From the NCBI GenBank assembly GCA_017642885.1, contig JAEPOM010000007.1, forward strand, positions 62,418 to 126,417: a DNA stretch of 64,000 nt, read 5' to 3'. The stretch comes from Henriciella sp. (lineage in GTDB: Bacteria; Pseudomonadota; Alphaproteobacteria; Caulobacterales; Hyphomonadaceae). A model generated the notes under the pieces. It worked only from the letters and a program-made list of their open reading frames with translations. It made no database searches and had not been told where the DNA came from. Shown one piece after another: positions 1 through 64,000 of this stretch. Made by a program: the position numbers and the translations under genes. The first letter of the stretch is position 1, and every line of letters starts with the position of its first letter.

Positions 1-416
1 CGGCGACGCTGGCTATGGTGGCATCCGGGATGCTGTCGCCGCCTGCAAGTATTGTGGAGCCGCTTATTGCTGCGACGATTGCCTTTGTCGCGATTGAGAA
101 CATCGTGTTCAGGGACATGACGCGCTGGCGACCCTTCATCGTGTTTGGCTTCGGCCTGATCCACGGCATGGGCTTTGCCGGATTTTTCGGCTCGCTCGGG
201 CTGCCTGACGGTCAGTTCTGGAGCGCTTTGATCGGGTTCAATGTGGGGGTCGAAATTGGGCAGCTCTCCGTTGTGCTGGCGGCCTTTATCCTGTGTCTCC
301 CCATTCGAAGGCTGATTTCTGATCGTTCCTATCGGCACGCTCTGGTCTGGCCTGCGAGCGGTTTGATCGGGGCAACAGGCCTGTACTGGACCATTGAAAG
401 ACTCGTAACAGGGTAA
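1..416 (+). CDS. HupE/UreJ-like membrane protein, C-terminal part (partial)
   Basis: The reading frame is open to the left edge, so the start lies outside the window; the first in-frame ATG at 15 is internal. About 137 residues are visible with three to four hydrophobic segments. The conserved C-terminal blocks of the HupE/UreJ_2 family are present: a segment like 'GLIHGMGFAGFFGSLGLP' and 'FNVGVEIGQL'. Family members are small multi-pass proteins linked to nickel/hydrogenase/urease loci or of unknown transport role. No nickel enzyme gene is visible here, so substrate is unknown. It is followed 20 bp later by a secreted protein gene on the same strand, which may be co-transcribed. Confidence 0.8.
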   Translation, partial: ATLAMVASGMLSPPASIVEPLIAATIAFVAIENIVFRDMTRWRPFIVFGFGLIHGMGFAGFFGSLGLPDGQFWSALIGFNVGVEIGQLSVVLAAFILCLPIRRLISDRSYRHALVWPASGLIGATGLYWTIERLVTG

Positions 417-436
417 ACGGCATCGGCTTTGCAGAA

Positions 437-1309
437 ATGCAAACTATGACTGTTAAGACTCTGTTTACCAAGCGCGTGCGCCGATATTTCGGCGCTGCTA
501 TCGCTACAGCCGTGACCACATTTGTTGGGCTGGAAGCTCTCTCAAGAGCCGAGGCTCAAACGTGCTCTCTGCACGATGCGACCCGGTGGCAAATCGCAAT
601 TACAAACTCGGAAGTTGAGCAGACGCCGGAGTTTATCCGTTTCGCAACGGAGTCCTTCCTGAAAGCTTGCCCGGATCGCCCGGAATTTACTGCGGCAAGC
701 CGCGTCGCGGGAATAGCATCGGCCGATATGGGCGACGCAAGCGGCGCTGTTCGCCATTTTCGCAATGCGGGACCGATGCGAGACACGCTGTCCAATTTCT
801 ACGCCATTGCCGCCCATCTGGCGGTCGAAGAGGATGTCGCAGCCTGGCGCCTGCGGGACCAGCTGATAACGACCTGGTACAATCGGCTTGATCGCCACCC
901 CATGGTCTCGATTTCAAAAGTCGCGCTGGACCATGGCACGGTTTACCAGGTTCACTTTGCTGAAGCGGCTGGCGATATTGGGCCTCGCGCCGCCTGGGTT
1001 GGCGTACCTTCGGGCCCCGGTTGGCCTGCAACGATCAGTTTCACCAACAGCCCTTTCCAGCTTGCGCTCCGAAAAATCAGTCAGGGTGGCGACGAGGATG
1101 GGCGCTACATAGAGCTCAATCGCTGCTATGACAGACGATCGCTTGGTCGCCTCGATCCTCGCCTTGCGAATGTCGATTTTGATGGTGCGGCGCAGGCCGG
1201 GCTTTCCGCCTATCTCGCGGACCCGGACATGCAGGTCCAGGTCTCAGAGCGATCCGTGAGCCCGTGCGTGTTGCATGGGCGTCTCCTGCCGATGCCGAAG
1301 TCGCGCTAA
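437..1309 (+). CDS. Secreted protein of unknown function
   Basis: The 290-residue product begins with a long basic-then-hydrophobic leader (residues about 12-40, ending near 'SRAEAQ'), consistent with Sec export to the periplasm. A second ATG three codons in (446) is equally possible; neither has a strong Shine-Dalgarno. The middle (about 75-150) looks helical, like a degenerate TPR region; the C-terminal half is beta-rich with several Trp and paired Cys. I do not recognise a family. It follows the HupE-like gene by 20 bp and ends 1 bp from the convergent transketolase gene, with no terminator between them. Confidence 0.75.
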   Translation: MQTMTVKTLFTKRVRRYFGAAIATAVTTFVGLEALSRAEAQTCSLHDATRWQIAITNSEVEQTPEFIRFATESFLKACPDRPEFTAASRVAGIASADMGDASGAVRHFRNAGPMRDTLSNFYAIAAHLAVEEDVAAWRLRDQLITTWYNRLDRHPMVSISKVALDHGTVYQVHFAEAAGDIGPRAAWVGVPSGPGWPATISFTNSPFQLALRKISQGGDEDGRYIELNRCYDRRSLGRLDPRLANVDFDGAAQAGLSAYLADPDMQVQVSERSVSPCVLHGRLLPMPKSR

Positions 1310-1310
1310 G

Positions 1311-3275
1311 CTAGAGCTGAGCGTCGACGGCGGCGACAACCGCTTCAGCGGTGATGCCAAAGTGCTGGTAGAGGTCCTGATAAGGCGCTGATGCGCCGAA
1401 AGAGGACATGCCAACAAAGCCGCCATCATGGCCAATCCATCGATCCCAGCCGAACCGCACACCCGCTTCAACTGCGACCTTAGGTAGTTTTCCGCCGAGC
1501 GTTTCGGCCTGGTAGTTAGCGCTTTGCTGTTCAAACAGGTCCATGCTCGGCATTGAGACCACGCGGACAGGCACGCCCTTTTCGGCGAGCGCGGCTTGCG
1601 CCTCCATGGCAATCTCAACTTCGGACCCTGTCGCGATGAGGACGGCTTTAGCACCCTCGGCGTCGGACAGAATGTAGCCGCCTTTGGAGCACAGATTTTC
1701 ATCCGTGTGGACGGACCGTGCTGATTTCACTTTCTGACGGGTCAATGCGAGCGTGCTCGGGCCCGTATCATTGCGCAGGGCCAGTTCCCAGCACTCTGCA
1801 GCTTCGACGCCGTCGCAGGGCCGGAAGACGGTCATGTTCGGCATCGCGCGAAGGGACGCGACATGTTCCACCGGCTGGTGGGTCGGGCCATCTTCGCCGA
1901 GGCCAATTGAGTCATGCGTCATCACGTGGATAACTCGCTCGCCCATCAGCGCCCCAAGCCGGAGCGCGGCGCGAGAATAGTCGGCAAATACCAGGAAGGT
2001 GCCGGAATAGGGAATCACGCCGCCATGGAGCGCCATGCCATTCATCGCCGCCGCCATCGCATGCTCGCGAATGCCGTAGTGAATGTAGCGCCCGCCCCAA
2101 TTTGTTGGCGAGAGCACATCAGTGTGGCTGGTCTTGGTATTGTTTGAACCGGTCAGGTCAGCAGATCCGCCGATCATTTCAGGGATCGCCTCGGTCAGAG
2201 GCTCCAGCGCTGCGCCAGACCATTTGCGGGTCGCGTCATCCTTGCCGCCTTCGATGACAGCTTTTTTGTGCGCGTTGACAATGTCGGACAGGTTCGCGGG
2301 CAATGCGCCCGACACTGCAGCTTCAAAGACGGCCTTGTTAGCGTGATTGTCGAGACGGTTCTTCCAGGCGAGGTGCTCGGCGTGTGATCGCTTACCAGCT
2401 TCAAGCCAGGCCGTTTCAATTTCAGCCGGTATCTCGAAAGGGGCGTGCGGCCAGCCAATGCTGTCACGGACCGTGGCGACTTCTTCCTCGCCATAAGGAC
2501 CGCCATGAGCAGGCCCGGTGCCTGCGCGCTTCGCGCCGTAGCCGATGATCGTTTTTACAGCCAGCATGACCGGCTTATCCTGATCCTGCGCCCAGGCCAG
2601 CGCCGCTTCAACGTCGGCCACGTCATGGCCGTCAACTTTCCTGGTGATCCAGCCGGAGGCTTCGAAGCGCATGCACTGGTCGGTATTGTCCGCCATGTCC
2701 GTGCCGCCATCAATGGTCACGGCATTGTCGTCAAACAGGACAATCAGGTTGGAGAGCTTCAGATGACCGGCAAGCGTGATCGCTTCCTGGCTGATGCCTT
2801 CCATCAGACAGCCATCGCCCGCGATAACATAGGTCTTGTGATTGACCAGCTCATCGCCAAAGCGCGCATTCAGATGACGTTCGGCCATGGCCATGCCGAC
2901 CGCGGTTGTTATGCCCTGGCCGAGGGGACCGGTTGTGGTCTCTACGCCTTTGGTCAGAAAGTTCTCCGGATGCCCCGCCGTCGGACGCCCAAGCTGACGG
3001 AAGTTTCGAATGTCGTCGCGGCTGACGCTTTCATATCCCGTCAGATGCAGCAGCGAATAGACCAACATGGACCCGTGCCCGGCAGAAAGGACAAACCGAT
3101 CGCGGTCTGCCCAATCCGGATCGGAAGGGTTGTGCTTCATGAATTTGCTGAACAGCACCGTGGCAGCATCGGCCATTCCGAGGGGCAATCCGACGTGCCC
3201 TGACTTCGCGGCTTCAACCGCATCCATAGAAAGAGCGCGGATCGCGTTGGCCATATCCCGTGCAGAAACTGTCAT
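1311..3275 (-). CDS. tkt: Transketolase
   Basis: Thiamine-diphosphate enzyme of the pentose phosphate and Calvin-type sugar interconversions, cytosolic, moving two-carbon ketol units between sugar phosphates. The 654-residue length is normal. The ThDP motif begins at 'GDGCLMEG' (about residues 153-160) and closes with the 'DDN' about 30 residues later; the substrate-binding 'SGHVGLPLG' is at about 25-33; the pyrimidine domain has 'GIREHAMAAAMNGMALHGG'. It is divergent from the DUF4164-zapA run, and a possible TTGACA -35 lies in the spacer. A start at 3275 is supported by a purine-rich stretch (AGGGG) about 8 nt upstream. Confidence 0.97.
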   Translation of the reverse strand: MTVSARDMANAIRALSMDAVEAAKSGHVGLPLGMADAATVLFSKFMKHNPSDPDWADRDRFVLSAGHGSMLVYSLLHLTGYESVSRDDIRNFRQLGRPTAGHPENFLTKGVETTTGPLGQGITTAVGMAMAERHLNARFGDELVNHKTYVIAGDGCLMEGISQEAITLAGHLKLSNLIVLFDDNAVTIDGGTDMADNTDQCMRFEASGWITRKVDGHDVADVEAALAWAQDQDKPVMLAVKTIIGYGAKRAGTGPAHGGPYGEEEVATVRDSIGWPHAPFEIPAEIETAWLEAGKRSHAEHLAWKNRLDNHANKAVFEAAVSGALPANLSDIVNAHKKAVIEGGKDDATRKWSGAALEPLTEAIPEMIGGSADLTGSNNTKTSHTDVLSPTNWGGRYIHYGIREHAMAAAMNGMALHGGVIPYSGTFLVFADYSRAALRLGALMGERVIHVMTHDSIGLGEDGPTHQPVEHVASLRAMPNMTVFRPCDGVEAAECWELALRNDTGPSTLALTRQKVKSARSVHTDENLCSKGGYILSDAEGAKAVLIATGSEVEIAMEAQAALAEKGVPVRVVSMPSMDLFEQQSANYQAETLGGKLPKVAVEAGVRFGWDRWIGHDGGFVGMSSFGASAPYQDLYQHFGITAEAVVAAVDAQL

Positions 3276-3302
3276 TCTTCAACCCCTGTTTTGGTTAACC
3301 CG

Positions 3303-3331
3303 GCAATGCAGATCGTGCCCAGCGCTGTCAA
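3303..3331 (-). promoter_or_regulatory. Possible sigma-70 promoter of tkt
   Basis: On the minus strand a perfect TTGACA (+ coordinates 3326-3331) is followed after 17 nt by CATTGC (3303-3308), a poor -10. The -35 is convincing, the -10 is not, so this is a position guess only. Confidence 0.35.
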
Positions 3332-3386
3332 GACTGTCGCGCCGCAGCTATTGAGTTTTAAGTGAAATAACTGCTAACCGGGTAGC

Positions 3387-3662
3387 ATGAGTGTGATTGA
3401 AGCAGCCGCCTCTCGTCTGGAGAAGGCAACGCGACGTCTCGAGGGGGCGGTTGAGGGATTGTTTGAACGGTCCGGCGACCCTGTGCTTTTGCGTCAGGAG
3501 CTGAGCGCCATGATGGATGACAGAGCGCGGCTTGCCGAGCAGCTCGATGAGTCGCTCGCGCGCGAAAAGGAGTTGCAAGCGCTCGCGGATGAAGCGTCTG
3601 AAGCGCTGGGATCCGCGATTGCGGAAGTTCGCGCCGCGCTCGGCCGAGAAGGGCGGAGCTAA
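3387..3662 (+). CDS. DUF4164 family coiled-coil protein
   Basis: A 91-residue, highly charged, helical protein with heptad-like spacing throughout, no signal peptide and no membrane segment. Its sequence and its place directly before zapA match the alphaproteobacterial DUF4164 family, whose molecular role is not established; a part in Z-ring associated assembly is inferred from the constant pairing. Its stop codon overlaps the zapA start by 1 nt (TAATG), which suggests coupled translation. Confidence 0.85.
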   Translation: MSVIEAAASRLEKATRRLEGAVEGLFERSGDPVLLRQELSAMMDDRARLAEQLDESLAREKELQALADEASEALGSAIAEVRAALGREGRS

Positions 3663-3973
3663 TGGCCAAGGCGGATATCAGGATCAAGGGTCGCTCTTAC
3701 TCCGTCGCCTGCGCGCCTGGGCAGGAAGCCCGACTGATCGCGCTGTCGCGGCAATTGGATGCCCGCATTGAAGATATCTCGAAGGCGGTCGGCAATATTG
3801 GTGATGATCGGCTGCTCTTGATCGCGGGATTGGCTTTGCTGGACGAGCTGGATGCGGCGCATCAGGCGCAGGCGGCGGCGGCCGGACCGGATATCGAGCG
3901 GGCGGCACAGGCGTTGAACAACGCTGCGGCGCAAATCGAATCCCTCGCGGCGAGGATCGAGGAAGAAAAATGA
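3662..3973 (+). CDS. zapA: Cell division protein ZapA
   Basis: A 103-residue ZapA-like protein: N-terminal beta segment 'IRIKGRSYSVACAPGQEARL', then a long helical tail from about residue 35 used for dimer/tetramer coiled coils. ZapA binds and bundles FtsZ filaments at the division ring in the cytosol. It overlaps DUF4164 upstream (1 nt) and the glycosyltransferase downstream (4 nt, ATGA). In many alphaproteobacteria the 6S RNA gene ssrS sits after zapA; here there is no room for it. Confidence 0.92.
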   Translation: MAKADIRIKGRSYSVACAPGQEARLIALSRQLDARIEDISKAVGNIGDDRLLLIAGLALLDELDAAHQAQAAAAGPDIERAAQALNNAAAQIESLAARIEEEK

Positions 3974-4719
3974 CCGAGCCTGAGCTCAGCGTCCTGATCC
4001 CGTTTTACAATGAAGCAGGCAACATCATTCCCTTGCTTGAGGAAGTGCATGAAGCGCTAGACGGAATCGCGTTCGAAGTGGTTTGCGTCAATGATTGCTC
4101 TGGCGACACGACCGAACAGGAGTTGGCCGAGGCGGCGGAAAAATGGCCCGAGACGGTCAGTGTCTTCACGCACGTTGAACGGGCTGGAAAATCTGCTGCC
4201 CTCTTTACCGGGCTCAAGGCCGTGCGCGGGGTCTGGACGCAGCTTATTGATGGCGATGGCCAGAATGACATCAATGACACGGCGCGACTGTGGAAATCGC
4301 ACATCGCGGGGCAACAGACCGGCAAGCTTGGAATCATTGCTGGCAAACGCAACAGCCGGAACGATAGCGGCTTCAAGTGGCTGCAATCGCGTGTCGCGAA
4401 TGGGGTGCGACGTTTCATGCTCCGCGATGATGCCACAGATACAGGCTGCGGCTGGAAACTGATCCGGACAGAGGCATTTCGCGAGCTGCCTTACTTTGCC
4501 TCTATGCACCGTTTTCTACCAGCCCTGATCAAGCGGGCAGGCTGGGACGTGCGCGAGGAGCTGGTGAATGACAGAGCGCGCTGGCACGGACAGTCCAAGT
4601 ATGGGTTTCTCGGGCGGTTGGGCGCGGGCATTTTCGATCTGTTGGGCATGTTCTGGCTGACCCGTCGCGGCGGGCAGGGGGTCGCGCGCGAATGGGCTGA
4701 TCCGAGAGCGCAGAAATGA
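3970..4719 (+). CDS. Family 2 glycosyltransferase, dolichol-phosphate-mannose synthase type
   Basis: A 249-residue GT-A fold enzyme. The N-terminus 'LSVLIPFYNEAGNI' is the nucleotide-sugar binding start of GT2 enzymes; 'VNDCSGD' (around residues 38-44) and the metal-binding 'DGDGQND' (around 94-100) follow. The C-terminal 'GQSKYGFLGRL' resembles the conserved region of polyprenyl-phosphate sugar transferases. Probable job: loading a sugar onto an undecaprenyl-type lipid or a related acceptor at the inner membrane face. The acceptor is unknown. It overlaps zapA and the Crp-family gene by 4 nt at each end, so the four genes very likely form one operon. Confidence 0.88.
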   Translation: MTEPELSVLIPFYNEAGNIIPLLEEVHEALDGIAFEVVCVNDCSGDTTEQELAEAAEKWPETVSVFTHVERAGKSAALFTGLKAVRGVWTQLIDGDGQNDINDTARLWKSHIAGQQTGKLGIIAGKRNSRNDSGFKWLQSRVANGVRRFMLRDDATDTGCGWKLIRTEAFRELPYFASMHRFLPALIKRAGWDVREELVNDRARWHGQSKYGFLGRLGAGIFDLLGMFWLTRRGGQGVAREWADPRAQK

Positions 4720-5375
4720 ACGCGTCCGAAATTGCCGCGCGATTGAAAGAGGCGCGTCTGTTCAGGGTATTGCCAAAGCGCATTCGCGAGGGGCTCGCCA
4801 ACGGATCGGGTGTCATGACCTTCGGAGCAGACTCAATTGTCCTCTATCGAGGCGATTCAGCCGAGAATGTCTATTTGATCCTCGAAGGCAGTGTCGCGGT
4901 GGAATCCATGTCGAGTCATGGCAGATCGTTATCGATCAGCTCCCTCCATGTTGGCGAAGTATTCGGTGAAATGGCGGTTCTGGATGGACGCGATCGGAGT
5001 GCGAATATCCGAACGTTGGAGCCGACCAGTCTCCTCCTCATACACAAAGCTAGGTTTCAAGCCTTGCTGCAGGATAGTCCGGCGTTTGCAAGTGAAGTGA
5101 TCCTCGACCTGGTCCAGCGACTGAGACGTGCAGACGATCAGATCGAGGCAATCATGTTCCTGCCGCTCAAGCGCAGGCTGGCAGATCTGCTCATCGAACT
5201 CTTCCGAGCGCACGGCCCCGAATTGAAGACGACGCAGGCAGATCTCGCGAACCGCCTGACTGCGACGCGCGAGAAAGTGAATGTGAACTTGCAGATCCTG
5301 CAGGAATCCGGCGCGATCAAGCTTGGACGCGGGCGCGTGACATTACTCGATGAAGAGGCACTGTCTAGAATATAG
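4716..5375 (+). CDS. Crp/Fnr family transcriptional regulator
   Basis: A 219-residue regulator. Residues about 20-125 form a cyclic-nucleotide-binding-like beta-roll with a phosphate-cassette-like 'FGEMAVLDGRDRSANI'; the dimerisation helix follows, and residues about 150-205 form a winged helix-turn-helix with 'TQADLANRLTATREKVN' as the recognition region. No N-terminal cysteine cluster of the Fnr oxygen-sensing type is seen, so the ligand is open (cAMP or none). The start overlaps the glycosyltransferase stop (ATGA). Last gene of the DUF4164-zapA-GT2 run. Confidence 0.9.
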   Translation: MNASEIAARLKEARLFRVLPKRIREGLANGSGVMTFGADSIVLYRGDSAENVYLILEGSVAVESMSSHGRSLSISSLHVGEVFGEMAVLDGRDRSANIRTLEPTSLLLIHKARFQALLQDSPAFASEVILDLVQRLRRADDQIEAIMFLPLKRRLADLLIELFRAHGPELKTTQADLANRLTATREKVNVNLQILQESGAIKLGRGRVTLLDEEALSRI

Positions 5376-5600
5376 TGGGGCACGAATACATCTCCCAAAA
5401 CAAGTAGAAAGAAATAAATACTTGAGATAGTGTGAATATAACTACAGATATTAATACCTCATTATGTTTTCATCTTTAGGTTGATTTATGTTCGGTTGGT
5501 TGCTCCATGACTTGCCGGACAAGCTCAAGGCAAGGGTTTATCCGCCCCTCGAACCCTGCCACCTACTTGGGATGCATCGCTTCGGTGCATCCCATTTTAG
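5376..5600. other. AT-rich intergenic region with three consecutive hairpins (candidate RNA)
   Basis: After the Crp gene the sequence becomes sharply AT-rich (5395-5490), then GC-rich with three tandem inverted repeats: CTTGCC/GGCAAG (5511-5516 with 5529-5534), GGGTT/AACCC (5534-5538 with 5552-5556) and the strong GGGATGCA/TGCATCCC (5569-5576 with 5586-5593) that extends further inward with a 3-nt loop. The last is followed by ATTTTAG, a weak U-tract. Either an RNA-coding gene with its own promoter or a complex terminator region for the Crp operon. A 47-codon ORF from 5489 crosses it but lacks coding character. Confidence 0.4.
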
Positions 5601-5608
5601 GTGCGGAC

Positions 5609-5641
5609 AAAAAAACGCGGCCCGTTTATGAGCCGCGTTTG
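5609..5641 (-). terminator. Rho-independent terminator after the acyl-CoA dehydrogenase gene
   Basis: On the minus strand AACGCGGC pairs with GCCGCGTT and is followed by a run of seven T. It lies 28 bp after the stop of the acyl-CoA dehydrogenase gene. Confidence 0.85.
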
Positions 5642-5669
5642 ATGTAGAATACTGACAAAGGTCCTGAGA

Positions 5670-6974
5670 CTATTTCCGCCAGACAGCTGCCATGGCTGGA
5701 TCTTCTTCCTCGCCGGTATATTTGCGCGTTTCCGCGCGGCCGACGACCATGTGGTGAACTTCGTCCGGGCCGTCCGCCAGGCGCAGGGTGCGCTGACCGG
5801 TGTAGAGGCTCGCGAGCGGGGTCCATTGCGAGACACCCGCGGCGCCATGCATCTGAATGGCTTCATCGATGATCCGGCAGACTTTTTCAGGCACCATGGC
5901 CTTGACCATTGAGATCCAAACCCGGGCTTCTTTGTTGCCGAGCACGTCCATGGCTTTGGCGGCCTTGAGTACCATCATGCGCATCGACTCAATATCGATC
6001 CGAGCGCGAGACACTTTCTCGATATTTCCGCCGAGCTTGATCAGGTCGCGGCCAAATGCCTGACGGGTCATACCGCGCACGACCATCAGGTCGAGGGCGC
6101 GCTCGGCAGCCCCGATGGAACGCATGCAGTGGTGGATGCGGCCAGGTCCAAGGCGCAATTGGGAGATCTCAAAACCGCGGCCTTCACCGAGCAGCATGTT
6201 TTCCTTTGGCACGCGAACATTGTCGAAAACGATATGCATGTGTCCGTGCGGGGCGTCATAATCGCCAAATACTTGCATACCATCCATGATCTTCACGCCG
6301 GGCGTGTCGATAGGAACCAGAATTTGCGATTGCTGTTTGTGCGTCTCTGCATCCGGGCTTGTTTTGACCATGGTGATCATGATCTTGCAGCGCGGGTCGC
6401 CGGCGCCGGAAATGTAGAATTTCTCGCCGTTGATCACCCACTCGTCACCTTCGAGGACGGCGCGGGTGGAAACGTTCTTCGCGTCAGATGATGGGATGCC
6501 TGGCTCGGTCATCGCGAACGCAGAGCGGATTTTGCCTTCTAGAAGCGGCTTCAACCACTGCTCTTTCTGTTCCGGTGTGCCGACGCGTTCGAGCACTTCC
6601 ATATTGCCAGTATCCGGCGCGGAGCAGTTCATGGTCTCGGACGCCAGCGAGTTCTTGCCGAGCTCCGCTGCGATATAGGCATAGTCGAGGTTTTTCAGAC
6701 CTTCACCGGTTTCTGCATCCGGTAAGAAGAAGTTCCAAAGACCCTGCTTCTTCGCTTCGTTCTTGGCTTCTTCAAGCGTATCAAGCTGGCCTGGTGCATA
6801 GGTCCAGATGTCTTTGTGGCCTTTGCCGAGTTCATGAAATTTAACCGACATCGGATCGACGACCTCGGCGATGAACTTTTTCACGTGATCATAAAGCGGA
6901 CGCGCCTCGTCTGACATGCGCAGATCGAACAGATCGTCATTCATTTCGCTGCTACCAGCGTCGGTATAAGCCAT
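5670..6974 (-). CDS. Acyl-CoA dehydrogenase family protein
   Basis: FAD-dependent alpha,beta-dehydrogenation of acyl-CoA thioesters in fatty-acid or related beta-oxidation. 434 residues from the chosen start. Visible are the flavin/substrate block 'FAMTEPGIPSSDAKN', 'EWVINGEKFYISGAGDP', and the C-terminal 'AIQMHGAAGVSQWTPLA' and arginine-rich FAD-binding parts, closest to the long-chain/ACAD11-like group. The frame is open much farther upstream (to 7286), but that part runs antisense to the TauE gene and reads as noise; AAGGA about 9 nt before ATG at 6974 supports this start. ATG at 6995 is an alternative. Confidence 0.93.
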   Translation of the reverse strand: MAYTDAGSSEMNDDLFDLRMSDEARPLYDHVKKFIAEVVDPMSVKFHELGKGHKDIWTYAPGQLDTLEEAKNEAKKQGLWNFFLPDAETGEGLKNLDYAYIAAELGKNSLASETMNCSAPDTGNMEVLERVGTPEQKEQWLKPLLEGKIRSAFAMTEPGIPSSDAKNVSTRAVLEGDEWVINGEKFYISGAGDPRCKIMITMVKTSPDAETHKQQSQILVPIDTPGVKIMDGMQVFGDYDAPHGHMHIVFDNVRVPKENMLLGEGRGFEISQLRLGPGRIHHCMRSIGAAERALDLMVVRGMTRQAFGRDLIKLGGNIEKVSRARIDIESMRMMVLKAAKAMDVLGNKEARVWISMVKAMVPEKVCRIIDEAIQMHGAAGVSQWTPLASLYTGQRTLRLADGPDEVHHMVVGRAETRKYTGEEEDPAMAAVWRK

Positions 6975-7142
6975 AGTGCTTTTCCTTGTTTTCATAGATG
7001 AGCTGGTCCCAGCGTATGACGCGCACGTAAACTTGTAAAACCGTCCCGCGGGGTAAGGGGCGGCAAAGTGAGACGAACGGTCACTCCGGGAATCTCCTAG
7101 GGTGGTTTGTGTTGGCGGGAGACTCAGCGCAACAGAGCGCGC

Positions 7143-7889
7143 ATGAGTGCAATCGCGGCCGTAATCATCCTCGCGACCACATTGGTGACGTCGTTTATCT
7201 CCGGAATCTTCGGAATGGCGGGCGGAATTATCTTGATGGCAGTGCTGGTGGCTCTGGTCAGCGTCGCGATGGCGATGATTATCCATGGCGCGATCCAGAT
7301 GTTCGCCAATGGATTTCGCGCATTTCTTTTGCGCGACTCGATCGATTGGCGGGTGTTCAGCCTCTATTGTATCGGTGCAGCCGCAGGCATCGTCGCCCTT
7401 TTCTTCGTCAGCTGGACGCCGGACAAGCGGGCGCTTTATTTGCTCCTCGGACTAACGCCAATGCTGGTCTGGCTTCCCAAAGAAAGACTGCATCTCGACA
7501 TCAAGCGGCGGGAGCATGCGATCTTTGCTGGGTTCGCGGTTCAGGGTCTAAACACGCTAGCCGGCGTTGCGGGACCTCTGCTCGATCTGTTTTTCGTACG
7601 CGCAGAGATGACGCGTCAGCAAATCGTCGCGACGAAATCCGTGACGCAAGCGCTCAGCCATCTGATCAAGATTGGATTCTGGAGCGTGCCGGTTGTCACT
7701 GCCGCCGGTTGGGGCGCGCTGCCTCCCTGGTGGCTCATCGCGTGCGCCATCCCGCTCTCCATGCTTGGAACGACTCTAGGCAAACGGGTGCTCGAGCGCA
7801 TGAATGATCAAGGCTTTCGGAAGTGGATGAAAGGCCTAGTGACCGCGATCGGCATCGTACTGTTGATGCGGGCGGCGGGGCTCTATTAG
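7143..7889 (+). CDS. TauE/SafE family sulfite exporter-like permease
   Basis: A 248-residue integral inner-membrane protein with about seven to eight hydrophobic segments in two homologous halves. The first half begins 'SFISGIFGMAGGIILMAVLV', the typical G-rich TauE/SafE signature, and the second half has 'FAVQGLNTLAGVAGPLLDLFF'. The family moves sulfite, sulfoacetate or other organic anions; the substrate here is unknown. ATG at 7143 was preferred over an upstream GTG (7107) because the polar leader from the GTG is not expected. It is divergent from the acyl-CoA dehydrogenase and ends overlapping the crotonase stop. Confidence 0.88.
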   Translation: MSAIAAVIILATTLVTSFISGIFGMAGGIILMAVLVALVSVAMAMIIHGAIQMFANGFRAFLLRDSIDWRVFSLYCIGAAAGIVALFFVSWTPDKRALYLLLGLTPMLVWLPKERLHLDIKRREHAIFAGFAVQGLNTLAGVAGPLLDLFFVRAEMTRQQIVATKSVTQALSHLIKIGFWSVPVVTAAGWGALPPWWLIACAIPLSMLGTTLGKRVLERMNDQGFRKWMKGLVTAIGIVLLMRAAGLY

Positions 7890-8560
7890 TCTGGAAGCGA
7901 TGCGCCGATTGTGGCCAGCGTGGTTTCGCGCAGCAGGCGCTTGTTCCCGGTGAGCGAAGGTCCGCTCAGCGGCTTCAGCGCTTCTGCATGAGCTTTCGCC
8001 GTCGCCATCAATTCCGCTGCATCCACGACCTGATCGAGATAGCCTACTTTCACAGCTGTTTCTGGATCAAACAATTCACCGAACACCATGGACCGGGTCA
8101 GGTAGGCCCGGTTTACGCGGGCTTTCACGAGCTCCGATGCGAAGATCGGGAGGACCATGTTGATTTGCGTTTCATTGGCGCCGATTTTAAACGCGCCCGC
8201 GGTTCCGATGCGGACATCGCTCGACAGCAGGATGAACGATCCCATCGCGACGCCGTGACCATTGCAGGCTGAGATCACCGGCATCGGAAAGCCAAACAGA
8301 CGATGCGCAAGCTTGCCGCCGCCATCCACGAGGGCTTTTACTTCTGGGCCTGGTAGGCTCATCATGAGTTTCAGGTCGAACCCGCCGGAGAAACGACCCT
8401 CGCGCCCGGTAATGATCAGGACTTTTGCGTCTTTCTCGGCTTGATCCAGACAGGCGTTCAAGGCTTCGAGCATCGGGGGGTTGATGGCGTTTGCCTTACC
8501 ATCATCCATTGTAATGATGGCGATTTCGTCTTTGATTTCAATTGTCGCTGGAGCGCTCAT
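7886..8560 (-). CDS. Crotonase/enoyl-CoA hydratase family protein
   Basis: A 224-residue crotonase-fold protein. The oxyanion-hole segments are 'GRFSGGFDLKLM' and 'ACNGHGVAMGSFILLSSDVRIG'. The usual second catalytic Glu of hydratases (in the 'GxxPxxG' region) is not obvious; the sequence reads 'MVLPIFASELVKARV', so it may be an isomerase, hydrolase or another crotonase rather than a true hydratase. It shares 4 nt (TTAG) with the convergent TauE gene; no terminator lies between them. With the nearby acyl-CoA dehydrogenase it fits fatty-acid breakdown. Confidence 0.85.
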   Translation of the reverse strand: MSAPATIEIKDEIAIITMDDGKANAINPPMLEALNACLDQAEKDAKVLIITGREGRFSGGFDLKLMMSLPGPEVKALVDGGGKLAHRLFGFPMPVISACNGHGVAMGSFILLSSDVRIGTAGAFKIGANETQINMVLPIFASELVKARVNRAYLTRSMVFGELFDPETAVKVGYLDQVVDAAELMATAKAHAEALKPLSGPSLTGNKRLLRETTLATIGASLPD

Positions 8561-8622
8561 GAGGGTCCTCCGTGAGTATATTTACCTGCCGTTACGCCGC
8601 TTGTCCCGGCGGGACGCAAGCT

Positions 8623-8844
8623 TCACTCCACGTCAGGTGCTGTAACTTCCAGCAGGTCCCCAGGCGTGCAATCGAGCGCGTCGCAAAGCTTGGCCAGCGT
8701 ATCAAACCGCACGCCTTTGACCTTGCCAGATTTCAGCAAGGAGAGATTGGCCTCGGTCATACCAATCTCTGCCGCGAGATCCTTCGCCCGGCGTTTACGG
8801 CGGGCCAGCATGACATCCAAGGTTACGATTATCTCAGCGGCCAT
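8623..8844 (-). CDS. Small XRE-family HTH regulator (YozG-like)
   Basis: A 73-residue protein that is almost only a Cro/C1-type helix-turn-helix: 'AAEIGMTEANLSLLKSGKVKGVRFDTLAKLCDALDC', followed by the 'TPGDLLE' tail typical of the YozG/YgzD type. Its start overlaps the stop of the upstream membrane protein gene (TGATG), so the two are translationally coupled. In this arrangement the regulator probably controls its own operon or works with the membrane partner. Confidence 0.9.
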   Translation of the reverse strand: MAAEIIVTLDVMLARRKRRAKDLAAEIGMTEANLSLLKSGKVKGVRFDTLAKLCDALDCTPGDLLEVTAPDVE

Positions 8845-9353
8845 CAGACGAACTCGTCGTTTTCGCGCTTCACGCGGACGGCATCCTTGAACACCAGAGA
8901 CAGGCCATGCAGCATGATGCCCATCATCGTCACTGCGAGGGCGAGGTCACCGAAATCATATGATACGCCGCGAAACTCCTGACCGATCCATTGGGTCAAC
9001 GTCGGTGAAACCACACCTGTCCACACGCCTGCCCCGATAAGACCATAAGCGGCTTTGTCCAGGGTCTTGGCATTGGCTTCGGTAAAGACTTCACCCTCTG
9101 AGTAACGTTGGAACAGAAAGGCAAAATCGGCCGCCACGAAGGCGATCAGTATGGTCGGCATGGCTTTGATAATTCCGACCCACCACGCATTGAAGATTTG
9201 TATCCAATCGCCATTGCTCTCAAACCAGATGCCGCCGACTTCCTCGCCGACAAAGTAGGAAACGTTCAAACACAACACCCCGACAATGACCCACGCCAGA
9301 ATCGTCAGGTCGCGATGTGTATTCCGGGTTTTCTGTTTCTCTGACTCGGTCAT
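8844..9353 (-). CDS. DUF2975-like four-helix membrane protein paired with an XRE regulator
   Basis: A 169-residue membrane protein with four hydrophobic segments (about residues 14-34, 50-75, 105-125, 130-152). 'SEGEVFTEANAKTLDKAAYGLIG' between the second and third segments matches the DUF2975 family pattern ('GxxFtxxnxxxLrxig'). DUF2975 genes are commonly coupled to a small YozG-like regulator, as here. ATG at 9353 is preferred: AGGAG lies 7 nt upstream, whereas a longer frame to 9386 has no such signal. Function unknown, possibly envelope sensing. Confidence 0.8.
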   Translation of the reverse strand: MTESEKQKTRNTHRDLTILAWVIVGVLCLNVSYFVGEEVGGIWFESNGDWIQIFNAWWVGIIKAMPTILIAFVAADFAFLFQRYSEGEVFTEANAKTLDKAAYGLIGAGVWTGVVSPTLTQWIGQEFRGVSYDFGDLALAVTMMGIMLHGLSLVFKDAVRVKRENDEFV

Positions 9354-9407
9354 TCTACGCTCCTTGCTAGAAGCGACATATAGCAATTAATTATCGCAAT
9401 ACAATAA

Positions 9408-9872
9408 TTATTTACGCCTTTGTTTGAAAAAATTGGAAAGTAGCGCGCCTGCAACTTCAGCGTTCTCTCCGTCCTGCTCTACTTCCGTGCGCCAGTGACA
9501 CGTTGGCTGCTCGAAGAATTGCGGTCCGTGGATCACCGCGCCGCCTTTCGGGTCGCTGGCCGCAAATACGAGTTTCTCGATGCGCGCAAAGCTGATCGCG
9601 CCAGCGCACATCGCGCAGGGTTCCAGCGTCACATAGACGTGCAAGCCGGGCAGCCTGTAGTTTCCGATTTTCTGAGCCGCCGCCCGCAAGGCCATGATCT
9701 CGGCATGGGCGGTTGGGTCATGGTTGGCGATTGGTCGATTATGTCCCTCGGCTACGATTGCTCCGGTCGCCGGGTCAACAATCACTGCGCCAACAGGCAC
9801 CTCGCCCATGTCAGCGGCTTGCTGAGCGAGCGCCAGCGCGCGTTTCATCGGATCATCTGTGTCTCTCATCAC
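9408..9872 (-). CDS. tadA: tRNA adenosine(34) deaminase TadA
   Basis: Zinc-dependent deaminase that converts A34 to inosine in tRNA-Arg(ACG), allowing CGN decoding. 154 residues, normal for TadA. The zinc motif is complete: 'HAEIMAL' (His and catalytic Glu) and 'PCAMCAG' (two Cys). 'HDPTAHAEI' and 'GALLSNFFKQRRK' at the end favour TadA over guanine deaminase. The start may be the second or a later Met. Divergent from rsmD with a 35-bp spacer, a gene pairing common in alphaproteobacteria. Confidence 0.92.
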   Translation of the reverse strand: MMRDTDDPMKRALALAQQAADMGEVPVGAVIVDPATGAIVAEGHNRPIANHDPTAHAEIMALRAAAQKIGNYRLPGLHVYVTLEPCAMCAGAISFARIEKLVFAASDPKGGAVIHGPQFFEQPTCHWRTEVEQDGENAEVAGALLSNFFKQRRK

Positions 9873-9907
9873 TTCCCCATTGCGCCGTCGCGGCCTAAAG
9901 GCAAGCC

Positions 9908-10468
9908 ATGCGGATCGTTGCAGGACAGTTCAAGGGGCGGCCTATCCAGGCGCCGAAAACGGACGCCACGCGGCCCACATCGGACCGCGCCCGCGAAAGC
10001 CTGTTCAATATGATCGCTCACGCCGACTGGGCACCGCCTTTGGAAGGTGCCCGTATTTTAGACCTTTTTGCGGGATCCGGGGCGCTCGGATTTGAGGCCT
10101 TGTCGCGCGGTGGGAGCTTTTGCGTATTCGTTGAGACAGCGCATGCGGCCATGACGGTTTTACGTAAGAATCTCGCCGCGCTTGGCGTCGGGGATACCGG
10201 GAAAACACAGCGGCGCAGCGCAGCCGATCTCGGCGAAATGCCGGCTGCACTGGGTGCGAAGTTTGATATCGCGTTTCTCGATCCGCCCTACAAAAAAAGA
10301 CTGGTCGAGCCCTGCCTCAAAAGCCTGATCGAAGGTGGATGGCTCGTCCCAGATGCTTTGGTCGTAGTTGAAACGGCCGTCGATGAAGCCCCCGGATTTG
10401 ATGCGTGGGAATTGGTTGCTGAGCGAGAAAGCGGCGCGGCGAAATTCTGGTTCCTCAAACGCGCCTAG
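9908..10468 (+). CDS. rsmD: 16S rRNA (guanine(966)-N2)-methyltransferase RsmD
   Basis: S-adenosylmethionine-dependent methyltransferase acting on G966 of 16S rRNA. 186 residues. N-terminal 'MRIVAGQFKGRPI' and 'RPTSDRARESLFNMI' are the RsmD signature; SAM motif I is 'ILDLFAGSGALGFEALSRG' and the catalytic 'DPPY' lies at about residues 121-124. Its stop codon shares CTAG with the convergent patatin gene. Confidence 0.94.
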   Translation: MRIVAGQFKGRPIQAPKTDATRPTSDRARESLFNMIAHADWAPPLEGARILDLFAGSGALGFEALSRGGSFCVFVETAHAAMTVLRKNLAALGVGDTGKTQRRSAADLGEMPAALGAKFDIAFLDPPYKKRLVEPCLKSLIEGGWLVPDALVVVETAVDEAPGFDAWELVAERESGAAKFWFLKRA

Positions 10469-11490
10469 TCTTCGAGAAACTCCTGCCGGAGATCAACGCT
10501 CGATTCACCCGTGCCCAGATGGCGCGCACAAGTACTCAACCAGCGATCTGCTTCGGCGCGCCCTTGGTCTCTCAGACCGGTGAGGAAGGTCCAGCTTGTA
10601 TCATACTTGGTCTGCAGCGAGAGATCTCGAAGGACCTGTCCGCCGCGGATCGCATGGATGGTCAATCGCCGGTACTTGTTGATCAGCGGCTCTTTCAACA
10701 TGCCGTCATCGAGTAGCTTTTGCACAAAAGCGATCGCTCTTAACTCGCCGATCAGGGAGGCGTTGAAGCTGATCTCATTCAAGCGATCCAAGATTTGAGG
10801 CACCCGCCGCGGGACCCCTAAGCGGGATATTGGGTTCAGCAGAACCATCAGGACATCGCGTGGCGCTTTGGCATAGATCAAGGGAAACAGGCTGGGATTG
10901 CCCATATAGCCGCCATCCCAATAGGCATTTCCGTCAATCTCTACCGCTCGGAACGTTTGTGGCAGACAAGCCGACGCCAGCACGGCGTCTCGGGAGATTT
11001 CGCCATCCTGAAAGACCTTCACCCGGCCGGTTTCAACATTGGTGGCTGAAAGGAACAGATCGACAGGGGCTGCGTGTACCGCGTCAAAATCTATCGTCTC
11101 GTCCAGCGCGTCGCGTAGCGGGTTGATGTCGAATGGATTGAACTCATACGGGCTCGCGATGCTCGTAAACGCCATCGCTGCCTGGAACGGCCCAAAAGGC
11201 AGCGCGCTGAAGGGCGAGTTGCTCCAGGAAAACGCTGAAAACGGAGCGCCTTTCTCCGATACTGCGCGCCAGTAACGTTCCAGAGACGCTTTCGCGCCGT
11301 CACTCCCGCCTTCAGCGAGGCCGGCGGCAAAAGCGACAGCATTGGTGGCCCCGGCTGATGTCGCAGTGATGGCCTTTACGTCCAATCCCGGTTCGTCTGC
11401 CAGGCGATCGAGGACACCCCAGGTGAATGCACCATGCGCGCCGCCGCCCTGGAGCGCGAGGCTGATCGATTGGGTTTTGCGTTTTGGCAT
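10465..11490 (-). CDS. Patatin-like phospholipase family protein
   Basis: A 341-residue Ser-Asp dyad lipid acyl hydrolase. The oxyanion loop 'GGGAHG' is at residues 15-20; the nucleophile elbow reads 'ATSAG' with Ser45, so the first glycine of GxSxG is Ala; the Asp of the dyad is in 'DGG' of 'YWDGGYMGNPSLFPL'. No signal peptide, so it probably works on cytosolic or inner-leaflet lipids (PHB-depolymerase-like patatins are another possibility). Convergent with rsmD; its 5' end approaches the Nudix gene head to head. Confidence 0.88.
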   Translation of the reverse strand: MPKRKTQSISLALQGGGAHGAFTWGVLDRLADEPGLDVKAITATSAGATNAVAFAAGLAEGGSDGAKASLERYWRAVSEKGAPFSAFSWSNSPFSALPFGPFQAAMAFTSIASPYEFNPFDINPLRDALDETIDFDAVHAAPVDLFLSATNVETGRVKVFQDGEISRDAVLASACLPQTFRAVEIDGNAYWDGGYMGNPSLFPLIYAKAPRDVLMVLLNPISRLGVPRRVPQILDRLNEISFNASLIGELRAIAFVQKLLDDGMLKEPLINKYRRLTIHAIRGGQVLRDLSLQTKYDTSWTFLTGLRDQGRAEADRWLSTCARHLGTGESSVDLRQEFLED

Positions 11491-11571
11491 AAAAGATACT
11501 CTGACGTGAGCGGCTGCTTTGGCACAGAATTTTTGCGTGGTCTTGGGGGCAAACTGTGCAAACTGCCTGCC

Positions 11572-12018
11572 ATGCCATCGAATCCCATCCCCGTTGATGA
11601 TTTACGCCCCACACCTGCCGTCGGAATTGTCTGCATTCGCGGTGAAGAAGTCCTGCTGATCCGGCGCGGAACACCGCCTAAGCAGGGCGAATGGTCTATT
11701 CCTGGTGGCCGGATCGAGCCAGGCGAAGCGGCAAAGGTGGCGGCCTTGCGCGAACTCGAGGAAGAAACCTCCGTCAACGCAGTCCTTGTGGGCTTGCTGG
11801 ATGTGGTCGACGCGGTGTTTCACAATCGATCTGGCGAGCTGGTGACACGCCATTATGTCCTGATCGACTATGCCGCCAGATGGATCTCGGGTGAGCCGCT
11901 TGCGGGGGATGATGCGGCAGAGGCACGGTTTTTTCACCAATCTGAGCTAGGATCGCTGGAATTGTGGAGCGAAACCCGGCGGATCATCCAAAAAGGGTTC
12001 GATCTCCTGTGTGAGTAA
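11572..12018 (+). CDS. Nudix hydrolase
   Basis: A 148-residue Nudix protein that hydrolyses a nucleoside-diphosphate-linked substrate with Mg2+. The Nudix box is complete at about residues 46-68 (G-x5-E-x7-RELxEET). 'MPSNPIPVDDLRPTPAVGIVCIRGEEVLLI' resembles ADP-ribose pyrophosphatase-like members. The frame is open upstream to 11434, antisense to the patatin gene; ATG at 11572 fits the domain start. It is 11 bp before the MscS gene and likely co-transcribed. Confidence 0.87.
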   Translation: MPSNPIPVDDLRPTPAVGIVCIRGEEVLLIRRGTPPKQGEWSIPGGRIEPGEAAKVAALRELEEETSVNAVLVGLLDVVDAVFHNRSGELVTRHYVLIDYAARWISGEPLAGDDAAEARFFHQSELGSLELWSETRRIIQKGFDLLCE

Positions 12019-12029
12019 GAGGGCCGGAC

Positions 12030-13226
12030 ATGCGTTTCGGAGAGTGGTTTCAGAGCAGGTTTTCGCCGCGGCTGCAGGACAATGCACCGGACGAAGGCGC
12101 ATCGCCAAATTCGGACCCGATCGAGGCAATCACTGAAACTGCCGCGGAAGCCACCGAAGCTGCGACAGAATTCCTGGGCTGGATTGGGTCAGGCGAACTG
12201 GAGGCGCTGATTGCGCTCGCTCTGGTCGTTGCGCTCACCGCCGCGCAATGGCTAGCGCGATGGGCCATACTCAAGGGTATCGTTCAGTTGCCGCGCCAGG
12301 AAGACTATTCCTTCGCCGATCTTTTCTATCGGATTGTCAAACGGTTTCACACGTATTTTATGGTGATGATCGCCTTCGTGGTGACCGACGCCATGCTCGA
12401 TCTACCGAATGCAGTTTCGGTGATCGTGAAGATCTTGGTCGTGCTCGCCGCGATCCTGCAAATAGCAGAATGGGTTCAGGAATTTGCTGTCGGCTTCATT
12501 CGGCGCAATGTTGCCCGCTCAAGCGGTGATGCGAGGGCGTTGGCCTCGGCGTTTAACATCATCAAGTGGTTCATCAGCGTCGCGGTCTGGTCGGTTGCGC
12601 TCCTGCTGATTCTGGACAATGTCGGCGCAGACGTGACGGCGCTGCTCGCAGGTCTTGGTATTGGTGGTATCGCCATTGGTATTGCAGCCCAGGGCGTGTT
12701 CCGCGACTTGTTCTCCTCGCTTTCCATCGTGATTGATAAACCGTTTCAGGTCGGCGACACGGTTCGCTATGGCGAGAGCTGGGGGATCATCGAGGATATC
12801 GGTCTGAAGACAACGCGTGTGCGGTCTAGAACCGGCGAACAAATGATCATCTCAAACACCAATCTTCTGGATTTTGAGATTCACAATATGCAGCGGATGT
12901 CGCGACGGCGGATCGAAACGGTCTTCGGGGTTATCTATCAAACAAACCCGGATCTCGCTGACAAAGTGCCAGAAATCGTTGCGAAGATCGTCAAGGACGT
13001 CCCGGCGGTCGATTTTGACTTTTGCGCCATGTCCGCCTTCGGGCCGAGCTCGCTTGATTACACGCTGGTATTCTATTCGTTACAGCCAGATTTCAATCGC
13101 TCTATGGCCGCACAGTCGCGGGTGCTACTGGCTCTGTTCCGCGGATTGCAGGAGCACGGGCTCGAATTCGCCTATCCGACGCAGACACTGTTCATTGAGG
13201 GTATGCCTGAAAAGGCGAAGGTCTGA
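12030..13226 (+). CDS. MscS family mechanosensitive ion channel
   Basis: A 398-residue inner-membrane channel. A polar N-terminal stretch (about 1-50) is followed by hydrophobic helices at about 52-75, 100-125, 130-155 and 175-200, then the pore helix rich in Gly/Ala 'GLGIGGIAIGIAAQGVFRDLFSS'. The beta domain follows with 'PFQVGDTV' and 'GEQMIISNTNLL', and the C-terminal alpha/beta domain ends near residue 390. It likely releases solutes on hypo-osmotic shock. Confidence 0.93.
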   Translation: MRFGEWFQSRFSPRLQDNAPDEGASPNSDPIEAITETAAEATEAATEFLGWIGSGELEALIALALVVALTAAQWLARWAILKGIVQLPRQEDYSFADLFYRIVKRFHTYFMVMIAFVVTDAMLDLPNAVSVIVKILVVLAAILQIAEWVQEFAVGFIRRNVARSSGDARALASAFNIIKWFISVAVWSVALLLILDNVGADVTALLAGLGIGGIAIGIAAQGVFRDLFSSLSIVIDKPFQVGDTVRYGESWGIIEDIGLKTTRVRSRTGEQMIISNTNLLDFEIHNMQRMSRRRIETVFGVIYQTNPDLADKVPEIVAKIVKDVPAVDFDFCAMSAFGPSSLDYTLVFYSLQPDFNRSMAAQSRVLLALFRGLQEHGLEFAYPTQTLFIEGMPEKAKV

Positions 13227-13229
13227 CCC

Positions 13230-13523
13230 TTACTCGACGGTCCAGCCGCGCGGGGTTTTCTTGGCTTCGAGCGTGATCGTACCATTCTCTGCGGACTCTT
13301 CGTATCGCGTTTGCGATCCATCATCGCGAGATCCGGTCAAGCGCAGGATAATCGCGAAAGCTGCTAAAGCGAGACCCGCCACAGCAGTGGCGACTGCGAT
13401 CATGCCAGCCATGAAGATGATGGCGACAGCGAGCACACCCTTGGTGAGCAGGGCTCCTGCTCGACGTAGAAGCGCCAGCAGATTGTGTGGAAAGCCATAA
13501 GGTGCAGTATGAGTCGCGGTCAT
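13230..13523 (-). CDS. Small membrane protein of unknown function
   Basis: A 97-residue protein with two hydrophobic stretches around residues 25-62, separated by a short break, and a charged C-terminal tail of about 30 residues ending 'KKTPRGWTVE'. It has no recognisable domain. Its stop is 3 bp from the convergent MscS stop. Confidence 0.65.
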   Translation of the reverse strand: MTATHTAPYGFPHNLLALLRRAGALLTKGVLAVAIIFMAGMIAVATAVAGLALAAFAIILRLTGSRDDGSQTRYEESAENGTITLEAKKTPRGWTVE

Positions 13524-13593
13524 AGTATCCTCTTCTTAGCACTTAGATGGCTTGCAAGGAAGGTGCCGTCAACGGTCAGAACGTGACCATTCA

Positions 13594-14295
13594 TCAATTA
13601 ACCGCGATCAGGCCCCGTTCTGCCCGGATGCGTGCATAGGCGCTGGTGATGGTTGCTGCTTTCTCATGCGCTGCGTGTTCGAATTCGCGCGGCGCGCCAT
13701 TCTGGAGCACGCGGTCGGGATGGTTGTCGGCCATCAACCGTCGATAAACGCGTCGAATTTCGTCGAACTCAGCATCGTGGGCCACGCCGAGAATATGGTA
13801 GGGATCGTCGCGATCGGCGCCCATATGGCTCGCCTTGATCCGCCGGAATGTCGCTTCGGAGAAGCCAAACGCCTCGGACACCGTGTTCAAGTAGGAGAGC
13901 TCATCCTCAGTGACGACGCCGTCCGCGGTTGCGATCATGAACAATCCATCGAGTACGCCTTCGAGCAAGCAGGGGCGAGCGGCGTATTTGCGGCCGATCT
14001 TGCGGGCATAGGACTCGTACCCATTGACGGTTTGCTGAGCGAGATTGAATACCCGACGGACCGCCGCAGCATCCTTTGGCGCCGTTTGGAACACGCGCGA
14101 AAAGACCATGATCTCCTCATCCGTGACCCGGCCGTCTGCCTTTGCCATTTTGGCCCCGAGGCCGACCACAGCGGCGGTGAAGCCGACATCGTTCGGATCA
14201 GGCGCGCACTCAAGGTCAGCGGGAAGCGGTTCATCCTCCACTTCCACGTCAAACAAGCGCTTTCCGCTCTCAATCAATCGTTGCCACAGTGACAT
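13594..14295 (-). CDS. DnaJ-domain protein with TerB-like domain (DjlA-like)
   Basis: A 233-residue protein: an all-helical TerB-like region (about 35-145, with the acidic turns 'KADGRVTDEEI' and 'ATADGVVTEDEL' 77 residues apart) and a C-terminal J-domain with the invariant HPD in 'ADNHPDRVL' (about residues 189-197). J-domains stimulate a DnaK partner. Unlike E. coli DjlA there is no N-terminal transmembrane helix. ATG at 14295 is preferred over GTG at 14301 because AGGTG lies just upstream. Confidence 0.88.
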   Translation of the reverse strand: MSLWQRLIESGKRLFDVEVEDEPLPADLECAPDPNDVGFTAAVVGLGAKMAKADGRVTDEEIMVFSRVFQTAPKDAAAVRRVFNLAQQTVNGYESYARKIGRKYAARPCLLEGVLDGLFMIATADGVVTEDELSYLNTVSEAFGFSEATFRRIKASHMGADRDDPYHILGVAHDAEFDEIRRVYRRLMADNHPDRVLQNGAPREFEHAAHEKAATITSAYARIRAERGLIAVN

Positions 14296-14428
14296 GGGCA
14301 CACCTATAGCGCGTATTTGTGACGCCTGTCAGGGGGCAATACTGACACGTGCGTTAAGTGACGAACGGCCCAATCATTAAAATCGAGTCACGTTCAGATC
14401 TGTTTTCTATACCACTCCGTATATGATA

Positions 14429-14456
14429 TTGACACCGATATGGTTCGGGTCATGAT
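14429..14456 (+). promoter_or_regulatory. Probable sigma-70 promoter of the fasciclin gene
   Basis: TTGACA at 14429-14434, 16-nt spacer, CATGAT at 14451-14456 (4 of 6 consensus bases). A start site near 14463 would leave a leader of about 14 nt containing GGAG. Confidence 0.5.
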
Positions 14457-14476
14457 TCTTAAATGGAGATTCCCTC

Positions 14477-15043
14477 GTGAAACTCACAACTCTCTTAGTT
14501 TCTGCTACCCTTTTCGCTGCCCCGGCTTTTGCTGAACAGTGCGCGTCCAAAACCACCACACAGGCAACGAATGTAAGCCACGTCACCGCCGTTGCCGGTG
14601 AGAGCTACAAGAAAGCCAAGTCCGATATTGTTGAAACCGCTGCAGCAGCTGGTTCCTTCTCAACGCTCCTCGCAGCTGCTGAAGCAGCTGGCCTGGTTGG
14701 CGCCCTGAAAGGCGACGGACCGCTCACCGTATTCGCGCCAACGGACGAAGCGTTTGCGGCTTTGCCAGAAGGAACGGTTGAGACGCTGCTCAAGCCAGAG
14801 AACAAAGACGCCCTCGCTGGCATTCTCAAGTTACACGTGATCGCGGGCGCGAAGGTAAAGTCAGCCGATCTCGCGGGTCAGCAAATCACAGCCAGCACAC
14901 TCAATGGTGATTTGTCAGTTGATGGCACAGATGGTGTTGTCCTGACTGCACCTGGTTCTACGGCGACGGTGATTGCGGCGGATGTCGGCGCTTCTAACGG
15001 CGTGATCCACGTGATCGACACGGTCCTGCTGCCTGCGAGCTAA
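14477..15043 (+). CDS. Secreted fasciclin (FAS1) domain protein
   Basis: A 188-residue exported protein with a Sec signal (residues 1-19, '[10 protein letters not shown]') and one FAS1 domain from about residue 55. The FAS1 H1 and H2 boxes are clear: '[17 protein letters not shown]' and '[13 protein letters not shown]'. FAS1 proteins bind surfaces or matrix. The start is GTG with GGAG 8 nt upstream. It is monocistronic: a promoter lies upstream and a strong terminator downstream. Confidence 0.93.
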
Positions 15044-15102
15044 GGTCAAAGGTCAAAACTGCTGGTAGCCGCGCGTCCCCCCCAAAAACGGCTTCCGGCA
15101 TG

Positions 15103-15136
15103 GTCCCGCCAGTACCCTTGCTGGCGGGACTTTTGT
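15103..15136 (+). terminator. Rho-independent terminator of the fasciclin gene
   Basis: A 10-bp perfect stem GTCCCGCCAG/CTGGCGGGAC (15103-15112 with 15121-15130) with an 8-nt loop, followed by TTTTGTTTT. Confidence 0.9.
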
Positions 15137-15150
15137 TTTCATGGCGAGGC

Positions 15151-16023
15151 CTATTCAGAACGCTCGGCCTTGAGCGCCGCGATGTCTTCTTTGAGCTCGG
15201 TGAGAAGGGTGATGATCTGTTCCCGTTCTTTGTCGGCAGACTCGAACTCCTCGTCCATTTCTTCCTCGATTTCATCGAGAAGCTCATCAGTCGCGGCGCG
15301 TTGTTCTTCGGCGAGCGCGTCGACGATCAAGGCGATAAACAAATTGAGGACGGCAAAGCTTGCGACGAAAATGAAGAGAAGGAAGAAGAGCGGCGCATAA
15401 GGGTGGCCGTCATCGACGACTTTCTGAACGACTTCGAACCGCCATCCATCCATCGTCATGACCTGAAACAGCGAATAGGCAGAGCTGGGCAGATCGCCGA
15501 ACAGCTGCAACACTTCCGGATTGTCCGTGTCGCCATACATGTTGGTTGCCATGACGGCGCCGACATAGGTCAGAAGGGCCAGGACCGCCAAAATGGCGCC
15601 CATGCCGGGCAGTGCATTCAGCAAAGCCTCGGTTATCCGCCGCATCATCGGGACGATGTGCAGCAAACGCAGAACGCGTAGAACACGCAAGGCTCGCAGG
15701 ACCGAGAAGGCTGCACCGCCCGGGACGAGCGACACTCCGACCACCAGAAAGTCGAACCAGTTCCAGCCATTCCGAAAGAAATTCAGCCGATAGACAAATA
15801 GCTTCAGCCCGATCTCGATCGCGAAAATAATGGTCACTGCCTGATCGAACCAGCTCAGCGACCCGACAATTCCGGGCGAGAGCGAACTCTCATAGGTCAA
15901 CACGCCCAAAATAATCGCATTCACGATGATGAGTGTCGTGATGAAGTTACGGAAAAAACTCCCCTCAATCGCTGTTTCCAACGGTGAGTGACTGGTTTCC
16001 AGATCGAGTGTGCCCTGTTTCAT
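15151..16023 (-). CDS. Voltage-gated cation channel (bacterial Nav/Cav family)
   Basis: A 290-residue single-domain six-helix channel: S1 about 26-44, S2 58-78, S3 84-101, S4 105-130 with arginines every third position (R110, R113, R116, R119), S5 131-155, pore loop 171-200, S6 about 208-236, then an acidic coiled-coil neck to the C-terminus, as in homotetrameric BacNav channels. The selectivity-filter segment reads T-M-D-G-W (190-194) where sodium-selective NavAb has T-L-E-S-W. Ion preference is therefore uncertain; Asp and Gly at these positions could favour Ca2+. Minus strand, tail to tail with the fasciclin gene. A sodium/calcium antiporter gene lies 1.4 kb away. Confidence 0.9.
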   Translation of the reverse strand: MKQGTLDLETSHSPLETAIEGSFFRNFITTLIIVNAIILGVLTYESSLSPGIVGSLSWFDQAVTIIFAIEIGLKLFVYRLNFFRNGWNWFDFLVVGVSLVPGGAAFSVLRALRVLRVLRLLHIVPMMRRITEALLNALPGMGAILAVLALLTYVGAVMATNMYGDTDNPEVLQLFGDLPSSAYSLFQVMTMDGWRFEVVQKVVDDGHPYAPLFFLLFIFVASFAVLNLFIALIVDALAEEQRAATDELLDEIEEEMDEEFESADKEREQIITLLTELKEDIAALKAERSE

Positions 16024-16090
16024 GCCTGCCTGCTTCCGCGATCCATGCGTGATTCTTCCCTAGGGGGTTGTAGCGCGCTTGCTATCAGGA

Positions 16091-16831
16091 TCAATCAGAA
16101 GCGAAGGAAATGCGTACGCCGGTGAACGTGAATGACTGTGAATCGGCCTCCAGACCAATCTCACGCGCCCGAGCGAGGCAGCCATTTGCGTCGGGATGGC
16201 GCAGAACGTATCCTGAGAGTAAATCTCGTTCACCCGGTTTGAACGAAATGATATGTTCGCCGAGTTCGAGATCGTAAATCCCATGTCCGACCGACTGAGA
16301 CGGCACGCGAAGGACGCGCCCCCATCGTTCGCTCAGGGCTTGTGGGTCTATCGCATCGACGTCCAGGCGGAGCAGACTCCCGGGGCGGCTCTTGTCGCGC
16401 CATCCGGGACCGCCCCATAGCCAGGAGCCTTCGGGATGCGCTTCATCGATCGAGACGATCGCTGCGCCGATATCAGCTGGGTGGAGATGGCTCGCGGAAA
16501 TATCCGGCCGGTCAATGTTCCAGACCCGGCGAATGTGCAAATCGTCGGCGCGCCGTCTAACGCCCGCAAGATCATCGGTTTGAAAAATCGCCATATAGCC
16601 GCCAACGCCCCCGGACCGGTCGATGAAGCGACCTGCCGCAGTATTGTCTTTGACCGGAACGACGACCTCCAAAAACTGATCCCCGAGCGAGAACACACCA
16701 TTGGTCAATCCGAACTCGCCGACGCCAGGATCGATATAACCTTCGCCGAGATCCAGAACATGTCGTAGACGTTCAATGTCAGCTTGCTCTGTAGACGCGA
16801 AAACAAGTTGTCGAATGCGGGGAAGGGTCAT
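16091..16831 (-). CDS. VOC family (glyoxalase-like) protein
   Basis: A 246-residue protein with two betaalphabetabetabeta modules: N-terminal 'RIRQLVFASTEQADIERLRHVL' and a second starting near residue 140. It resembles the glyoxalase-like VOC group. The metal ligands of true glyoxalases are not clear, so the reaction is unknown. It is 2 bp downstream of the lipoprotein gene on the same strand, so the two are likely co-transcribed. Confidence 0.7.
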   Translation of the reverse strand: MTLPRIRQLVFASTEQADIERLRHVLDLGEGYIDPGVGEFGLTNGVFSLGDQFLEVVVPVKDNTAAGRFIDRSGGVGGYMAIFQTDDLAGVRRRADDLHIRRVWNIDRPDISASHLHPADIGAAIVSIDEAHPEGSWLWGGPGWRDKSRPGSLLRLDVDAIDPQALSERWGRVLRVPSQSVGHGIYDLELGEHIISFKPGERDLLSGYVLRHPDANGCLARAREIGLEADSQSFTFTGVRISFASD

Positions 16832-16833
16832 GC

Positions 16834-17310
16834 TCAGCCTGCCGATGTTGTAGTGTCGCTGACGATTTTCCAGTCACCGTCAATTTGTTTGAAGACCAGG
16901 GTGAACAGGCCCCATGGACGATCAGTCTCGCGCTCCAACGCCCAGCGGCCATGAACGACCGTAGCGTCCTGACCAAGAGGGTTGAACTCGAGCTCATCGA
17001 ACAGGAGTTGCCCCATCAATGCCCTGTTCGAATAACGTTCGTGATAGCGATCGCGGGTTTCCTGCCACCCATACGTTACCGTTCCGCCCGATGCGAATCT
17101 CAGCTCGGGTGAATTCCAGTAAGCACTCATGAACCCGTCGATATCGCCGCCGTTCCATGAGGCCTGCTGCTCTGTAAGCAATGCGAGGAGCTGGGCTTCA
17201 GCCGTCGGCGACGCTGGTGTTACCGTTACGGCGCTGTCTGATGGGATCGCCGCGCAGCCCGGAAACAATAATGCGAGCGCGCCTGCGACTAGGAGAGATT
17301 TATACTGCAT
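16834..17310 (-). CDS. Lipoprotein with a SnoaL/NTF2-like (DUF4440) domain
   Basis: A 158-residue protein with a type II signal: hydrophobic stretch then lipobox 'LFPGC' (Cys19), so it is probably lipid-anchored in the periplasm. The rest is a cone-shaped NTF2-like fold: 'LLALLTEQQASWNGGDIDGFMSAYW' is the typical first helices and 'WALFTLVFKQIDGDWKI' type strands close it. Such domains often bind or hydrolyse small molecules, or act as decoy folds. Operon with the VOC gene; divergent from the antiporter. Confidence 0.8.
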   Translation of the reverse strand: MQYKSLLVAGALALLFPGCAAIPSDSAVTVTPASPTAEAQLLALLTEQQASWNGGDIDGFMSAYWNSPELRFASGGTVTYGWQETRDRYHERYSNRALMGQLLFDELEFNPLGQDATVVHGRWALERETDRPWGLFTLVFKQIDGDWKIVSDTTTSAG

Positions 17311-17415
17311 TCGAGCTTGCTCCAGGGGTGTTCGGATACAGCGAAATCATTTACCCGGATGGACATCTTGGCAAGGGTATACATATAGGCGCCAAGCGAT
17401 TGGGAGCGAAAGCCG

Positions 17416-18444
17416 ATGATGATGACCATGCTGATCCTGGGCGGATTTCTGCTGCTATTTGCTGGTGGCGAAGCCTTGGTGCGCGGATCGGTCGGGATCG
17501 CCCGCAAAGCCGGTATGTCGGAACTGGTCATCGGATTGACGCTAGTCGGCTTCGGAACCAGCCTGCCAGAACTCGTCACCAGTCTCGAAGCTTTGCATGA
17601 AGGCGCGGTTGGGATCTCAATCGGGAATGTAATCGGCTCGAACGTCGCAAATATTATGCTCGTGATAGGCGCGGCCGCCTTTGTCCGGGCGATCATGACA
17701 AATCCAAAGGCGTTGATGCGCGACGGGCTGTTTATGGTTGCGGTTACAGTCGTTTTTGCCGTGGTGGTCTGGATGGATGCTTTCACTCGGCTGACAGGAA
17801 TTTTGTTCACCGTTTTGCTGGTCGCTTATCTGGTCGTTTCAGTTGTCCTGGACCGGAACGCCAATAGCGCCGCGGGCGGCATGCACCAGCATGAAGCCGA
17901 AGAGTTCGATGCCAATGATCCGATCTGGCTGTCCCTCCTGATGACCGCGGGCGGCATAGCGGGTGTTATATTTGGGGCAAAGTTTCTGGTCGAGGGCGGG
18001 TCCGACGCGGCGCGGCTATTCAACGTTCCGGAAACGGTGATCGGAATTTCGATTGTCGCAATCGGCACAAGTCTCCCGGAACTTGTCACGTCCATCGTGG
18101 CGGCCCGAAAGGGCAAAGCCGACGTGGCGCTGGGCAATGTGCTCGGATCCAATGTGTTCAATATTCTGGGTATTCTCGGAATCTCGGCAATTGTTTATCC
18201 GTTCTCGCTGGTCGAAACGGGCGCTGCAAATGTCCCGCTGGAAGTTGCTGCCATGCAGTTCGGTCAGGCCGCGAGCATGGTCACTTGGACGGATATGGGT
18301 GCGATATTCCTATCACTCGTCCTGCTCTTTGTTTTTGCTTTTACCGGGCGCAAGATTGCGCGCTGGGAAGGCGGAATACTGCTCTCAGCCTATTTGCTTT
18401 ATATGGGCCTGCGCTTCGACCTGATCCCGACCTTTGGAGGCTGA
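17416..18444 (+). CDS. Calcium/sodium antiporter (CaCA family)
   Basis: A 342-residue inner-membrane protein with about ten hydrophobic helices. The two inverted alpha-repeats are unmistakable: '[15 protein letters not shown]' (about residues 49-63) and '[16 protein letters not shown]' (about 216-231), each followed by 'GNVIGSN' or 'GNVLGSN'. The acidic residues in the repeats bind Na+ and Ca2+, exporting calcium against sodium. It resembles YrbG-type exchangers. It ends 1 bp before the queF GTG start, so the two genes look coupled. Confidence 0.93.
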
Positions 18445-18445
18445 T

Positions 18446-18913
18446 GTGGCGGACAAGGACATCTATTCCGATCTCGACCAATTGGGGCAACAGAGCGCTG
18501 CGCCGACCTCACCCGATGAGGCGAAGCTCGAGCGGGTACAGAACCCGCATCCTGACACGCTATATCTGACGCGGTTCGTCTGCCCGGAATTCACGTCGCT
18601 CTGCCCGGTCACGGGCCAGCCCGATTTCGCCCACCTTGTGATTGATTACGCGCCGAGCAATTGGTTAGTGGAGAGTAAGAGCCTAAAGCTCTTCCTGACC
18701 AGTTTTCGCAATCATGGCAGCTTCCATGAGGACTGTACCCTCAAGGTGGGAAAAGAGATCGCTTCATTGCTGTCACCGCGCTGGCTGCGGATAAGTGGTT
18801 ATTGGTATCCGCGCGGCGGCATTCCGATTGATGTATTCTGGCAGACCGGCGATGTTCCGGATGGCCTTTACGTTCCCGATACGGGTGTTGCGCCTTATCG
18901 TGGACGGGGCTAG
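18446..18913 (+). CDS. queF: NADPH-dependent preQ1 synthase QueF (unimodular)
   Basis: Reduces preQ0 to preQ1 in queuosine biosynthesis, cytosolic. 155 residues, the single-domain (YkvM-like) form. The catalytic Cys is in '[14 protein letters not shown]', and the QueF NADPH motif follows at '[20 protein letters not shown]'. The start is GTG at 18446 with GGAGG at 18435-18439; an in-frame TTG four codons earlier would overlap that ribosome site. No preQ1 riboswitch is seen upstream; the gene sits directly behind the antiporter. Confidence 0.95.
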
Positions 18914-18974
18914 CGCTCTGATTAAGCTGGGCTTACTCAGATTGAGTTCAGCTTAGACCCGATACAGCATCCAC

Positions 18975-19721
18975 ATGAAATGGCTGATTTCTCTTTTCCT
19001 GGCATCACTGCTCGGCAGCGCGGCGAGCGCGCAAACTCCAATGTGTGAAAAGATCGAGGCGGCATGCGTGCTCGACGCGGCCTGGAGCGCGGCTCTGGTG
19101 TTGCCGGAAGAGAAGCGAACAAGGCTGACATCCGCGTTCCTGGAGACCGCTAGCAATTCTGGCGATCCGGCTCTGGTAGAGTATTGGGAAGCACGCCTGC
19201 AGGAGACGGCAGGTCAGGTAGAAACCTATCCAGATTTTGGCTGGCAAAAAGCCGAGCCCTTATTGCAAGCAGGCGGAACGGCGCGCCTGATTCAAGTTGC
19301 GAAAGATCGCGCTGAGCCACTGAATTTTGGCCGCGCTGATGCACTGCTTTCTGCCGGCAAACGCTTGATAACCGACGATGCATCGGGTTCGGAGGCGCTT
19401 AATGACGCTTTGCTGGACCTCACACGATCCTCCTCCTCGTTTGAAAAGCCTAACCTCGCGCATGCAGCTGCCGAGCTTGCCATGGCGCGCTGTGATCGCG
19501 AGCGGTTTGAAAAAGCGCTGCTCTACACCGATGCGCCAGGCAATCTGCGCTACTCGATCTGGCGTGTCCGGATCGATGGAAATGTGCTCGGCCTGCTGTC
19601 CCGCATTCGCGAGATCAGTAGCGACGAGGATACACGCGAAGTGCGCCGCGTTCTGGAAGGCTATCGCGCTATTCAGGAATTAGGCTACTGCGATGCGCGG
19701 AAAGACCAGATTGGCGGCTGA
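18975..19721 (+). CDS. Secreted protein of unknown function with helical repeats
   Basis: A 248-residue protein with a Sec signal (1-19, ending 'GSAASAQ'). The mature part is alpha-helical with a few Cys ('CEKIEAACVL', 'ARCDRERF', 'GYCDARK'); spacing resembles degenerate TPR-like repeats. I do not recognise a family. Upstream is queF (62 bp), downstream the DUF2270 gene (24 bp). Confidence 0.7.
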   Translation: MKWLISLFLASLLGSAASAQTPMCEKIEAACVLDAAWSAALVLPEEKRTRLTSAFLETASNSGDPALVEYWEARLQETAGQVETYPDFGWQKAEPLLQAGGTARLIQVAKDRAEPLNFGRADALLSAGKRLITDDASGSEALNDALLDLTRSSSSFEKPNLAHAAAELAMARCDRERFEKALLYTDAPGNLRYSIWRVRIDGNVLGLLSRIREISSDEDTREVRRVLEGYRAIQELGYCDARKDQIGG

Positions 19722-19744
19722 CCGATTCAGCGTATAGCTAAGTC

Positions 19745-20455
19745 ATGATGGATCCGAATGATGACCCGCCTGAAGCGATAAATGGCAGCGCCGAAATTGG
19801 CGCGCTTGCGCACTTGTATCGCGCGGAGGTCTATCGTTCGACGATCTGGCGGCAGCGCCTCGACATGACGACAAACTGGGCGGTGGTCTCCACGGGGATC
19901 GCTTTCTCGGTCAGCTTTGCGAATGAGCAGGCCTCGCCGCTCCCCATCGTGCTGGTGGGCTTGCTCTCGGCAATGTTCCTGATTCTGGAGGCACGCCGCT
20001 ACCGTTATTTCTATGTCTGGAAATTCCGGGCGCGTATGATCGAGATCACCAATTACGTCCCTATCCTGCGCGGCCAGGGCGCTCAGATTGCCATGGACAA
20101 GGGAACGGCGCTTTCGGACGATTATTTACGCCCGCGCCACCGTATCTCCACCATGCGCGCTGTCGGGCGTCGGCTGCGCCGCAACTATGGCTGGCTGTTT
20201 CTGATCCAGGGCGCGGCCTATTACGCCAAGATCGGTATGCACCCAACAGATGTCGGCTCGGTGGAAGAGTTCCTGTATCGCGCGCATATCGGTCCGATAC
20301 CCGGCTGGTTAGCTTTGATCGCCGGCGTGATGTTCCATCTCTCATGGATGGCCTTCGCCTATTATACTTGGCGTCTGGAAAAGGCGGACAAGCGCATTAC
20401 TGCGGACTATCTCGATCCGGAGCTGGCGTCTGGCGTTGCGGACGAAAAAACCTGA
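19745..20455 (+). CDS. DUF2270 family membrane protein
   Basis: A 236-residue protein. The N-terminal 'ALAHLYRAEVYRSTIWRQRLD' leads into two hydrophobic segments (about 48-65 and 68-85), then a soluble stretch including 'YVWKFRARMIEITNYVPILRG', and a last membrane segment at about 190-212. This matches the DUF2270 family of bacterial and archaeal membrane proteins with unknown role. It starts with two adjacent ATG codons. Confidence 0.85.
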   Translation: MMDPNDDPPEAINGSAEIGALAHLYRAEVYRSTIWRQRLDMTTNWAVVSTGIAFSVSFANEQASPLPIVLVGLLSAMFLILEARRYRYFYVWKFRARMIEITNYVPILRGQGAQIAMDKGTALSDDYLRPRHRISTMRAVGRRLRRNYGWLFLIQGAAYYAKIGMHPTDVGSVEEFLYRAHIGPIPGWLALIAGVMFHLSWMAFAYYTWRLEKADKRITADYLDPELASGVADEKT

Positions 20456-20476
20456 TTACGGGTGAAACCGTGACGG

Positions 20477-20998
20477 TCAGCGAGCCGTCGCATCGTTAGG
20501 ACCGCCAACATTCCCGCTATCGCACTGATAGCCAATATACCAGGCAACGGCACCGGCATCATTTGTTACCGCGCCATGGAAGACTTTGCATGTGCCATTG
20601 CCATTGAGGACGGCTATCACGTCTGCGCACTTCATTTTCGATGCGTTCACCGATCCGAAATCTGCGGACTCAAACTGAATATAGTCGAAATCTTTCTTGG
20701 CTTTCTTTTCGATATTCATCGTCTTACTCGCGCCAGCGACGATATCGAGTTTATTGCCCGTCTTGTCATTACTCGAGTCTTTCGCTTTCACCGTAACGGT
20801 CTGCGCAGACGAGGTTTGATTCAGGTTCGAGTCGCCATCGGATCCACCAGAATCGCCCGTTCTGTTCTTGAACTTGATGTTGCAATTGCCGCCATTGATC
20901 CAGCAATTGGTTTCCGTGATGTCGCACGACGCGGCGGCGACTGGGCCGATCGGGAGGCTGGCGATTGCCAGACCGGCTATGCAGATCGTGCGCTTCAT
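20477..20998 (-). CDS. Secreted Cys-containing protein, unknown (first of a pair)
   Basis: A 173-residue exported protein with a signal peptide (1-22, 'PVAAASC'). The mature part has six to seven Cys, a Ser/Asp/Gly-rich spacer (about 46-58, 'TGDSGGSDGDSNLNQ') and beta-rich segments. I know of no matching family. Together with the adjacent 155-residue exported protein (36 bp upstream on the same strand) it looks like a small two-gene operon of extracellular or periplasmic proteins. Confidence 0.7.
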   Translation of the reverse strand: MKRTICIAGLAIASLPIGPVAAASCDITETNCWINGGNCNIKFKNRTGDSGGSDGDSNLNQTSSAQTVTVKAKDSSNDKTGNKLDIVAGASKTMNIEKKAKKDFDYIQFESADFGSVNASKMKCADVIAVLNGNGTCKVFHGAVTNDAGAVAWYIGYQCDSGNVGGPNDATAR

Positions 20999-21034
20999 TT
21001 ATCTGGCTCCTTTGCGTGATAACTTGATCGAGGC

Positions 21035-21502
21035 TTATTCGGCGCAATAATCAGAGTTGCCTTTGAATCTGGTATCAGGCGTGTAGTACTCGTTCTTGTC
21101 CTTCACATTTTCACAGCGATTGTTGTTGGCCGTCGTTCCGTACATCTGGAGCCACCAGATCGCGTTGCTGTCTTCGTCGTAAATGTGTTTGCGGTCTTTC
21201 TTGCAGTTCTTGTTCTCGCCCGACTCAATCTTGGCGATAATCCAGACCTCCGAACCGGTTGGCACGCGGCCATCCTTTTGCAGGTCGTAGCACCAGGCTT
21301 CACCTTTTCCGATTTTTGCACCGATCTTCTTGGAATAGGTCTCGCCTTCCGGCGTTTTCCAATGCAGCATGATCGGATCGACATTGTACCAGCCGCCATC
21401 AAAGAGCGTGATGTAGCGGAGTTTCATGTCCTCAGCGACGCTTGCCGGTGCCAATGTTGCTGCGGCGAGTAGGCCGAGGCCAATCAGTCGAGAAAGCCGC
21501 AT
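21035..21502 (-). CDS. Secreted Cys-containing protein, unknown (second of a pair)
   Basis: A 155-residue protein with a signal peptide (1-23, 'APASVAED') and a beta-rich, aromatic mature part ('LRYITLFDGGWYNVDPIMLHW') with four Cys ('WCYD', 'NCKK', 'RCEN', 'YCAE'). It has many Lys/Glu/Asn, suggesting a stable soluble exoprotein. No recognised family. First gene of the two-gene run. Confidence 0.7.
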   Translation of the reverse strand: MRLSRLIGLGLLAAATLAPASVAEDMKLRYITLFDGGWYNVDPIMLHWKTPEGETYSKKIGAKIGKGEAWCYDLQKDGRVPTGSEVWIIAKIESGENKNCKKDRKHIYDEDSNAIWWLQMYGTTANNNRCENVKDKNEYYTPDTRFKGNSDYCAE

Positions 21503-21686
21503 CGTCGGGTCTCCTTTGTGCTGGTGCGATCCAAGCAGCGCCGGTCGCGCGCCACTACTGTCAGATCTGCCAGCGGAGATGACTCAATTGGCTTGCTCTT
21601 CCCGGTCCCTTCCTGTATGTCCGCGCTTTCCGAGATTCAGGGCCGGTCAGTAATCGTCCCGCAACAGACTCAAAGAGGCACCCGCG

Positions 21687-21905
21687 ATGAAAGCCGAAGG
21701 CCATCCAGACTATCACTTCATCACTGTCGTCATGACTGACGGCACTGAGTACCAGACCCGTTCAACTTGGGGCAGCGAAGGCGACAAGCTCGTCCTCGAC
21801 ATCGATTCCAGCTCTCACCCAGCCTGGACCGGTGACCGCAATGCGAACCTTGATCGCGGTGGCCGCGTGTCTCGCTTCAAAGACAAGTTCAAAGGCTTCA
21901 TGTAA
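21687..21905 (+). CDS. rpmE: 50S ribosomal protein L31
   Basis: A 72-residue L31: '[25 protein letters not shown]' and '[17 protein letters not shown]' are typical of alphaproteobacteria. The Cys residues that bind zinc in C+ L31 are absent, so this is the zinc-free form. SD AGAGG lies before the ATG. A strong terminator follows. Confidence 0.95.
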
Positions 21906-21928
21906 GCCGCTCGCCTTTTGGCGAAACG

Positions 21929-21966
21929 AAAAAGCCCGCGCCGAAAGGTGCGGGCTTTTGTTTTGT
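21929..21966 (+). terminator. Rho-independent terminator between rpmE and the amidohydrolase gene
   Basis: Stem AAAGCCCGC/GCGGGCTTT (21931-21939 with 21950-21958) followed by T-rich TTTTGTTTTG; the mirror A-run on the left lets it work on the minus strand as well, ending the amidohydrolase transcript. Confidence 0.88.
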
Positions 21967-21994
21967 GGGATATCAAGCTCTTGGCTCAATCAGC

Positions 21995-24058
21995 TTATGG
22001 CAATTCCATCGCCGGTGGCTCGATGAAGGGTTTGATGCCGAAGGCTGGATAGATTTCGCTTGGAAAATAGACCGTCCCGTCCTTGACCACCATCGAGATG
22101 GTTTTGATGGCTTTCAAATCTTCGGTCGGATCGCCTGGGATCAGGAAGAAGTCTGCAAACTTTCCTTCTTCGATCGATCCTAGCTGTTCAGACTGCCCGA
22201 CATAATCGGCCATGCCATAAGTGGCCCAGGCGAGAATCTCAGGCGCCGTCATGCCGACATTCTGGTACAGTTCCAGTTCGCGGTGATAGACGAACGAGCC
22301 GCCCATGTCCGTGCCGGGGACAAGCATAATTCCCGCTTCGCGCATCGCTGTGACAGTTTCGATGATCTTGTCGAAGGCTTGATAATAGGCTTCGTCGTCG
22401 CCGGGAGCTGAGACGTCTGACCAGGCGGTTTTCGCACTGCGTTGTTCGCCGACTGGCATGTGATCGATATAGTCGACGACCCCGGCACGAACTTCTCCAT
22501 TGCGAGAGCGCAGGAGCGCTTCGTGAATGGCAAGCGTCGGGTCAATTGATGTTCCGTTCGCCGCCATCGCATCGATTGTCGCCTGGACCCGTGGCTCCTG
22601 GATATCGAGGGCTGGTAGCCGTTTCAGCGCGGTCAGGCGAAGCAGCGTGCGCGTATCCTCGCCGTCCTCCAGAACCCATCCCAGCATCACCTGGTTGATG
22701 TGAGTCATCTCGTCATAACCGGCCGCAATCATCTGATCCGCGTTTGAGAAGGCGGGCACGTGTCCAGCCACACGCAAACCGAGCGTCCTGGCCTCTTCGA
22801 TCATGGCCGAGACCCATTCGCCTTTCATTGAGTTGTAGATCTTGATCTGGTGGAACTCGCCATTTCCGTATCTCCGAACCGCTTCGATCGCTTCCTCCTC
22901 TGAAGAGACGAGTTCTCCATTGTTCGAGCTGAAAGGGCTCTTTCCTTCGATGAAGCCGCTTCGGATAATGCGGGGTCCTGCAAGCCGGCCGGATTCGATT
23001 TTGTCGATCAACTCACCCAGAACATCATTGGAATTGCCCATGTCCCGAACTGAGGTGACGCCTGCAGCGATGTTCAGCAGAGCGCTGTTCTGCCCGAGAT
23101 GGCCGTGCATTTCATACATCCCGGCAACCAGGGTCCCGCCTGCGCCGTCTATGATGGTCTCTGAACCCTGCCGTTCGCCCGGCGCTTGAATTGCGGTGAT
23201 GGTGTTATCTTCGAAGACCACGGAAACCGGCTCAGTGAGGGCTTCACTCTGCGGGTCAAAAACGCGGACATTGTCGACCCGGACCGGGCCATCAAAGTTA
23301 CGCGCGACGCTGGCTTGAATGTCTTCAAAGCGCTGCGCTGAATATTCGACAGCGCGTGCCCTGAGGGCCTCGTCGTCGCCTTCATGTCCGGCTTTCAGCA
23401 CCGAAAAGCGGGGCGTAATCAGCCCGACATAGGTATTTTCCGCATCAAGCAAGATATACGTTGGGTTGAGACTGATGCCGGAAAGCGCGTACGCGGTGAG
23501 CGCTTCCTCGCCGTTCGGCCCTGACGCGTTGAGGGTTTCAACTTCGGTCAGCTGAAGCGTGCCACCGGGAAGAACGTCAATCGCCTGGTCATCATCTGCG
23601 AGCAATGCCCTGGCATAAAGCCACAGACCGTACGGACTGGCATTCTGAGCAACATAAAGCGCGGGGCTATCAAGATCCGCCTCTCCCGTGCCGGTGGAAT
23701 CGATCCAGGTCGCCGCCGAGCCGTCCAGTATGAAGCTCTCATCGACCTTGTTTCCAAATGTCGTGGCCCCTTGCACGCGCCAGTCTGTCGGAAAACCTGA
23801 CTCGTCCAGGCTGATCGTCTCGCTGATCGTTGGTCCGCGGCCATTGTTTCGGAATTCGTAATCGATCACCGTCTGGCCAGATGTGTGGTCCACGGACATT
23901 GCGCCGATCTCGGTCCCGGCAACTTGGACGACGAAACTCTCAGTTCCGGAGAGAGAGGGAAGTGCCGCCGTCGCGTCCGTATCGGGCTCTGGGGCGGCGC
24001 AACCTGCGAGGCTCAATCCGATTAATAATGCTGAACTCAGCGCGTATCGTAATGTCAT
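21995..24058 (-). CDS. Lipoprotein amidohydrolase family enzyme
   Basis: A 687-residue protein with a lipobox 'SLAGC' (Cys19), so probably a periplasmic lipoprotein. Residues about 40-280 form a beta-rich domain of unknown role; the rest is an amidohydrolase-type TIM barrel. The metal-binding HxH is 'YEMHGHLG', further ligands are His in 'VAGHVPA' and 'MTHINQ', and Asp in 'LVPGTDMGGS'. A 'HQIKIYNSM' Lys could be the carboxylated bridging residue. Substrate unknown (imidazolonepropionase-like or dipeptidase-like are possible). Confidence 0.85.
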   Translation of the reverse strand: MTLRYALSSALLIGLSLAGCAAPEPDTDATAALPSLSGTESFVVQVAGTEIGAMSVDHTSGQTVIDYEFRNNGRGPTISETISLDESGFPTDWRVQGATTFGNKVDESFILDGSAATWIDSTGTGEADLDSPALYVAQNASPYGLWLYARALLADDDQAIDVLPGGTLQLTEVETLNASGPNGEEALTAYALSGISLNPTYILLDAENTYVGLITPRFSVLKAGHEGDDEALRARAVEYSAQRFEDIQASVARNFDGPVRVDNVRVFDPQSEALTEPVSVVFEDNTITAIQAPGERQGSETIIDGAGGTLVAGMYEMHGHLGQNSALLNIAAGVTSVRDMGNSNDVLGELIDKIESGRLAGPRIIRSGFIEGKSPFSSNNGELVSSEEEAIEAVRRYGNGEFHQIKIYNSMKGEWVSAMIEEARTLGLRVAGHVPAFSNADQMIAAGYDEMTHINQVMLGWVLEDGEDTRTLLRLTALKRLPALDIQEPRVQATIDAMAANGTSIDPTLAIHEALLRSRNGEVRAGVVDYIDHMPVGEQRSAKTAWSDVSAPGDDEAYYQAFDKIIETVTAMREAGIMLVPGTDMGGSFVYHRELELYQNVGMTAPEILAWATYGMADYVGQSEQLGSIEEGKFADFFLIPGDPTEDLKAIKTISMVVKDGTVYFPSEIYPAFGIKPFIEPPAMELP

Positions 24059-24191
24059 TCTTATCCTCCCGTTTCGACCGGGCTTAGAGGGAATTCCGGA
24101 TCAGGCGCAAGTTCTTTCGAGACCGCCTGAGCCATCGCTCATCAATCAAACGCCCGATCATACTTAAGACCACAGCTGTAGTCGAAATCTG

Positions 24192-24220
24192 TTGACTTAT
24201 TGTTTTTCGATATGTAGATA
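24192..24220 (+). promoter_or_regulatory. Possible promoter of the head-GIN gene
   Basis: TTGACT at 24192-24197 with TAGATA at 24215-24220 (17-nt spacer; the alternative TATGTA at 24211 gives only 13). The region is AT-rich. Confidence 0.4.
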
Positions 24221-24270
24221 GGGCGAGCGTTCAGGATCACATTGTCAGTTTCTCTTTGGAGTAGAAAACC

Positions 24271-24969
24271 ATGATCCGTACTTTAACTGCCGCCAGCCTG
24301 GTCGCACTGGGCCTTGTCGGGGCCGCCAGCGCGGAAACCCGCACATTTGATGTCGGCGCGTTCAACAATATTGATATTTCCGCTGGCCTGGATCTCGAGT
24401 TCACGGCCGGAGAGGCTCAATCGATTTCGGTCGAAAACGCGAAAGGCGACTTCAGTGATATCGAAGTCATCGTGCGCGGCGATACACTTGTTCTGAAGCG
24501 CAAGAAAAACATGAACTGGGGCTGGAATCGTAAGCGGCTGCGCTACGGCATTACCGTCTCAGCGCCGCAAATCTCCGGACTTGAAGCCTCCTCAGGATCC
24601 GACGTTTCTGGTCGCAATATGAGCGGCAGCGAAATCCGGATCGATGTGTCCTCCGGCGCCGATGTCACTGTCGCAGGCGTTGATGGCGGTACGGTTGTCA
24701 TCGAAACGTCCAGCGGCTCTGATGCCAGCGTTTCAGGCACCTGCGTCACAGTGCGTGCAGACTCGTCGTCTGGCTCTGATCTCGATGCCCGTGACCTCCG
24801 GTGTGAGAACGGCTTTGCCGATGCTTCAAGCGGCTCTGACATTTCGATCCATGTTACCGGGAGCGTTGACGCTGACGCGTCCAGCGGCGCCGATGTCGAC
24901 GTCTATGGCAGCCCGACCGATGTTCAATCTGACAAGTCGAGCGGTGGCTCGGTGTCGATTCGCGGTTAG
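24271..24969 (+). CDS. Secreted head-GIN domain protein (DUF2807)
   Basis: A 232-residue exported protein with signal peptide (1-21, 'LGLVGAASAE'). The 'TFDVGAFNNIDISAGLDLEF' start and the following beta-helix match the head-GIN/DUF2807 domain (GIN head of auto-transporter adhesin-like proteins). Residues about 110-230 contain six to seven copies of an 'SSG[SA]D' rung at roughly 15-residue spacing, the turns of a parallel beta-helix. Likely a cell-surface or periplasmic binding protein. SD GGAG precedes the ATG. Convergent with PPK2, 3 bp apart. Confidence 0.88.
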   Translation: MIRTLTAASLVALGLVGAASAETRTFDVGAFNNIDISAGLDLEFTAGEAQSISVENAKGDFSDIEVIVRGDTLVLKRKKNMNWGWNRKRLRYGITVSAPQISGLEASSGSDVSGRNMSGSEIRIDVSSGADVTVAGVDGGTVVIETSSGSDASVSGTCVTVRADSSSGSDLDARDLRCENGFADASSGSDISIHVTGSVDADASSGADVDVYGSPTDVQSDKSSGGSVSIRG

Positions 24970-24972
24970 GCG

Positions 24973-25800
24973 TCAGCTGAAGTCATAGTCTTCCATCTTT
25001 AAGCCTGGATCAGGCCAGGAGAGATCCATCTCCTCCAGCGTGCCGCGAACGATCCGGGCGATCATGGCGTTTCGCCGGGTTCGGCTATCCGCCGGAACGA
25101 TGTACCAAGGCGCATGCTCGGTGGAGCAGCGCTGGATGGCTGTTTCATACGCGCCCATAAAGTCTGGCCAGAGCTTGCGATCTTCGAGATCCCCTGGATT
25201 GAACTTCCAGCGCTTGTGCTCTTCTGTGATGCGCTCTTTGAGCCGGATACCTTGTTCTTCATAACCAACATTGAGCATGAATTTGAGAATGGTCACACCA
25301 TTCTCGGTCAGGTGTTTTTCGAACTGATTGATCTGATCGTAGCGTTGCTCGATTCTCTCATCTGGCGCAAAACCGCGAACCTTAACGACGAGCACGTCCT
25401 CATAATGCGAGCGATCAAACACGCCAATCCGGCCCTTGCGTGGCACGGCTTCGTGGATCCGCCATAGATAGTCGTGCGCGAGTTCCGTTTTGCTCGGCGC
25501 CTTGAAGGCCTCGACTTGCATGCCAAGCGGGCTGGTGTCGGCAAAGACATTGCGGATCACACCGCTCTTGCCGGACGTGTCCATGCCTTGCAGGACGACC
25601 AACAAGGCGCGATCCCGCATGGCATAGAGCTTGTCCTGCAATTCATTGATCGCCGCCGCGTCCTTCTTCAGGCTGACGCGAGCATGCTTCTTGTCTGGGA
25701 AAAGCGACCGATCACCGGAATCACGCTTTGAGAGATCGAAAGGCTGATCGGGGGTGGCAACGAGTGTTTCGCGAACGGACGCAATAGAGGGCTGTGACAT
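24973..25800 (-). CDS. Polyphosphate kinase 2 family protein (PPK2)
   Basis: A 275-residue P-loop phosphotransferase that uses polyphosphate to phosphorylate nucleotides (or the reverse). Walker A is 'QGMDTSGKSG' at about residues 71-80; the catalytic block is 'FDRSHYED' at about 128-135; the arginine-rich 'ADSRTRRNAMIARIV' near the end is the lid. Class I-like by length. ATG at 25800 is chosen; AGAAGGA lies before it, and the upstream frame runs through the rpsD terminator. Polyphosphate is a plausible energy or phosphate store here. Confidence 0.92.
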   Translation of the reverse strand: MSQPSIASVRETLVATPDQPFDLSKRDSGDRSLFPDKKHARVSLKKDAAAINELQDKLYAMRDRALLVVLQGMDTSGKSGVIRNVFADTSPLGMQVEAFKAPSKTELAHDYLWRIHEAVPRKGRIGVFDRSHYEDVLVVKVRGFAPDERIEQRYDQINQFEKHLTENGVTILKFMLNVGYEEQGIRLKERITEEHKRWKFNPGDLEDRKLWPDFMGAYETAIQRCSTEHAPWYIVPADSRTRRNAMIARIVRGTLEEMDLSWPDPGLKMEDYDFS

Positions 25801-25824
25801 GGCCGATCCTTCTGAAGACAGGTA

Positions 25825-25856
25825 AGAAAAAAGCCGCGCCATGACAGCGCGGCTTG
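25825..25856 (-). terminator. Rho-independent terminator of rpsD
   Basis: On the minus strand, stem AAGCCGCGC/GCGCGGCTT followed by a T-rich run TTTTTTC, 26 bp after the rpsD stop codon. Confidence 0.88.
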
Positions 25857-25881
25857 GTTCTTTGTGCAAGCAGATGACTGC

Positions 25882-26499
25882 TTACGAAGAATAGTATTCG
25901 ACGACCTGGGCAGGTTCCATTTGAACTGCGTAAGGAACGTCGGACAATTCAGGCAACCGGACGAAGGTCGCAGTCATCGCCTTAGGGTCGACTTCGATAT
26001 ATTCCGGGATGTCGCGCTCTGGAGATCCGAGAGCTTCCAGAACCAGCGCCATGTTGCGAGACTTTTCGCGAACCTGGACAACGTCGCCAGGCTTCAGGCG
26101 GTAAGACCCGATATTGGTTTTGGTGCCGTTGACCGAGACGTGGCCGTGATTGACGAACTGACGTGCAGAAAAAATGGTCGGCACGAACTTCGAGCGATAC
26201 ACAAACGCGTCGAGGCGTGACTCAAGCAGACCGATCAGAAGCTCAGCTGTGTTGCCTTTACGGCGGGCGGCTTCAACGAAGGTTGCCTTGAACTGCTTCT
26301 CAGTGATGTCGCCATAGTGAAACTTGAGTTTCTGCTTGGCCATCAGCTGCATACCATAGTCAGAAACTTTACCACGGCGATTTGGGCCGTGCTGACCTGG
26401 CTTGTTCGGGCGCTTGTTAACTGGTGATTTGGGGCGTCCCCAGATGTTCTCGCCGACACGGCGATCAATCTTGTACTTCGCCGAGTGACGACGTGACAT
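25882..26499 (-). CDS. rpsD: 30S ribosomal protein S4
   Basis: A 205-residue S4: '[21 protein letters not shown]' start and '[20 protein letters not shown]', with the S4 RNA-binding domain '[32 protein letters not shown]' shape at about residues 95-160. Binds 16S rRNA early in assembly. Stand-alone gene with its own promoter and terminator. The frame is open to 26622 upstream, but ATG at 26499 gives the family length. Confidence 0.97.
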
Positions 26500-26592
26500 A
26501 TTAGACCTCAATTTTTGACGTGGGCTGGTCGTTCTCCATGTGAAAACGACGATTGCAACGGCAGCACCACACCGACCCGTCCTGAAGCGGCG

Positions 26593-26622
26593 TCTAAAAC
26601 AACAAGAGCGGGTCTGAGTCAA
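26593..26622 (-). promoter_or_regulatory. Probable promoter of rpsD
   Basis: On the minus strand TTGACT (+ 26617-26622) is followed after 18 nt by TTTAGA (+ 26593-26598). A start near 26585 leaves a leader of about 86 nt before the ATG. Confidence 0.5.
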
Positions 26623-26725
26623 GCATTGCGATCAGTCGATTTCGACGCAACTTACGCGAGGACCCGGCTTGACGGGCACCCTTGGGACCCGCCCCATGCG
26701 GAGAAAGAAAATATCGGAGGAAGAA

Positions 26726-27613
26726 ATGGCAGATTTGTCAGGCAAAGTGGCCGTGATTACAGGCGCGGCAAGCGGCATCGGACTGGCCGGGGTCGAAGTC
26801 TTCGTTGAGGCCGGGGCTCAAGTTGTGGCTGGCGACCTTCAGGACGACAAGGGCGCAGCATTGGTCACGCGGTTCGGTGCAGACAAAGTTGCCTACCAGC
26901 ATTGCGACGTTACTGATCCGGACTCCCTCAAATCTCTGATGCAATTCGCGGTCGACAGCTTTGGCGGCCTCGACATCCTCTGGAACAATGCAGGCAGCGG
27001 AGGCACGTCCAGCTCGGTCGAAGAGCTGGATCTTGAGGGCTATGATTTCACCATGGACCTGCTTCTGAAATCAGTTTTCGCGGGCACGCATTTCGCGGTT
27101 CCCCACATGATAAAACGGGGCGGTGGCAGCGTCATCAACACCTCCTCCATCTCAGCGGTGTGCGCGGGTTATGCGCCGATCACATATTCGGTCGCCAAAA
27201 AAGCTGTGGCACATTTTTCGAAGCTTGCAGCAGCAGAGCTTTCCAAACACCAGATTCGCGTCAATGCGATCCTGCCGGGATTCATTGCGACTTCGATATT
27301 CGGGGCGTCACTCGGGTTACCACGTGAGCAGGCCGATCAAATGGCCGCAATGGTCTCACAGGCCGGTGGGTCAATGCAGCCGATTGGCCGTGTCGGGCAA
27401 GGCACCGACATTGCCGAGATGGCGGCATTTCTTGCCTCTGATGCATCCGGTTTTGTTACCGGCGGCGAGTTCCTCGTCGATGGCGGTATGACCGTTGGGC
27501 CGCCGCATAGCTGGAATGAGGAAGAGGCTGGACCGCTTCTGGAAGCTCTGGGAATTACGCCGGAGCAGGCTGAGCAGATGGCGAACGCGATGCGCGACGG
27601 CCAAGGAAGCTAG
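26726..27613 (+). CDS. Short-chain dehydrogenase/reductase (SDR)
   Basis: A 295-residue NAD(P)-dependent oxidoreductase. Cofactor motif 'TGAASGIGLAG' (about residues 11-21), 'NNAG', active-site Ser and 'YSVAKK' (Tyr-x3-Lys) are present, and the C-terminal 'FLVDGGMTVGPPH' continues about 35 residues beyond a normal SDR. Substrate unknown. ATG at 26726 is supported by GGAGG 5-6 nt upstream; the longer frame to 26669 is not needed. Confidence 0.9.
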   Translation: MADLSGKVAVITGAASGIGLAGVEVFVEAGAQVVAGDLQDDKGAALVTRFGADKVAYQHCDVTDPDSLKSLMQFAVDSFGGLDILWNNAGSGGTSSSVEELDLEGYDFTMDLLLKSVFAGTHFAVPHMIKRGGGSVINTSSISAVCAGYAPITYSVAKKAVAHFSKLAAAELSKHQIRVNAILPGFIATSIFGASLGLPREQADQMAAMVSQAGGSMQPIGRVGQGTDIAEMAAFLASDASGFVTGGEFLVDGGMTVGPPHSWNEEEAGPLLEALGITPEQAEQMANAMRDGQGS

Positions 27614-27625
27614 GCCGAAAAGGTG

Positions 27626-27907
27626 CTATATCGTTAGGCCCGGAATGGCTTCGACATCTTGCAAGAGCTGCTTTGGCGATCGTGAGCGCGCGACCTCGGT
27701 GCCCTTGTCATCGAACAGCACAAATTCTGCGTTTGACTTGCGCAACGGAAACCGGCGCCAGTGCGCACGCGTGCGGTACAGCGTAACTTCATCCGGTTCA
27801 TCTCCGGTCGCCGACCACCCGGTCCAGACATGATCCGCCGGCACCGATCGCCACAGGCTATCGATTGTCTCTAAATCTGATGCGGAGAAACGGGTCATGA
27901 CAGACAT
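27626..27907 (-). CDS. Small hypothetical protein
   Basis: A 90-93-residue acidic soluble protein with aromatic and charged residues and no signal or membrane segment. No recognised family. Two starts are possible (27907 and 27898). The 5' end overlaps the EamA gene start head to head: the 13-nt block CATGACAGACATG carries a start codon pair on each strand. Confidence 0.55.
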   Translation of the reverse strand: MSVMTRFSASDLETIDSLWRSVPADHVWTGWSATGDEPDEVTLYRTRAHWRRFPLRKSNAEFVLFDDKGTEVARSRSPKQLLQDVEAIPGLTI

Positions 27908-28853
27908 GGGGGACAGATCCGGTTACGAAGACATTAACAAAAAGCAATTGTCGGGAAATCTGAAGGGCGCGGCCTTGATGGTTTTGTCGGGGGTTGGCTT
28001 CACCGTCTATCTCCTGCTCAACAAGTTACTGTCTTCAGATGTACACCCGGTCTTTCTGGCTTTTTGGCGTGCCTTTTTGGGCATGTGGATGGCAATCCCC
28101 TTCGTCGCCATGATCGGGTTCTCGAAAATGAAGACGCGGCGGCCCGGCTTGCTCATCGTGCGCAGCCTTTGTGGTACGCTCGGCTTCACCCTGGCGATCG
28201 TGGCTGTGTCGGATTTCTTCACTTTGACGCTCGCTCAGTTCAACGCGATCAGTTTCACTCGGCCGCTCTTCGTGACCCTGCTCGCGGCTTTGGTGCTGCG
28301 TGAATATGTTGGCCTGCACCGCTGGGGTGCGCTCGCGGCGGGATTCTTCGGCGTTATTGTGATGGTCATGCCAGGTGTGTTTCTGTTCTGGCAGCCTGGC
28401 GCATTCGATGGCGCGCAGCTCGACACGGGCAGTCTGGTCGCTTTGGTCAGTGCATTCAGCCTCGCGGCGGCGATTGTCCTGGTGAAGTTCCTAAGCGCGG
28501 AGCTCCCATCCATGGTGCTCCTCTTATATGCCAATCTTCTCTCAAGCGTTCTTCTGGCGCCGTTTGTGTTCGTGTTCTGGGATCAGGTCTCGCTGCAGGA
28601 TTGGGGACTGATCGCGGCCATGAGCGCGTTCGGGTTCGTCAGCCAGTTCTGTTTCATCTATGCGATGAGTATTGGAGATGCCTCGTTCCTGTCGCCTATC
28701 GATTATCTCAGACTGCCAATGTCTGCGGTGGCAGATTTCTGGGTCTTCCGCCTGATTCCGGGCTTCAGTGTCTGGGTCGGCGCAGCGATCATTGTTGTCT
28801 CGACGCTCTATATCGGATGGCGCGAGCGGGTGCGCGGGGTGAGGAAATCGTAG
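27897..28853 (+). CDS. EamA/DMT superfamily transporter
   Basis: A 318-residue inner-membrane protein with ten hydrophobic segments forming two EamA repeats (about 20-155 and 175-305), typical of drug/metabolite exporters such as RhaT- or YdcZ-like. 'FTLTLAQFNAISFTRPLFVTLLAALVLREYVGLHRW' shape matches the first repeat. GGAG with 9-nt spacing supports ATG at 27897. Substrate unknown; the cysS leader begins 78 bp after its stop. Confidence 0.9.
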   Translation: MTDMGDRSGYEDINKKQLSGNLKGAALMVLSGVGFTVYLLLNKLLSSDVHPVFLAFWRAFLGMWMAIPFVAMIGFSKMKTRRPGLLIVRSLCGTLGFTLAIVAVSDFFTLTLAQFNAISFTRPLFVTLLAALVLREYVGLHRWGALAAGFFGVIVMVMPGVFLFWQPGAFDGAQLDTGSLVALVSAFSLAAAIVLVKFLSAELPSMVLLLYANLLSSVLLAPFVFVFWDQVSLQDWGLIAAMSAFGFVSQFCFIYAMSIGDASFLSPIDYLRLPMSAVADFWVFRLIPGFSVWVGAAIIVVSTLYIGWRERVRGVRKS

Positions 28854-28895
28854 ACCTGCGCTCCGCCTGCTCCCCATTGCCAAATAGAGCATAGC

Positions 28896-29013
28896 GGCCT
28901 AAGGCAGCGCCAGATCTCAAGGAGTCGGCGATGCCAATGCGCGTCATCTGTTGCGTTTGTATCTGCGGCTAGGGCCTACCCGCCTTAGCCAGCCCTCGCC
29001 GTTCCCTTCTTTT
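28896..29013 (+). promoter_or_regulatory. Putative transcription attenuator upstream of cysS
   Basis: Four mutually pairing segments frame the Cys leader ORF: segment 1 at 28896-28905, segment 2 at 28966-28975 (CGGCTAGGGC), segment 3 at 28982-28990 (GCCTTAGCC) and segment 4 at 28992-29001 (GCCCTCGCCG). Segment 2 pairs with 3 as a 9-bp stem with one G-U and a 6-nt loop, or with 4 as 9 pairs plus one mismatch; segment 1 can pair with 3. Segment 4 is followed by TTCCCTTCTTTT. A ribosome stalled at the leader Cys codons (28949-28966) would cover segment 2 and block both hairpins. Transcriptional or translational control cannot be separated by eye. Confidence 0.6.
28931..28972 (+). CDS. Cys-rich leader peptide upstream of cysS
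   Basis: A 13-codon ORF (MPMRVICCVCICG, then TAG) with four Cys codons in its last seven codons. A perfect Shine-Dalgarno AAGGAG at 28919-28924 sits 6 nt before the ATG, better than any signal in front of cysS itself. It lies 43 nt upstream of the first cysS start. The layout (strong SD, short ORF, run of codons for the amino acid that the downstream gene charges, alternative hairpins overlapping the stop codon) is that of an amino-acid-specific ribosome-mediated attenuator. It is too short for routine gene callers. Confidence 0.8.
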   Translation: MPMRVICCVCICG

Positions 29014-29015
29014 AA

Positions 29016-30419
29016 ATGACAGATGAGCCTGACATGCCAATCCGCCTTTACGATACAATGGCCCGCGAAAAGCGTGCATTCAAACCGCAAGACCCGTCCC
29101 GGGTGACGATGTATGTCTGCGGCCCGACGGTTTATAATCGCGCCCATATCGGAAATTTCCGACCGGTCATCGTATTCGACACTTTGTTCCGCGTCCTGCG
29201 AAAAGCTTATGGCGACGACGCCGTCATCTATGCGCGCAACGTGACCGACATTGAAGACAAGATTATCGCGGCAAGCCAGGATAGCGGCGAGCCGATTGAA
29301 GCGATCACCCAGAAATTCGCCGCCATCTATGATGAAGATGCAGCAGCCGTGAATGCGCTGGCCCCGACCATCGTGCCCTGGGCAACCGAGCATGTCAGTG
29401 AGATGATTGAGATCATCGAAGCGCTAGAGCGCAAAGGCTACGCTTATGCGACCGAAGCGGGTGTGTTCTTCAATGTTCCGCAAATGGAAGACTATGGCCG
29501 TCTCTCCAAGCGCAAGCTGGATGACAATCAGGCGGGCGCGCGCGTGGATGTCGATCTTGGCAAACGGGACCCAGCCGATTTCGCGTTATGGAAGTTCGCC
29601 AAGCCGGGAGAGCCAGACGACGCGATCTGGGACAGCAAATGGGGGCGCGGACGTCCGGGCTGGCATATTGAATGCTCGGCCATGGCCGCGAAGCATCTTG
29701 GCAAGACGATAGACATTCATGGCGGCGGCATCGACCTTCAATTCCCGCACCATGAAAACGAAGTGGCGCAATCAGAATGCGCCCACGGTCAGACCATGGC
29801 GAACTATTGGATGCACAATGGTTTCCTGGATATGGCCGGCGAGAAAATGTCGAAATCACTCGGCAATGTTGTCCTGCTGAACGACCTGCTCAAGGATTGG
29901 GACGGGGAAGTGATCCGCTTTGCCATGCTGAGCGGGCACTATCGCGCACCCCTCGATTGGACCGGCGATCTGCTGGAACAGGCTAAAGCCACCCTGAACC
30001 GTATCTATGGCGCGCTGCGCCGGGTCTGGGACGCGGATGGCGGCGATGGCGTCGATAATGGCGTCATGGATGCGCTCAGCGATGACCTCAACACACCGAT
30101 CGCGCTCGCCGAGCTATCGCGCCTCGCGGGCGAAGCGAACGGGGCAGCCGACCGCAAGGATGATGCGTCCATGGCTGAGGCCAAAGCCAATCTCCTGGCC
30201 GCTGGCGCTCTGCTCGGCCTGCTGACGCGCACGCCAGCAGAATGGGAACAGGGCGGCGACCAGGACGAAAATGCAAGGATCGACGCCTTGGTGGCGGCGC
30301 GCATTCAAGCGCGTGCGGATAAGGATTGGGCCGAAGCTGACCGCATCCGAGACCAACTCGCCGCCGAGGGCATCGAGATTATGGACAGCGCTGGAGGCGC
30401 CACCTGGCGACGGGTTTAG
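29016..30419 (+). CDS. cysS: Cysteinyl-tRNA synthetase
   Basis: Class Ia synthetase charging tRNA-Cys. 467 residues. The zinc-site Cys is in 'VCGPTVY' (C35) with 'HIECSAMA' and 'HHENE' completing it; 'HIGN' (44-47) is the HIGH motif and 'KMSKSLGN' the KMSKS loop. The anticodon-binding helices are C-terminal. The start at 29016 has no clear ribosome site; ATG at 29034 (MPIRLYD) is an alternative. A Cys-rich leader ORF and alternative hairpins lie immediately upstream. Confidence 0.97.
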   Translation: MTDEPDMPIRLYDTMAREKRAFKPQDPSRVTMYVCGPTVYNRAHIGNFRPVIVFDTLFRVLRKAYGDDAVIYARNVTDIEDKIIAASQDSGEPIEAITQKFAAIYDEDAAAVNALAPTIVPWATEHVSEMIEIIEALERKGYAYATEAGVFFNVPQMEDYGRLSKRKLDDNQAGARVDVDLGKRDPADFALWKFAKPGEPDDAIWDSKWGRGRPGWHIECSAMAAKHLGKTIDIHGGGIDLQFPHHENEVAQSECAHGQTMANYWMHNGFLDMAGEKMSKSLGNVVLLNDLLKDWDGEVIRFAMLSGHYRAPLDWTGDLLEQAKATLNRIYGALRRVWDADGGDGVDNGVMDALSDDLNTPIALAELSRLAGEANGAADRKDDASMAEAKANLLAAGALLGLLTRTPAEWEQGGDQDENARIDALVAARIQARADKDWAEADRIRDQLAAEGIEIMDSAGGATWRRV

Positions 30420-30541
30420 CTCCAGGCTCCGTCCCATTTGTTAGGGGCGTTCGAACGTAACACCGCGTCGGACGTCCCTCATCGACTCTTTGTCTCTTCA
30501 AACAAATTGCCAGTGACGCAGCTTCCGGCTTAGACAGCGCT

Positions 30542-31135
30542 ATGGCGCAAGTCCGAAATCTCCGCACATTGCTGCAATCGCTCTGTAGTCAGACCGAAGG
30601 CGAGTCAGTCTCGGTGGGCGATCTGCTTAATGCGGTTGGGCGCCGGTCTTATGGACCGGTCATCTTGCTGCTTGGCTTCATTGCGATCAGTCCGCTTACG
30701 ATTATTCCAGGCGCGAATGTATTGGTGGCGCTGATCACGCTGATCTTTGCGGTCCAAATGGTGTTCGGGCGTCAATATCCGTGGATTCCGAAAAAAGCCC
30801 TCGAGTTTAGTTTTCCGCGCCGGCATATGATTGCCGGTGTGGCTGCGGCTGATAAGTATGTCGTGCAGGTCGACCGGTTCCTCAAACCGCGCCTGACTTT
30901 CCTGACTAATCCACCGTTCGTCCAACTCGTCGCGCTGGCATGTGTCGGGGCGGCTTTGGTGACGCTGCCGCTCTCCTTCATTCCGCTTGGCCCGGTCATA
31001 CCCAGCCTTGCTGTGTTACTGTTTGGCCTCGCAATCACAGCCCGGGATGGGTTTGTGTTGCTTCTCGCCGGGGCGAGTTTTGCTGGCGCCTGCTATATCC
31101 TGATGCGGGTTTGGGCGGTGCTGCCCTTTGTCTGA
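30542..31135 (+). CDS. ExoD family membrane protein
   Basis: A 197-residue protein matching ExoD: N-terminal soluble region 'GESVSVGDLLNAVGRRSYGPVILLLGFIAISPLTIIPG' then hydrophobic segments (about 40-75, 125-150, 155-190). ExoD is needed for normal exopolysaccharide and alkaline pH resistance in Sinorhizobium; the biochemical role is unknown. It is separated from cysS by 122 bp with no clear signal. Confidence 0.85.
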   Translation: MAQVRNLRTLLQSLCSQTEGESVSVGDLLNAVGRRSYGPVILLLGFIAISPLTIIPGANVLVALITLIFAVQMVFGRQYPWIPKKALEFSFPRRHMIAGVAAADKYVVQVDRFLKPRLTFLTNPPFVQLVALACVGAALVTLPLSFIPLGPVIPSLAVLLFGLAITARDGFVLLLAGASFAGACYILMRVWAVLPFV

Positions 31136-31165
31136 GGGCTTGATTTCTAGCCGGTTCAGCGCGAC

Positions 31166-31639
31166 ATGAGCGTCATGGTAGATCTATATCACAACCGTGT
31201 TCTGGAACTCGCGGCCGACATTCCACATGTCGGATCGCTTGCAGACGCGCATGGGTCTGCCACGAAAGTGTCCCGCATCTGCGGGTCGACCGTTCGAGTC
31301 GACGTGAAGCTGTCCGAGGATGGCAATACAGTCGAAGCGATCGCCGTCGATCCGAAAGCCTGTGCGCTGGGTCAGGCGGCGACAGCCATTCTCGCAGAAC
31401 ACGCCGTTGGCGCGACCTATGACGAGCTCGTCACCGTGCGCGACGAGTTACGGGCCATGTTGAAAGACGGTAGCGAGCCACCTCGTGGCCGCTTCTATGA
31501 GCTTCGCCATCTCGAAGGCGTACGCGATTATCCGCCGCGCCATGCGTCGACAATGCTCGCCTTTGAGGCCATCTTGGAAGCGATCGAAACCGCTCGAACC
31601 AGCAGGGCTGCGGCAGCTGACGCGCTGCCCGCGGCCTAA
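31166..31639 (+). CDS. NifU/IscU-like iron-sulfur cluster scaffold protein
   Basis: A 157-residue protein with the IscU-like fold: the first Cys in 'RICGSTV', the second in 'KACALGQAA'. The place of the third Cys of IscU is 'RHASTM', without Cys, as in the alphaproteobacterial variant found next to yidD and thrS. It may bind a cluster with other ligands or act as an assembly adaptor. Start may also be the Met at 31175. Upstream of yidD-thrS, the usual alphaproteobacterial arrangement. Confidence 0.82.
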   Translation: MSVMVDLYHNRVLELAADIPHVGSLADAHGSATKVSRICGSTVRVDVKLSEDGNTVEAIAVDPKACALGQAATAILAEHAVGATYDELVTVRDELRAMLKDGSEPPRGRFYELRHLEGVRDYPPRHASTMLAFEAILEAIETARTSRAAAADALPAA

Positions 31640-31728
31640 CTCAGTGCACAAGACGGGCTAACGCCCTATTCGCCTGAGGCCAATGCGTTTAAACCTGTTT
31701 TCCTAGGACACAATCGGGACAATCCGAC

Positions 31729-32055
31729 ATGCCCGGCATTCGCCGCTCTCTCGTGTATGGACTGCTCAAGGTCTACAAATGGACCCTCTCACCAATCTTC
31801 ATGGTGTTTGGGACCCGTTGTCGTCATGAGCCGACGTGTAGCGAATTTGGCGCTGAATGTGTGGCTCGGCACGGAGTGTGGAAGGGTAGCTGGATGACGT
31901 TTGCACGCGTCCAGCGTTGTCGCCCTGGCGGCTCCTCCGGATATGATCCTGTTCCGAGGGAAACGAAATCTGCACCCTTTTGGGCTCCATGGCGATACGG
32001 AGATTGGGCTTTGACAGAGCGCCCATTTCCTGATCAGGGGCCAGAGACGAAATGA
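31729..32055 (+). CDS. yidD: Membrane protein insertion efficiency factor YidD
   Basis: A 108-residue YidD: '[11 protein letters not shown]', then the Cys/Pro-rich core '[12 protein letters not shown]' and '[17 protein letters not shown]'. Helps YidC insert membrane proteins, inner-membrane face. The C-terminal 35 residues after 'DPVP' are a lineage-specific tail. Its stop is 13 bp before thrS. Confidence 0.94.
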
Positions 32056-32068
32056 GAAGACGAAGAAG

Positions 32069-34051
32069 ATGATTAAAGTCACGCTTCCCGACGGCGCGGT
32101 TCGAGAATATGAAGACGGCGCGCGTCCTTATGATGTGGCCGCGAGTATTTCCAACTCGCTGGCAAAAAAAGCGCTCGCGGCGAAAGTCGACGGCGAATTG
32201 TTTGATTTGATGCGTCCGCTAGATGGCGACGCCGAACTGGCGCTTATCACGGCGAAAGATCCGGAAGGCCTTGAGCTGATCCGCCACGATGCGGCGCACA
32301 TTCTGGCCCAGGCAGTTCAAGCGCTTTATCCGGATACGCAGGTCACGATTGGGCCCGTCATTGATGACGGTTTCTATTATGACTTTGCCCGCGAAGAGCC
32401 CTTCTCTTCCGAAGACTTCGAGAAAATCGAAAAGAAAATGGCGGAAATTGTCGACGCCGACTATCCGATCATTCGCGAGGTCTGGAAGAAAGAGGACGCG
32501 ATCGAGACGTTTAAATCGATCGGCGAGGATTACAAAGCGCAGATCATTGATGACATCATCCCGCCTGGTGAGCCGATCACGGTCTACAAGCAGGGTGATT
32601 GGTATGATCTCTGCCGCGGTCCGCATTTGCCGAGCACAGGCAAGCTACCCAAAGCGTTCAAGCTGATGAAACTCGCCGGGGCCTATTGGCGCGGCGACAG
32701 CAAGAACGAGATGCTGCAACGCATGTACGGCACGGCCTGGGCAAATGAGAAAGAGCTGAAAGCCTATCTGCACCGCCTGGAAGAAGCCGAGAAGCGCGAT
32801 CATCGAAAGCTCGCCACGCAGCTCGATCTGTTCCACCTGGATGGATTGGCGGCAGCGGGCTCCGTCTTCTGGCACCCGAAAGGCTACCAGGTCTGGCTCC
32901 AGATCGAGGCCTACATCCGGCGTCGTCTGGAAGAGGCAGGCTATGATGAGATCAAGACACCGCAATTGATGGACAGCGCGCAGTGGGAGAAATCCGGACA
33001 CTGGGGCAAGTATCGCGAGAATATGTTCATCGTCCCGGACTTCATTCCGGAAGGCGATGAAGGCGTCGAGATCTCGGTCCCCGATGATGCAAAGCTCATG
33101 GCCCTCAAGCCGATGAACTGCCCCGCGCATGTCGAGGTGTTCAAGTCGGGCCAAAAGTCCTATCGCGATCTGCCATTGCGCCTGGCCGAGTTTGGCTGCT
33201 GTCATCGCAACGAGCCGCATGGCGCGCTGCACGGCATTATGCGGGTGCGCCAGTTCACGCAGGATGACGCGCACATTTTCTGCCGTGAGGATCAGATCAT
33301 TTCCGAGACAGAAGCGTTCTGCGCGCTTCTCAACAGCGTCTATGCTGATTTCGGCTTCGAAGACGTCGCGGTGAAATTGTCGACACGTCCAGACGTGCGG
33401 GCGGGTTCAGACGACGTCTGGGATCGCGCGGAGAAAGACCTCGAAGATGCGATCAAGGCGACGGGCTTGCCGTACGAGATCATGCCGGGCGAAGGCGCAT
33501 TCTACGGACCAAAACTGGAATTCCAGTTGACCGATGCGATTGGTCGGGTCTGGCAATGCGGAACGCTGCAGCTTGATTTCGTTCTGCCTGAACGTCTCGG
33601 CGCAGAATATGTCGACGAGCAGGGTGACAAGGTTCGCCCCGTCATGCTTCACCGTGCGATCCTCGGATCCATGGAACGCTTCATTGGCATTCTGATCGAA
33701 GAGCATTCTGGAGCCTTTCCACTTTGGCTTGCACCTGTGCAGGTCGTCGTTGCAACGATCTCGGAAAACTCTGACGCCTATGCTGAAGAGGTGGCTGAGG
33801 AATTGCGAGCAGCTGGCCTACGTGTTGAAACGGACCTCAGGTCTGAGAAGATCAATTACAAGGTCCGCGAACACTCGGTTCAGAAGGTGCCGGTCATCGC
33901 TGTTGTCGGCGCGCGTGAAGCTGAAGAACGCAAGCTGGCGCTCCGCCGGTTTGGCTCCAAGGCGCAAGAAATCGTAACGCTGGACGAAGGCAAAGAGATG
34001 CTTCTGCACGAAGCGCTCGCGCCGGACCTGAAGCGCGATGAGACCGCATAA
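32069..34051 (+). CDS. thrS: Threonyl-tRNA synthetase
   Basis: Class II synthetase of 660 residues. TGS domain at about 1-62, editing domain with '[11 protein letters not shown]' (about residues 72-82), class II catalytic core with zinc ligand Cys in 'NCPAHV' and '[20 protein letters not shown]', and the C-terminal anticodon-binding domain. ATG at 32069 follows an AG-rich leader with a GAAGA-like ribosome site. Its stop is directly followed by the ligase ATG, so the two are linked in transcription. Confidence 0.97.
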
Positions 34052-35332
34052 ATGACATTGGGCCCGAGAACCTTTTCACCCTTTCTGGCGGGGATTTTGG
34101 TTCTCTGGCCCATTATCGCCTATATGGGCGCACAGGGCTATACAGGGGCGGTTGCCATCGCGGCGCTGCTCGGTCTGGTCTATGTCCGAGTTCGGGGCAT
34201 TCGCGTCTATGCTGTCGCGGCGATCGCGTTTGTCGCATGGGTTGTGGCCGCCGGATTCTGGGCGCCCGAGGCCAAAGCTCTGCTCATCGGGGATATCCGC
34301 GAAGGATCGTTCTCGATGGACATGCCCGGTATCCGGTTCGGGCTGACAGCTCTTGCGGGATTGGGCGTGATCGCGGCGGTATCAGCGGTCGCCGAGAACT
34401 CCAGCCGTATCAGCCTCGGCGCGATTATCGGCGTGGCGCTGGTACAGTTTATTGGCGTGGTCGTTACGGCGCTCTTCACGCCCCAAATCCTCGCCTGGCT
34501 CGCGCCAATCAGCGATCCCGTGCTTGAGATGCCGCAAAACCTGATCCGGAATGCCAACGCATTCATGCTTTTACTGCCATTCCTGTTGGCTTGGATTTGG
34601 CACCGCAAGAACGATTATTGGCGTATGACGGCATTGGCGCTTGGCATCATCTCGTTCGCCGCCTTTGCCCAAACCGGAACCCAGACTGGCCTGACAGGTA
34701 CTGCGCTCATGCTGGTCTGTATGGCGATCATCAAGCTTTGGCCGAAGAGTGGATTTCGGATCCTGTTCTCTGGTCTCGCGGTCTATGTCACGCTGGCACC
34801 GCTCCTGCTCGGCTGGGGCGTAGCGCAGCTTCGCGGGTTTGGCATTCCGTTGCCGCAATCGTTTTTCTCGCGGACATATAGCTGGGAGCTGGTGCGAGAG
34901 AAAGTCAGCGAAGCGCCGATCTTTGGACATGGCCTTGAAGCGTCCTACACGTGGACAGACACGTATGGCGATCATCCAGATTGGCTGGCTGATGCCGTAA
35001 CGCGCTACAATGCGGACGTGGCTTTTGCCTGGGAAGTCTATCCGGTTGTGCCTGGCCACCCCCACAATATGCCGCTGCAGGTCTGGGCGGAAACCGGAAT
35101 GATCGGCGCGTGTCTCGGGGCGATTTTCCTGTTCTTCCTGGGGTGGCGTCTGAAAGCACCGTCACAGTGGTCCCCCATCTCCCGTTATGCCGCCGCTGGC
35201 CTGGTTGGCGTCTGTTTCGCGGTCTCCAGTTTTGCGTACAGCATGTGGAATGAGGCGTTCTGGGCCAGCGCGATGCTTGCGACGGCGGTGATTTTCTTGC
35301 AGGCGCGGCATGATGGTGAGGCCAAGGCGTGA
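34052..35332 (+). CDS. O-antigen ligase/polymerase-like membrane protein (Wzy_C family)
   Basis: A 426-residue multi-spanning protein with about ten to twelve hydrophobic helices. The large periplasmic loop near the C-terminus ends in 'VPGHPHNMPLQVWAETGMIGA', the hallmark of the Wzy_C/WaaL fold. It would polymerise or ligate lipid-linked glycans (O-antigen or other). It starts directly at the thrS stop and overlaps the glycosyltransferase by 4 nt. Confidence 0.88.
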   Translation: MTLGPRTFSPFLAGILVLWPIIAYMGAQGYTGAVAIAALLGLVYVRVRGIRVYAVAAIAFVAWVVAAGFWAPEAKALLIGDIREGSFSMDMPGIRFGLTALAGLGVIAAVSAVAENSSRISLGAIIGVALVQFIGVVVTALFTPQILAWLAPISDPVLEMPQNLIRNANAFMLLLPFLLAWIWHRKNDYWRMTALALGIISFAAFAQTGTQTGLTGTALMLVCMAIIKLWPKSGFRILFSGLAVYVTLAPLLLGWGVAQLRGFGIPLPQSFFSRTYSWELVREKVSEAPIFGHGLEASYTWTDTYGDHPDWLADAVTRYNADVAFAWEVYPVVPGHPHNMPLQVWAETGMIGACLGAIFLFFLGWRLKAPSQWSPISRYAAAGLVGVCFAVSSFAYSMWNEAFWASAMLATAVIFLQARHDGEAKA

Positions 35333-36153
35333 GCCATCCAGCCGTCTCCGCTATTGTCGTATCCTACCAAACTGGACCCCGCTTGAAGGAATGTCTCTAC
35401 GCCTTGAGCGCTGATCCAGACGTTTCAGAAATCATCTACGTGGACAATGGTAACCCGGAGCAGATGCGCGCCTGGGTCGCCCGCTTTGCGGAGGCTCGAT
35501 CAAATGTTCAGGTCTTATCGGGGCATGGCAATATCGGGTTCGGTGCCGGCGTAAACCTTGGGGCAGAGCAGGCCGCCGGGCCCCACATTCTGTTGATCAA
35601 TCCCGATGCGGTGCTGCGCTGGAAGTCGCTCGCCAGCATGCAGGCGGCCGCCAGCACGCTTTCTACGCCGTGGATCATTGGCGGAAAGATCTTCGATATT
35701 ACAGGACGAGAAGAGCGCGGCGGCCGCCGAAAGGCGCTAACGCTTTGGCGGGCAATCACCAGCGCGCTGGGACGGAATACCTGGACTCTGGAACAGACTC
35801 CGCCGCCTTCGAAGCCCGTCGAAATGCCGGTTATATCGGGTGCATTCTTTCTGACCTCGCGCGAGAGCTTCGATACACTGGGCGGATTTGACGAAGGCTA
35901 TTTCTTGCATGTTGAGGATGTCGATCTGTGCCGTCGGTGCTGGGCGACAGGCGGACGCGTCCTGTACGATCCCGGCGCAGCTGTCCTGCATTATGGGTCC
36001 ACATCCGACGCGCCAAGCAACATCGTTCAGGCGCATAAGGCGGACAGTCTGGCGCGATACTTTCGAAAATTCGCCAACGGCGCCCTTGATCGTCTTGTAG
36101 TCGAACTGACCATACCCTTTATTCGACTGGGTATGTGGCTCGCCCGTCGCTAG
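35329..36153 (+). CDS. Family 2 glycosyltransferase (rhamnosyltransferase-like)
   Basis: A 274-residue GT-A enzyme. 'AVSAIVVSYQTGPRLKECLYAL' is the GT2 start, 'YVDNGNPE' and 'LLINPDAVLR' carry the nucleotide-sugar and metal sites, and 'FFLTSRESFDTLGGFDEGYFLHVEDVDLCRR' shape is typical of rhamnosyltransferase-like proteins. GTG start overlaps the ligase stop (GTGA). With the ligase it forms a cell-surface polysaccharide pair; sugar unknown. Confidence 0.9.
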   Translation: MSHPAVSAIVVSYQTGPRLKECLYALSADPDVSEIIYVDNGNPEQMRAWVARFAEARSNVQVLSGHGNIGFGAGVNLGAEQAAGPHILLINPDAVLRWKSLASMQAAASTLSTPWIIGGKIFDITGREERGGRRKALTLWRAITSALGRNTWTLEQTPPPSKPVEMPVISGAFFLTSRESFDTLGGFDEGYFLHVEDVDLCRRCWATGGRVLYDPGAAVLHYGSTSDAPSNIVQAHKADSLARYFRKFANGALDRLVVELTIPFIRLGMWLARR

Positions 36154-37169
36154 GGCGCGCGTTCGACAATGCTCAGGACGGACGGCGTGAAATCCTGAAA
36201 ATCATAGTCAGTCACGCGAAATGCCCAGCCCTCGGCTTTTTGATTGATGGCTTCCGCGCGGCGGGCTCCCTCTCCGGCCTCAACGGCGCGCAGGGTGACC
36301 CAGAATCCTGTTGGCTCGCGATAGGCGCGCAAATCGATCTCCAGCCCGTCAAACGTCTCGCTGATATGCTGCGCGATAGGGTTCGAGACGAGATCGCTAG
36401 CAGGTTTGACATCAGTCGGAGAGAGCCGGGTGACAGCAAGTGCGGTTGTCGAGGCCGCGAGGCGAGAGATCAACGAGTCATCCTGATTTGGCGGCGCGGG
36501 CCGAAAGCTGCGCGCATCGCTGCCCTCTGGGCGACGAAGATAAAGCATGCGACCAGCTGAATCCACTACACGGACTGAACGAATGGCCGAGGGATCGATG
36601 TTGATAATGTCGAGATCGAGCCAAGCCCGCCGATTGTAGAAAGCGGGCAGAGAACCGTCGGCACGATAGGTTTGCGCCTCATCCGGTGCGCGCACATAGA
36701 TCGTGTCATTCTTGCGCCCAATGATAAGACTGTTTTCCAGCTCCCCATCGACGCCAAAAACTTCAAGCAATGCGCCATTTCCACCCTCGGTCGGATCGCC
36801 CAGGCCGATGCGGTCATGCTTGTAAGGATCGTCGGTGCGTCTTTCATCGAAGGCGAGCGTTTCGAGGCCGCTTGCAAGCTCCGCCAATCGATCTGGACGG
36901 ATGGGATATCCACCCGTCTCTTCCAGCAGCCAGCCGGACGCGGACCGCACAAGCGAATAGGAATCATTATCCAGCGTGAAGCGAATACGTTGGGCCTCCG
37001 CGCGGGTTTGACTGAAGCCTGCGAGAACGGGCTCACCGATACGGTCATGGCTGGTCCCTTGGCCACCGCGCGACAGACTGGTCAGACCGAGTATGACCCA
37101 AAGTCCGACCGCAATGCTGGCCAGGTACATAAGGCGTTTTCGGCGCGCTGAAGATTGCGTCACGCTCAT
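36150..37169 (-). CDS. DUF4340 domain protein of a Gld-like ABC operon
   Basis: A 339-residue protein: a short cytoplasmic start, one hydrophobic segment at about 13-33, then a periplasmic beta-rich DUF4340 domain. It is the last gene of the four-gene run ABC-permease-GldG-DUF4340, overlapping the upstream gene by 4 nt. DUF4340 proteins regularly sit behind GldG-type genes; mechanism unknown. Confidence 0.85.
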   Translation of the reverse strand: MSVTQSSARRKRLMYLASIAVGLWVILGLTSLSRGGQGTSHDRIGEPVLAGFSQTRAEAQRIRFTLDNDSYSLVRSASGWLLEETGGYPIRPDRLAELASGLETLAFDERRTDDPYKHDRIGLGDPTEGGNGALLEVFGVDGELENSLIIGRKNDTIYVRAPDEAQTYRADGSLPAFYNRRAWLDLDIINIDPSAIRSVRVVDSAGRMLYLRRPEGSDARSFRPAPPNQDDSLISRLAASTTALAVTRLSPTDVKPASDLVSNPIAQHISETFDGLEIDLRAYREPTGFWVTLRAVEAGEGARRAEAINQKAEGWAFRVTDYDFQDFTPSVLSIVERAP

Positions 37170-39058
37170 GCTGTCGCTCCGCGGCGTTTCCGGAACACGA
37201 GACCTAGTCCAATCAATCCGATGAGAAGTGGCCCCCCGAGTATTGTAAACAGACGCAGCTTCATTTCCAGGTCATCAATCTCTCGTCGGAAGTCGCGTTC
37301 GATCTCGCGTAAACGGCCGCGTGTTTCGATGATGTTTTCGCGTAGCCGGGCCAGCTCAATGCGTTCGCCTTCGGTCAGTTCCGATCCAACGTCCCCGTCG
37401 AAGAAGCCGCCGGCCGCTCCGACCGACTGCAATTCCTCAAGACGCTGCTGCGACTGTGTCAGACGGGCTTCGAGCCGCGCTTGCTCAGCGAAGAAGCGAG
37501 CCTGGGCCTCCTCGCGCATCCGATCCACAGTCTCCATCGAGCGACGACCAGGGGCCCGTGCCCGCAGGCTCATCAGCTCTGATCGACCGGACAGGCTGTC
37601 GAGTGAATTCAGGATAAAGGCTGCATTGTCAGCGAACGGGACGCCGGTTTGCAGATCTAGATGAAGGCCGTCATCCAGCATATCCGCGTCCGCCAGAACG
37701 ATGATATCAGCATCGACTGCGCTGGTGGCCATGTGAGGCGGCGCTTCTTCTGCAGCGGCGCGCGCCAATTCCGCATAGATCGGATCATCTGGAAGATCTG
37801 GACTAGGAGCCCCATCCGGAAAAGCGCTTATCAACGCTCCGGTGAGGCGCACAGCGAGGGGTGCAGCGCCGATATCGCTCGCTTGATACAAGGCAATGGC
37901 ATCGCCCGCGGAGAGATCCATAGCGGCCCGTTCAGGGTCCATGTCGCTTGGCGCGGGACCGGTGCGCATCAGGATTTCGCGAACGCCTGGGGCAGTGTCG
38001 CTGAGGATGAGCCGCCCCGGCGCGCCCAGGTTGACGCTTCTCGCGATATCCGCCGTGACGATATTGGTAGGTGACATCAAACCCGGCGGTACAGCCAGAA
38101 ACAGTGGATGCTGCAGGATGGTGGTACGGCCATCGCCTGTATCGGCTTCAATCGAGAGGGCGGTTTCTGTATCTGCGATTGCCGCCTCGCCGAGGCGGAT
38201 GCCCCACGCTCCTGAAAAGTGATCAAGGTCCGATCGAACCTGCCGATTGGTCATGTTGAACGGGCCGGTGCCCTGCGCCGTCTTCGCCGCAGGATCCAGC
38301 AGTATGAGGGCGCGGCCTGTGCGCAGAATAAACTGGTCGATCTGCCACAGCTGCCATTCCGTGAGCTCCGGCGGGTGCACCAGCATCAGAATATCAATCT
38401 CGCCCGGTAGCTCGACGAAATTCTCTTCGATGGGTTCGATCAGGAAATTCTTGCCCATCTCTCTTCGGATGGCATAGCCGGTTTCCTCGGTCAGGGCGTT
38501 CATGCCCGGCAGGGTCGAGAGGAGGCCGATCCGCGCGGGCTCAGGCCGGTCGAGGCGCGAGAGCATGCGCGTAATATCGTATTCGAGGCTGGTCTCCTGT
38601 TCGGGGGCCAGGAATGGGATCACGCGCTCATCATCGACCGCGTTTCGACCGATCAACCCGAAATAGAGGGGGTCACCGCCATTGGTGTCGACAGCGACAA
38701 GGCCAGCGGCGAGGGCTTCATCCTCGGCTTCGGAGAACGGGGCCGGATCGATCTCACGCACGCGCACATTCGAACCGCCCAGCGTCTGGTAGGCGTCCAG
38801 CAACTCCCTGACGCGGACGGCATAGGCGCGCACGACCGGGAATTCCTGACCGACATCGCGTGTGTAAACGAAGGTCAGATCTATCGGTTCAGCAAGATCA
38901 GAGAGGGTCGTCCGGGTTCCATCTGACAGCGTATAAAGCTGGTTCTCTGTGAAGTCGGCGCGCGCAGAGGATAGCCAGATTTGTGCGAGCAAGTTCGCAC
39001 CAGCGAAAATCGCGATCAGCAGCGCACTGGCGGTTAGGAGGTATCGGTGCGGGCTCAT
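37166..39058 (-). CDS. GldG-like ABC-associated protein
   Basis: A 630-residue protein with N-terminal transmembrane helix (about 8-28), a large periplasmic alpha/beta domain, and a second helix near the C-terminus (about 602-622) preceded by a long coiled coil (about 520-600). The 'ENQLYTLSDGTRTTLSDLAEPIDLTF' start is typical of GldG/ABC-type auxiliary transport proteins. Role outside gliding Bacteroidetes is not known; probably helps the ABC-2 transporter export a polymer or lipid. Confidence 0.85.
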   Translation of the reverse strand: MSPHRYLLTASALLIAIFAGANLLAQIWLSSARADFTENQLYTLSDGTRTTLSDLAEPIDLTFVYTRDVGQEFPVVRAYAVRVRELLDAYQTLGGSNVRVREIDPAPFSEAEDEALAAGLVAVDTNGGDPLYFGLIGRNAVDDERVIPFLAPEQETSLEYDITRMLSRLDRPEPARIGLLSTLPGMNALTEETGYAIRREMGKNFLIEPIEENFVELPGEIDILMLVHPPELTEWQLWQIDQFILRTGRALILLDPAAKTAQGTGPFNMTNRQVRSDLDHFSGAWGIRLGEAAIADTETALSIEADTGDGRTTILQHPLFLAVPPGLMSPTNIVTADIARSVNLGAPGRLILSDTAPGVREILMRTGPAPSDMDPERAAMDLSAGDAIALYQASDIGAAPLAVRLTGALISAFPDGAPSPDLPDDPIYAELARAAAEEAPPHMATSAVDADIIVLADADMLDDGLHLDLQTGVPFADNAAFILNSLDSLSGRSELMSLRARAPGRRSMETVDRMREEAQARFFAEQARLEARLTQSQQRLEELQSVGAAGGFFDGDVGSELTEGERIELARLRENIIETRGRLREIERDFRREIDDLEMKLRLFTILGGPLLIGLIGLGLVFRKRRGATA

Positions 39059-39816
39059 TGAGCGCCTGCCCGTCTTTGCGCTACAAACAGCGTGTTGAGC
39101 GCGATGCAGAGTGTCGTAAAGCCCAGGAAGAAGAATAGCCCCCTAAGTTCAAGCACACCGCGCTGCGCCGTTTCGAAGTGCGTCAGGAAGGAGAATTGCG
39201 CGACCGCGTCTCCCGCGCTCGGGCCGAGCCAGTCTGCGACAGCGCCAGAGACGAGCGGCCATCCTGCGGCGGTCAGTATGAATGCGATCAGGACGCCAAT
39301 GACGAACGCCAGAACAGCGCTCCGGGTCAGCGCGGAAACTGCGGCACCAATCGCGAGGTAGGCGCCCGCCATGATAAGGCTGACAAAATAAGTCAGCGCG
39401 ATTGCGGCATTATCCGCCGGGCCGAGAATATTGACGGTGATCCACCAGGGAAAGGTCAGGATCAGCGCGAAGGCAGCAACGCTCCAGGCCGCCAGCAGCT
39501 TACCAATGACAAGGCCAGGCAGGTTCACAGGCAGGGACAGAAGAAGTTCCGCCGTCCCGGAATTGGTTTCTTCCGCCCAGAGCCGCATGGCGAGCGCCGG
39601 CATGAACATCATGAACAGCCAGGGGTGCCAGTAAAAGAACGGTCCAAGGTCTGCCGCGCCTGTGTCGAAAAAGCGCGACAGGTCCCAGGTGAATATGCCG
39701 AGGACAAGCAGGAAAATCGCGATGAACACATAAGCGAGCGGCGTCGCGAAATAGGCAGAGATCTCGCGCCGCCAAGCGGCTTTGATGCTAGCCATGGTCC
39801 CCGTCCAATCCATCAC
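39055..39816 (-). CDS. ABC-2 type transporter permease (GldF-like)
   Basis: A 253-residue permease with six hydrophobic helices: 'FATPLAYVFIAIFLLVLGIF' first, then five more. It is the membrane part of the Gld-like ABC complex. Overlaps both neighbours by 4 nt. Confidence 0.9.
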   Translation of the reverse strand: MMDWTGTMASIKAAWRREISAYFATPLAYVFIAIFLLVLGIFTWDLSRFFDTGAADLGPFFYWHPWLFMMFMPALAMRLWAEETNSGTAELLLSLPVNLPGLVIGKLLAAWSVAAFALILTFPWWITVNILGPADNAAIALTYFVSLIMAGAYLAIGAAVSALTRSAVLAFVIGVLIAFILTAAGWPLVSGAVADWLGPSAGDAVAQFSFLTHFETAQRGVLELRGLFFFLGFTTLCIALNTLFVAQRRAGAQ

Positions 39817-40541
39817 TTCGCTCCCGCTTCGTGGCTATTGGCGAGGGAGATGAACACCTCTTCCAATCCACCGGGTTTCCGGTTTTCCAGCGCCTGCGGC
39901 GTATCGTCGGCGACCATCATACCATTGTTGATGACGAGGACGCGTGAGCACATGGCTGGTACTTCTTCGAGCGTGTGCGTGGAAATGACGATGGCTTTGG
40001 TCGGCGCCATGCGGGCGACCAGAGCCCGAACAGCCCGTTTCTGGATCGGATCAAGGCCGTCGGTAGGCTCGTCGAGCAACAGGATTGGCGGGTCATTTAC
40101 GAGTGCGGCAGCCAGACCCACTCGTCGACGATACCCTTTCGATAGCGAGCCGATAGATTGATTGGCAACATCCGCGATGCGGGCATCTGCAATGACGCGG
40201 TCGACGGCGTCATTGCGCCCCGATCGGTTGAGGCCATGCGTGTCCGCGATGAACCTCAGAAATGCGAGCGGCGTCATATCGCGATAGAGCGGCGCGCCCT
40301 CGGGAAGATAGCCGATCTGGCTTTGTGCCTCACGGCGCTCAGATACGATGGAGTGGCCATTCAGGACGGCGTCTCCTGAATCAGGTTCCAGCACACCGGA
40401 GATCATCCGCATGGTTGTAGACTTGCCAGCGCCGTTCTGACCGAGAAAGCCGAGCACCTCGCCTTTTTGCAAACTGAACGTCAGGGCAGAGACTGCAACA
40501 TTGTCGCCGAATGCCTTATTTAGGTTTTTCAGTTCAAGCAT
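39813..40541 (-). CDS. ABC transporter ATP-binding protein (GldA-like)
   Basis: A 242-residue ATPase: Walker A 'GQNGAGKSTT' (about residues 34-43), signature near 'LSKGYRRRVGLAAAL', Walker B 'PPILLLDEPTDGLDP', switch His in 'ISTHTLEEV'. It energises the adjacent permease. First gene of the four-gene operon. Confidence 0.95.
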   Translation of the reverse strand: MLELKNLNKAFGDNVAVSALTFSLQKGEVLGFLGQNGAGKSTTMRMISGVLEPDSGDAVLNGHSIVSERREAQSQIGYLPEGAPLYRDMTPLAFLRFIADTHGLNRSGRNDAVDRVIADARIADVANQSIGSLSKGYRRRVGLAAALVNDPPILLLDEPTDGLDPIQKRAVRALVARMAPTKAIVISTHTLEEVPAMCSRVLVINNGMMVADDTPQALENRKPGGLEEVFISLANSHEAGAK

Positions 40542-40893
40542 CAGATCATCACAATGATTGTCCGGAACGGGCTAGCGTCATTTGTTAGAGCTGGCCAGTA
40601 AAGGGATCACGAAAACAGTGCAGCTAAATTTCCGTTCATGCGCAAGATAATGCGCGGAAGCCGCTATGTTTTTTGACTGTGATGGAAGGAAAGTGTGTGT
40701 CGAGCGGCTCAAAACAGTCGCCCCGGGGGGCTGGGGGGGCTGATGGGTCCGGAATGACTGCTAGACTTCGCCGCCCGACAATTGCAAACTGATCGTAATC
40801 GGTGGTCGATACAAGGCATGATTGGGGCAAATCTGCCCTATTCTGCATTAAAATTACTTCACTCAGGAAAGAACTGTCCCGAATATTAACCAC
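40542..40893. other. Intergenic region with hairpins, a T-tract and G-runs
   Basis: No gene is seen in these 352 bp. On the plus strand GGCTAGC (40570-40576) can pair with GCTGGCC (40590-40596), an A/T-rich stem TTCCG.../CGGAA (40630-40659) follows, and GCGG/CCGC (40654-40664) stands before TATGTTTTTT, a terminator-like end. Farther right are two long G-runs, six G at 40725-40730 and seven G at 40733-40739. A small RNA of about 110 nt ending near 40675 or only a noisy spacer are both possible. Confidence 0.35.
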
Positions 40894-41232
40894 ATGGCTC
40901 ACGTTACACCACTCAAGAATACTCGCCGGAAACCCAATGTTGCGTTCCAACGTAATGAAATGAATGTGATTCTGGATGTCTACGGGCGCCTGGTTATGGC
41001 AGGTCAGGCAAAGGACTACGCGATCGGGATACACAAGGATCAGGCGGTGTTCGCGATCTTCAGACGGCATGCGGAAACCCCGAACTGGACCATCGTGAAG
41101 ACACCTGCGCTGGCGCGTATGCAAGGCGCTTACGCGGTTCTCGGGGCGCAGGGTCAGATCCTCAAGCGCGGACGTGAGCTCGAGCAGGTACTGAGTGTCT
41201 TTGAAACCCGAAAGTTCGAGATCGTTCGCTGA
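40894..41232 (+). CDS. DUF2794 family protein
   Basis: A 112-residue soluble protein with the alphaproteobacterial DUF2794 pattern: 'FQRNEMNVILDVYGRLVMAGQAKDYAIG', 'AVFAIFRRHAETPNWTIVKTPALARMQGAYAVL' and 'KRGRELEQVL'. No catalytic motif is known. There is no recognisable Shine-Dalgarno before ATG at 40894. It is convergent with the ChrR-like gene, 1 bp apart. Confidence 0.88.
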   Translation: MAHVTPLKNTRRKPNVAFQRNEMNVILDVYGRLVMAGQAKDYAIGIHKDQAVFAIFRRHAETPNWTIVKTPALARMQGAYAVLGAQGQILKRGRELEQVLSVFETRKFEIVR

Positions 41233-41904
41233 TTACTGACCGATCAGACGCTGAACCAAGCCCATCATGCCGGTAAACTTCAAGCCACCATCGCGAACCG
41301 CTAGGGCAAAACAAACCCCGTCCATGTCACCGGTTGGCTGGTGCGTGTCTTCCGGGCCATTCACACTGATATCGCCGGGCCCAAAGCTGCCGCTCTCATC
41401 TGAGAACCCGCCGGAAACAACCAGCGTGAACTCACTGCCCTTGTGACTGTGACGCGGCACCGTGCAGCCTGGCTCGATGCGGTAAAGCTCGATTTCAGCC
41501 TGGCTGTTCGCCTCTAGACGTAAGCGGCGGATACCGCGAGTCAGGGTCTGCCACTTGTTAGACTGAAAAGACTGTAACGCTGTTTCTCGCAGCGGTTCCG
41601 GAAGCGCGAGGAACTCATCAAGTCCTTCATTCGCGTGATGCACGGCTAAGTCTGAACTCGCGCGAGATGCTTCGAAAGCATCAATCATGGCCATCGCTGT
41701 GGCAGCTGCACCTTTGCTCAGCTCAGCGCTTTGCTCTGACTCAAGGAATATTCCGGCAATCGATTCGGCGCGCGCAACTGCACGGCTGACATCCGGACGC
41801 AAAGCCGCTTGCGTCTCGACCAGAAGGCAGAAAGCAGGGTCGAGGCATCCGGCTGCGTAGCTCGAATACACTTCTCCAAAATCATTCAATTGCGCTTTGC
41901 CCAT
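41233..41904 (-). CDS. ChrR-like cupin anti-sigma factor lacking the N-terminal zinc ligands
   Basis: A 223-residue two-domain protein. The N-terminal anti-sigma domain (about 1-95) aligns with ChrR ('SSYAAGCLDPAFCLLVETQAALRPDV'), but the zinc ligands of that domain are replaced: His, Cys, Cys become Gln32, Arg36 and Val39. The C-terminal cupin keeps the ChrR zinc site with the same spacing: His152, His154, Glu158 and His188. ChrR holds its ECF sigma factor until singlet oxygen is sensed. ATG at 41904 fits the family; a TTG at 41976 with a GGAG is an alternative that adds 24 residues. Confidence 0.85.
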   Translation of the reverse strand: MGKAQLNDFGEVYSSYAAGCLDPAFCLLVETQAALRPDVSRAVARAESIAGIFLESEQSAELSKGAAATAMAMIDAFEASRASSDLAVHHANEGLDEFLALPEPLRETALQSFQSNKWQTLTRGIRRLRLEANSQAEIELYRIEPGCTVPRHSHKGSEFTLVVSGGFSDESGSFGPGDISVNGPEDTHQPTGDMDGVCFALAVRDGGLKFTGMMGLVQRLIGQ

Positions 41905-42003
41905 TGGCTCGGAACGCTCCGTAAAGTTTCGTGTTCTATACGCCGATATTGTTGGATCTTCGTTATCGTCAAGCAAATGCAGCTCCAGATTGCAGCGATA
42001 AGC

Positions 42004-42582
42004 TCAATGATCGCGTTCGAGTGTTCCCCGCAAACGCAGGAATGCCAGTCGAATTCGCGACTTAACCGTGCCGAGAGGCAGGTCGAATTTTTTGGCAATC
42101 TCGGAATGTGAAAGCCCTTCATAGAACGCTGCTTTCAGAAGAATGATCTGTTCCTCAGGAAGCGTGTCCATGGCTGTGCGAACCTGCGCTTCGATTTGAG
42201 CGCGATTGACGGTGATGTCTGGCTGCTCCGATTCTGCCGGCTGCAGCATTGGGTCTTCAGCATCCAGGTCCGGCTTGTTGAGACGTCGTAGCGTGTCGAT
42301 CCGGCGGTTGCGCGCAATCCGGAAGATCCAGGTCGAGACAGAGGCCTGACGACGATCGTACTGTTCAGCCTTGCGCCAGACATTCAGCATCACATCCTGC
42401 ATGATTTCCTCAGCGCTTGACGCTTCGCTGCCGAGTCGGATCAGGTAGCTTTTGAGACGGGGTGCGAAGTACTCAAAGACTTCAGAAAAGGCCGCGCGTG
42501 ATCTCGCGCTGGCGATTTGCTCCACGCAATCGGCCAGACGATCCCGTTCAGTCGGGTCGCTTCCTGTCATGTCGAGGGACAC
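42004..42582 (-). CDS. ECF RNA polymerase sigma factor (RpoE/ECF11-like)
   Basis: A 192-residue extracytoplasmic-function sigma factor: region 2 'FSEVFEYFAPRLKSYLIRLG...EEIMQDVMLNVWRKAEQYD' and region 4 'LPEEQIILLKAAFYEGLSHSEIAKKFDLPLGTVKSRIRLA'. Together with the downstream ChrR-like anti-sigma factor this is the singlet-oxygen-type RpoE-ChrR arrangement known in Rhodobacter. The frame is open to ATG 42663, but GTG at 42582 is preceded by AGGGGA at 6-nt spacing, gives the family length and follows a promoter-like site. Confidence 0.9.
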   Translation of the reverse strand: MSLDMTGSDPTERDRLADCVEQIASARSRAAFSEVFEYFAPRLKSYLIRLGSEASSAEEIMQDVMLNVWRKAEQYDRRQASVSTWIFRIARNRRIDTLRRLNKPDLDAEDPMLQPAESEQPDITVNRAQIEAQVRTAMDTLPEEQIILLKAAFYEGLSHSEIAKKFDLPLGTVKSRIRLAFLRLRGTLERDH

Positions 42583-42610
42583 AGATTTCCCCTGTTCAGT
42601 TTCGCACTCG

Positions 42611-42640
42611 TATAAAGCGCGCTTCTGATTTGGATTGCAA
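42611..42640 (-). promoter_or_regulatory. Possible promoter of the sigma/anti-sigma operon
   Basis: On the minus strand TTGCAA (+ 42635-42640) and TTTATA (+ 42611-42616) with 18-nt spacing, just upstream of the GTG start. A TAAGA element, as in ECF11-controlled promoters, is also present farther upstream but without a good partner. Confidence 0.4.
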
Positions 42641-42762
42641 CCTTTGCGATACAACAAGTTCATAATCGCCCGTTAATCTGGTGTGTCTTATTTCAGCCCC
42701 AAGACTGTTACAGAAGAATCTCGCGTTAGGCTAGATATCTTATCGTATGTAGGAGAATATAT

Positions 42763-43263
42763 ATGTTGCGCCAATCTCTGGTCGTTCTGGGCTCGTTGAC
42801 GATGTTTGGTTCGCTAGCGGCATCTGCCGCTCCGACCGTTGTGCGGCAGTACACCGACTGGGTCGTCTTCACCGAAGATGTCGGTGGTGAGCGCCTGTGC
42901 TACGCAGCCACCCAGGCGACGGACAAGGCACCGAGATCTGCAGATCATGGCGATGTCTGGTTTTATGTTTCCAACTGGCGCTCCGGCAAGGCGCGAAACC
43001 AGCCAAGCCTGAAGGTCGGCTACGAGTTGCGCGGCGATCTTCCAGGAAAGGCCAAGATTGGTCGTTCTGACTGGTCGATGTTCGGCGTTGGTCGCGAAGC
43101 CTTTGCGCAAGACGCGGATGATGCGCCATTGGTGCGACAGCTTAAGCGTGGGAGCGAACTGCGCGTGGAGGCTACGTCCGCGCGCAACACGCGTGTGACC
43201 TATCATTTCTCGCTGAAAGGGTCTTCCAATGCGATAGATAGAGCTAATTCTATCTGCCGTTGA
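42763..43263 (+). CDS. Invasion-associated locus B (IalB) family exported protein
   Basis: A 166-residue protein with a signal peptide (1-22, 'GSLAASAAP') and the IalB pattern: 'YTDWVVFTEDVGGERLCYAATQ', 'DVWFYVSNWRSGKARNQPSL' and the final Cys. Two Cys probably form a disulfide. IalB is an envelope protein of Bartonella; free-living alphaproteobacteria carry many homologues of unknown role. GGAG lies 8 nt before the ATG. Divergent from the sigma factor operon. Confidence 0.88.
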   Translation: MLRQSLVVLGSLTMFGSLAASAAPTVVRQYTDWVVFTEDVGGERLCYAATQATDKAPRSADHGDVWFYVSNWRSGKARNQPSLKVGYELRGDLPGKAKIGRSDWSMFGVGREAFAQDADDAPLVRQLKRGSELRVEATSARNTRVTYHFSLKGSSNAIDRANSICR

Positions 43264-43365
43264 ATGTGCGCCCTGAGGCCCGAAAACCAGCGATTTTTGC
43301 GTCCTGTTAACTGAGATATGGAACACTTCGCCTGCTTTATATAAAAATAATTGGAGCGGGCGAAA

Positions 43366-44613
43366 ATGAGTAAACTAGGGGCGCGGGGGATATTCTCCCG
43401 GTTCAGCCTGGTCGTGGCAGTGAGCCTCGGCCTCGCGAGCGCAGCGCATGCTGCAAACAATCTGACTGAAGCCGGGGTTTCAGTCTCCAACACATTCGAA
43501 CTGAGCTATAGCGTCTCGGGAACGACCCAACCGGTCATCACAAACGATAATGTGAGTCCGCCGGTCGGAGCAGTTGTGCAGGGTTCGCCAACTGTATTCA
43601 CGGTTGACCGGAAAGTGGACTTCATTGTCACGGCCACGAACTCGACGCTCACCTCAGCGCCAAACACGAACGCCACATTGACGTTTGAAGTGCTGAATGA
43701 AGGCAATGACACATCCGCCTATTCCTTCTCAGTAGATGATTTGGATGCAGGTGGGACAACGTTTGACGCAACGTCCCTGGTCGTTCGCTACCTCGTGGAT
43801 GCAAACGATAACGGCTTGGCAGACGATGGCGGATATACAACCATCACGCAGACCCCGATCGGGACCGCCGCGGGCTCCGCATTTATTACGGGTGATGTCC
43901 CGAAAGGCGTCCTGGTTTTTGTCCAAGTGCAGGGCACGATCGATGCATCTGTGTCGGACGCTTTCACCGACGACATAACTCTGGTGGCTGAAGCGCGTGA
44001 TCCTACGGCCTTCCTGAACGAGGCATCCACGACACCAGCTGCTGTTACCACAGCGACCGGCGGTGCGAATGTGCTGACAGGCTCGGCGCAGAACGTTCTC
44101 GCCGATGGAACCGGAGTCGCGGCAGCTGAAGCGGCAGGTGATGCAGATGGCTTGTTTGCTGCCACCGGCATCATCCGGGTTGAGTCAGCAAGTCTGGCTG
44201 CATCCAAAACCGTGACTGTGGTGAAGGAGCCCGACATCGCGGATCCGTTTGTCGCTTTGACAGATTGTGCCACAGCGACGGCGGTCGCGGGCGCTAAAGC
44301 GGTGCCAGGATCTTGCGTCGAATACGTCATTCAAGTGCAAAATAATGGTGCAACGGCGACGGCAACAAACCTGGTGATCGACGATATCCTTCCTGCTGAG
44401 GTCACATTCGTTGGGGCGTCTCTCGCTACGACTACCACGACCGGATTCGCCGACGATACAGGCGTCGCGGGTGCTGGTCCGGTGCTGAGCGCACCGAGTA
44501 CGCCAGCGGACAGCGATTGTGACGGAACAACGAATTGCGTCATCCAATTATCAGACGCAGTCCTGGCTGCAGGAGAAGTTGGGCAGATCATTATTCGAGC
44601 CGCAGTTAAGTAG
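43366..44613 (+). CDS. Exported DUF11-type repeat protein
   Basis: A 415-residue protein with a signal (1-30, 'LASAAHAAN') and a beta-sandwich-rich mature part, Thr/Ala/Asp-rich with few Cys. 'FIVTATNSTLTSAPNTNATLTFEVLNEGND' and 'CVEYVIQVQNNGATATATNLVIDDILP' are DUF11/conserved-repeat patterns that occur in bacterial surface proteins. ATG at 43366 follows GGAG; a TTG start at 43351 is less likely. A terminator follows, and then the 1687-residue barrel-like gene; the two probably work together at the cell surface. Confidence 0.8.
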   Translation: MSKLGARGIFSRFSLVVAVSLGLASAAHAANNLTEAGVSVSNTFELSYSVSGTTQPVITNDNVSPPVGAVVQGSPTVFTVDRKVDFIVTATNSTLTSAPNTNATLTFEVLNEGNDTSAYSFSVDDLDAGGTTFDATSLVVRYLVDANDNGLADDGGYTTITQTPIGTAAGSAFITGDVPKGVLVFVQVQGTIDASVSDAFTDDITLVAEARDPTAFLNEASTTPAAVTTATGGANVLTGSAQNVLADGTGVAAAEAAGDADGLFAATGIIRVESASLAASKTVTVVKEPDIADPFVALTDCATATAVAGAKAVPGSCVEYVIQVQNNGATATATNLVIDDILPAEVTFVGASLATTTTTGFADDTGVAGAGPVLSAPSTPADSDCDGTTNCVIQLSDAVLAAGEVGQIIIRAAVK

Positions 44614-44634
44614 CAGGCCTCCAATTCAAAATCG

Positions 44635-44675
44635 AAAGCCCTGGGCGTTACCGCGCTCAGGGCTTTCTTTTTTTG
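44635..44675 (+). terminator. Rho-independent terminator of the DUF11-type gene
   Basis: Stem AAAGCCCTG/CAGGGCTTT (44635-44643 with 44658-44666), inner GCG/GCG stack, then TTTCTTTTTTT. Confidence 0.9.
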
Positions 44676-44727
44676 CGAACGATCCATGCGCGCGTGTCTC
44701 TGATCAGCTTATAAGAACTGACTTTTC

Positions 44728-44761
44728 TTGAGAGATAGATCAAATTTCATCGATCTCTCAA
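44728..44761. repeat. Inverted repeat (operator or hairpin) before the large surface gene
   Basis: TTGAGAGAT (44728-44736) is perfectly repeated in inverse as ATCTCTCAA (44753-44761), with a short inner match (GAT/ATC) and an 8-nt loop. It has no T-tract, so it is not a terminator; it sits about 115 bp before the start of the 1687-residue gene and could be a regulator binding site or a leader RNA hairpin. Confidence 0.6.
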
Positions 44762-44876
44762 ATTCGATCCTAACCATAGTTCGATAGCGTCTCCTCATAA
44801 GGCGGCAACAGACCAGCCTGTGTTTAAGCGCGGACAGACCCAAAGAGGTCGGCCGCATGATGGTGGAGATAAGGGG

Positions 44877-47800
44877 ATGGGCTTCGGGCGGAAGCTAATC
44901 TGGCATGCGTGGTTTGCACTCGTACTAGCGAGCGCAATGGTTTTCGCATGCGCGCTCCCAGCGAATGCTGATCTCGGAGATCGCGTCACCAATGTCGCTA
45001 TGATCAGCCAGGATTCTCCATCCGGTAGCGTTGTTCAGCAAACCAATGAGGCGGCCTTCATTATTGAGGCTCGCGCGACTCCATCTGAAATAGAGTTCTT
45101 CCGGATTGTGCAGAATGCCCCGGACGGTCTGTCCGTCCAATTGCACGGTGCGGATTATAGTCCATCAGGCGAACTCAGTGATTCATTTGTCGCGTTGGAC
45201 CGCAGCGCGCTCCCCGGCGCCGCGGCGGCGGACCCTTCGCTGCCGGTCGACCTGGTCCCCGCGCAAACCTATGTGCCCGGCGAAACCATGGTCGTTCGCG
45301 TTATTGATCTTGGCCAGAACGGAAATCCGAACCGGATCGAGACCGTCATAGTTACGGTTGAGACCGATGGCGGCGATTCAATCGTCCTTCGCTTGTTCGA
45401 AAGCGGTCCGGATACGGGCGAATTCTACGCGTTCTTTCCGAGTACCGGAGGCCCTACCGCCATATTTGATGAGCAGCTCTCCGCTCCCCAGGAAAGCGTT
45501 CTGACGGCGACCTATGTAGACGCGTTTGATGCAACCGAAGTCTCCGTGGATACGGCGGTTGTGGATCCTTTTGGCCGCGTGTTCGACAGTTTGACCGGTG
45601 AATTGCTGAGCGATGTCTCAGTCACGATTATAGACGTAGAGACAGGGCTTCCGGCAGAAGTCTTGGGCATTGATGGCACGGGCACGGCGCCGTCGACCGT
45701 GCTGACCAGCAAGCCGGTGACAGATACATCCGGAAAAACCATTGCGACCCAGCCGGGCGCTTTCTTCTTCCCGGTTCTGACGCCGGGGACATATCAGATC
45801 CTGGTCGAGGCACCGGCGGGTTACTCATATCCGTCCGCCCGGTCGACGGCGGATTTCGAAGCCTTGCCGAACGCACCATTTGATATATGGACTCAGGCTT
45901 CATTCGCGCAGACGTTTACGATTACGTCGTCGGGCCCGTTAAATCTGGACATTCCGCTGGATCCAAATAGTGACCTCATCGTTCGCAAGCAGGCGTTCGA
46001 AACTCAAGCCGCGATTGGTGATTTTGTCGGCTACACGATCGAACTGGAGAATGCGGCTACGCTGTCCGCCCCGGTTCGCTTGAAGGACACCCTGCCCCGC
46101 GGGTTCCGTTATGTCGCCGGATCGGCGCGCCTGGCCGGCGTTCAAATTGCTGACCCTATCATCGATCCAGACGGCCGCGGTCTCGCTTTTGTGGGCGGAT
46201 TGTTGCCGCCTGGCGAGCGGGTAGGGCTGACTTATCTCGCTTCTGTCGGACCGGGTGCTGTGCGCGGCGAGGCCGTAAACCGCGTGGTCGCCATCAGTCC
46301 GAGCGGAGACCCGTTATCGAACGTTGCTGAAGCCGCCATCCAAATCGAGGACGATTTCCTGAACGCTCGTCTGACCATCATAGGCCGCGTTGCTGAGGCG
46401 GCGTGTCGGCCAGATGAAGAATGGGCGCGCAGCATCGAAGATGGCACTGGGGTCGCTGGCGTCCGTCTTTACATGGAAACGGGCCGTTATGTGGTGACAG
46501 ACGCGGATGGCTTGTTCCATTTCGAGGGCGTCCAGCCTGGAACGCATGTCGTGCAAGTGGATGAAGCGACCCTGCCTACAGGATATGAACCCATTATCTG
46601 TGAAGAAAGCACGCGTTACGCCGGAAGTGCGCTGTCCAAGTTTGTCGACGCGAAGGGCGGCACGATCTGGCGCGCCAATTTCTACTTGCAACGGACCAGC
46701 GTTGTCGAGGCACCCGTCGCCGAGTCGGATGCCAAATCGCGAGACGAAGATATTTTTGACCTGACCTGGTTGAACGCTCAGACGGATACTAGCTTTGACT
46801 GGGCCTATCCGCGGGTTGGGCAGAGTCCTCAAGGAAGATCTGCTAATCTGGGTCTTGTTCATGAACCAAGGCAGAAGGTGACTCTGCAGCTAAACGGTCA
46901 ACCGGTTCCAGGTCTGAACTTCTCCGGTCGAGATCTGTCAGCATCACGAGACGTGGCGATCTCTCGCTGGGCCGGGGTCGACATTCAACGCGGCGAGAAC
47001 ACATTCGTCGCGAGCCTTCATGATGAAAATGGCGATGAACTTCAGTCCCTGACTCGCACACTCTGGTTCGTCGATGAGGTGGATCGCGCCCGGTTGGTTG
47101 ATGATCAGTCTGTTACCGTAGCCGATGGAAGAACCAAACCCGTGATCGCCATTCGCCTCGAAAATGGCGCAGGACATCCGGTGCATGAGGGCCGGATCGT
47201 CGAGATTGATGTTGCCGCGCCATACCGCTTGGCCCAGGAAGCCGAGGAAGAGTTCGAAGCGCCGGTCGATGCAGGATTTGCTGCAGTCTCCGGTATTCGG
47301 GTCGGGCAAGACGGGATCGCCAAGGTCGAGCTGGAGCCGACGCTCGAGTCGGGTCGCGCGCGCTTTGAGGTTAAACTTGAGGATGGATCGGTCGAAACGA
47401 TCGATGTCTGGCTGGAATCTGAAAAGCGGGACTGGATCGTTGTCGGCCTGGTCGAAGCTGAAGGTATGAGCACGCGGCTGGCGGAAACCGGTGGGCGCGA
47501 TTTGAATAGTAAGACGGCGGATGGCCGCGTCGCCTTTTTCGCGAAGGGCATGGTCAAGGGCGACTGGTTGCTCACTGTCGCGGTCGACACAGCCAAGCGT
47601 CGAGGCGATGCGGATGGCGAGATTTTCGATGAAATCGATCCAAACGCTTATTACACGCTATACGGCGATCGCACTTGGCAGCACAACAATGCGGAAAGCC
47701 GCTACCCTGTCTATGTCAAGCTAGAGAAGAACACGTTCCAGGCGCTGTTTGGGGATTATGAGACAGGTTTCACGGAGACAGATCTAGGGCGCTACTCGCG

Positions 47801-49940
47801 CCGGCTGTCGGGCCTGAAAGCCGATTATGAAAGTGAGACACTCAGCGTCACAGCGTTTGCCTCTGAGACCAATCAAACCTTTATCAAGGACGAATTAGCT
47901 GCGGATGGGACATCCGGTCCATTCCGTTTGAAATCAGCACCGCTGGTGCGGTCGTCGGAAGTCATCTCGGTCGAAACGCGAGATCGATTCAGAGCCGATG
48001 AGGTTCTGAATGTCCGCCGATACAATCGCTATATCGACTACGACATCGACTATGTCACTGGCGAGATCTTCTTCCGTCAGCCTGTCGATGCAACCGACGC
48101 TGCGCTCAATCCGAATGTGATTGTTGTCGACTATGAAACATCGGACGCAACTGAGCGCGGAATCACGGCCGGATTGCGGGCTGCCGCGCGGATCGCGGAT
48201 GGACGGGTGCAAGCGGGCCTTACCTTAGTCCATGAAGAGGATGGAGCGTCTAGCGGCTTTGATGGATCGCGCCTTGCCGCCGCAGACCTGACTGTGAACC
48301 TGGATGAGCGCACAGAACTTCGGGCCGAGCTTGCAACGTCGGAGGCTAATACCGAGCTCGGCGATATGTCCGGCGACGCGGTTTTGCTTGAGGCGGTACA
48401 CCGGACCGAAAAACTCAGTCTGACCGGGTATTACCGGCAGGAAACGGAAGGTTTCGGGCTGGGTCAGCAAGCATCCAACTCGTCCGCGCTGAGGCGTATC
48501 GGGGCGCAGGTCAGCGCCGAAATCGGAGTTCACGAAGTCGCAGGCGGCAATGATCGTTCCGTGCGCCGTGTGGAAGCGCAGGCCTATCGCGAAACGAATT
48601 TGAGCCAGCGAGCGCAGCGGACCGTCGCGGATGCATTGCTCACACAGGACAGCCAAACATTCGGCGCAAGCATCGGACTTCGCGCTGTGGCGGAAGAGTA
48701 TGACAGCGAAGAAGACGCGCGGCGATCCGTTCTCCTATTGGCGGGCCTGAGAAAGACGTTTCTCGACCAGGGACTGACGCTCAGCGCTGTTTGGGAAGAG
48801 CCTTTGAATCAGGTGGGTGCAAATGATGAAGCCACCCTATTCCCCGGGCGTACTGTGCTGGGTTTGGATAAGACACTTGGAAAAACGGCAACGCTGAACG
48901 TGCGGCATGAGATTACCAACGGTGATCACGCATCGGGTCAAAACACGGTTGCGGGTGTGACCTGGGAGCCGCGCGGCGGCACTCAGATCCGCGCTGGTGC
49001 GGATATGCTCACCCAGGACAACGCGCAGCGGATTGGCGCCACGGTCGGTGTCGATCAGGTCTGGCAGGTGAATGATGCCTGGACATTGAGTGGCGGTTTG
49101 GCGCGCCGCGCGAACGTGGATGGCGGCGACGCTCCGCTGGACGTGGCGCCAGATGCAGCATTTGGTCCGCTCGAGGATGGGGTACGCAGCCCGCTGACCG
49201 AGTCTGAGCAATACACATCCGCCTATCTCGGAGCGGGATTCCAGGTCGAGGGCATGGCGGCGTCAGGCCGGATCGAGGCGCGCGATAGTGCGTCTGGAAA
49301 GCGCCTGGTCGCGGTTCTTGGTGGTGCGAGAGAGATCACCAACACGCTCTCCTTCTCCGCCGCCGCGCGGCAACAAAGGGAGTCCCTGACTGAGCAAGCC
49401 AACAGAAAACAAACGGATATTCGCATCGGAGCGGCCTGGCGTCCACGGGGCGAGGGAATGGTCGTCCTAAACCGTTTTGACTATGGTCACGTGAAAGAGG
49501 ACGGCGTTCAGAACCGCTCGAAAGTGGTGAACAATCTGGCAGTGAACGCGATGGTTTCCAAGCGAACGCAAGTATCTGTCTATCACGGGATCAAGCATGT
49601 CGAGACGGAGTTTAACGGCGCAAAAGCCAGCGGATTCACGCATCTGCTCGGAGGCGAGGTGCGCCATGATGTCACTAAGAAATTCGATCTTGGGTTCCAG
49701 GCGACGTGGACCTCTGGCGAAGTGAGTGGCACCGAGACCTGGTCTTATGGTCCGAGCGTCGGATTTAGCCCGGAGAAGAACGTCTGGATCAGCGTTGGTT
49801 GGAACGCATCCGGGTTCGACGATACCGACTTCGAAGCGGCCAAGTTCAAGCAGGAAGGCCCATACATCAAGCTACGGGCGAAGTTCGATCAGAACACGAT
49901 CAAAAGCCTTGTCGAGGATCTTGGTCTGGGTGCCAACTAA
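44877..49940 (+). CDS. Large surface protein with SdrB-like domain and C-terminal beta-barrel-like region
   Basis: A 1687-residue exported protein. From the chosen ATG (GGAG about 9 nt upstream) a clean signal peptide (1-32, 'ACALPANAD') starts it; GTG at 44820 would add 19 residues. The N-terminal half holds DUF11-like beta-sandwiches ('GDFVGYTIELENAATLSAP'), then an SdrD B-like module around 'GVAGVRLYMETGRYVVTDADGLFHFEGVQPGTH' shape. From about residue 930 the pattern changes to alternating amphipathic strands ('ALFGDYETGFTETDLGRYSRR', 'RYIDYDIDYVTGEIFFRQP'), an outer-membrane barrel. The last ~170 residues continue the strands. Likely surface-exposed; role unknown. Follows the DUF11-type gene. 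Confidence 0.8.
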   Translation: MGFGRKLIWHAWFALVLASAMVFACALPANADLGDRVTNVAMISQDSPSGSVVQQTNEAAFIIEARATPSEIEFFRIVQNAPDGLSVQLHGADYSPSGELSDSFVALDRSALPGAAAADPSLPVDLVPAQTYVPGETMVVRVIDLGQNGNPNRIETVIVTVETDGGDSIVLRLFESGPDTGEFYAFFPSTGGPTAIFDEQLSAPQESVLTATYVDAFDATEVSVDTAVVDPFGRVFDSLTGELLSDVSVTIIDVETGLPAEVLGIDGTGTAPSTVLTSKPVTDTSGKTIATQPGAFFFPVLTPGTYQILVEAPAGYSYPSARSTADFEALPNAPFDIWTQASFAQTFTITSSGPLNLDIPLDPNSDLIVRKQAFETQAAIGDFVGYTIELENAATLSAPVRLKDTLPRGFRYVAGSARLAGVQIADPIIDPDGRGLAFVGGLLPPGERVGLTYLASVGPGAVRGEAVNRVVAISPSGDPLSNVAEAAIQIEDDFLNARLTIIGRVAEAACRPDEEWARSIEDGTGVAGVRLYMETGRYVVTDADGLFHFEGVQPGTHVVQVDEATLPTGYEPIICEESTRYAGSALSKFVDAKGGTIWRANFYLQRTSVVEAPVAESDAKSRDEDIFDLTWLNAQTDTSFDWAYPRVGQSPQGRSANLGLVHEPRQKVTLQLNGQPVPGLNFSGRDLSASRDVAISRWAGVDIQRGENTFVASLHDENGDELQSLTRTLWFVDEVDRARLVDDQSVTVADGRTKPVIAIRLENGAGHPVHEGRIVEIDVAAPYRLAQEAEEEFEAPVDAGFAAVSGIRVGQDGIAKVELEPTLESGRARFEVKLEDGSVETIDVWLESEKRDWIVVGLVEAEGMSTRLAETGGRDLNSKTADGRVAFFAKGMVKGDWLLTVAVDTAKRRGDADGEIFDEIDPNAYYTLYGDRTWQHNNAESRYPVYVKLEKNTFQALFGDYETGFTETDLGRYSRRLSGLKADYESETLSVTAFASETNQTFIKDELAADGTSGPFRLKSAPLVRSSEVISVETRDRFRADEVLNVRRYNRYIDYDIDYVTGEIFFRQPVDATDAALNPNVIVVDYETSDATERGITAGLRAAARIADGRVQAGLTLVHEEDGASSGFDGSRLAAADLTVNLDERTELRAELATSEANTELGDMSGDAVLLEAVHRTEKLSLTGYYRQETEGFGLGQQASNSSALRRIGAQVSAEIGVHEVAGGNDRSVRRVEAQAYRETNLSQRAQRTVADALLTQDSQTFGASIGLRAVAEEYDSEEDARRSVLLLAGLRKTFLDQGLTLSAVWEEPLNQVGANDEATLFPGRTVLGLDKTLGKTATLNVRHEITNGDHASGQNTVAGVTWEPRGGTQIRAGADMLTQDNAQRIGATVGVDQVWQVNDAWTLSGGLARRANVDGGDAPLDVAPDAAFGPLEDGVRSPLTESEQYTSAYLGAGFQVEGMAASGRIEARDSASGKRLVAVLGGAREITNTLSFSAAARQQRESLTEQANRKQTDIRIGAAWRPRGEGMVVLNRFDYGHVKEDGVQNRSKVVNNLAVNAMVSKRTQVSVYHGIKHVETEFNGAKASGFTHLLGGEVRHDVTKKFDLGFQATWTSGEVSGTETWSYGPSVGFSPEKNVWISVGWNASGFDDTDFEAAKFKQEGPYIKLRAKFDQNTIKSLVEDLGLGAN

Positions 49941-49983
49941 ACGCGCGCTTGACTTCCGGGGATGAGCAACGCACCTGACCGCC

Positions 49984-50643
49984 ATGGCTCAGGTAAAAAT
50001 TTGCGGATTGACAGACACGGCGCACATTCGCGCGGCAGCAGAGGCTGGCGCCGACTGGGTCGGCTTTGTCCTATATCCCAAAAGCCCGCGAAATATTCTG
50101 GGCGAGGGTGAAGATGCGCTGGACGAAGTTTGCGCGCTCAACGATTTTGCGCAGGATCTCGGTCTGCTCTCGGTGATCCTGTTGGTCGATCCGGGAGAGG
50201 ACCTCTTCGATGACGTGCTTCATGAAGTTGAGCCCGACGCGATCCAGCTACATGGCAAAGAGAGCCCTGACCAGGTTCTGCGCTGGTGGCGAGATTGTAG
50301 CGGGATCTGCGAGCTTTGGCGAGCTGTCGGGGTGTCGACCGAGGATGATCTCGAAGCGCTGGATCAATGGCGCGTCGATCGATTTCTCATTGACGCCAAA
50401 CCACCTGAGGATGCCGATCGACCGGGCGGAAATGGCGAGACCATGGACTGGAGCTTACTCGACGGGTTCCAGCCCGATGTTCCTTGGATCCTGGCCGGCG
50501 GCCTGACATCTGAAAATGTCGAGACAGCGATTGCTGCGACAGGTGCGACCGCAGTGGATGTTTCCTCTGGTGTCGAAAGCGCGCCGGGGCTAAAGGACGA
50601 AGACTTAATCCGGGCGTTCATCGACGCCGCGAAATCTGCCTAG
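49984..50643 (+). CDS. trpF: Phosphoribosylanthranilate isomerase
   Basis: 219-residue TIM-barrel enzyme of tryptophan biosynthesis. '[26 protein letters not shown]' contains the catalytic Cys; 'IQLHGKES' and the catalytic Asp in 'FLIDAK' follow; '[14 protein letters not shown]' is the phosphate site. 43 bp after the large surface gene; next to trpB with 11-bp spacing. Confidence 0.97.
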
Positions 50644-50654
50644 AGAGCTGGACG

Positions 50655-51866
50655 ATGGATCTGCGAAATACCTGGGACCAATGGCCCGATGAAAATGGCC
50701 GTTTTGGCGAGTTTGGCGGGCGCTATGTCGCTGAAACGCTGATGCCGCTTATTCTCGACCTGGAGACGGAATACCGAGCTGCGAAGGAGGACCCGGCCTT
50801 CAACGCACAGATGGACGACCTCTGGGCGCACTATGTCGGCCGGCCGAGCCCCCTCTACTTTGCGGAACGCCTGACAGAGCATTTCGGCGCGGCCAAGATC
50901 TATCTGAAGCGCGATGAGCTGAACCATACCGGGGCGCACAAGATCAATAATTGCCTTGGGCAGGTCCTTCTGGCCATGCGGATGGGCAAGACGCGCATCA
51001 TCGCGGAAACTGGCGCCGGTCAGCACGGCGTCGCCACTGCGACGGTTTGCGCGCGCTTCGGCCTGAAATGCGTCGTCTTCATGGGTGAGACAGATGTCGA
51101 GCGACAGAAGCCGAACGTGTTCCGTATGAAATTGCTGGGTGCGGAAATCGTACCTGTCTCGTCAGGAACGGGTACGCTCAAGGACGCCATGAATGAAGCC
51201 CTGCGTGACTGGGTAACGAATGTGCATGATACATTTTACTGCATCGGTACGGCCGCCGGCCCACACCCTTATCCAGAACTCGTTCGGGATTTTCAGAGCG
51301 TCATTGGCAAAGAAGCGCGGGCGCAAATTCTGGAGCGCGAAGGCCGCCTGCCAGATGCGGTCATGGCTTGTATTGGCGGTGGATCGAACGCGATTGGGCT
51401 GTTCCACCCCTTTATCGAGGACGAAGACGTTCGCCTGATCGGGGTCGAAGCCTCTGGGCACGGAATTGAGACCGGACAACATGCAGCGGCCCTGAATGGC
51501 GGCGCGCCGGGTATCCTCCACGGCAACAAGACTTACCTCTTGCAGACCGATGATGGTCAGATCATCGACGCGCATTCCATTTCAGCCGGATTGGACTATC
51601 CCGGTATCGGGCCCGAGCACAGCTTCCTGCGCGATACAGGACGGGCCGAATATCTTACCTGCACCGACGATGAAGCGCTTGAGGCTTTCCAGCTTTGCAC
51701 CCGTCTCGAAGGCATTATCCCGGCGCTTGAGCCAAGCCATGCGCTGGCGCGGGTCGGCGAGGTCGCGGAAGACCTCGGCAAGGATGGGCTGATGATCCTC
51801 AACATGTGCGGGCGCGGCGATAAGGATGTGTTTTCCGTCGCTGAAGCACTTGGAGTAAAGATGTGA
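50655..51866 (+). CDS. trpB: Tryptophan synthase beta subunit
   Basis: 403-residue PLP enzyme joining indole and serine. PLP Lys in '[13 protein letters not shown]' (about residue 96-108), phosphate loop '[14 protein letters not shown]', and catalytic Glu in 'ETGAGQHG'. Normally partnered with TrpA. Its stop overlaps a following lipoprotein gene by 4 nt (GTGA); trpA itself is 2.8 kb farther on. Confidence 0.98.
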
Positions 51867-52312
51867 AGCATGAGTACGTCTCTGCGGGGCTCTTGGTATT
51901 GGCTCTCGCGGCTTGCTCGGCACAAGAACACTCAGTAGAATTCGAACTTCAAAACGGTGTGCGTCTACCCGTTCACGACCGGGGACAGGTTCAGGATACA
52001 TGTGAAGTCCTCGGGCAAAGGCTTGATCAGAACGAAGCGCGAGTCTGCGTTGAGTTTCCGTCGAGTGCCTTGAGTGAGGAATTCGAACCCTCAAACTGGT
52101 ATGGCAAGGAATTAACCAACCGGGGATTCGATTGGGCATCTGGCGCAGCCAACCAGTATTGGTTCAACTGGCCTACGAGTGAATCATGTTTCCTGAGATT
52201 AAACCTGACAGCGCTTCCGAAGGAGCGAATTGAAGGTGATGATTGGACCGATTTACAAGTTTATGTCGCAGTGTTTGAATTCGAACCGGAAGAACGTTGC
52301 GAACAGAACTAA
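51863..52312 (+). CDS. Lipoprotein of unknown function behind trpB
   Basis: A 149-residue protein with a lipobox 'LALAACS' (Cys about residue 18). The mature part is acidic with Trp and four Cys ('DTCEVL', 'RVCVEF', 'SESCFL', 'ERCEQN') that may form disulfides. Not recognised. GTG start overlaps the trpB stop, so it is translated from the trp mRNA although its role need not be related. Confidence 0.7.
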
Positions 52313-52328
52313 AAGACTGCAAATCGAG

Positions 52329-52790
52329 TCAGCGCTTGCGGCCTGATACATACGCTCCGGCGTCTTTCCGGCTGTCTATGATCTCATCGTTCTTGAGCCA
52401 GCACATTTTGCGTTTACTGGCCGTCTCATGCCTTGTGGTGGCATAGGTGAACCGTGTGCAATCGGGGTCGCTGTCACAGGCGGCGGCGCAGTCGCTGCTG
52501 CTGATCGCACGAAAGGCGCCGACATCTCCGCCAAGATAGTCGAGGCGTTCTTCGACCTCGAACCGCGTTTCGTCGATGGCCTCTGTGCCAAGTGCGCCAA
52601 GTTCGTCGAGATCGGCTTCTGATAGAACCCAGCCCATGCCGAGGCTTGCAGGCTCAAACGCCGTTACAGGCGGTGGCCCGCTCGCATCCTGATCCATGGA
52701 CGTGACGGCAAAATTGGAGACATTGGCCACGATACCGCCAGCAACAATCCCGGCGATCGCGAGCAAGCCTTCGCGTCTCGTCAAACTCAT
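52329..52790 (-). CDS. Tat-signal PAN/Apple-domain protein
   Basis: A 153-residue protein. 'SLTRREGLLAIAG' at residues 2-14 is a twin-arginine-like motif followed by a hydrophobic stretch (to about 28). The C-terminal ~55 residues have the PAN/Apple cysteine pattern: 'CAAACDSDPDCTRFTY' and 'MCWLKN', ending 'GAYVSGRK'. Overlaps the GMC oxidoreductase stop by 4 nt, so it is the second gene of a two-gene operon and a possible Tat carrier or membrane partner for that enzyme. Confidence 0.75.
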   Translation of the reverse strand: MSLTRREGLLAIAGIVAGGIVANVSNFAVTSMDQDASGPPPVTAFEPASLGMGWVLSEADLDELGALGTEAIDETRFEVEERLDYLGGDVGAFRAISSSDCAAACDSDPDCTRFTYATTRHETASKRKMCWLKNDEIIDSRKDAGAYVSGRKR

Positions 52791-54181
52791 GCGGCACCTG
52801 TCAGATGATCAGCGAGCCGGGTGGCGAGCGCGATGATGGTGAGGGTCGGATTGGCAGATCCGCCGGTGGTGAAGACCGAGCTGCCCGCGACGTAGAGATT
52901 CGAATACCGATGAACACGGCAATCGCGATTGACGACGCTGATTCTGGCATCGTCGCCCATAGCCGTTGTCCCCATTGTGTGGCCGCCCCCGGATGGGTTG
53001 GAGACCAGAGTGTCATTGTGAATGAACACGCGACCTTCATTGCGAGTCAGGACCGTTTTTCCAAGTTCTTCCAGTATATCGAAGATCGGGCGCACGGTGT
53101 CGCTGCCTGCCATGCACATGGTTTTCAGCAAGGGTAACCCGGCTGGATCACGACTAGGCGCCAGGGTGACGCGATTGTCTGCGCTGGCCGGCATTTCGCT
53201 GCGGATATTGATGTTATAGGTGACGAAGTCCCCGTCATATTTGTCGCTCAAATAGCGCTCTACGCGGTCGACAGGATTGATCTCGCGTTCGACCAGTTCC
53301 ATCGCCACAGACAGCTTACCCGTCTTCGCGTGCATCGCCCTATCCGCGAGAATGTTCGGGACATAGTCCCCAAAATTCGCTGGGGGTTCGGGCGGCATCA
53401 ACCGCCTGCGACCGACAAGTGCAGCGGTATTAATGTAGTGGGGATGCTCCATCAGGTAGCGACCGACCTGATCGGTTTCGTTGCCGACGCCTGTTTCAGT
53501 GCCGGGAGCCGGGTTCAGGAGAAGCTGCGCATTGCCCATTCCGCCGGCGGCCAGGACCAGGCGCTGCCCCTCACGCAGAGTGATTTCGCGCCGCGTCCCG
53601 TCGCTTTGGTGCAAACTCAAACCGGACACGCGATCGCGCCCCTCATTCGGTTGCAGGTCTGAGACAGTAACGCCGAGCAACACATCAACGGGGCCCGTTT
53701 GCGTCAGATAGGATTGATACTCTTCACCAAACCGCATGGCTCCATAAACAGTGCGAAACGGTTTAAATCGGAAGCCCGGCAGATAAGCCGCTTCATAGGA
53801 ATTGATGACCCGATCGAGTTTCAGAATATCCGCCGCGACATCGTAATAGGGCCGCAGGTCAGAAAGGGTGATTGGCCAGGCTTCGAAATCCTGTTCGTCC
53901 AGCGGCGCGCACCATCCGCCCCAAACCATGGATGTTCCGCCAAAAGCGCGAATCCAATGCTGGGCCCAATGCTGGTCGCCGAAGTGTCCTCGCGTATCCA
54001 TCGCGGTATAGGCGGTCTGGATATCCTGATTATATTCGGCAAGGCCGGTTTCTATAATCAGGCAAGACACGCCTTTCGCGCTCAGCCGGTCAGCGAGACT
54101 GCAGCCAGCTGGACCGCTGCCAACGATCAGGATGTCATATTTGGAAGCATCGAGGGCAGAAAGGCTGCTAATCTGGGCCAA
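52787..54181 (-). CDS. GMC family oxidoreductase
   Basis: A 464-residue flavoenzyme: 'IVGSGPAGCSLADRLSAKG' (FAD, about residues 19-37), 'GGTSMVWGGWCAP', and the C-terminal 'HTMGTTAMG' and 'NLYVAGSSVFTTGGSANPTLTIIALATRLADHL' shape with catalytic His and Asn. Resembles sugar/sugar-acid dehydrogenases of the gluconate- and fructose-dehydrogenase type, which are exported together with a small Tat-signal subunit. It has no signal of its own; the coupled Tat-PAN gene could provide one. Substrate unknown. Confidence 0.9.
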   Translation of the reverse strand: MAQISSLSALDASKYDILIVGSGPAGCSLADRLSAKGVSCLIIETGLAEYNQDIQTAYTAMDTRGHFGDQHWAQHWIRAFGGTSMVWGGWCAPLDEQDFEAWPITLSDLRPYYDVAADILKLDRVINSYEAAYLPGFRFKPFRTVYGAMRFGEEYQSYLTQTGPVDVLLGVTVSDLQPNEGRDRVSGLSLHQSDGTRREITLREGQRLVLAAGGMGNAQLLLNPAPGTETGVGNETDQVGRYLMEHPHYINTAALVGRRRLMPPEPPANFGDYVPNILADRAMHAKTGKLSVAMELVEREINPVDRVERYLSDKYDGDFVTYNINIRSEMPASADNRVTLAPSRDPAGLPLLKTMCMAGSDTVRPIFDILEELGKTVLTRNEGRVFIHNDTLVSNPSGGGHTMGTTAMGDDARISVVNRDCRVHRYSNLYVAGSSVFTTGGSANPTLTIIALATRLADHLTGAA

Positions 54182-54362
54182 AATTCGCGTCCGCTCGCAT
54201 GATGCGCCGTCAGGTTCGGCGCTTTCCTCAATTACTGCTCTTCGTGCAAGCCACTTAAGAGTTGGTTAATTGTTCCAGTTGGTCACGGGGCGGATGCCTT
54301 TGGGAGTGGTTGACACTGGCGCTCAGACAGCGGATGTGGCGGCTAAGCAAGGATTGAATCTC

Positions 54363-54686
54363 ATGTCTGATCTTCTCCTGATCCGCGTCACGTGTCCGCG
54401 CCAGCGTGTGGCGCGCACCATTGCAGATGAGGCCGTTGAATCACGCGCTGCTGCTTGCGCGAATATCGAAGGCCCGATGGCGTCGACCTATCGCTGGAAA
54501 GGCGTCGTCGAGCAGGCATTTGAATTCATTCTTTGGTTAAAGGCACCCGCCGCAAATTTCGACAAGATCGAAGCGATTGTGAAAGAACACCACCCCTATG
54601 ATGTGCCAGCAATTGTAGCCTTGGGCTGCACGCAGGTGAATGAGCCTTATAAGGCCTGGGTTGAAGAGAATACGGACTGCAAATAA
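54363..54686 (+). CDS. cutA: Divalent-cation tolerance protein CutA
   Basis: A 107-residue ferredoxin-like-fold protein forming trimers in other bacteria. 'MSDLLLIRVTCPRQRVARTIADEAVESRAAACANI' and 'HHPYDVPAIVALGC' are the CutA1 pattern. Function in copper tolerance is doubtful. ATG at 54363 has AAGGA before it; the frame to 54270 is longer than needed. Its stop is directly followed by trpA. Confidence 0.93.
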   Translation: MSDLLLIRVTCPRQRVARTIADEAVESRAAACANIEGPMASTYRWKGVVEQAFEFILWLKAPAANFDKIEAIVKEHHPYDVPAIVALGCTQVNEPYKAWVEENTDCK

Positions 54687-55517
54687 ATGCCGACATCCCG
54701 AATAAATACGCGCTTTGCCAAGGTTAAGGCCGAAGGTCGCGCGGCGCTCGTCGCCTACATGATGGCAGGTGATCCGGACCTGGAATCCTCATATCAGGCG
54801 CTCTGTGCGCTACGGGATAATGGCGCCGACGCGATCGAGCTGGGCGCTCCCTTTACGGATCCGATGGCAGATGGACCGGCCATTCAGAAAGCGGCATTGC
54901 GGGCGCTCGCGAACAAAACCTCGCTGAGCGACGTACTGGCGCTGGCGAAGCGATTCCGCGAAGATGATCAGGAAACACCTTTGATCATGATGGGTTATGC
55001 CAATCCGGTGCATAAGATGGGCTATGAGGCCTTCGCAGCAGCCGCAGCAGACGCCGGTATCGACGGAACCATCCTCGTGGACTTGCCGCCGGAAGAGGAT
55101 CAACCCATTCGCGATGCGTATGCGGCGCATGATCTGTCGGTTATTCGCCTTGCGACCCCCACGACAGATGAAGCGAGAATGGCAAAAGTGGCCGACGGCG
55201 CGAGCGGCTTCCTCTACTATGTCGCCGTTGCAGGCGTAACGGGTGCGGGGTCAGCAGATCCGGAAGAGATCCGCAGCGGTGTGGAAATGGCGCAGCGTGT
55301 TTCAGGGCTGCCAGTCTGTGTCGGATTCGGCATAAAAACGGGCGAGCAAGCCGTCGCCATGGCGAAAATCGCTGACGGGGTTGTCGTTGGGTCTGCTTTT
55401 GTGGAACAAGCAAGACTTGCAAGTGTGGCCAAAACGCCACAAGTTACAGCAGAGAAGATGGGCCTTTTGGCCCTTGAGTTAAGTACGGCGCTATCGGGTG
55501 AAGTGCCAGCCAAATAA
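54687..55517 (+). CDS. trpA: Tryptophan synthase alpha subunit
   Basis: 276-residue TIM barrel that cleaves indole-3-glycerol phosphate to indole. Catalytic Glu in 'AIELGAPFTDPMADGPAIQ' and Asp in the same block; 'SGFLYYVAVAGVTGAG' and 'CVGFGIKTGEQA' bind phosphate. ATG directly follows the cutA stop. accD follows after 32 bp. Confidence 0.98.
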   Translation: MPTSRINTRFAKVKAEGRAALVAYMMAGDPDLESSYQALCALRDNGADAIELGAPFTDPMADGPAIQKAALRALANKTSLSDVLALAKRFREDDQETPLIMMGYANPVHKMGYEAFAAAAADAGIDGTILVDLPPEEDQPIRDAYAAHDLSVIRLATPTTDEARMAKVADGASGFLYYVAVAGVTGAGSADPEEIRSGVEMAQRVSGLPVCVGFGIKTGEQAVAMAKIADGVVVGSAFVEQARLASVAKTPQVTAEKMGLLALELSTALSGEVPAK

Positions 55518-55549
55518 GTCCGAGTAATGGGCAGAGGGATCGTAACGCG

Positions 55550-56536
55550 ATGAACTGGCTGACAAATTTTCGCACACCGGGTCTAAAGGGCCTGCTTTCT
55601 GGAACCAAGAAGGACACTCCGGATAATCTCTGGGTGAAGTGTCCTGTCTCTGGCGAGCTGGTCTATCGATCAGATCTGGAAGAGAGCTGGTATGTAACGC
55701 CTGCGGGAGCCCATTTGCGGATCTCGCCGCGGCGCCGTTTCCGCTTGTTTTTCGATCATGAGCGCTGGGAGCCGATCCCGCTGCCGCCTGTTGCGGCTGA
55801 TCCGCTGAAGTTCAAGGATGACAAGGCTTATCCGTCTCGCATCAAAGGCGCGAAGTCGAAGATCTCCAAGCGTGACAAGGAAGAAGCTCCGGATAGCGGA
55901 GCCGTCTCACCCATCGCGCAAGACGATTGTATGGCGGCTGCTTTTGGCAAGGTGAACGGCATACCTACTGTGGTGCTGGTTCAGGATTTTGCTTTCATGG
56001 GCGGATCGCTCGGCATGGCTGCAGGCGAAGCATTCATCGCCGCCGCGCAGATGGCTGTCGCCCGCAAGGCCGCCTTTGTGATCTGTACCGCGTCTGGCGG
56101 GGCCCGCATGCAAGAAGGCACGCTTTCCCTGATGCAAATGCCGCGCTCCACGCTGGCCATTCAGGAAGTCAAAGAGGCTGGTCTCCCTTATATTGTGGTT
56201 CTGTGTGATCCGACATCGGGCGGCGTATCTGCGTCTTATGCCATGCTTGGCGATGTCCACCTGGCGGAACCCGGTGCGATGATCGCCTTTTCCGGGCCGC
56301 GTGTGATCGAGCAGACCATCCGCGAGAAATTGCCGGACGGGTTTCAGCGCTCGGAGTTTCTACGCGAGAAAGGCGCAGTCGATATCGTTGTCGACCGCCG
56401 CGAGATGAAAGACACGCTTTCCCGGCTTCTTGGCCACCTGATGCCAAAGCGCAAGGCGACTGAGAAAGATGTTTCGACATTGCCGGTCGAGGCGCCGTCG
56501 GCGGATGCACCAGCGCCGCGCGCGAAAAAAGATTGA
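55550..56536 (+). CDS. accD: Acetyl-CoA carboxylase carboxyltransferase beta subunit
   Basis: 328-residue AccD of malonyl-CoA synthesis, working with AccA. The catalytic core is normal ('AAFVICTASGGARMQEGTLSLMQMPR', 'DPTSGGVSASYAMLGDV'). The N-terminal zinc ribbon of E. coli AccD (four Cys) is reduced to one: Cys31 remains, but the other positions are Ser34, Thr50 and Gly53 in 'KCPVSGELVYRSDLEESWYVTPAG' shape. The fold may stand without zinc. Stop overlaps folC (TTGA). Confidence 0.96.
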   Translation: MNWLTNFRTPGLKGLLSGTKKDTPDNLWVKCPVSGELVYRSDLEESWYVTPAGAHLRISPRRRFRLFFDHERWEPIPLPPVAADPLKFKDDKAYPSRIKGAKSKISKRDKEEAPDSGAVSPIAQDDCMAAAFGKVNGIPTVVLVQDFAFMGGSLGMAAGEAFIAAAQMAVARKAAFVICTASGGARMQEGTLSLMQMPRSTLAIQEVKEAGLPYIVVLCDPTSGGVSASYAMLGDVHLAEPGAMIAFSGPRVIEQTIREKLPDGFQRSEFLREKGAVDIVVDRREMKDTLSRLLGHLMPKRKATEKDVSTLPVEAPSADAPAPRAKKD

Positions 56537-57783
56537 GCGCGGACTCCGCCGCTGTTGATGCGGCACTCAAACGATTTGAAGGCCTTTACCCCGAAACGAT
56601 CGAGCTGTCGCTCGGCCGGATCGAGTCGCTGTTGGACGCCCTCGGACGACCGCAGGACAAGCTTCCACCAACGATTCATGTCGCGGGTACGAATGGCAAA
56701 GGATCAACCTGTGCCTATTTGCGCGCCATGGCCGAAGCAGATGGCCTGAGTGTGCATGTCTACACGTCGCCGCATCTGGTGCGTTTCAATGAGCGCATCC
56801 GGTTGGCTGGGAAACTGATCGAAGACGAGGCGCTGGTTGAGTGGTTGAACCGCGTCTATGCGGCGTTGAACGGACGCGAAATTACCCGATTTGAAGCGAC
56901 AACGGCGACGGCACTCCTGGCTTTCAGTGAGGTGCCTGCCGACTTGCTCGTCCTCGAGGTGGGTCTTGGCGGACGCTATGACGCGACAAACGTGATTCAG
57001 GATCCGGCGCTCAGCGTTATCACGCCAGTCGATTTCGATCACAAGCAGTTCCTCGGGTCAGACCTCGCTTTCATCGCAGGTGAAAAGGCGGGAATCATCA
57101 AGGCTGGTCGGCCGGTCGTTTCGGCAGTCCAGGCACGTGTTTGCGGTGATGTTATCAAGGCTCAGGCTGCAGAGCTCAACGCTCCGCTTACCCCGCTCTC
57201 AATCGAAGATATCGAGAAAGTTCCCGAAATGGTTGCACTGCCGGGGACGCATCAGCGCTACAACGCGGCCTTGGCTGGGCTCGCCATGCGGACGCTCGAA
57301 GCGCCGAAAATCGGCAAGGCAGCGATCTGGGAAGGGGCTCAGTCCGCCATTTGGCCGGCACGTATGCAGAAACTTGATGATGGGCCAATCGTGCGCTTGG
57401 GAGGCGGTACGGATGTCTGGCTCGATGGTGGGCACAACCCGCACGCGGCGACGGCAATCGCTGAGCTTCTGCGCGAAATGGGCGGCACGACGGTCATGGT
57501 GGCTGGAATGTTGGCGAGCAAAGACCATGGCGGCTTTTTCCACCCCTTCAAAGGTACTGTCAGCGCGGTCCATACAATCCCTAATGCGCCCGGGCATGCG
57601 AGTGCTGACCCGCAGCAACTCGCCCAGACGGCCAAGCTCTATCTGCCAGACACTTCGGTTCACGGATCGCTGGAGGAAGCGATGGTTGCCGCCTCAGCCG
57701 ATCGCCCGGACCGTATCCTGATCTGCGGATCGCTTTATCTCGCGGGCGAAGTTCTGGAAAAGAATGAGCAGCTGCCTACCTGA
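56533..57783 (+). CDS. folC: Folylpolyglutamate synthase/dihydrofolate synthase
   Basis: 416-residue Mur-ligase-type enzyme adding glutamate to folates. P-loop 'HVAGTNGKGSTCAYL' (about residues 49-63), 'HLVRFNERIRLAGKLI' and 'HNPHAATAIAELL' present. The start is TTG at 56533, overlapping the accD stop (TTGA), which keeps the family length. Its stop touches the convergent SDR stop. Confidence 0.96.
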   Translation: MSADSAAVDAALKRFEGLYPETIELSLGRIESLLDALGRPQDKLPPTIHVAGTNGKGSTCAYLRAMAEADGLSVHVYTSPHLVRFNERIRLAGKLIEDEALVEWLNRVYAALNGREITRFEATTATALLAFSEVPADLLVLEVGLGGRYDATNVIQDPALSVITPVDFDHKQFLGSDLAFIAGEKAGIIKAGRPVVSAVQARVCGDVIKAQAAELNAPLTPLSIEDIEKVPEMVALPGTHQRYNAALAGLAMRTLEAPKIGKAAIWEGAQSAIWPARMQKLDDGPIVRLGGGTDVWLDGGHNPHAATAIAELLREMGGTTVMVAGMLASKDHGGFFHPFKGTVSAVHTIPNAPGHASADPQQLAQTAKLYLPDTSVHGSLEEAMVAASADRPDRILICGSLYLAGEVLEKNEQLPT

Positions 57784-58569
57784 TCAGGCATTCTTTATTG
57801 TCAGGCCGCCATCTACGGGGATCGCGACACCGTTCAGATACGAGGCCGCCGGAAGGCAGCAGGACAGCGTAATGTTCGCAACTTCCTCGGGAATGCCATA
57901 GCGCCGGATTGGGACACGCCGCTTGGCGAAGATGGTTTTATGATCATCCGGGATCTCAGCATTGATATTCGTCAGGATCGGGCCGGGGCAGATGCAATTG
58001 CACGTGATGCCATCGCGGCCAAGATCGGTGGCCATCGCCCGCGTGAGACCAATCACGCCGTGCTTGGCGGCGACATAAGGTCCGTTGCCTGGCGTCGCTC
58101 CAAGCCCTTCGGTCGAGGCGATGTTGACGATTCGCCCGCCACTTTCTGTCTTCATGAGATAGGGCAAAGCTGCCCTTATCAGGCGCTGCTGCGCCGTCAG
58201 CATAACGTTGACGCTATCGTGCCAGATGTCTTCATATTGATCTTCCGACGGATGCGCGAGACGTGCGAAGCCGGCATTGTTTATCAGGATATCAAGCGCC
58301 CCGAACGCGTCCACTGTGGCGGCCACCGCGGCCTTGATCGCGTCATGATCGCCGACATCGAGGGTGAACGTCGCAACGTCTGAGAAGCCGGCTTCTCGGA
58401 TCTCGTCGGCGACAGCGTTCACACCCGCTTCGTTCAGGTCTGTCGCCATGACCTTCGCGCCTTCTCTGGCAAACAAGTGCGCCGTGGCGCGGCCCATGCC
58501 GCTGGCGGCGCCTGTGATGAAGACTGTTTTACCGGCAACCGACCGATCTAGGGGTTGATAAGGGACCAT
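57784..58569 (-). CDS. Short-chain dehydrogenase/reductase (SDR)
   Basis: 261-residue NAD(P)-dependent enzyme: 'TGAASGMGRATAHLFAREGA' (about residues 20-39), 'NNAG', 'YVAAKHGVIG' active site and 'NGVAIPVDGGLTIK'. Typical 3-oxoacyl-ACP reductase/glucose-dehydrogenase-like class; substrate unknown. Downstream of the trxA terminator, so it has its own promoter. Confidence 0.92.
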   Translation of the reverse strand: MVPYQPLDRSVAGKTVFITGAASGMGRATAHLFAREGAKVMATDLNEAGVNAVADEIREAGFSDVATFTLDVGDHDAIKAAVAATVDAFGALDILINNAGFARLAHPSEDQYEDIWHDSVNVMLTAQQRLIRAALPYLMKTESGGRIVNIASTEGLGATPGNGPYVAAKHGVIGLTRAMATDLGRDGITCNCICPGPILTNINAEIPDDHKTIFAKRRVPIRRYGIPEEVANITLSCCLPAASYLNGVAIPVDGGLTIKNA

Positions 58570-58611
58570 GAGTGAACTCCATTTTCGCGCACGCTAGCCC
58601 ATTCCCACCAC

Positions 58612-58641
58612 AAAAAAAGCCCCGCCGTAGGGCGAGGCTTT
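58612..58641 (-). terminator. Rho-independent terminator of trxA
   Basis: On the minus strand AAGCCTCGCC pairs with GGCGGGGCTT with a 4-nt loop, followed by TTTTTTT. Confidence 0.88.
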
Positions 58642-58662
58642 CTGATTTGGATAGTCGAGAGT

Positions 58663-58980
58663 CTACGTGTTCTCTTTGATCCACTCGGTGATCTTCTGCT
58701 TAGACATCGCGCCTGGATGCGTCGCGGTGACCTTGCCATCCTTGAAAATCATCAGGGTCGGTAGACCGCGAATACCATATTTGGATGCGGCCATAGGATT
58801 GTCGTCCACATTGATCTTGGCGACTTTGATGTCACCGCTCAATTCTTCAGCGACGGCGTCGAGATGAGGCGCCATGGCTTTACAAGGGCCACACCATTCT
58901 GCCCAGAAGTCTACGACAACAGGGGTGTTGCTCGCGACGGCATCGTCGAAATTATCGTCTGTGATATGCTCAGCGGCCAT
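58663..58980 (-). CDS. trxA: Thioredoxin
   Basis: 105-residue thioredoxin with 'AEWCGPCKAMAPHLD' (active CGPC) and cis-Pro in 'RGLPTLMIF'. Cytosolic disulfide reductase. SD AAAGGAGG just before ATG. Lies 55 bp after addA on the same strand, as in other alphaproteobacteria. Confidence 0.98.
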   Translation of the reverse strand: MAAEHITDDNFDDAVASNTPVVVDFWAEWCGPCKAMAPHLDAVAEELSGDIKVAKINVDDNPMAASKYGIRGLPTLMIFKDGKVTATHPGAMSKQKITEWIKENT

Positions 58981-59035
58981 TTTGACCTCCTTTGAATTCT
59001 ATCGTGCGGCATAAGATAGGGACTCTTTATCCTCG

Positions 59036-62000
59036 TCAAACCCGGCTCTCAACACGGTTTAGTGATTCTGACATCGCCTGACCATCCAGTTCAATCAGGT
59101 GCGGGCCATCTGTGTAGAGCAAGGCGCAACGAACCGGGCGACCCGGGAAGAGCGCTTGAAAGACGGCGCGATAGGCTGCCATTTGCACCAGATAAGGCGT
59201 TTCAATGTCGCTCGCGCGAACGGGCGCGGGGCGGTCGGTCTTGAAGTCGATTATCATCACATGATCATCGTGGACGATCAGCCGGTCGACGCGGCCGTTG
59301 ACCATTTGCCCACCAGGAAGTGTCCCAACGATTGCTGCTTCGTTGCGGCCGCCGGGGGCAAAGACGCCTGCAAATTTTGGATCGCGTAGCGTGCGGAGCG
59401 TGACCTCGAGCATTTCGTTGCGGTCTTCGGGGCTCACGTCTGGTTCGCGGGCGAGAAAGCGGTTTCCGGCGGTCTCCCAGTCTGACTCGGGGAGGTCCGG
59501 CAGGGTTTGCAGCAGGGCGTGGATTAGCCGACCTCTGCGCAATGCCGCGCTGCGGTCTGGGCCGAAGGGCGCGATCACGGCAGCGCGGTCTTCTGTGAGA
59601 CGAGAAGGGGCAGCCAGCCGCGCTGGTGGAACAGGCGCCGGGGCCAGACGCTTCAGCCAGGCAGGCGGAGCGCCCGTTTCAGAACCCGCGTCTTGATCGG
59701 CGGCGATGCAGACCGGCGCCGAGCCATATTCAAGTCGATTATCCGGAACTGTATCTTCTTCGTCAGCGCCATCGGTTAGAGCCCGCATCGCCATGAGACA
59801 CCAGCGATACCAGGATGATTTCGCGTATCCGGTCTTACTAGATCCCAGTCCGGCCCCTGCGATGATCAAGCGATCCGAAGCGCGGGTGAGCGCGACATAG
59901 AGTAGGCGTCTCGATTCGCGCTCTGAAGCTGCGTTGGCGACGTCGCGCAGCTCTGCAGTGGCGCGGCAATCGAGCCGCGATGATGGGCTGTGCAGCGGTG
60001 TTCCATCGCTCGTGAAGAACAGGTCGTCCGAGACCGATTTCGTCGCCCCGGTCGTGTCAGGCAGTATGACCACAGGCGATTGCAGGCCCTTGGCGCCGTG
60101 AACGGTCATCACGCGCACGGCTTTGTCGGGTTCGCCAAGTTCGCGCTTCAGCACTGTGTCGCGACTTTCTGTTTCTGACAGATAGGCCTGCAGGCTTTTC
60201 GCCTTGCTCATGTCGTGACTGAGCGCCCCGGAGAGCAGCGCCTGAACAGGATCGCGGACCGGCTCACCAAGCCGTCGGATCAGCTTGTCCCAGCCGCTAA
60301 CACCCTCCGTATCGCGTTCGGTGAGCGCCTGTGTGAGGAATTCGAATGCTGGTAGATGCCGGTGTTCGATCAAGCGCTGGCAAAACTGTCTGGCGGCCTG
60401 AAATTCAGAGGCTTGGCTCGCTGAGAGGCGTTGCCAAAGGGGCTCGGCCCCGCGTCCATGCGCTAGCGCAAACAAGTGGCGATCATCGTCGACAAGGTCG
60501 CAAAACGGGCTACGCAAGATCTCCGCGAGCGTCAGGTCATCGCCGGGCTGCAGCGCGAACCGAATGAGGTTCAGACAATCCTGCACGCCGATATTGTCCA
60601 ACAAGCGAAGCCGATCTGCCCCAGCTACGGCGACACCTTCCTGCTTGAGGCTCTCGATCAGGGCATCGAACAGCTCGTTGCGGCTTCGCACCAAGATCAG
60701 AATGTCTTCCGCTTGCACAGGTTTACGGATCCAGCTTCGGTCCGGCTGTTCTTGCCAAACACTTTCCCCGCGATCGATCATCTGCCGGACTTCGAGCGCG
60801 ATACTGCGCGCCAGACGGCGGCGAGGGGCGTCTGCCGGGACGTGATCGGTTGGCGTTATCCAGGCATCGTCTTCGGCGTCGGGGCCGGTTGGCATTTCCA
60901 GCGGCCAAAGCTCTACTCGGCCAGGTTGGTTCGAGCGCCGCGCCGTATGGGGCTTCAAGTCCGCATCGACGGGCGGAAGCGTGTCTGTTGCCGCTTCAGA
61001 CAGGGGCACGCGAGCACGCACTTCGTCGACGAAGCGCAACACTTCCGGTGTTGAGCGGAATGACATTGCCATTTCCGGCTGATTGACAGGCCGGTCTTCG
61101 GCCTCTGCGACAATTTCCTCGCGCGCGACAAAGCTCAGCTTTTCGGCTTGAAATTGTTGCTGATCAGCGCCCTGGAAAGAGTAAATCGACTGTTTCGGAT
61201 CTCCGACCACAAACTGAGTGCGAGGATCTGCTTGCCGATCGCGCCCGACGCCGGATTGAAACTCCTGAATCAGCGCATTGATCAGTGCCCATTGGGACGG
61301 GCTCGTATCCTGGGCCTCATCAAGAAGAAGATGTGTTAAGCCGCCATCAAGTTTGTAGAGGACCCACTCCGCAGCGTTGGAGCGGGTCAGCAGCGCGCGC
61401 GTGTATTCAATCAGATCCTCGAAATCGAGCGCGGCCCGCATCCGTTTTTCTTGCCCATACGCCTCGATCATGGGCAGCCCAATGCGCATCAACGCGACCG
61501 TTCGCTCAGCTGCTTCGGCCGCCGCGAGTTCGGCTTGCACACGCTTCATGCGCGTAATCTCGCGGCCTTCCGGGTCACCTTTTTTGAGATTGCGGGTGAA
61601 TAAGTCCGCCACCAGAGGACCCGCCTTGGCTGTGAACGGGTTGCTGCCCGCCGGGAAATCGCCCTTCGAGCCGGAGAGCGCGCTCATATAAATCTGATAG
61701 CGCTCTTCGGCATCTTGGGAGTGGATGAGCGAGGTAAGCGCCATCAGAAGTTTTTCGTCTGAGCTGCCGCGTTTCTCGAGCGCGCTCAAAGCGCTGATTG
61801 CGGCGCGAAGTTCGCTTTCGGGTAGCGCATCGATCATGGCGGATTGCAAAATCTCGCCTGGACGCGCAGCTCCTGCGCCCGCTGCAATCCGAACTCTTTC
61901 GTCAAGTTCCGTTTCGGAACCCAAAGAGTGCCAGAAGGCTTGCAGCGCTTGCCGTTTGTACTGCAACGCATTGAGTGCTGCGCCGAGCCCCAGGCCGCCT

Positions 62001-62599
62001 GTGGCGCGCGCCAGAACGCGCATTTCGTCAGGATGGGATAGAGCGGCCGCTTCCAGACGTTCAGAGAGGACCGCTCGCCACAAACCGTTGGCCTCATCCT
62101 CCTCAATCTCCTGAAACCCAGGGGATATTCCAGCTTCCAGAGGGAACCGTCTCAAGATACGGGCGCAGAAGGCGTGGATGGTCTCAATGCGCAGACCGCC
62201 CGGCGTTTCCAGCGCGCGAGCAAACAATGCGCGCGCCTGCCTTAGATCCTCGGGCGCGTAGTCGGTAGGCTCGCGTCCTTCGAGTTCTGCAAGTTTGCGC
62301 CGAAGGGCGTCATCATCCGCAACCGACCAGTCGCCCAATCGGGAAAACAGCCGGGACAGCATCTCGTTGGCGGCAGCTTTCGTGTAGGTGATGCAGAGAA
62401 TGGAATCTGGCGGCGCCCCGGGGCGACCATCCGGGCGCTGCAGCAACAGGCGCGCAACCCGGTCGATCAGAACTTTGGTCTTGCCTGATCCGGCATTCGC
62501 CTCAACCCAGGCCGACAATCCGGGTTCAGCCGCCTCTGCTTGGGCCTGTTTCGCCTGCTCGAAGGCGGCACTCTCTGGAGAGGTCACCGCGTCAGTCAT
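59036..62599 (-). CDS. addA: Double-strand break repair helicase AddA
   Basis: 1187-residue UvrD-type helicase-nuclease. Walker A 'EANAGSGKTKVLIDRVA' (about residues 33-49), 'LLLDEAQDTSPSQWALI' (Walker B/DEAQD), helicase motifs around 'MTVHGAKGLQSPVVILPDT', and a C-terminal PD-(D/E)xK nuclease 'VDRLIVHDDHVMIIDFKTD'. With AddB it processes DNA ends for recombination. ATG at 62599 overlaps the addB stop (ATGACTGA); the frame to 62656 is antisense-like extension inside addB. Confidence 0.96.
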   Translation of the reverse strand: MTDAVTSPESAAFEQAKQAQAEAAEPGLSAWVEANAGSGKTKVLIDRVARLLLQRPDGRPGAPPDSILCITYTKAAANEMLSRLFSRLGDWSVADDDALRRKLAELEGREPTDYAPEDLRQARALFARALETPGGLRIETIHAFCARILRRFPLEAGISPGFQEIEEDEANGLWRAVLSERLEAAALSHPDEMRVLARATGGLGLGAALNALQYKRQALQAFWHSLGSETELDERVRIAAGAGAARPGEILQSAMIDALPESELRAAISALSALEKRGSSDEKLLMALTSLIHSQDAEERYQIYMSALSGSKGDFPAGSNPFTAKAGPLVADLFTRNLKKGDPEGREITRMKRVQAELAAAEAAERTVALMRIGLPMIEAYGQEKRMRAALDFEDLIEYTRALLTRSNAAEWVLYKLDGGLTHLLLDEAQDTSPSQWALINALIQEFQSGVGRDRQADPRTQFVVGDPKQSIYSFQGADQQQFQAEKLSFVAREEIVAEAEDRPVNQPEMAMSFRSTPEVLRFVDEVRARVPLSEAATDTLPPVDADLKPHTARRSNQPGRVELWPLEMPTGPDAEDDAWITPTDHVPADAPRRRLARSIALEVRQMIDRGESVWQEQPDRSWIRKPVQAEDILILVRSRNELFDALIESLKQEGVAVAGADRLRLLDNIGVQDCLNLIRFALQPGDDLTLAEILRSPFCDLVDDDRHLFALAHGRGAEPLWQRLSASQASEFQAARQFCQRLIEHRHLPAFEFLTQALTERDTEGVSGWDKLIRRLGEPVRDPVQALLSGALSHDMSKAKSLQAYLSETESRDTVLKRELGEPDKAVRVMTVHGAKGLQSPVVILPDTTGATKSVSDDLFFTSDGTPLHSPSSRLDCRATAELRDVANAASERESRRLLYVALTRASDRLIIAGAGLGSSKTGYAKSSWYRWCLMAMRALTDGADEEDTVPDNRLEYGSAPVCIAADQDAGSETGAPPAWLKRLAPAPVPPARLAAPSRLTEDRAAVIAPFGPDRSAALRRGRLIHALLQTLPDLPESDWETAGNRFLAREPDVSPEDRNEMLEVTLRTLRDPKFAGVFAPGGRNEAAIVGTLPGGQMVNGRVDRLIVHDDHVMIIDFKTDRPAPVRASDIETPYLVQMAAYRAVFQALFPGRPVRCALLYTDGPHLIELDGQAMSESLNRVESRV

Positions 62600-64000
62600 A
62601 GGTCGTAAGTCCCGTCCATTCATCCCGCCGTGCGAGGCGAGAATAGTCGCTTTCATAACTCACACGTTCCGGCCGCGGCGCGCTCAAATAGGGGTGATCT
62701 GGTTTCGAGAATGCTGTGATCAGTCGGATGAGGCCGGCCTCAGCATCGGCGACAATGTCTGCAATGGATGCCGCTTCGATCCCAGCGCGCGCGTTCGCTT
62801 CGCCAATTTCTCTGATTTCAAAGGCGGTTCCAAATCGCAAATAGGTGAGCGCCTCGATATCGGCTTTGCCAAGTTTCCCATACCCGCCTTCGCGTGCGAT
62901 GAGGCCTTGCAGCGGCATTTGCGGGCTGAGCCCAGCACGGACCTGCTTTTCGGTTGGCGGTTTTCCAGATTTGAAGTCCAAGATGGCGGCGCGACCACCG
63001 ATCCAACGTTCGATCCGATCCGCAGTGCCGCTCAGTGTAAAAGCTGCGCCATCGATTTCGAGTGTGATCTCTCCATACGCTTCGGTAAGGGGTTGGCCGT
63101 CCAATTTCGCCGCCTGATCGGCGCGCCATTCGAGGTACTTCGCGCTGATCTCACGGCGTCGCTCACGGAGGGCGATGAGCTCGGATTCCGGTTCGCCGCC
63201 GCGGCGCAGTTCTTCTTCCAACAAGGTGAGAAGCGTCTCCGGATTGTTCGGCGTATCTTCCTCCTCAAACCGTTCCAGCGCTTTGTGAATCGCAGTGCCG
63301 CGCACCCGCACATCCGGCGGCAGGTTGAGCGGATCTAGACGGCGCAGTCCCAGCACGTATTCACAATAGATCGCGTAAGGGTCGCGGACCAATTGCTCGA
63401 TTCTTGTGACGGAGAGCTTGTTCGGACGAGCGGCGACCGGCGGCGCGGGGCGCGGTTCTGCGCTGAAACCCTCAATGGGGGCAGGGGCCTTCTCAAGGAC
63501 TTCGAGCCAAGCCAAAGGGTTGGAGTCTGGCGGTGGCGCCAACGAAATGTCAGCCCCCGCACCGAGGGCGCCCCGCGCCAGCGTTTTCAAGCGCCAGAGC
63601 CAGCGAGATGCCACAGCCGGTTTATCGTCCCTTCGCTGACTTGAGAGCAAGGTCACATTCGGGGCTGCGGCGAGTTGCGCAAAATCATGGGCTGAGAGTC
63701 CAATCCGCTCGTCGGGGTCAGAGAGCCCAATCCGGTTGCGAAAAACGCGTGGAAGGAATGCCTCAGCAGGCGGCTGCGCCGGCCAGATGCCTTCATTCAA
63801 TCCAGCCAAGATGAGCCGATCGGCCGTTTGGAGCCGGGCTTCCAGCGGGCCCCAGATCGCCAATCGAGGATGCGGAGATCCGGTATGCACGCTTACCTTC
63901 AGCGCTTCGGCGTTGAGCAGCTCGTTCCAGATTTTTGGTGGTTGGGCGCCAAGGGGCTCTGCAAGTTCGGAGAGGTCCCGCATCAATCTCGACAGCGCCG
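62592..64000 (-). CDS. addB: Double-strand break repair protein AddB, C-terminal part (partial)
   Basis: The frame is open through the right edge; the gene starts outside the window. About 465 residues are visible. The N-terminal side has the inactivated helicase-like core ('LILAGLNEGIWPAQPPAEAFL', 'RIGLSDPDERIGLSAHDFAQL'); the C-terminal side has the RecB-type nuclease 'SGTADRIERWIGGRAAILDFKSGK'. I see no clear iron-sulfur Cys set of the Bacillus AddB type. Stop overlaps addA. Confidence 0.95.
   Translation of the reverse strand, partial: ALSRLMRDLSELAEPLGAQPPKIWNELLNAEALKVSVHTGSPHPRLAIWGPLEARLQTADRLILAGLNEGIWPAQPPAEAFLPRVFRNRIGLSDPDERIGLSAHDFAQLAAAPNVTLLSSQRRDDKPAVASRWLWRLKTLARGALGAGADISLAPPPDSNPLAWLEVLEKAPAPIEGFSAEPRPAPPVAARPNKLSVTRIEQLVRDPYAIYCEYVLGLRRLDPLNLPPDVRVRGTAIHKALERFEEEDTPNNPETLLTLLEEELRRGGEPESELIALRERRREISAKYLEWRADQAAKLDGQPLTEAYGEITLEIDGAAFTLSGTADRIERWIGGRAAILDFKSGKPPTEKQVRAGLSPQMPLQGLIAREGGYGKLGKADIEALTYLRFGTAFEIREIGEANARAGIEAASIADIVADAEAGLIRLITAFSKPDHPYLSAPRPERVSYESDYSRLARRDEWTGLTTYD

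Follow-up and report, generated by a model that had tools for sequence, protein, structure and literature searches.

A cysteine-codon leader ORF upstream of cysS in Henriciella-like Hyphomonadaceae and its possible role in sensing charged tRNA-Cys

Analysis of a 64-kb stretch of DNA (hereafter the window) from a Henriciella-like member of the Hyphomonadaceae (G000 among our genomes) reveals a short leader ORF, dense in cysteine codons, upstream of cysS, the gene for cysteinyl-tRNA synthetase. We consider it highly probable that this leader senses the level of charged tRNA-Cys and acts on cysS by one route or another. When the window's genus and Hyphomonas are taken together, a Cys-rich ORF precedes cysS in 48 of 66 genomes. 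The arrangement presents a testable case in which an alphaproteobacterial tRNA synthetase gene would sense its own product by means of a short upstream ORF (uORF).

A conserved cysteine-codon ORF before cysS

The leader ORF of the window (MPMRVICCVCICG*; 28931-28972, plus strand) comprises 13 codons, as read directly and from relatives. It is preceded by a Shine-Dalgarno (SD) sequence AAGGAG at 28919-28924 on the same strand, 6 nt from the ATG, and carries Cys codons at positions 7, 8, 10 and 12 (plus strand, beginning at 28949, 28952, 28958 and 28964, and thus spanning 28949-28966). Direct reading therefore bears out the ORF, the AAGGAG spacing and the four Cys codons reported in a preliminary description of this DNA. 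The alignment of upstream regions from relatives that it had proposed points the same way: in the window and seven relatives AGGAG is invariant (8/8), Cys 7, 8 and 10 are retained in all eight sequences and Cys 12 in seven. On both strands of the window this is the sole SD-preceded ORF of 6-40 codons with four Cys codons within seven, and a first-order Markov model predicts 0.1 such ORFs on average; dropping the SD condition adds two further Cys-dense ORFs. The cysS gene itself occupies 29034-30419 (plus strand), its start being placed at 29034 from homologues. Because these favor 29034 rather than 29016, the U-rich run formerly described as lying directly before cysS, a pyrimidine-rich stretch (TTCCCTTCTTTT; 29002-29013, plus strand) that by eye is C/T-rich in the aligned relatives, in fact ends 20 nt upstream of the start.

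Our search of 105 family genomes recovered cysS in 102; we read the upstream DNA of 90 (30 loci and 60 stretches), scoring as a leader any ORF of 6-45 codons with its stop 40-115 nt before cysS and at least three Cys among its last eight codons. In the window's genus (g1) 14 of 28 genomes pass, in Hyphomonas (g4) 34 of 38 and in the other eight genera one of 24, so that the ORF and its Cys codons, whose lack of conservation would have spoken against the preliminary description, do recur in relatives. If two Cys suffice, the counts become 17/28, 34/38 and 1/24; even this loosest rule leaves 11 of the 28 g1 genomes and 4 of the 38 Hyphomonas genomes with no leader. In the same 66 genomes Markov shuffles produced 0.45 leaders on average and 2 at most, the next-best amino acid under the rule was Arg with 11, and there were no Cys leaders on the reverse strand or in the interval 150-300 nt upstream. 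Of 40 loci taken from four more families in the order, three showed an ORF with two Cys in its last eight codons less than 200 nt away, none of them convincing.

In all 34 passing Hyphomonas leaders (32 distinct sequences) an in-frame ATG stands precisely 16 codons upstream of the stop, in a search that allowed ORFs of 9-18 codons with the ATG count extended to 40, and all 34 have Cys at codons 14 and 15. Beyond the conserved start codon and these two cysteines, the peptide has Cys or Arg at codon 16 and varies over codons 2-13. In the window's genus 12 of 17 leaders comprise 13 codons, with the starts as chosen by us. One near-identical relative of the window, labeled Hyphomonas sp. (L021), groups with the window's genus. 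In another genome (G050) a Hyphomonas-type leader, L149, is ended by a stop after a single Cys codon, whereas the sister loci L142 and L148 show no such interruption; the stop reflects either genuine decay or an error of sequencing. Two genomes of the family hold second, more distant copies of cysS, at G017:C129:1679-3052 (54% identity) and G091:C29:15367-16779 (38%).

Promoter and RNA pairings of the leader region

A predicted promoter precedes the leader on the plus strand, with a -35 box TTGCCA (28877-28882; invariant in 8/8) and a -10 box TAAGGC (28900-28905). In all eight aligned sequences TTGCCA, the 17-nt spacing and CCTAAG are invariant, and the spacer is mostly variable. A promoter test that took in 32 of the 51 leader loci found TTGnnn-N17-TAnnnn before 26, whereas shuffles averaged 1.4 with a maximum of 4; the remaining loci carry TTG and TA differently spaced, and in five the same boxes can be read in another register, with N17 before CATA. 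When the start codon is chosen in view of the promoter, one is flagged in 45 of 51 loci, including 34/34 in Hyphomonas. Because the Hyphomonas ATG sits 6-7 nt past the -10 box (16 of 18 promoter-tested loci), these leader mRNAs may well be leaderless; at two Hyphomonas loci, L114 and L120, it is an in-frame ATG six nt upstream of the one used that lies at this distance. In the six clade H loci of the test the ATG is 23-25 nt from the -10 box and an SD sequence is present. Six loci (L123, L127, L129, L132, L139 and L154) combine a Cys leader with a -10-like box (TAGAAG, TAGAAC or TAAAAG; noted by eye) some 6 nt ahead of the cysS ATG, which might be a second, leaderless cysS promoter that bypasses the leader; the window clade has AGATGAGC there.

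In the window, transcription would start near 28912 (28911-28914). This bears on the three mutually exclusive pairings proposed earlier: the four segments can pair as claimed, but since the conserved -10 box, 17 nt from the -35 box, lies inside segment 1 (28896-28905), that segment is probably absent from the RNA and the switch built on it fails. Of the seven 1:3 pairs tested, six are kept in 8/8 and the seventh in 7/8, and both strands barely vary: the change in L083 still allows a G-T pair, and that in L088 disrupts pairing. With the -10 box in segment 1 and covariation absent, we rejected the 1:3 pairing as an RNA element.

Segments 2 and 3 pair perfectly at the stop codon as a local hairpin with a loop of 6 nt (GGCTAGGGC-CTACCC-GCCTTAGCC; 28967-28990, plus strand), which begins directly after the last Cys codon. 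Its nine pairs are kept in 8/8, three being altered on one side only. In addition, RNAalifold on the eight sequences joins 28941-28952 (GC.TCATCTGTT, plus strand), which overlaps Cys codons 7-8, to 29018-29028 (GACAGATGAGC, plus strand), which covers the SD-like sequence of cysS. In this long-range helix, P1, 96.6% of cells are paired, versus 29.5-43.2% when the partner is slid. One P1 pair is changed from G-C to A-U on both sides in two of the eight sequences (L086 and L088), perhaps by a single event. Shuffling the 3' letters matches the covariation score in 16 of 500 trials, the count of pairs changed on both sides in 234 and that of pair types in all 500, and sliding the partner by +1 gives equal double changes (2 cells) and a covariation score of 0.123 versus 0.097 unslid; covariation in P1 is weak support. 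Where the preliminary description had suggested a search for covarying stems, the hairpin shows one-sided changes only and P1 covaries weakly.

Seven of the eight sequences have a perfect complementary run of 8-9 nt, each at 0.005-0.045 relative to shuffles, these values not being independent; the exception, L085, lacks the long run and loses two pairs of the 8-bp P1 core. Outside clade H few complementary runs stand above the shuffles, only L093 (12 nt), L111 (9 nt) and L109 (at 0.05) doing so among 42 other loci. At L093, a Hyphomonas locus, the 12-nt perfect match joins TGTTCGTGAGTG at the start of the leader ORF to CACTCACGAACA about 30 nt before cysS. The partly masked L089 retains AGATGAG, and its readable bases hold no full P1 partner. 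In the window's own sequence P1 is marginal, its best pair reaching a probability of 0.08. We claim no family-wide fold because RNAalifold on 33 Hyphomonas leaders returned almost no common structure (-1.4 kcal/mol).

A possible mode of control and its alternatives

The ORF, its Cys codons, the promoter-like boxes, the hairpin and the complementarity, all present in the sequence and in its relatives, can be accommodated in a model in which we infer ribosome stalling, the direction of the on/off response and opening of the cysS ribosome-binding site (RBS) as its output. Ribosomes would translate the 13-codon leader of the nascent transcript and, when charged tRNA-Cys is scarce, would stall at Cys codons 7-8, where their footprint would cover the 5' strand of P1 (28941-28952). 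With P1 blocked, the cysS ribosome-binding region at 29018-29028 would be open, the stop-codon hairpin would form and cysS would be on. Given ample charged tRNA-Cys, the ribosome would reach the stop codon and melt the hairpin; P1, no longer blocked, could then shut the cysS start region and turn the gene down. Assuming that a ribosome shields 15 nt before and 13 nt after its A-site codon, one at codon 7 or 8 would cover the 5' strand of P1 and spare the stop-codon hairpin, and one at the stop would cover the 5' arm of the hairpin and release P1, an order that stalling as the on state would require if P1 closes the start region. The earlier proposal of stalling at Cys codons gains support as far as a Cys sensor acting on cysS is concerned, since the ORF is conserved along with its length and Cys codons; the switch through segment 1 does not.

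We regard RBS opening as a plausible though somewhat doubtful route, and have marked it down slightly because the +1 slide of the P1 partner scores no worse on covariation. Over 32 loci, opening the cysS start region is cheaper with the ribosome at the first Cys codon than at the stop, by a mean of -0.8 kcal/mol (control 0.06, sd of control means 0.29); for eight Henriciella loci (L081, L084-L088, L091 and L092) the difference is -1.8, with a control of 0.2 and an sd of 0.57. In the window sequence the cost barely changes (5.6 free, 5.7 stalled, 6.3 at the stop), and two g1b loci have the opposite sign (L139 +7.1, L154 +3.0). Leader-RBS duplexes are stronger in native than in exchanged combinations (-18.7 vs -16.0; 2.65% of exchanges are as low); in Hy3 the native ones are weaker than the foreign ones both ways, and in H2 one way. 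Stalling lowers the opening cost by more than 1 kcal/mol in only 11 of 32 loci and raises it as much in 4, and we accordingly rejected RBS opening as a rule for all clades and kept it for clade H.

Transcription attenuation is a doubtful alternative to RBS opening. Here segment 2 paired with segment 4 (GCCCTCGCCG; 28992-29001, plus strand) would, with the pyrimidine run, make a terminator on read-through, and the 2:3 hairpin would serve as antiterminator during a stall at codons 7-8. Both segments 3 and 4 are available to segment 2 as partners, the run is C/T-rich in relatives, the closing helix of a comparable Hyphomicrobiales leader (see below) ends directly before TCTTTTCTC, and a terminator is inferred for the Rhodobacterales uORFC-8-2 in the passages on that motif in Brewer et al. 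(2021, PMC8632094). Yet only seven of the ten proposed 2:4 pairs are kept in 8/8, as against nine of nine for 2:3; one position is mismatched in all eight and the outer two pairs hold in 2/8 and 6/8, while its competitor is a perfect local hairpin. That hairpin is separated from the U-run, the pyrimidine run has no adjacent perfect stem, and a simple scan, covering loops of up to 8 nt, finds no intrinsic terminator there. Moreover, six clade H loci folded with the ribosome at the stop form nothing stable downstream (-1.9 to -4.9 kcal/mol), and by eye the U-run is not seen in Hyphomonas clades Hy2 to Hy5.

Termination by Rho, which would load on a C-rich, G-poor stretch once leader translation has ended and be kept off by a stalled ribosome and the hairpin, strikes us as improbable. 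The region 28973-29015 holds 19 C versus 7 G, and the C/G ratio of 1.92 from leader stop to cysS is matched by 1.5% of the window's 65-nt stretches; Rho has also been suggested for actinobacterial Cys leaders in the relevant part of an earlier study (PMC1262725). Such composition is nevertheless unspecific: the 32 leader loci have a median of 1.47, other families of the order 1.29, and genera lacking a Cys leader average from 0.93 (g3) to 1.61 (g10) and 2.04 (g7), where one of six g7 genomes does pass the leader rule, and g1 and g4, which contain leader loci, are no control. That the Cys-rich micropeptide acts by itself, through metal or redox binding, is very unlikely. The Cys-dense peptide is conserved, and its Hyphomicrobiales version keeps ICGICREI beyond the Cys codons; against this, codons 2-13 vary in Hyphomonas, and Cys positions differ between clades, all leader loci having been selected via cysS. 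A chance ORF is scarcely credible: short ORFs are common, but the conserved Cys codons, length and promoter, the rarity of such ORFs in the window and the shuffle controls contradict it.

In the window's own genome, about 500 nt of same-strand upstream DNA was read for one cysE (L171) and six PALP-family genes (L176-L181), all over the cut-off, and no ORF with three Cys in seven codons precedes any of them. Such an ORF does occur about 150 nt upstream of the open frame of L173, a weak cysE-like match below the cut-off.

Known systems and leaders beyond the family

The trp, his, leu and pheST attenuators, the last of a synthetase operon, carry their regulatory codons in a leader peptide, these codons, unlike those of the window leader, not being Cys; in Alphaproteobacteria no T-box is known to act on cysS. 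The preliminary description supposed that a Cys leader before an alphaproteobacterial cysS might be undescribed, which is wrong for the kind: the account of uORFC-8-2 in Brewer et al. (2021, PMC8632094) gives 145 examples, exclusively before cysS in Rhodobacterales, with Cys codons usually at 14 and 15, two stems of which the first holds the Cys codons, a terminator stem with a 3' U run, and a stalled ribosome presumed to raise cysS. The window leader resembles uORFC-8-2, as there described, in its place before cysS, AUG start, shortness and tandem Cys codons (7-8). It differs in having 13 codons with Cys at 7, 8, 10 and 12 rather than 14-15, no clear terminator and different helices; since that account says "usually", the positions do not alone exclude membership. 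We therefore file it as a divergent, SD-led variant of the uORFC-8-2 kind, not a proven member. The Hyphomonas leaders, which look leaderless where the window ORF is SD-led, match that description closely, with Cys 14 and 15 in 34/34. Published examples may include Hyphomonas, because the Hyphomonadaceae, which NCBI taxonomy today places in Hyphomonadales, were, we take it, counted in Rhodobacterales around 2021.

Canestrari and colleagues reportedly found in 2020 that mycobacterial Cys-codon uORFs respond to cysteine supply by translational attenuation, the stalled ribosome freeing the RBS of the next gene. Such polycysteine ORFs share with the leaders described here a Cys-codon uORF and the leaderless start that Hyphomonas appears to have, and differ in belonging to Actinobacteria and to cysteine metabolism operons, with no known relation in sequence; they are mentioned, as leaderless short ORFs, in citing passages of PMC9031893, PMC9094748 and PMC13236596. 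Leaders of actinobacterial cys operons, in the relevant part of a 2005 study (PMC1262725), likewise have runs of Cys codons near the stop, stand before cysteine genes and show no obvious terminator, and differ in not preceding cysS and in coming from Mycobacterium, Propionibacterium and Bifidobacterium. Rfam 15 gives zero matches in the window at gathering scores, and a search of 18 loci that have or may have a leader, admitting E values up to 1, gives a single chance match to a microRNA model (E 0.89). The open-access literature consulted mentions no Hyphomicrobiales or Henriciella cysS leader, which does not prove absence; the SD-led Henriciella variant and the 16-codon leader described next look new.

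In 24 of 60 cysS loci of other families, largely Hyphomicrobiales, there is an ORF with the consensus MNGFLAICGICREIxS (L027, L029, L030, L033, L037, L043, L044, L046, L049, L050, L053, L056-L058, L061-L064, L069, L072-L075 and L077), 16 codons long in 22 of the 24 under a search pattern that admits 15-19. Carriers include Bradyrhizobium, Tardiphaga, Nitrobacter, Pseudolabrys, Methylocystis and others, some labeled just Alphaproteobacteria or Proteobacteria. TTGAC(G/C) stands 29-31 nt before the leader ATG in 24/24 (a count without shuffle control), comparable to the 29-30 nt from promoter to ATG in most promoter-tested Hyphomonas loci, and the ORF is probably a leaderless Cys leader. An alignment of 22 of these leaders gives a three-stem fold, with the Cys codons in one stem and the stop codon in another; double changes are absent, and it is in the consensus that the closing helix reaches the run mentioned above.

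Within the Hyphomonas, Henriciella and Hyphomicrobiales leaders, length and promoter spacing are constant per lineage and the RNA helices differ. We tentatively entertain the idea that a leaderless 16-codon Cys leader with fixed promoter-ATG spacing is an old control of cysS across several alphaproteobacterial orders (Hyphomonas, Hyphomicrobiales and Rhodobacterales), which the Henriciella lineage would have rebuilt as an SD-led 13-codon form, its output moving from termination to RBS opening. If true, one sensor would have been joined to exchanged output platforms. The parallel leaders of these lineages would let one ask how an attenuator swaps its output yet retains its sensor.

A model of the Hyphomicrobiales leaders (R1), run on 143 class-wide genomes with E up to 0.05, had matches in 5, in one (G313) just before cysS and in the other four elsewhere by position. 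We also scanned 40 upstream regions of the class-wide set, belonging to the stronger cysS hits in 142 genomes. A lenient rule, two Cys within the final 10 codons, holds for 10 of them. Two of these 10, L244 (G327) and L258 (G225) from one family, have uORFs ending in CCCA* and WCCA*, with stops 88 and 109 nt before cysS, and these too look like leaders.
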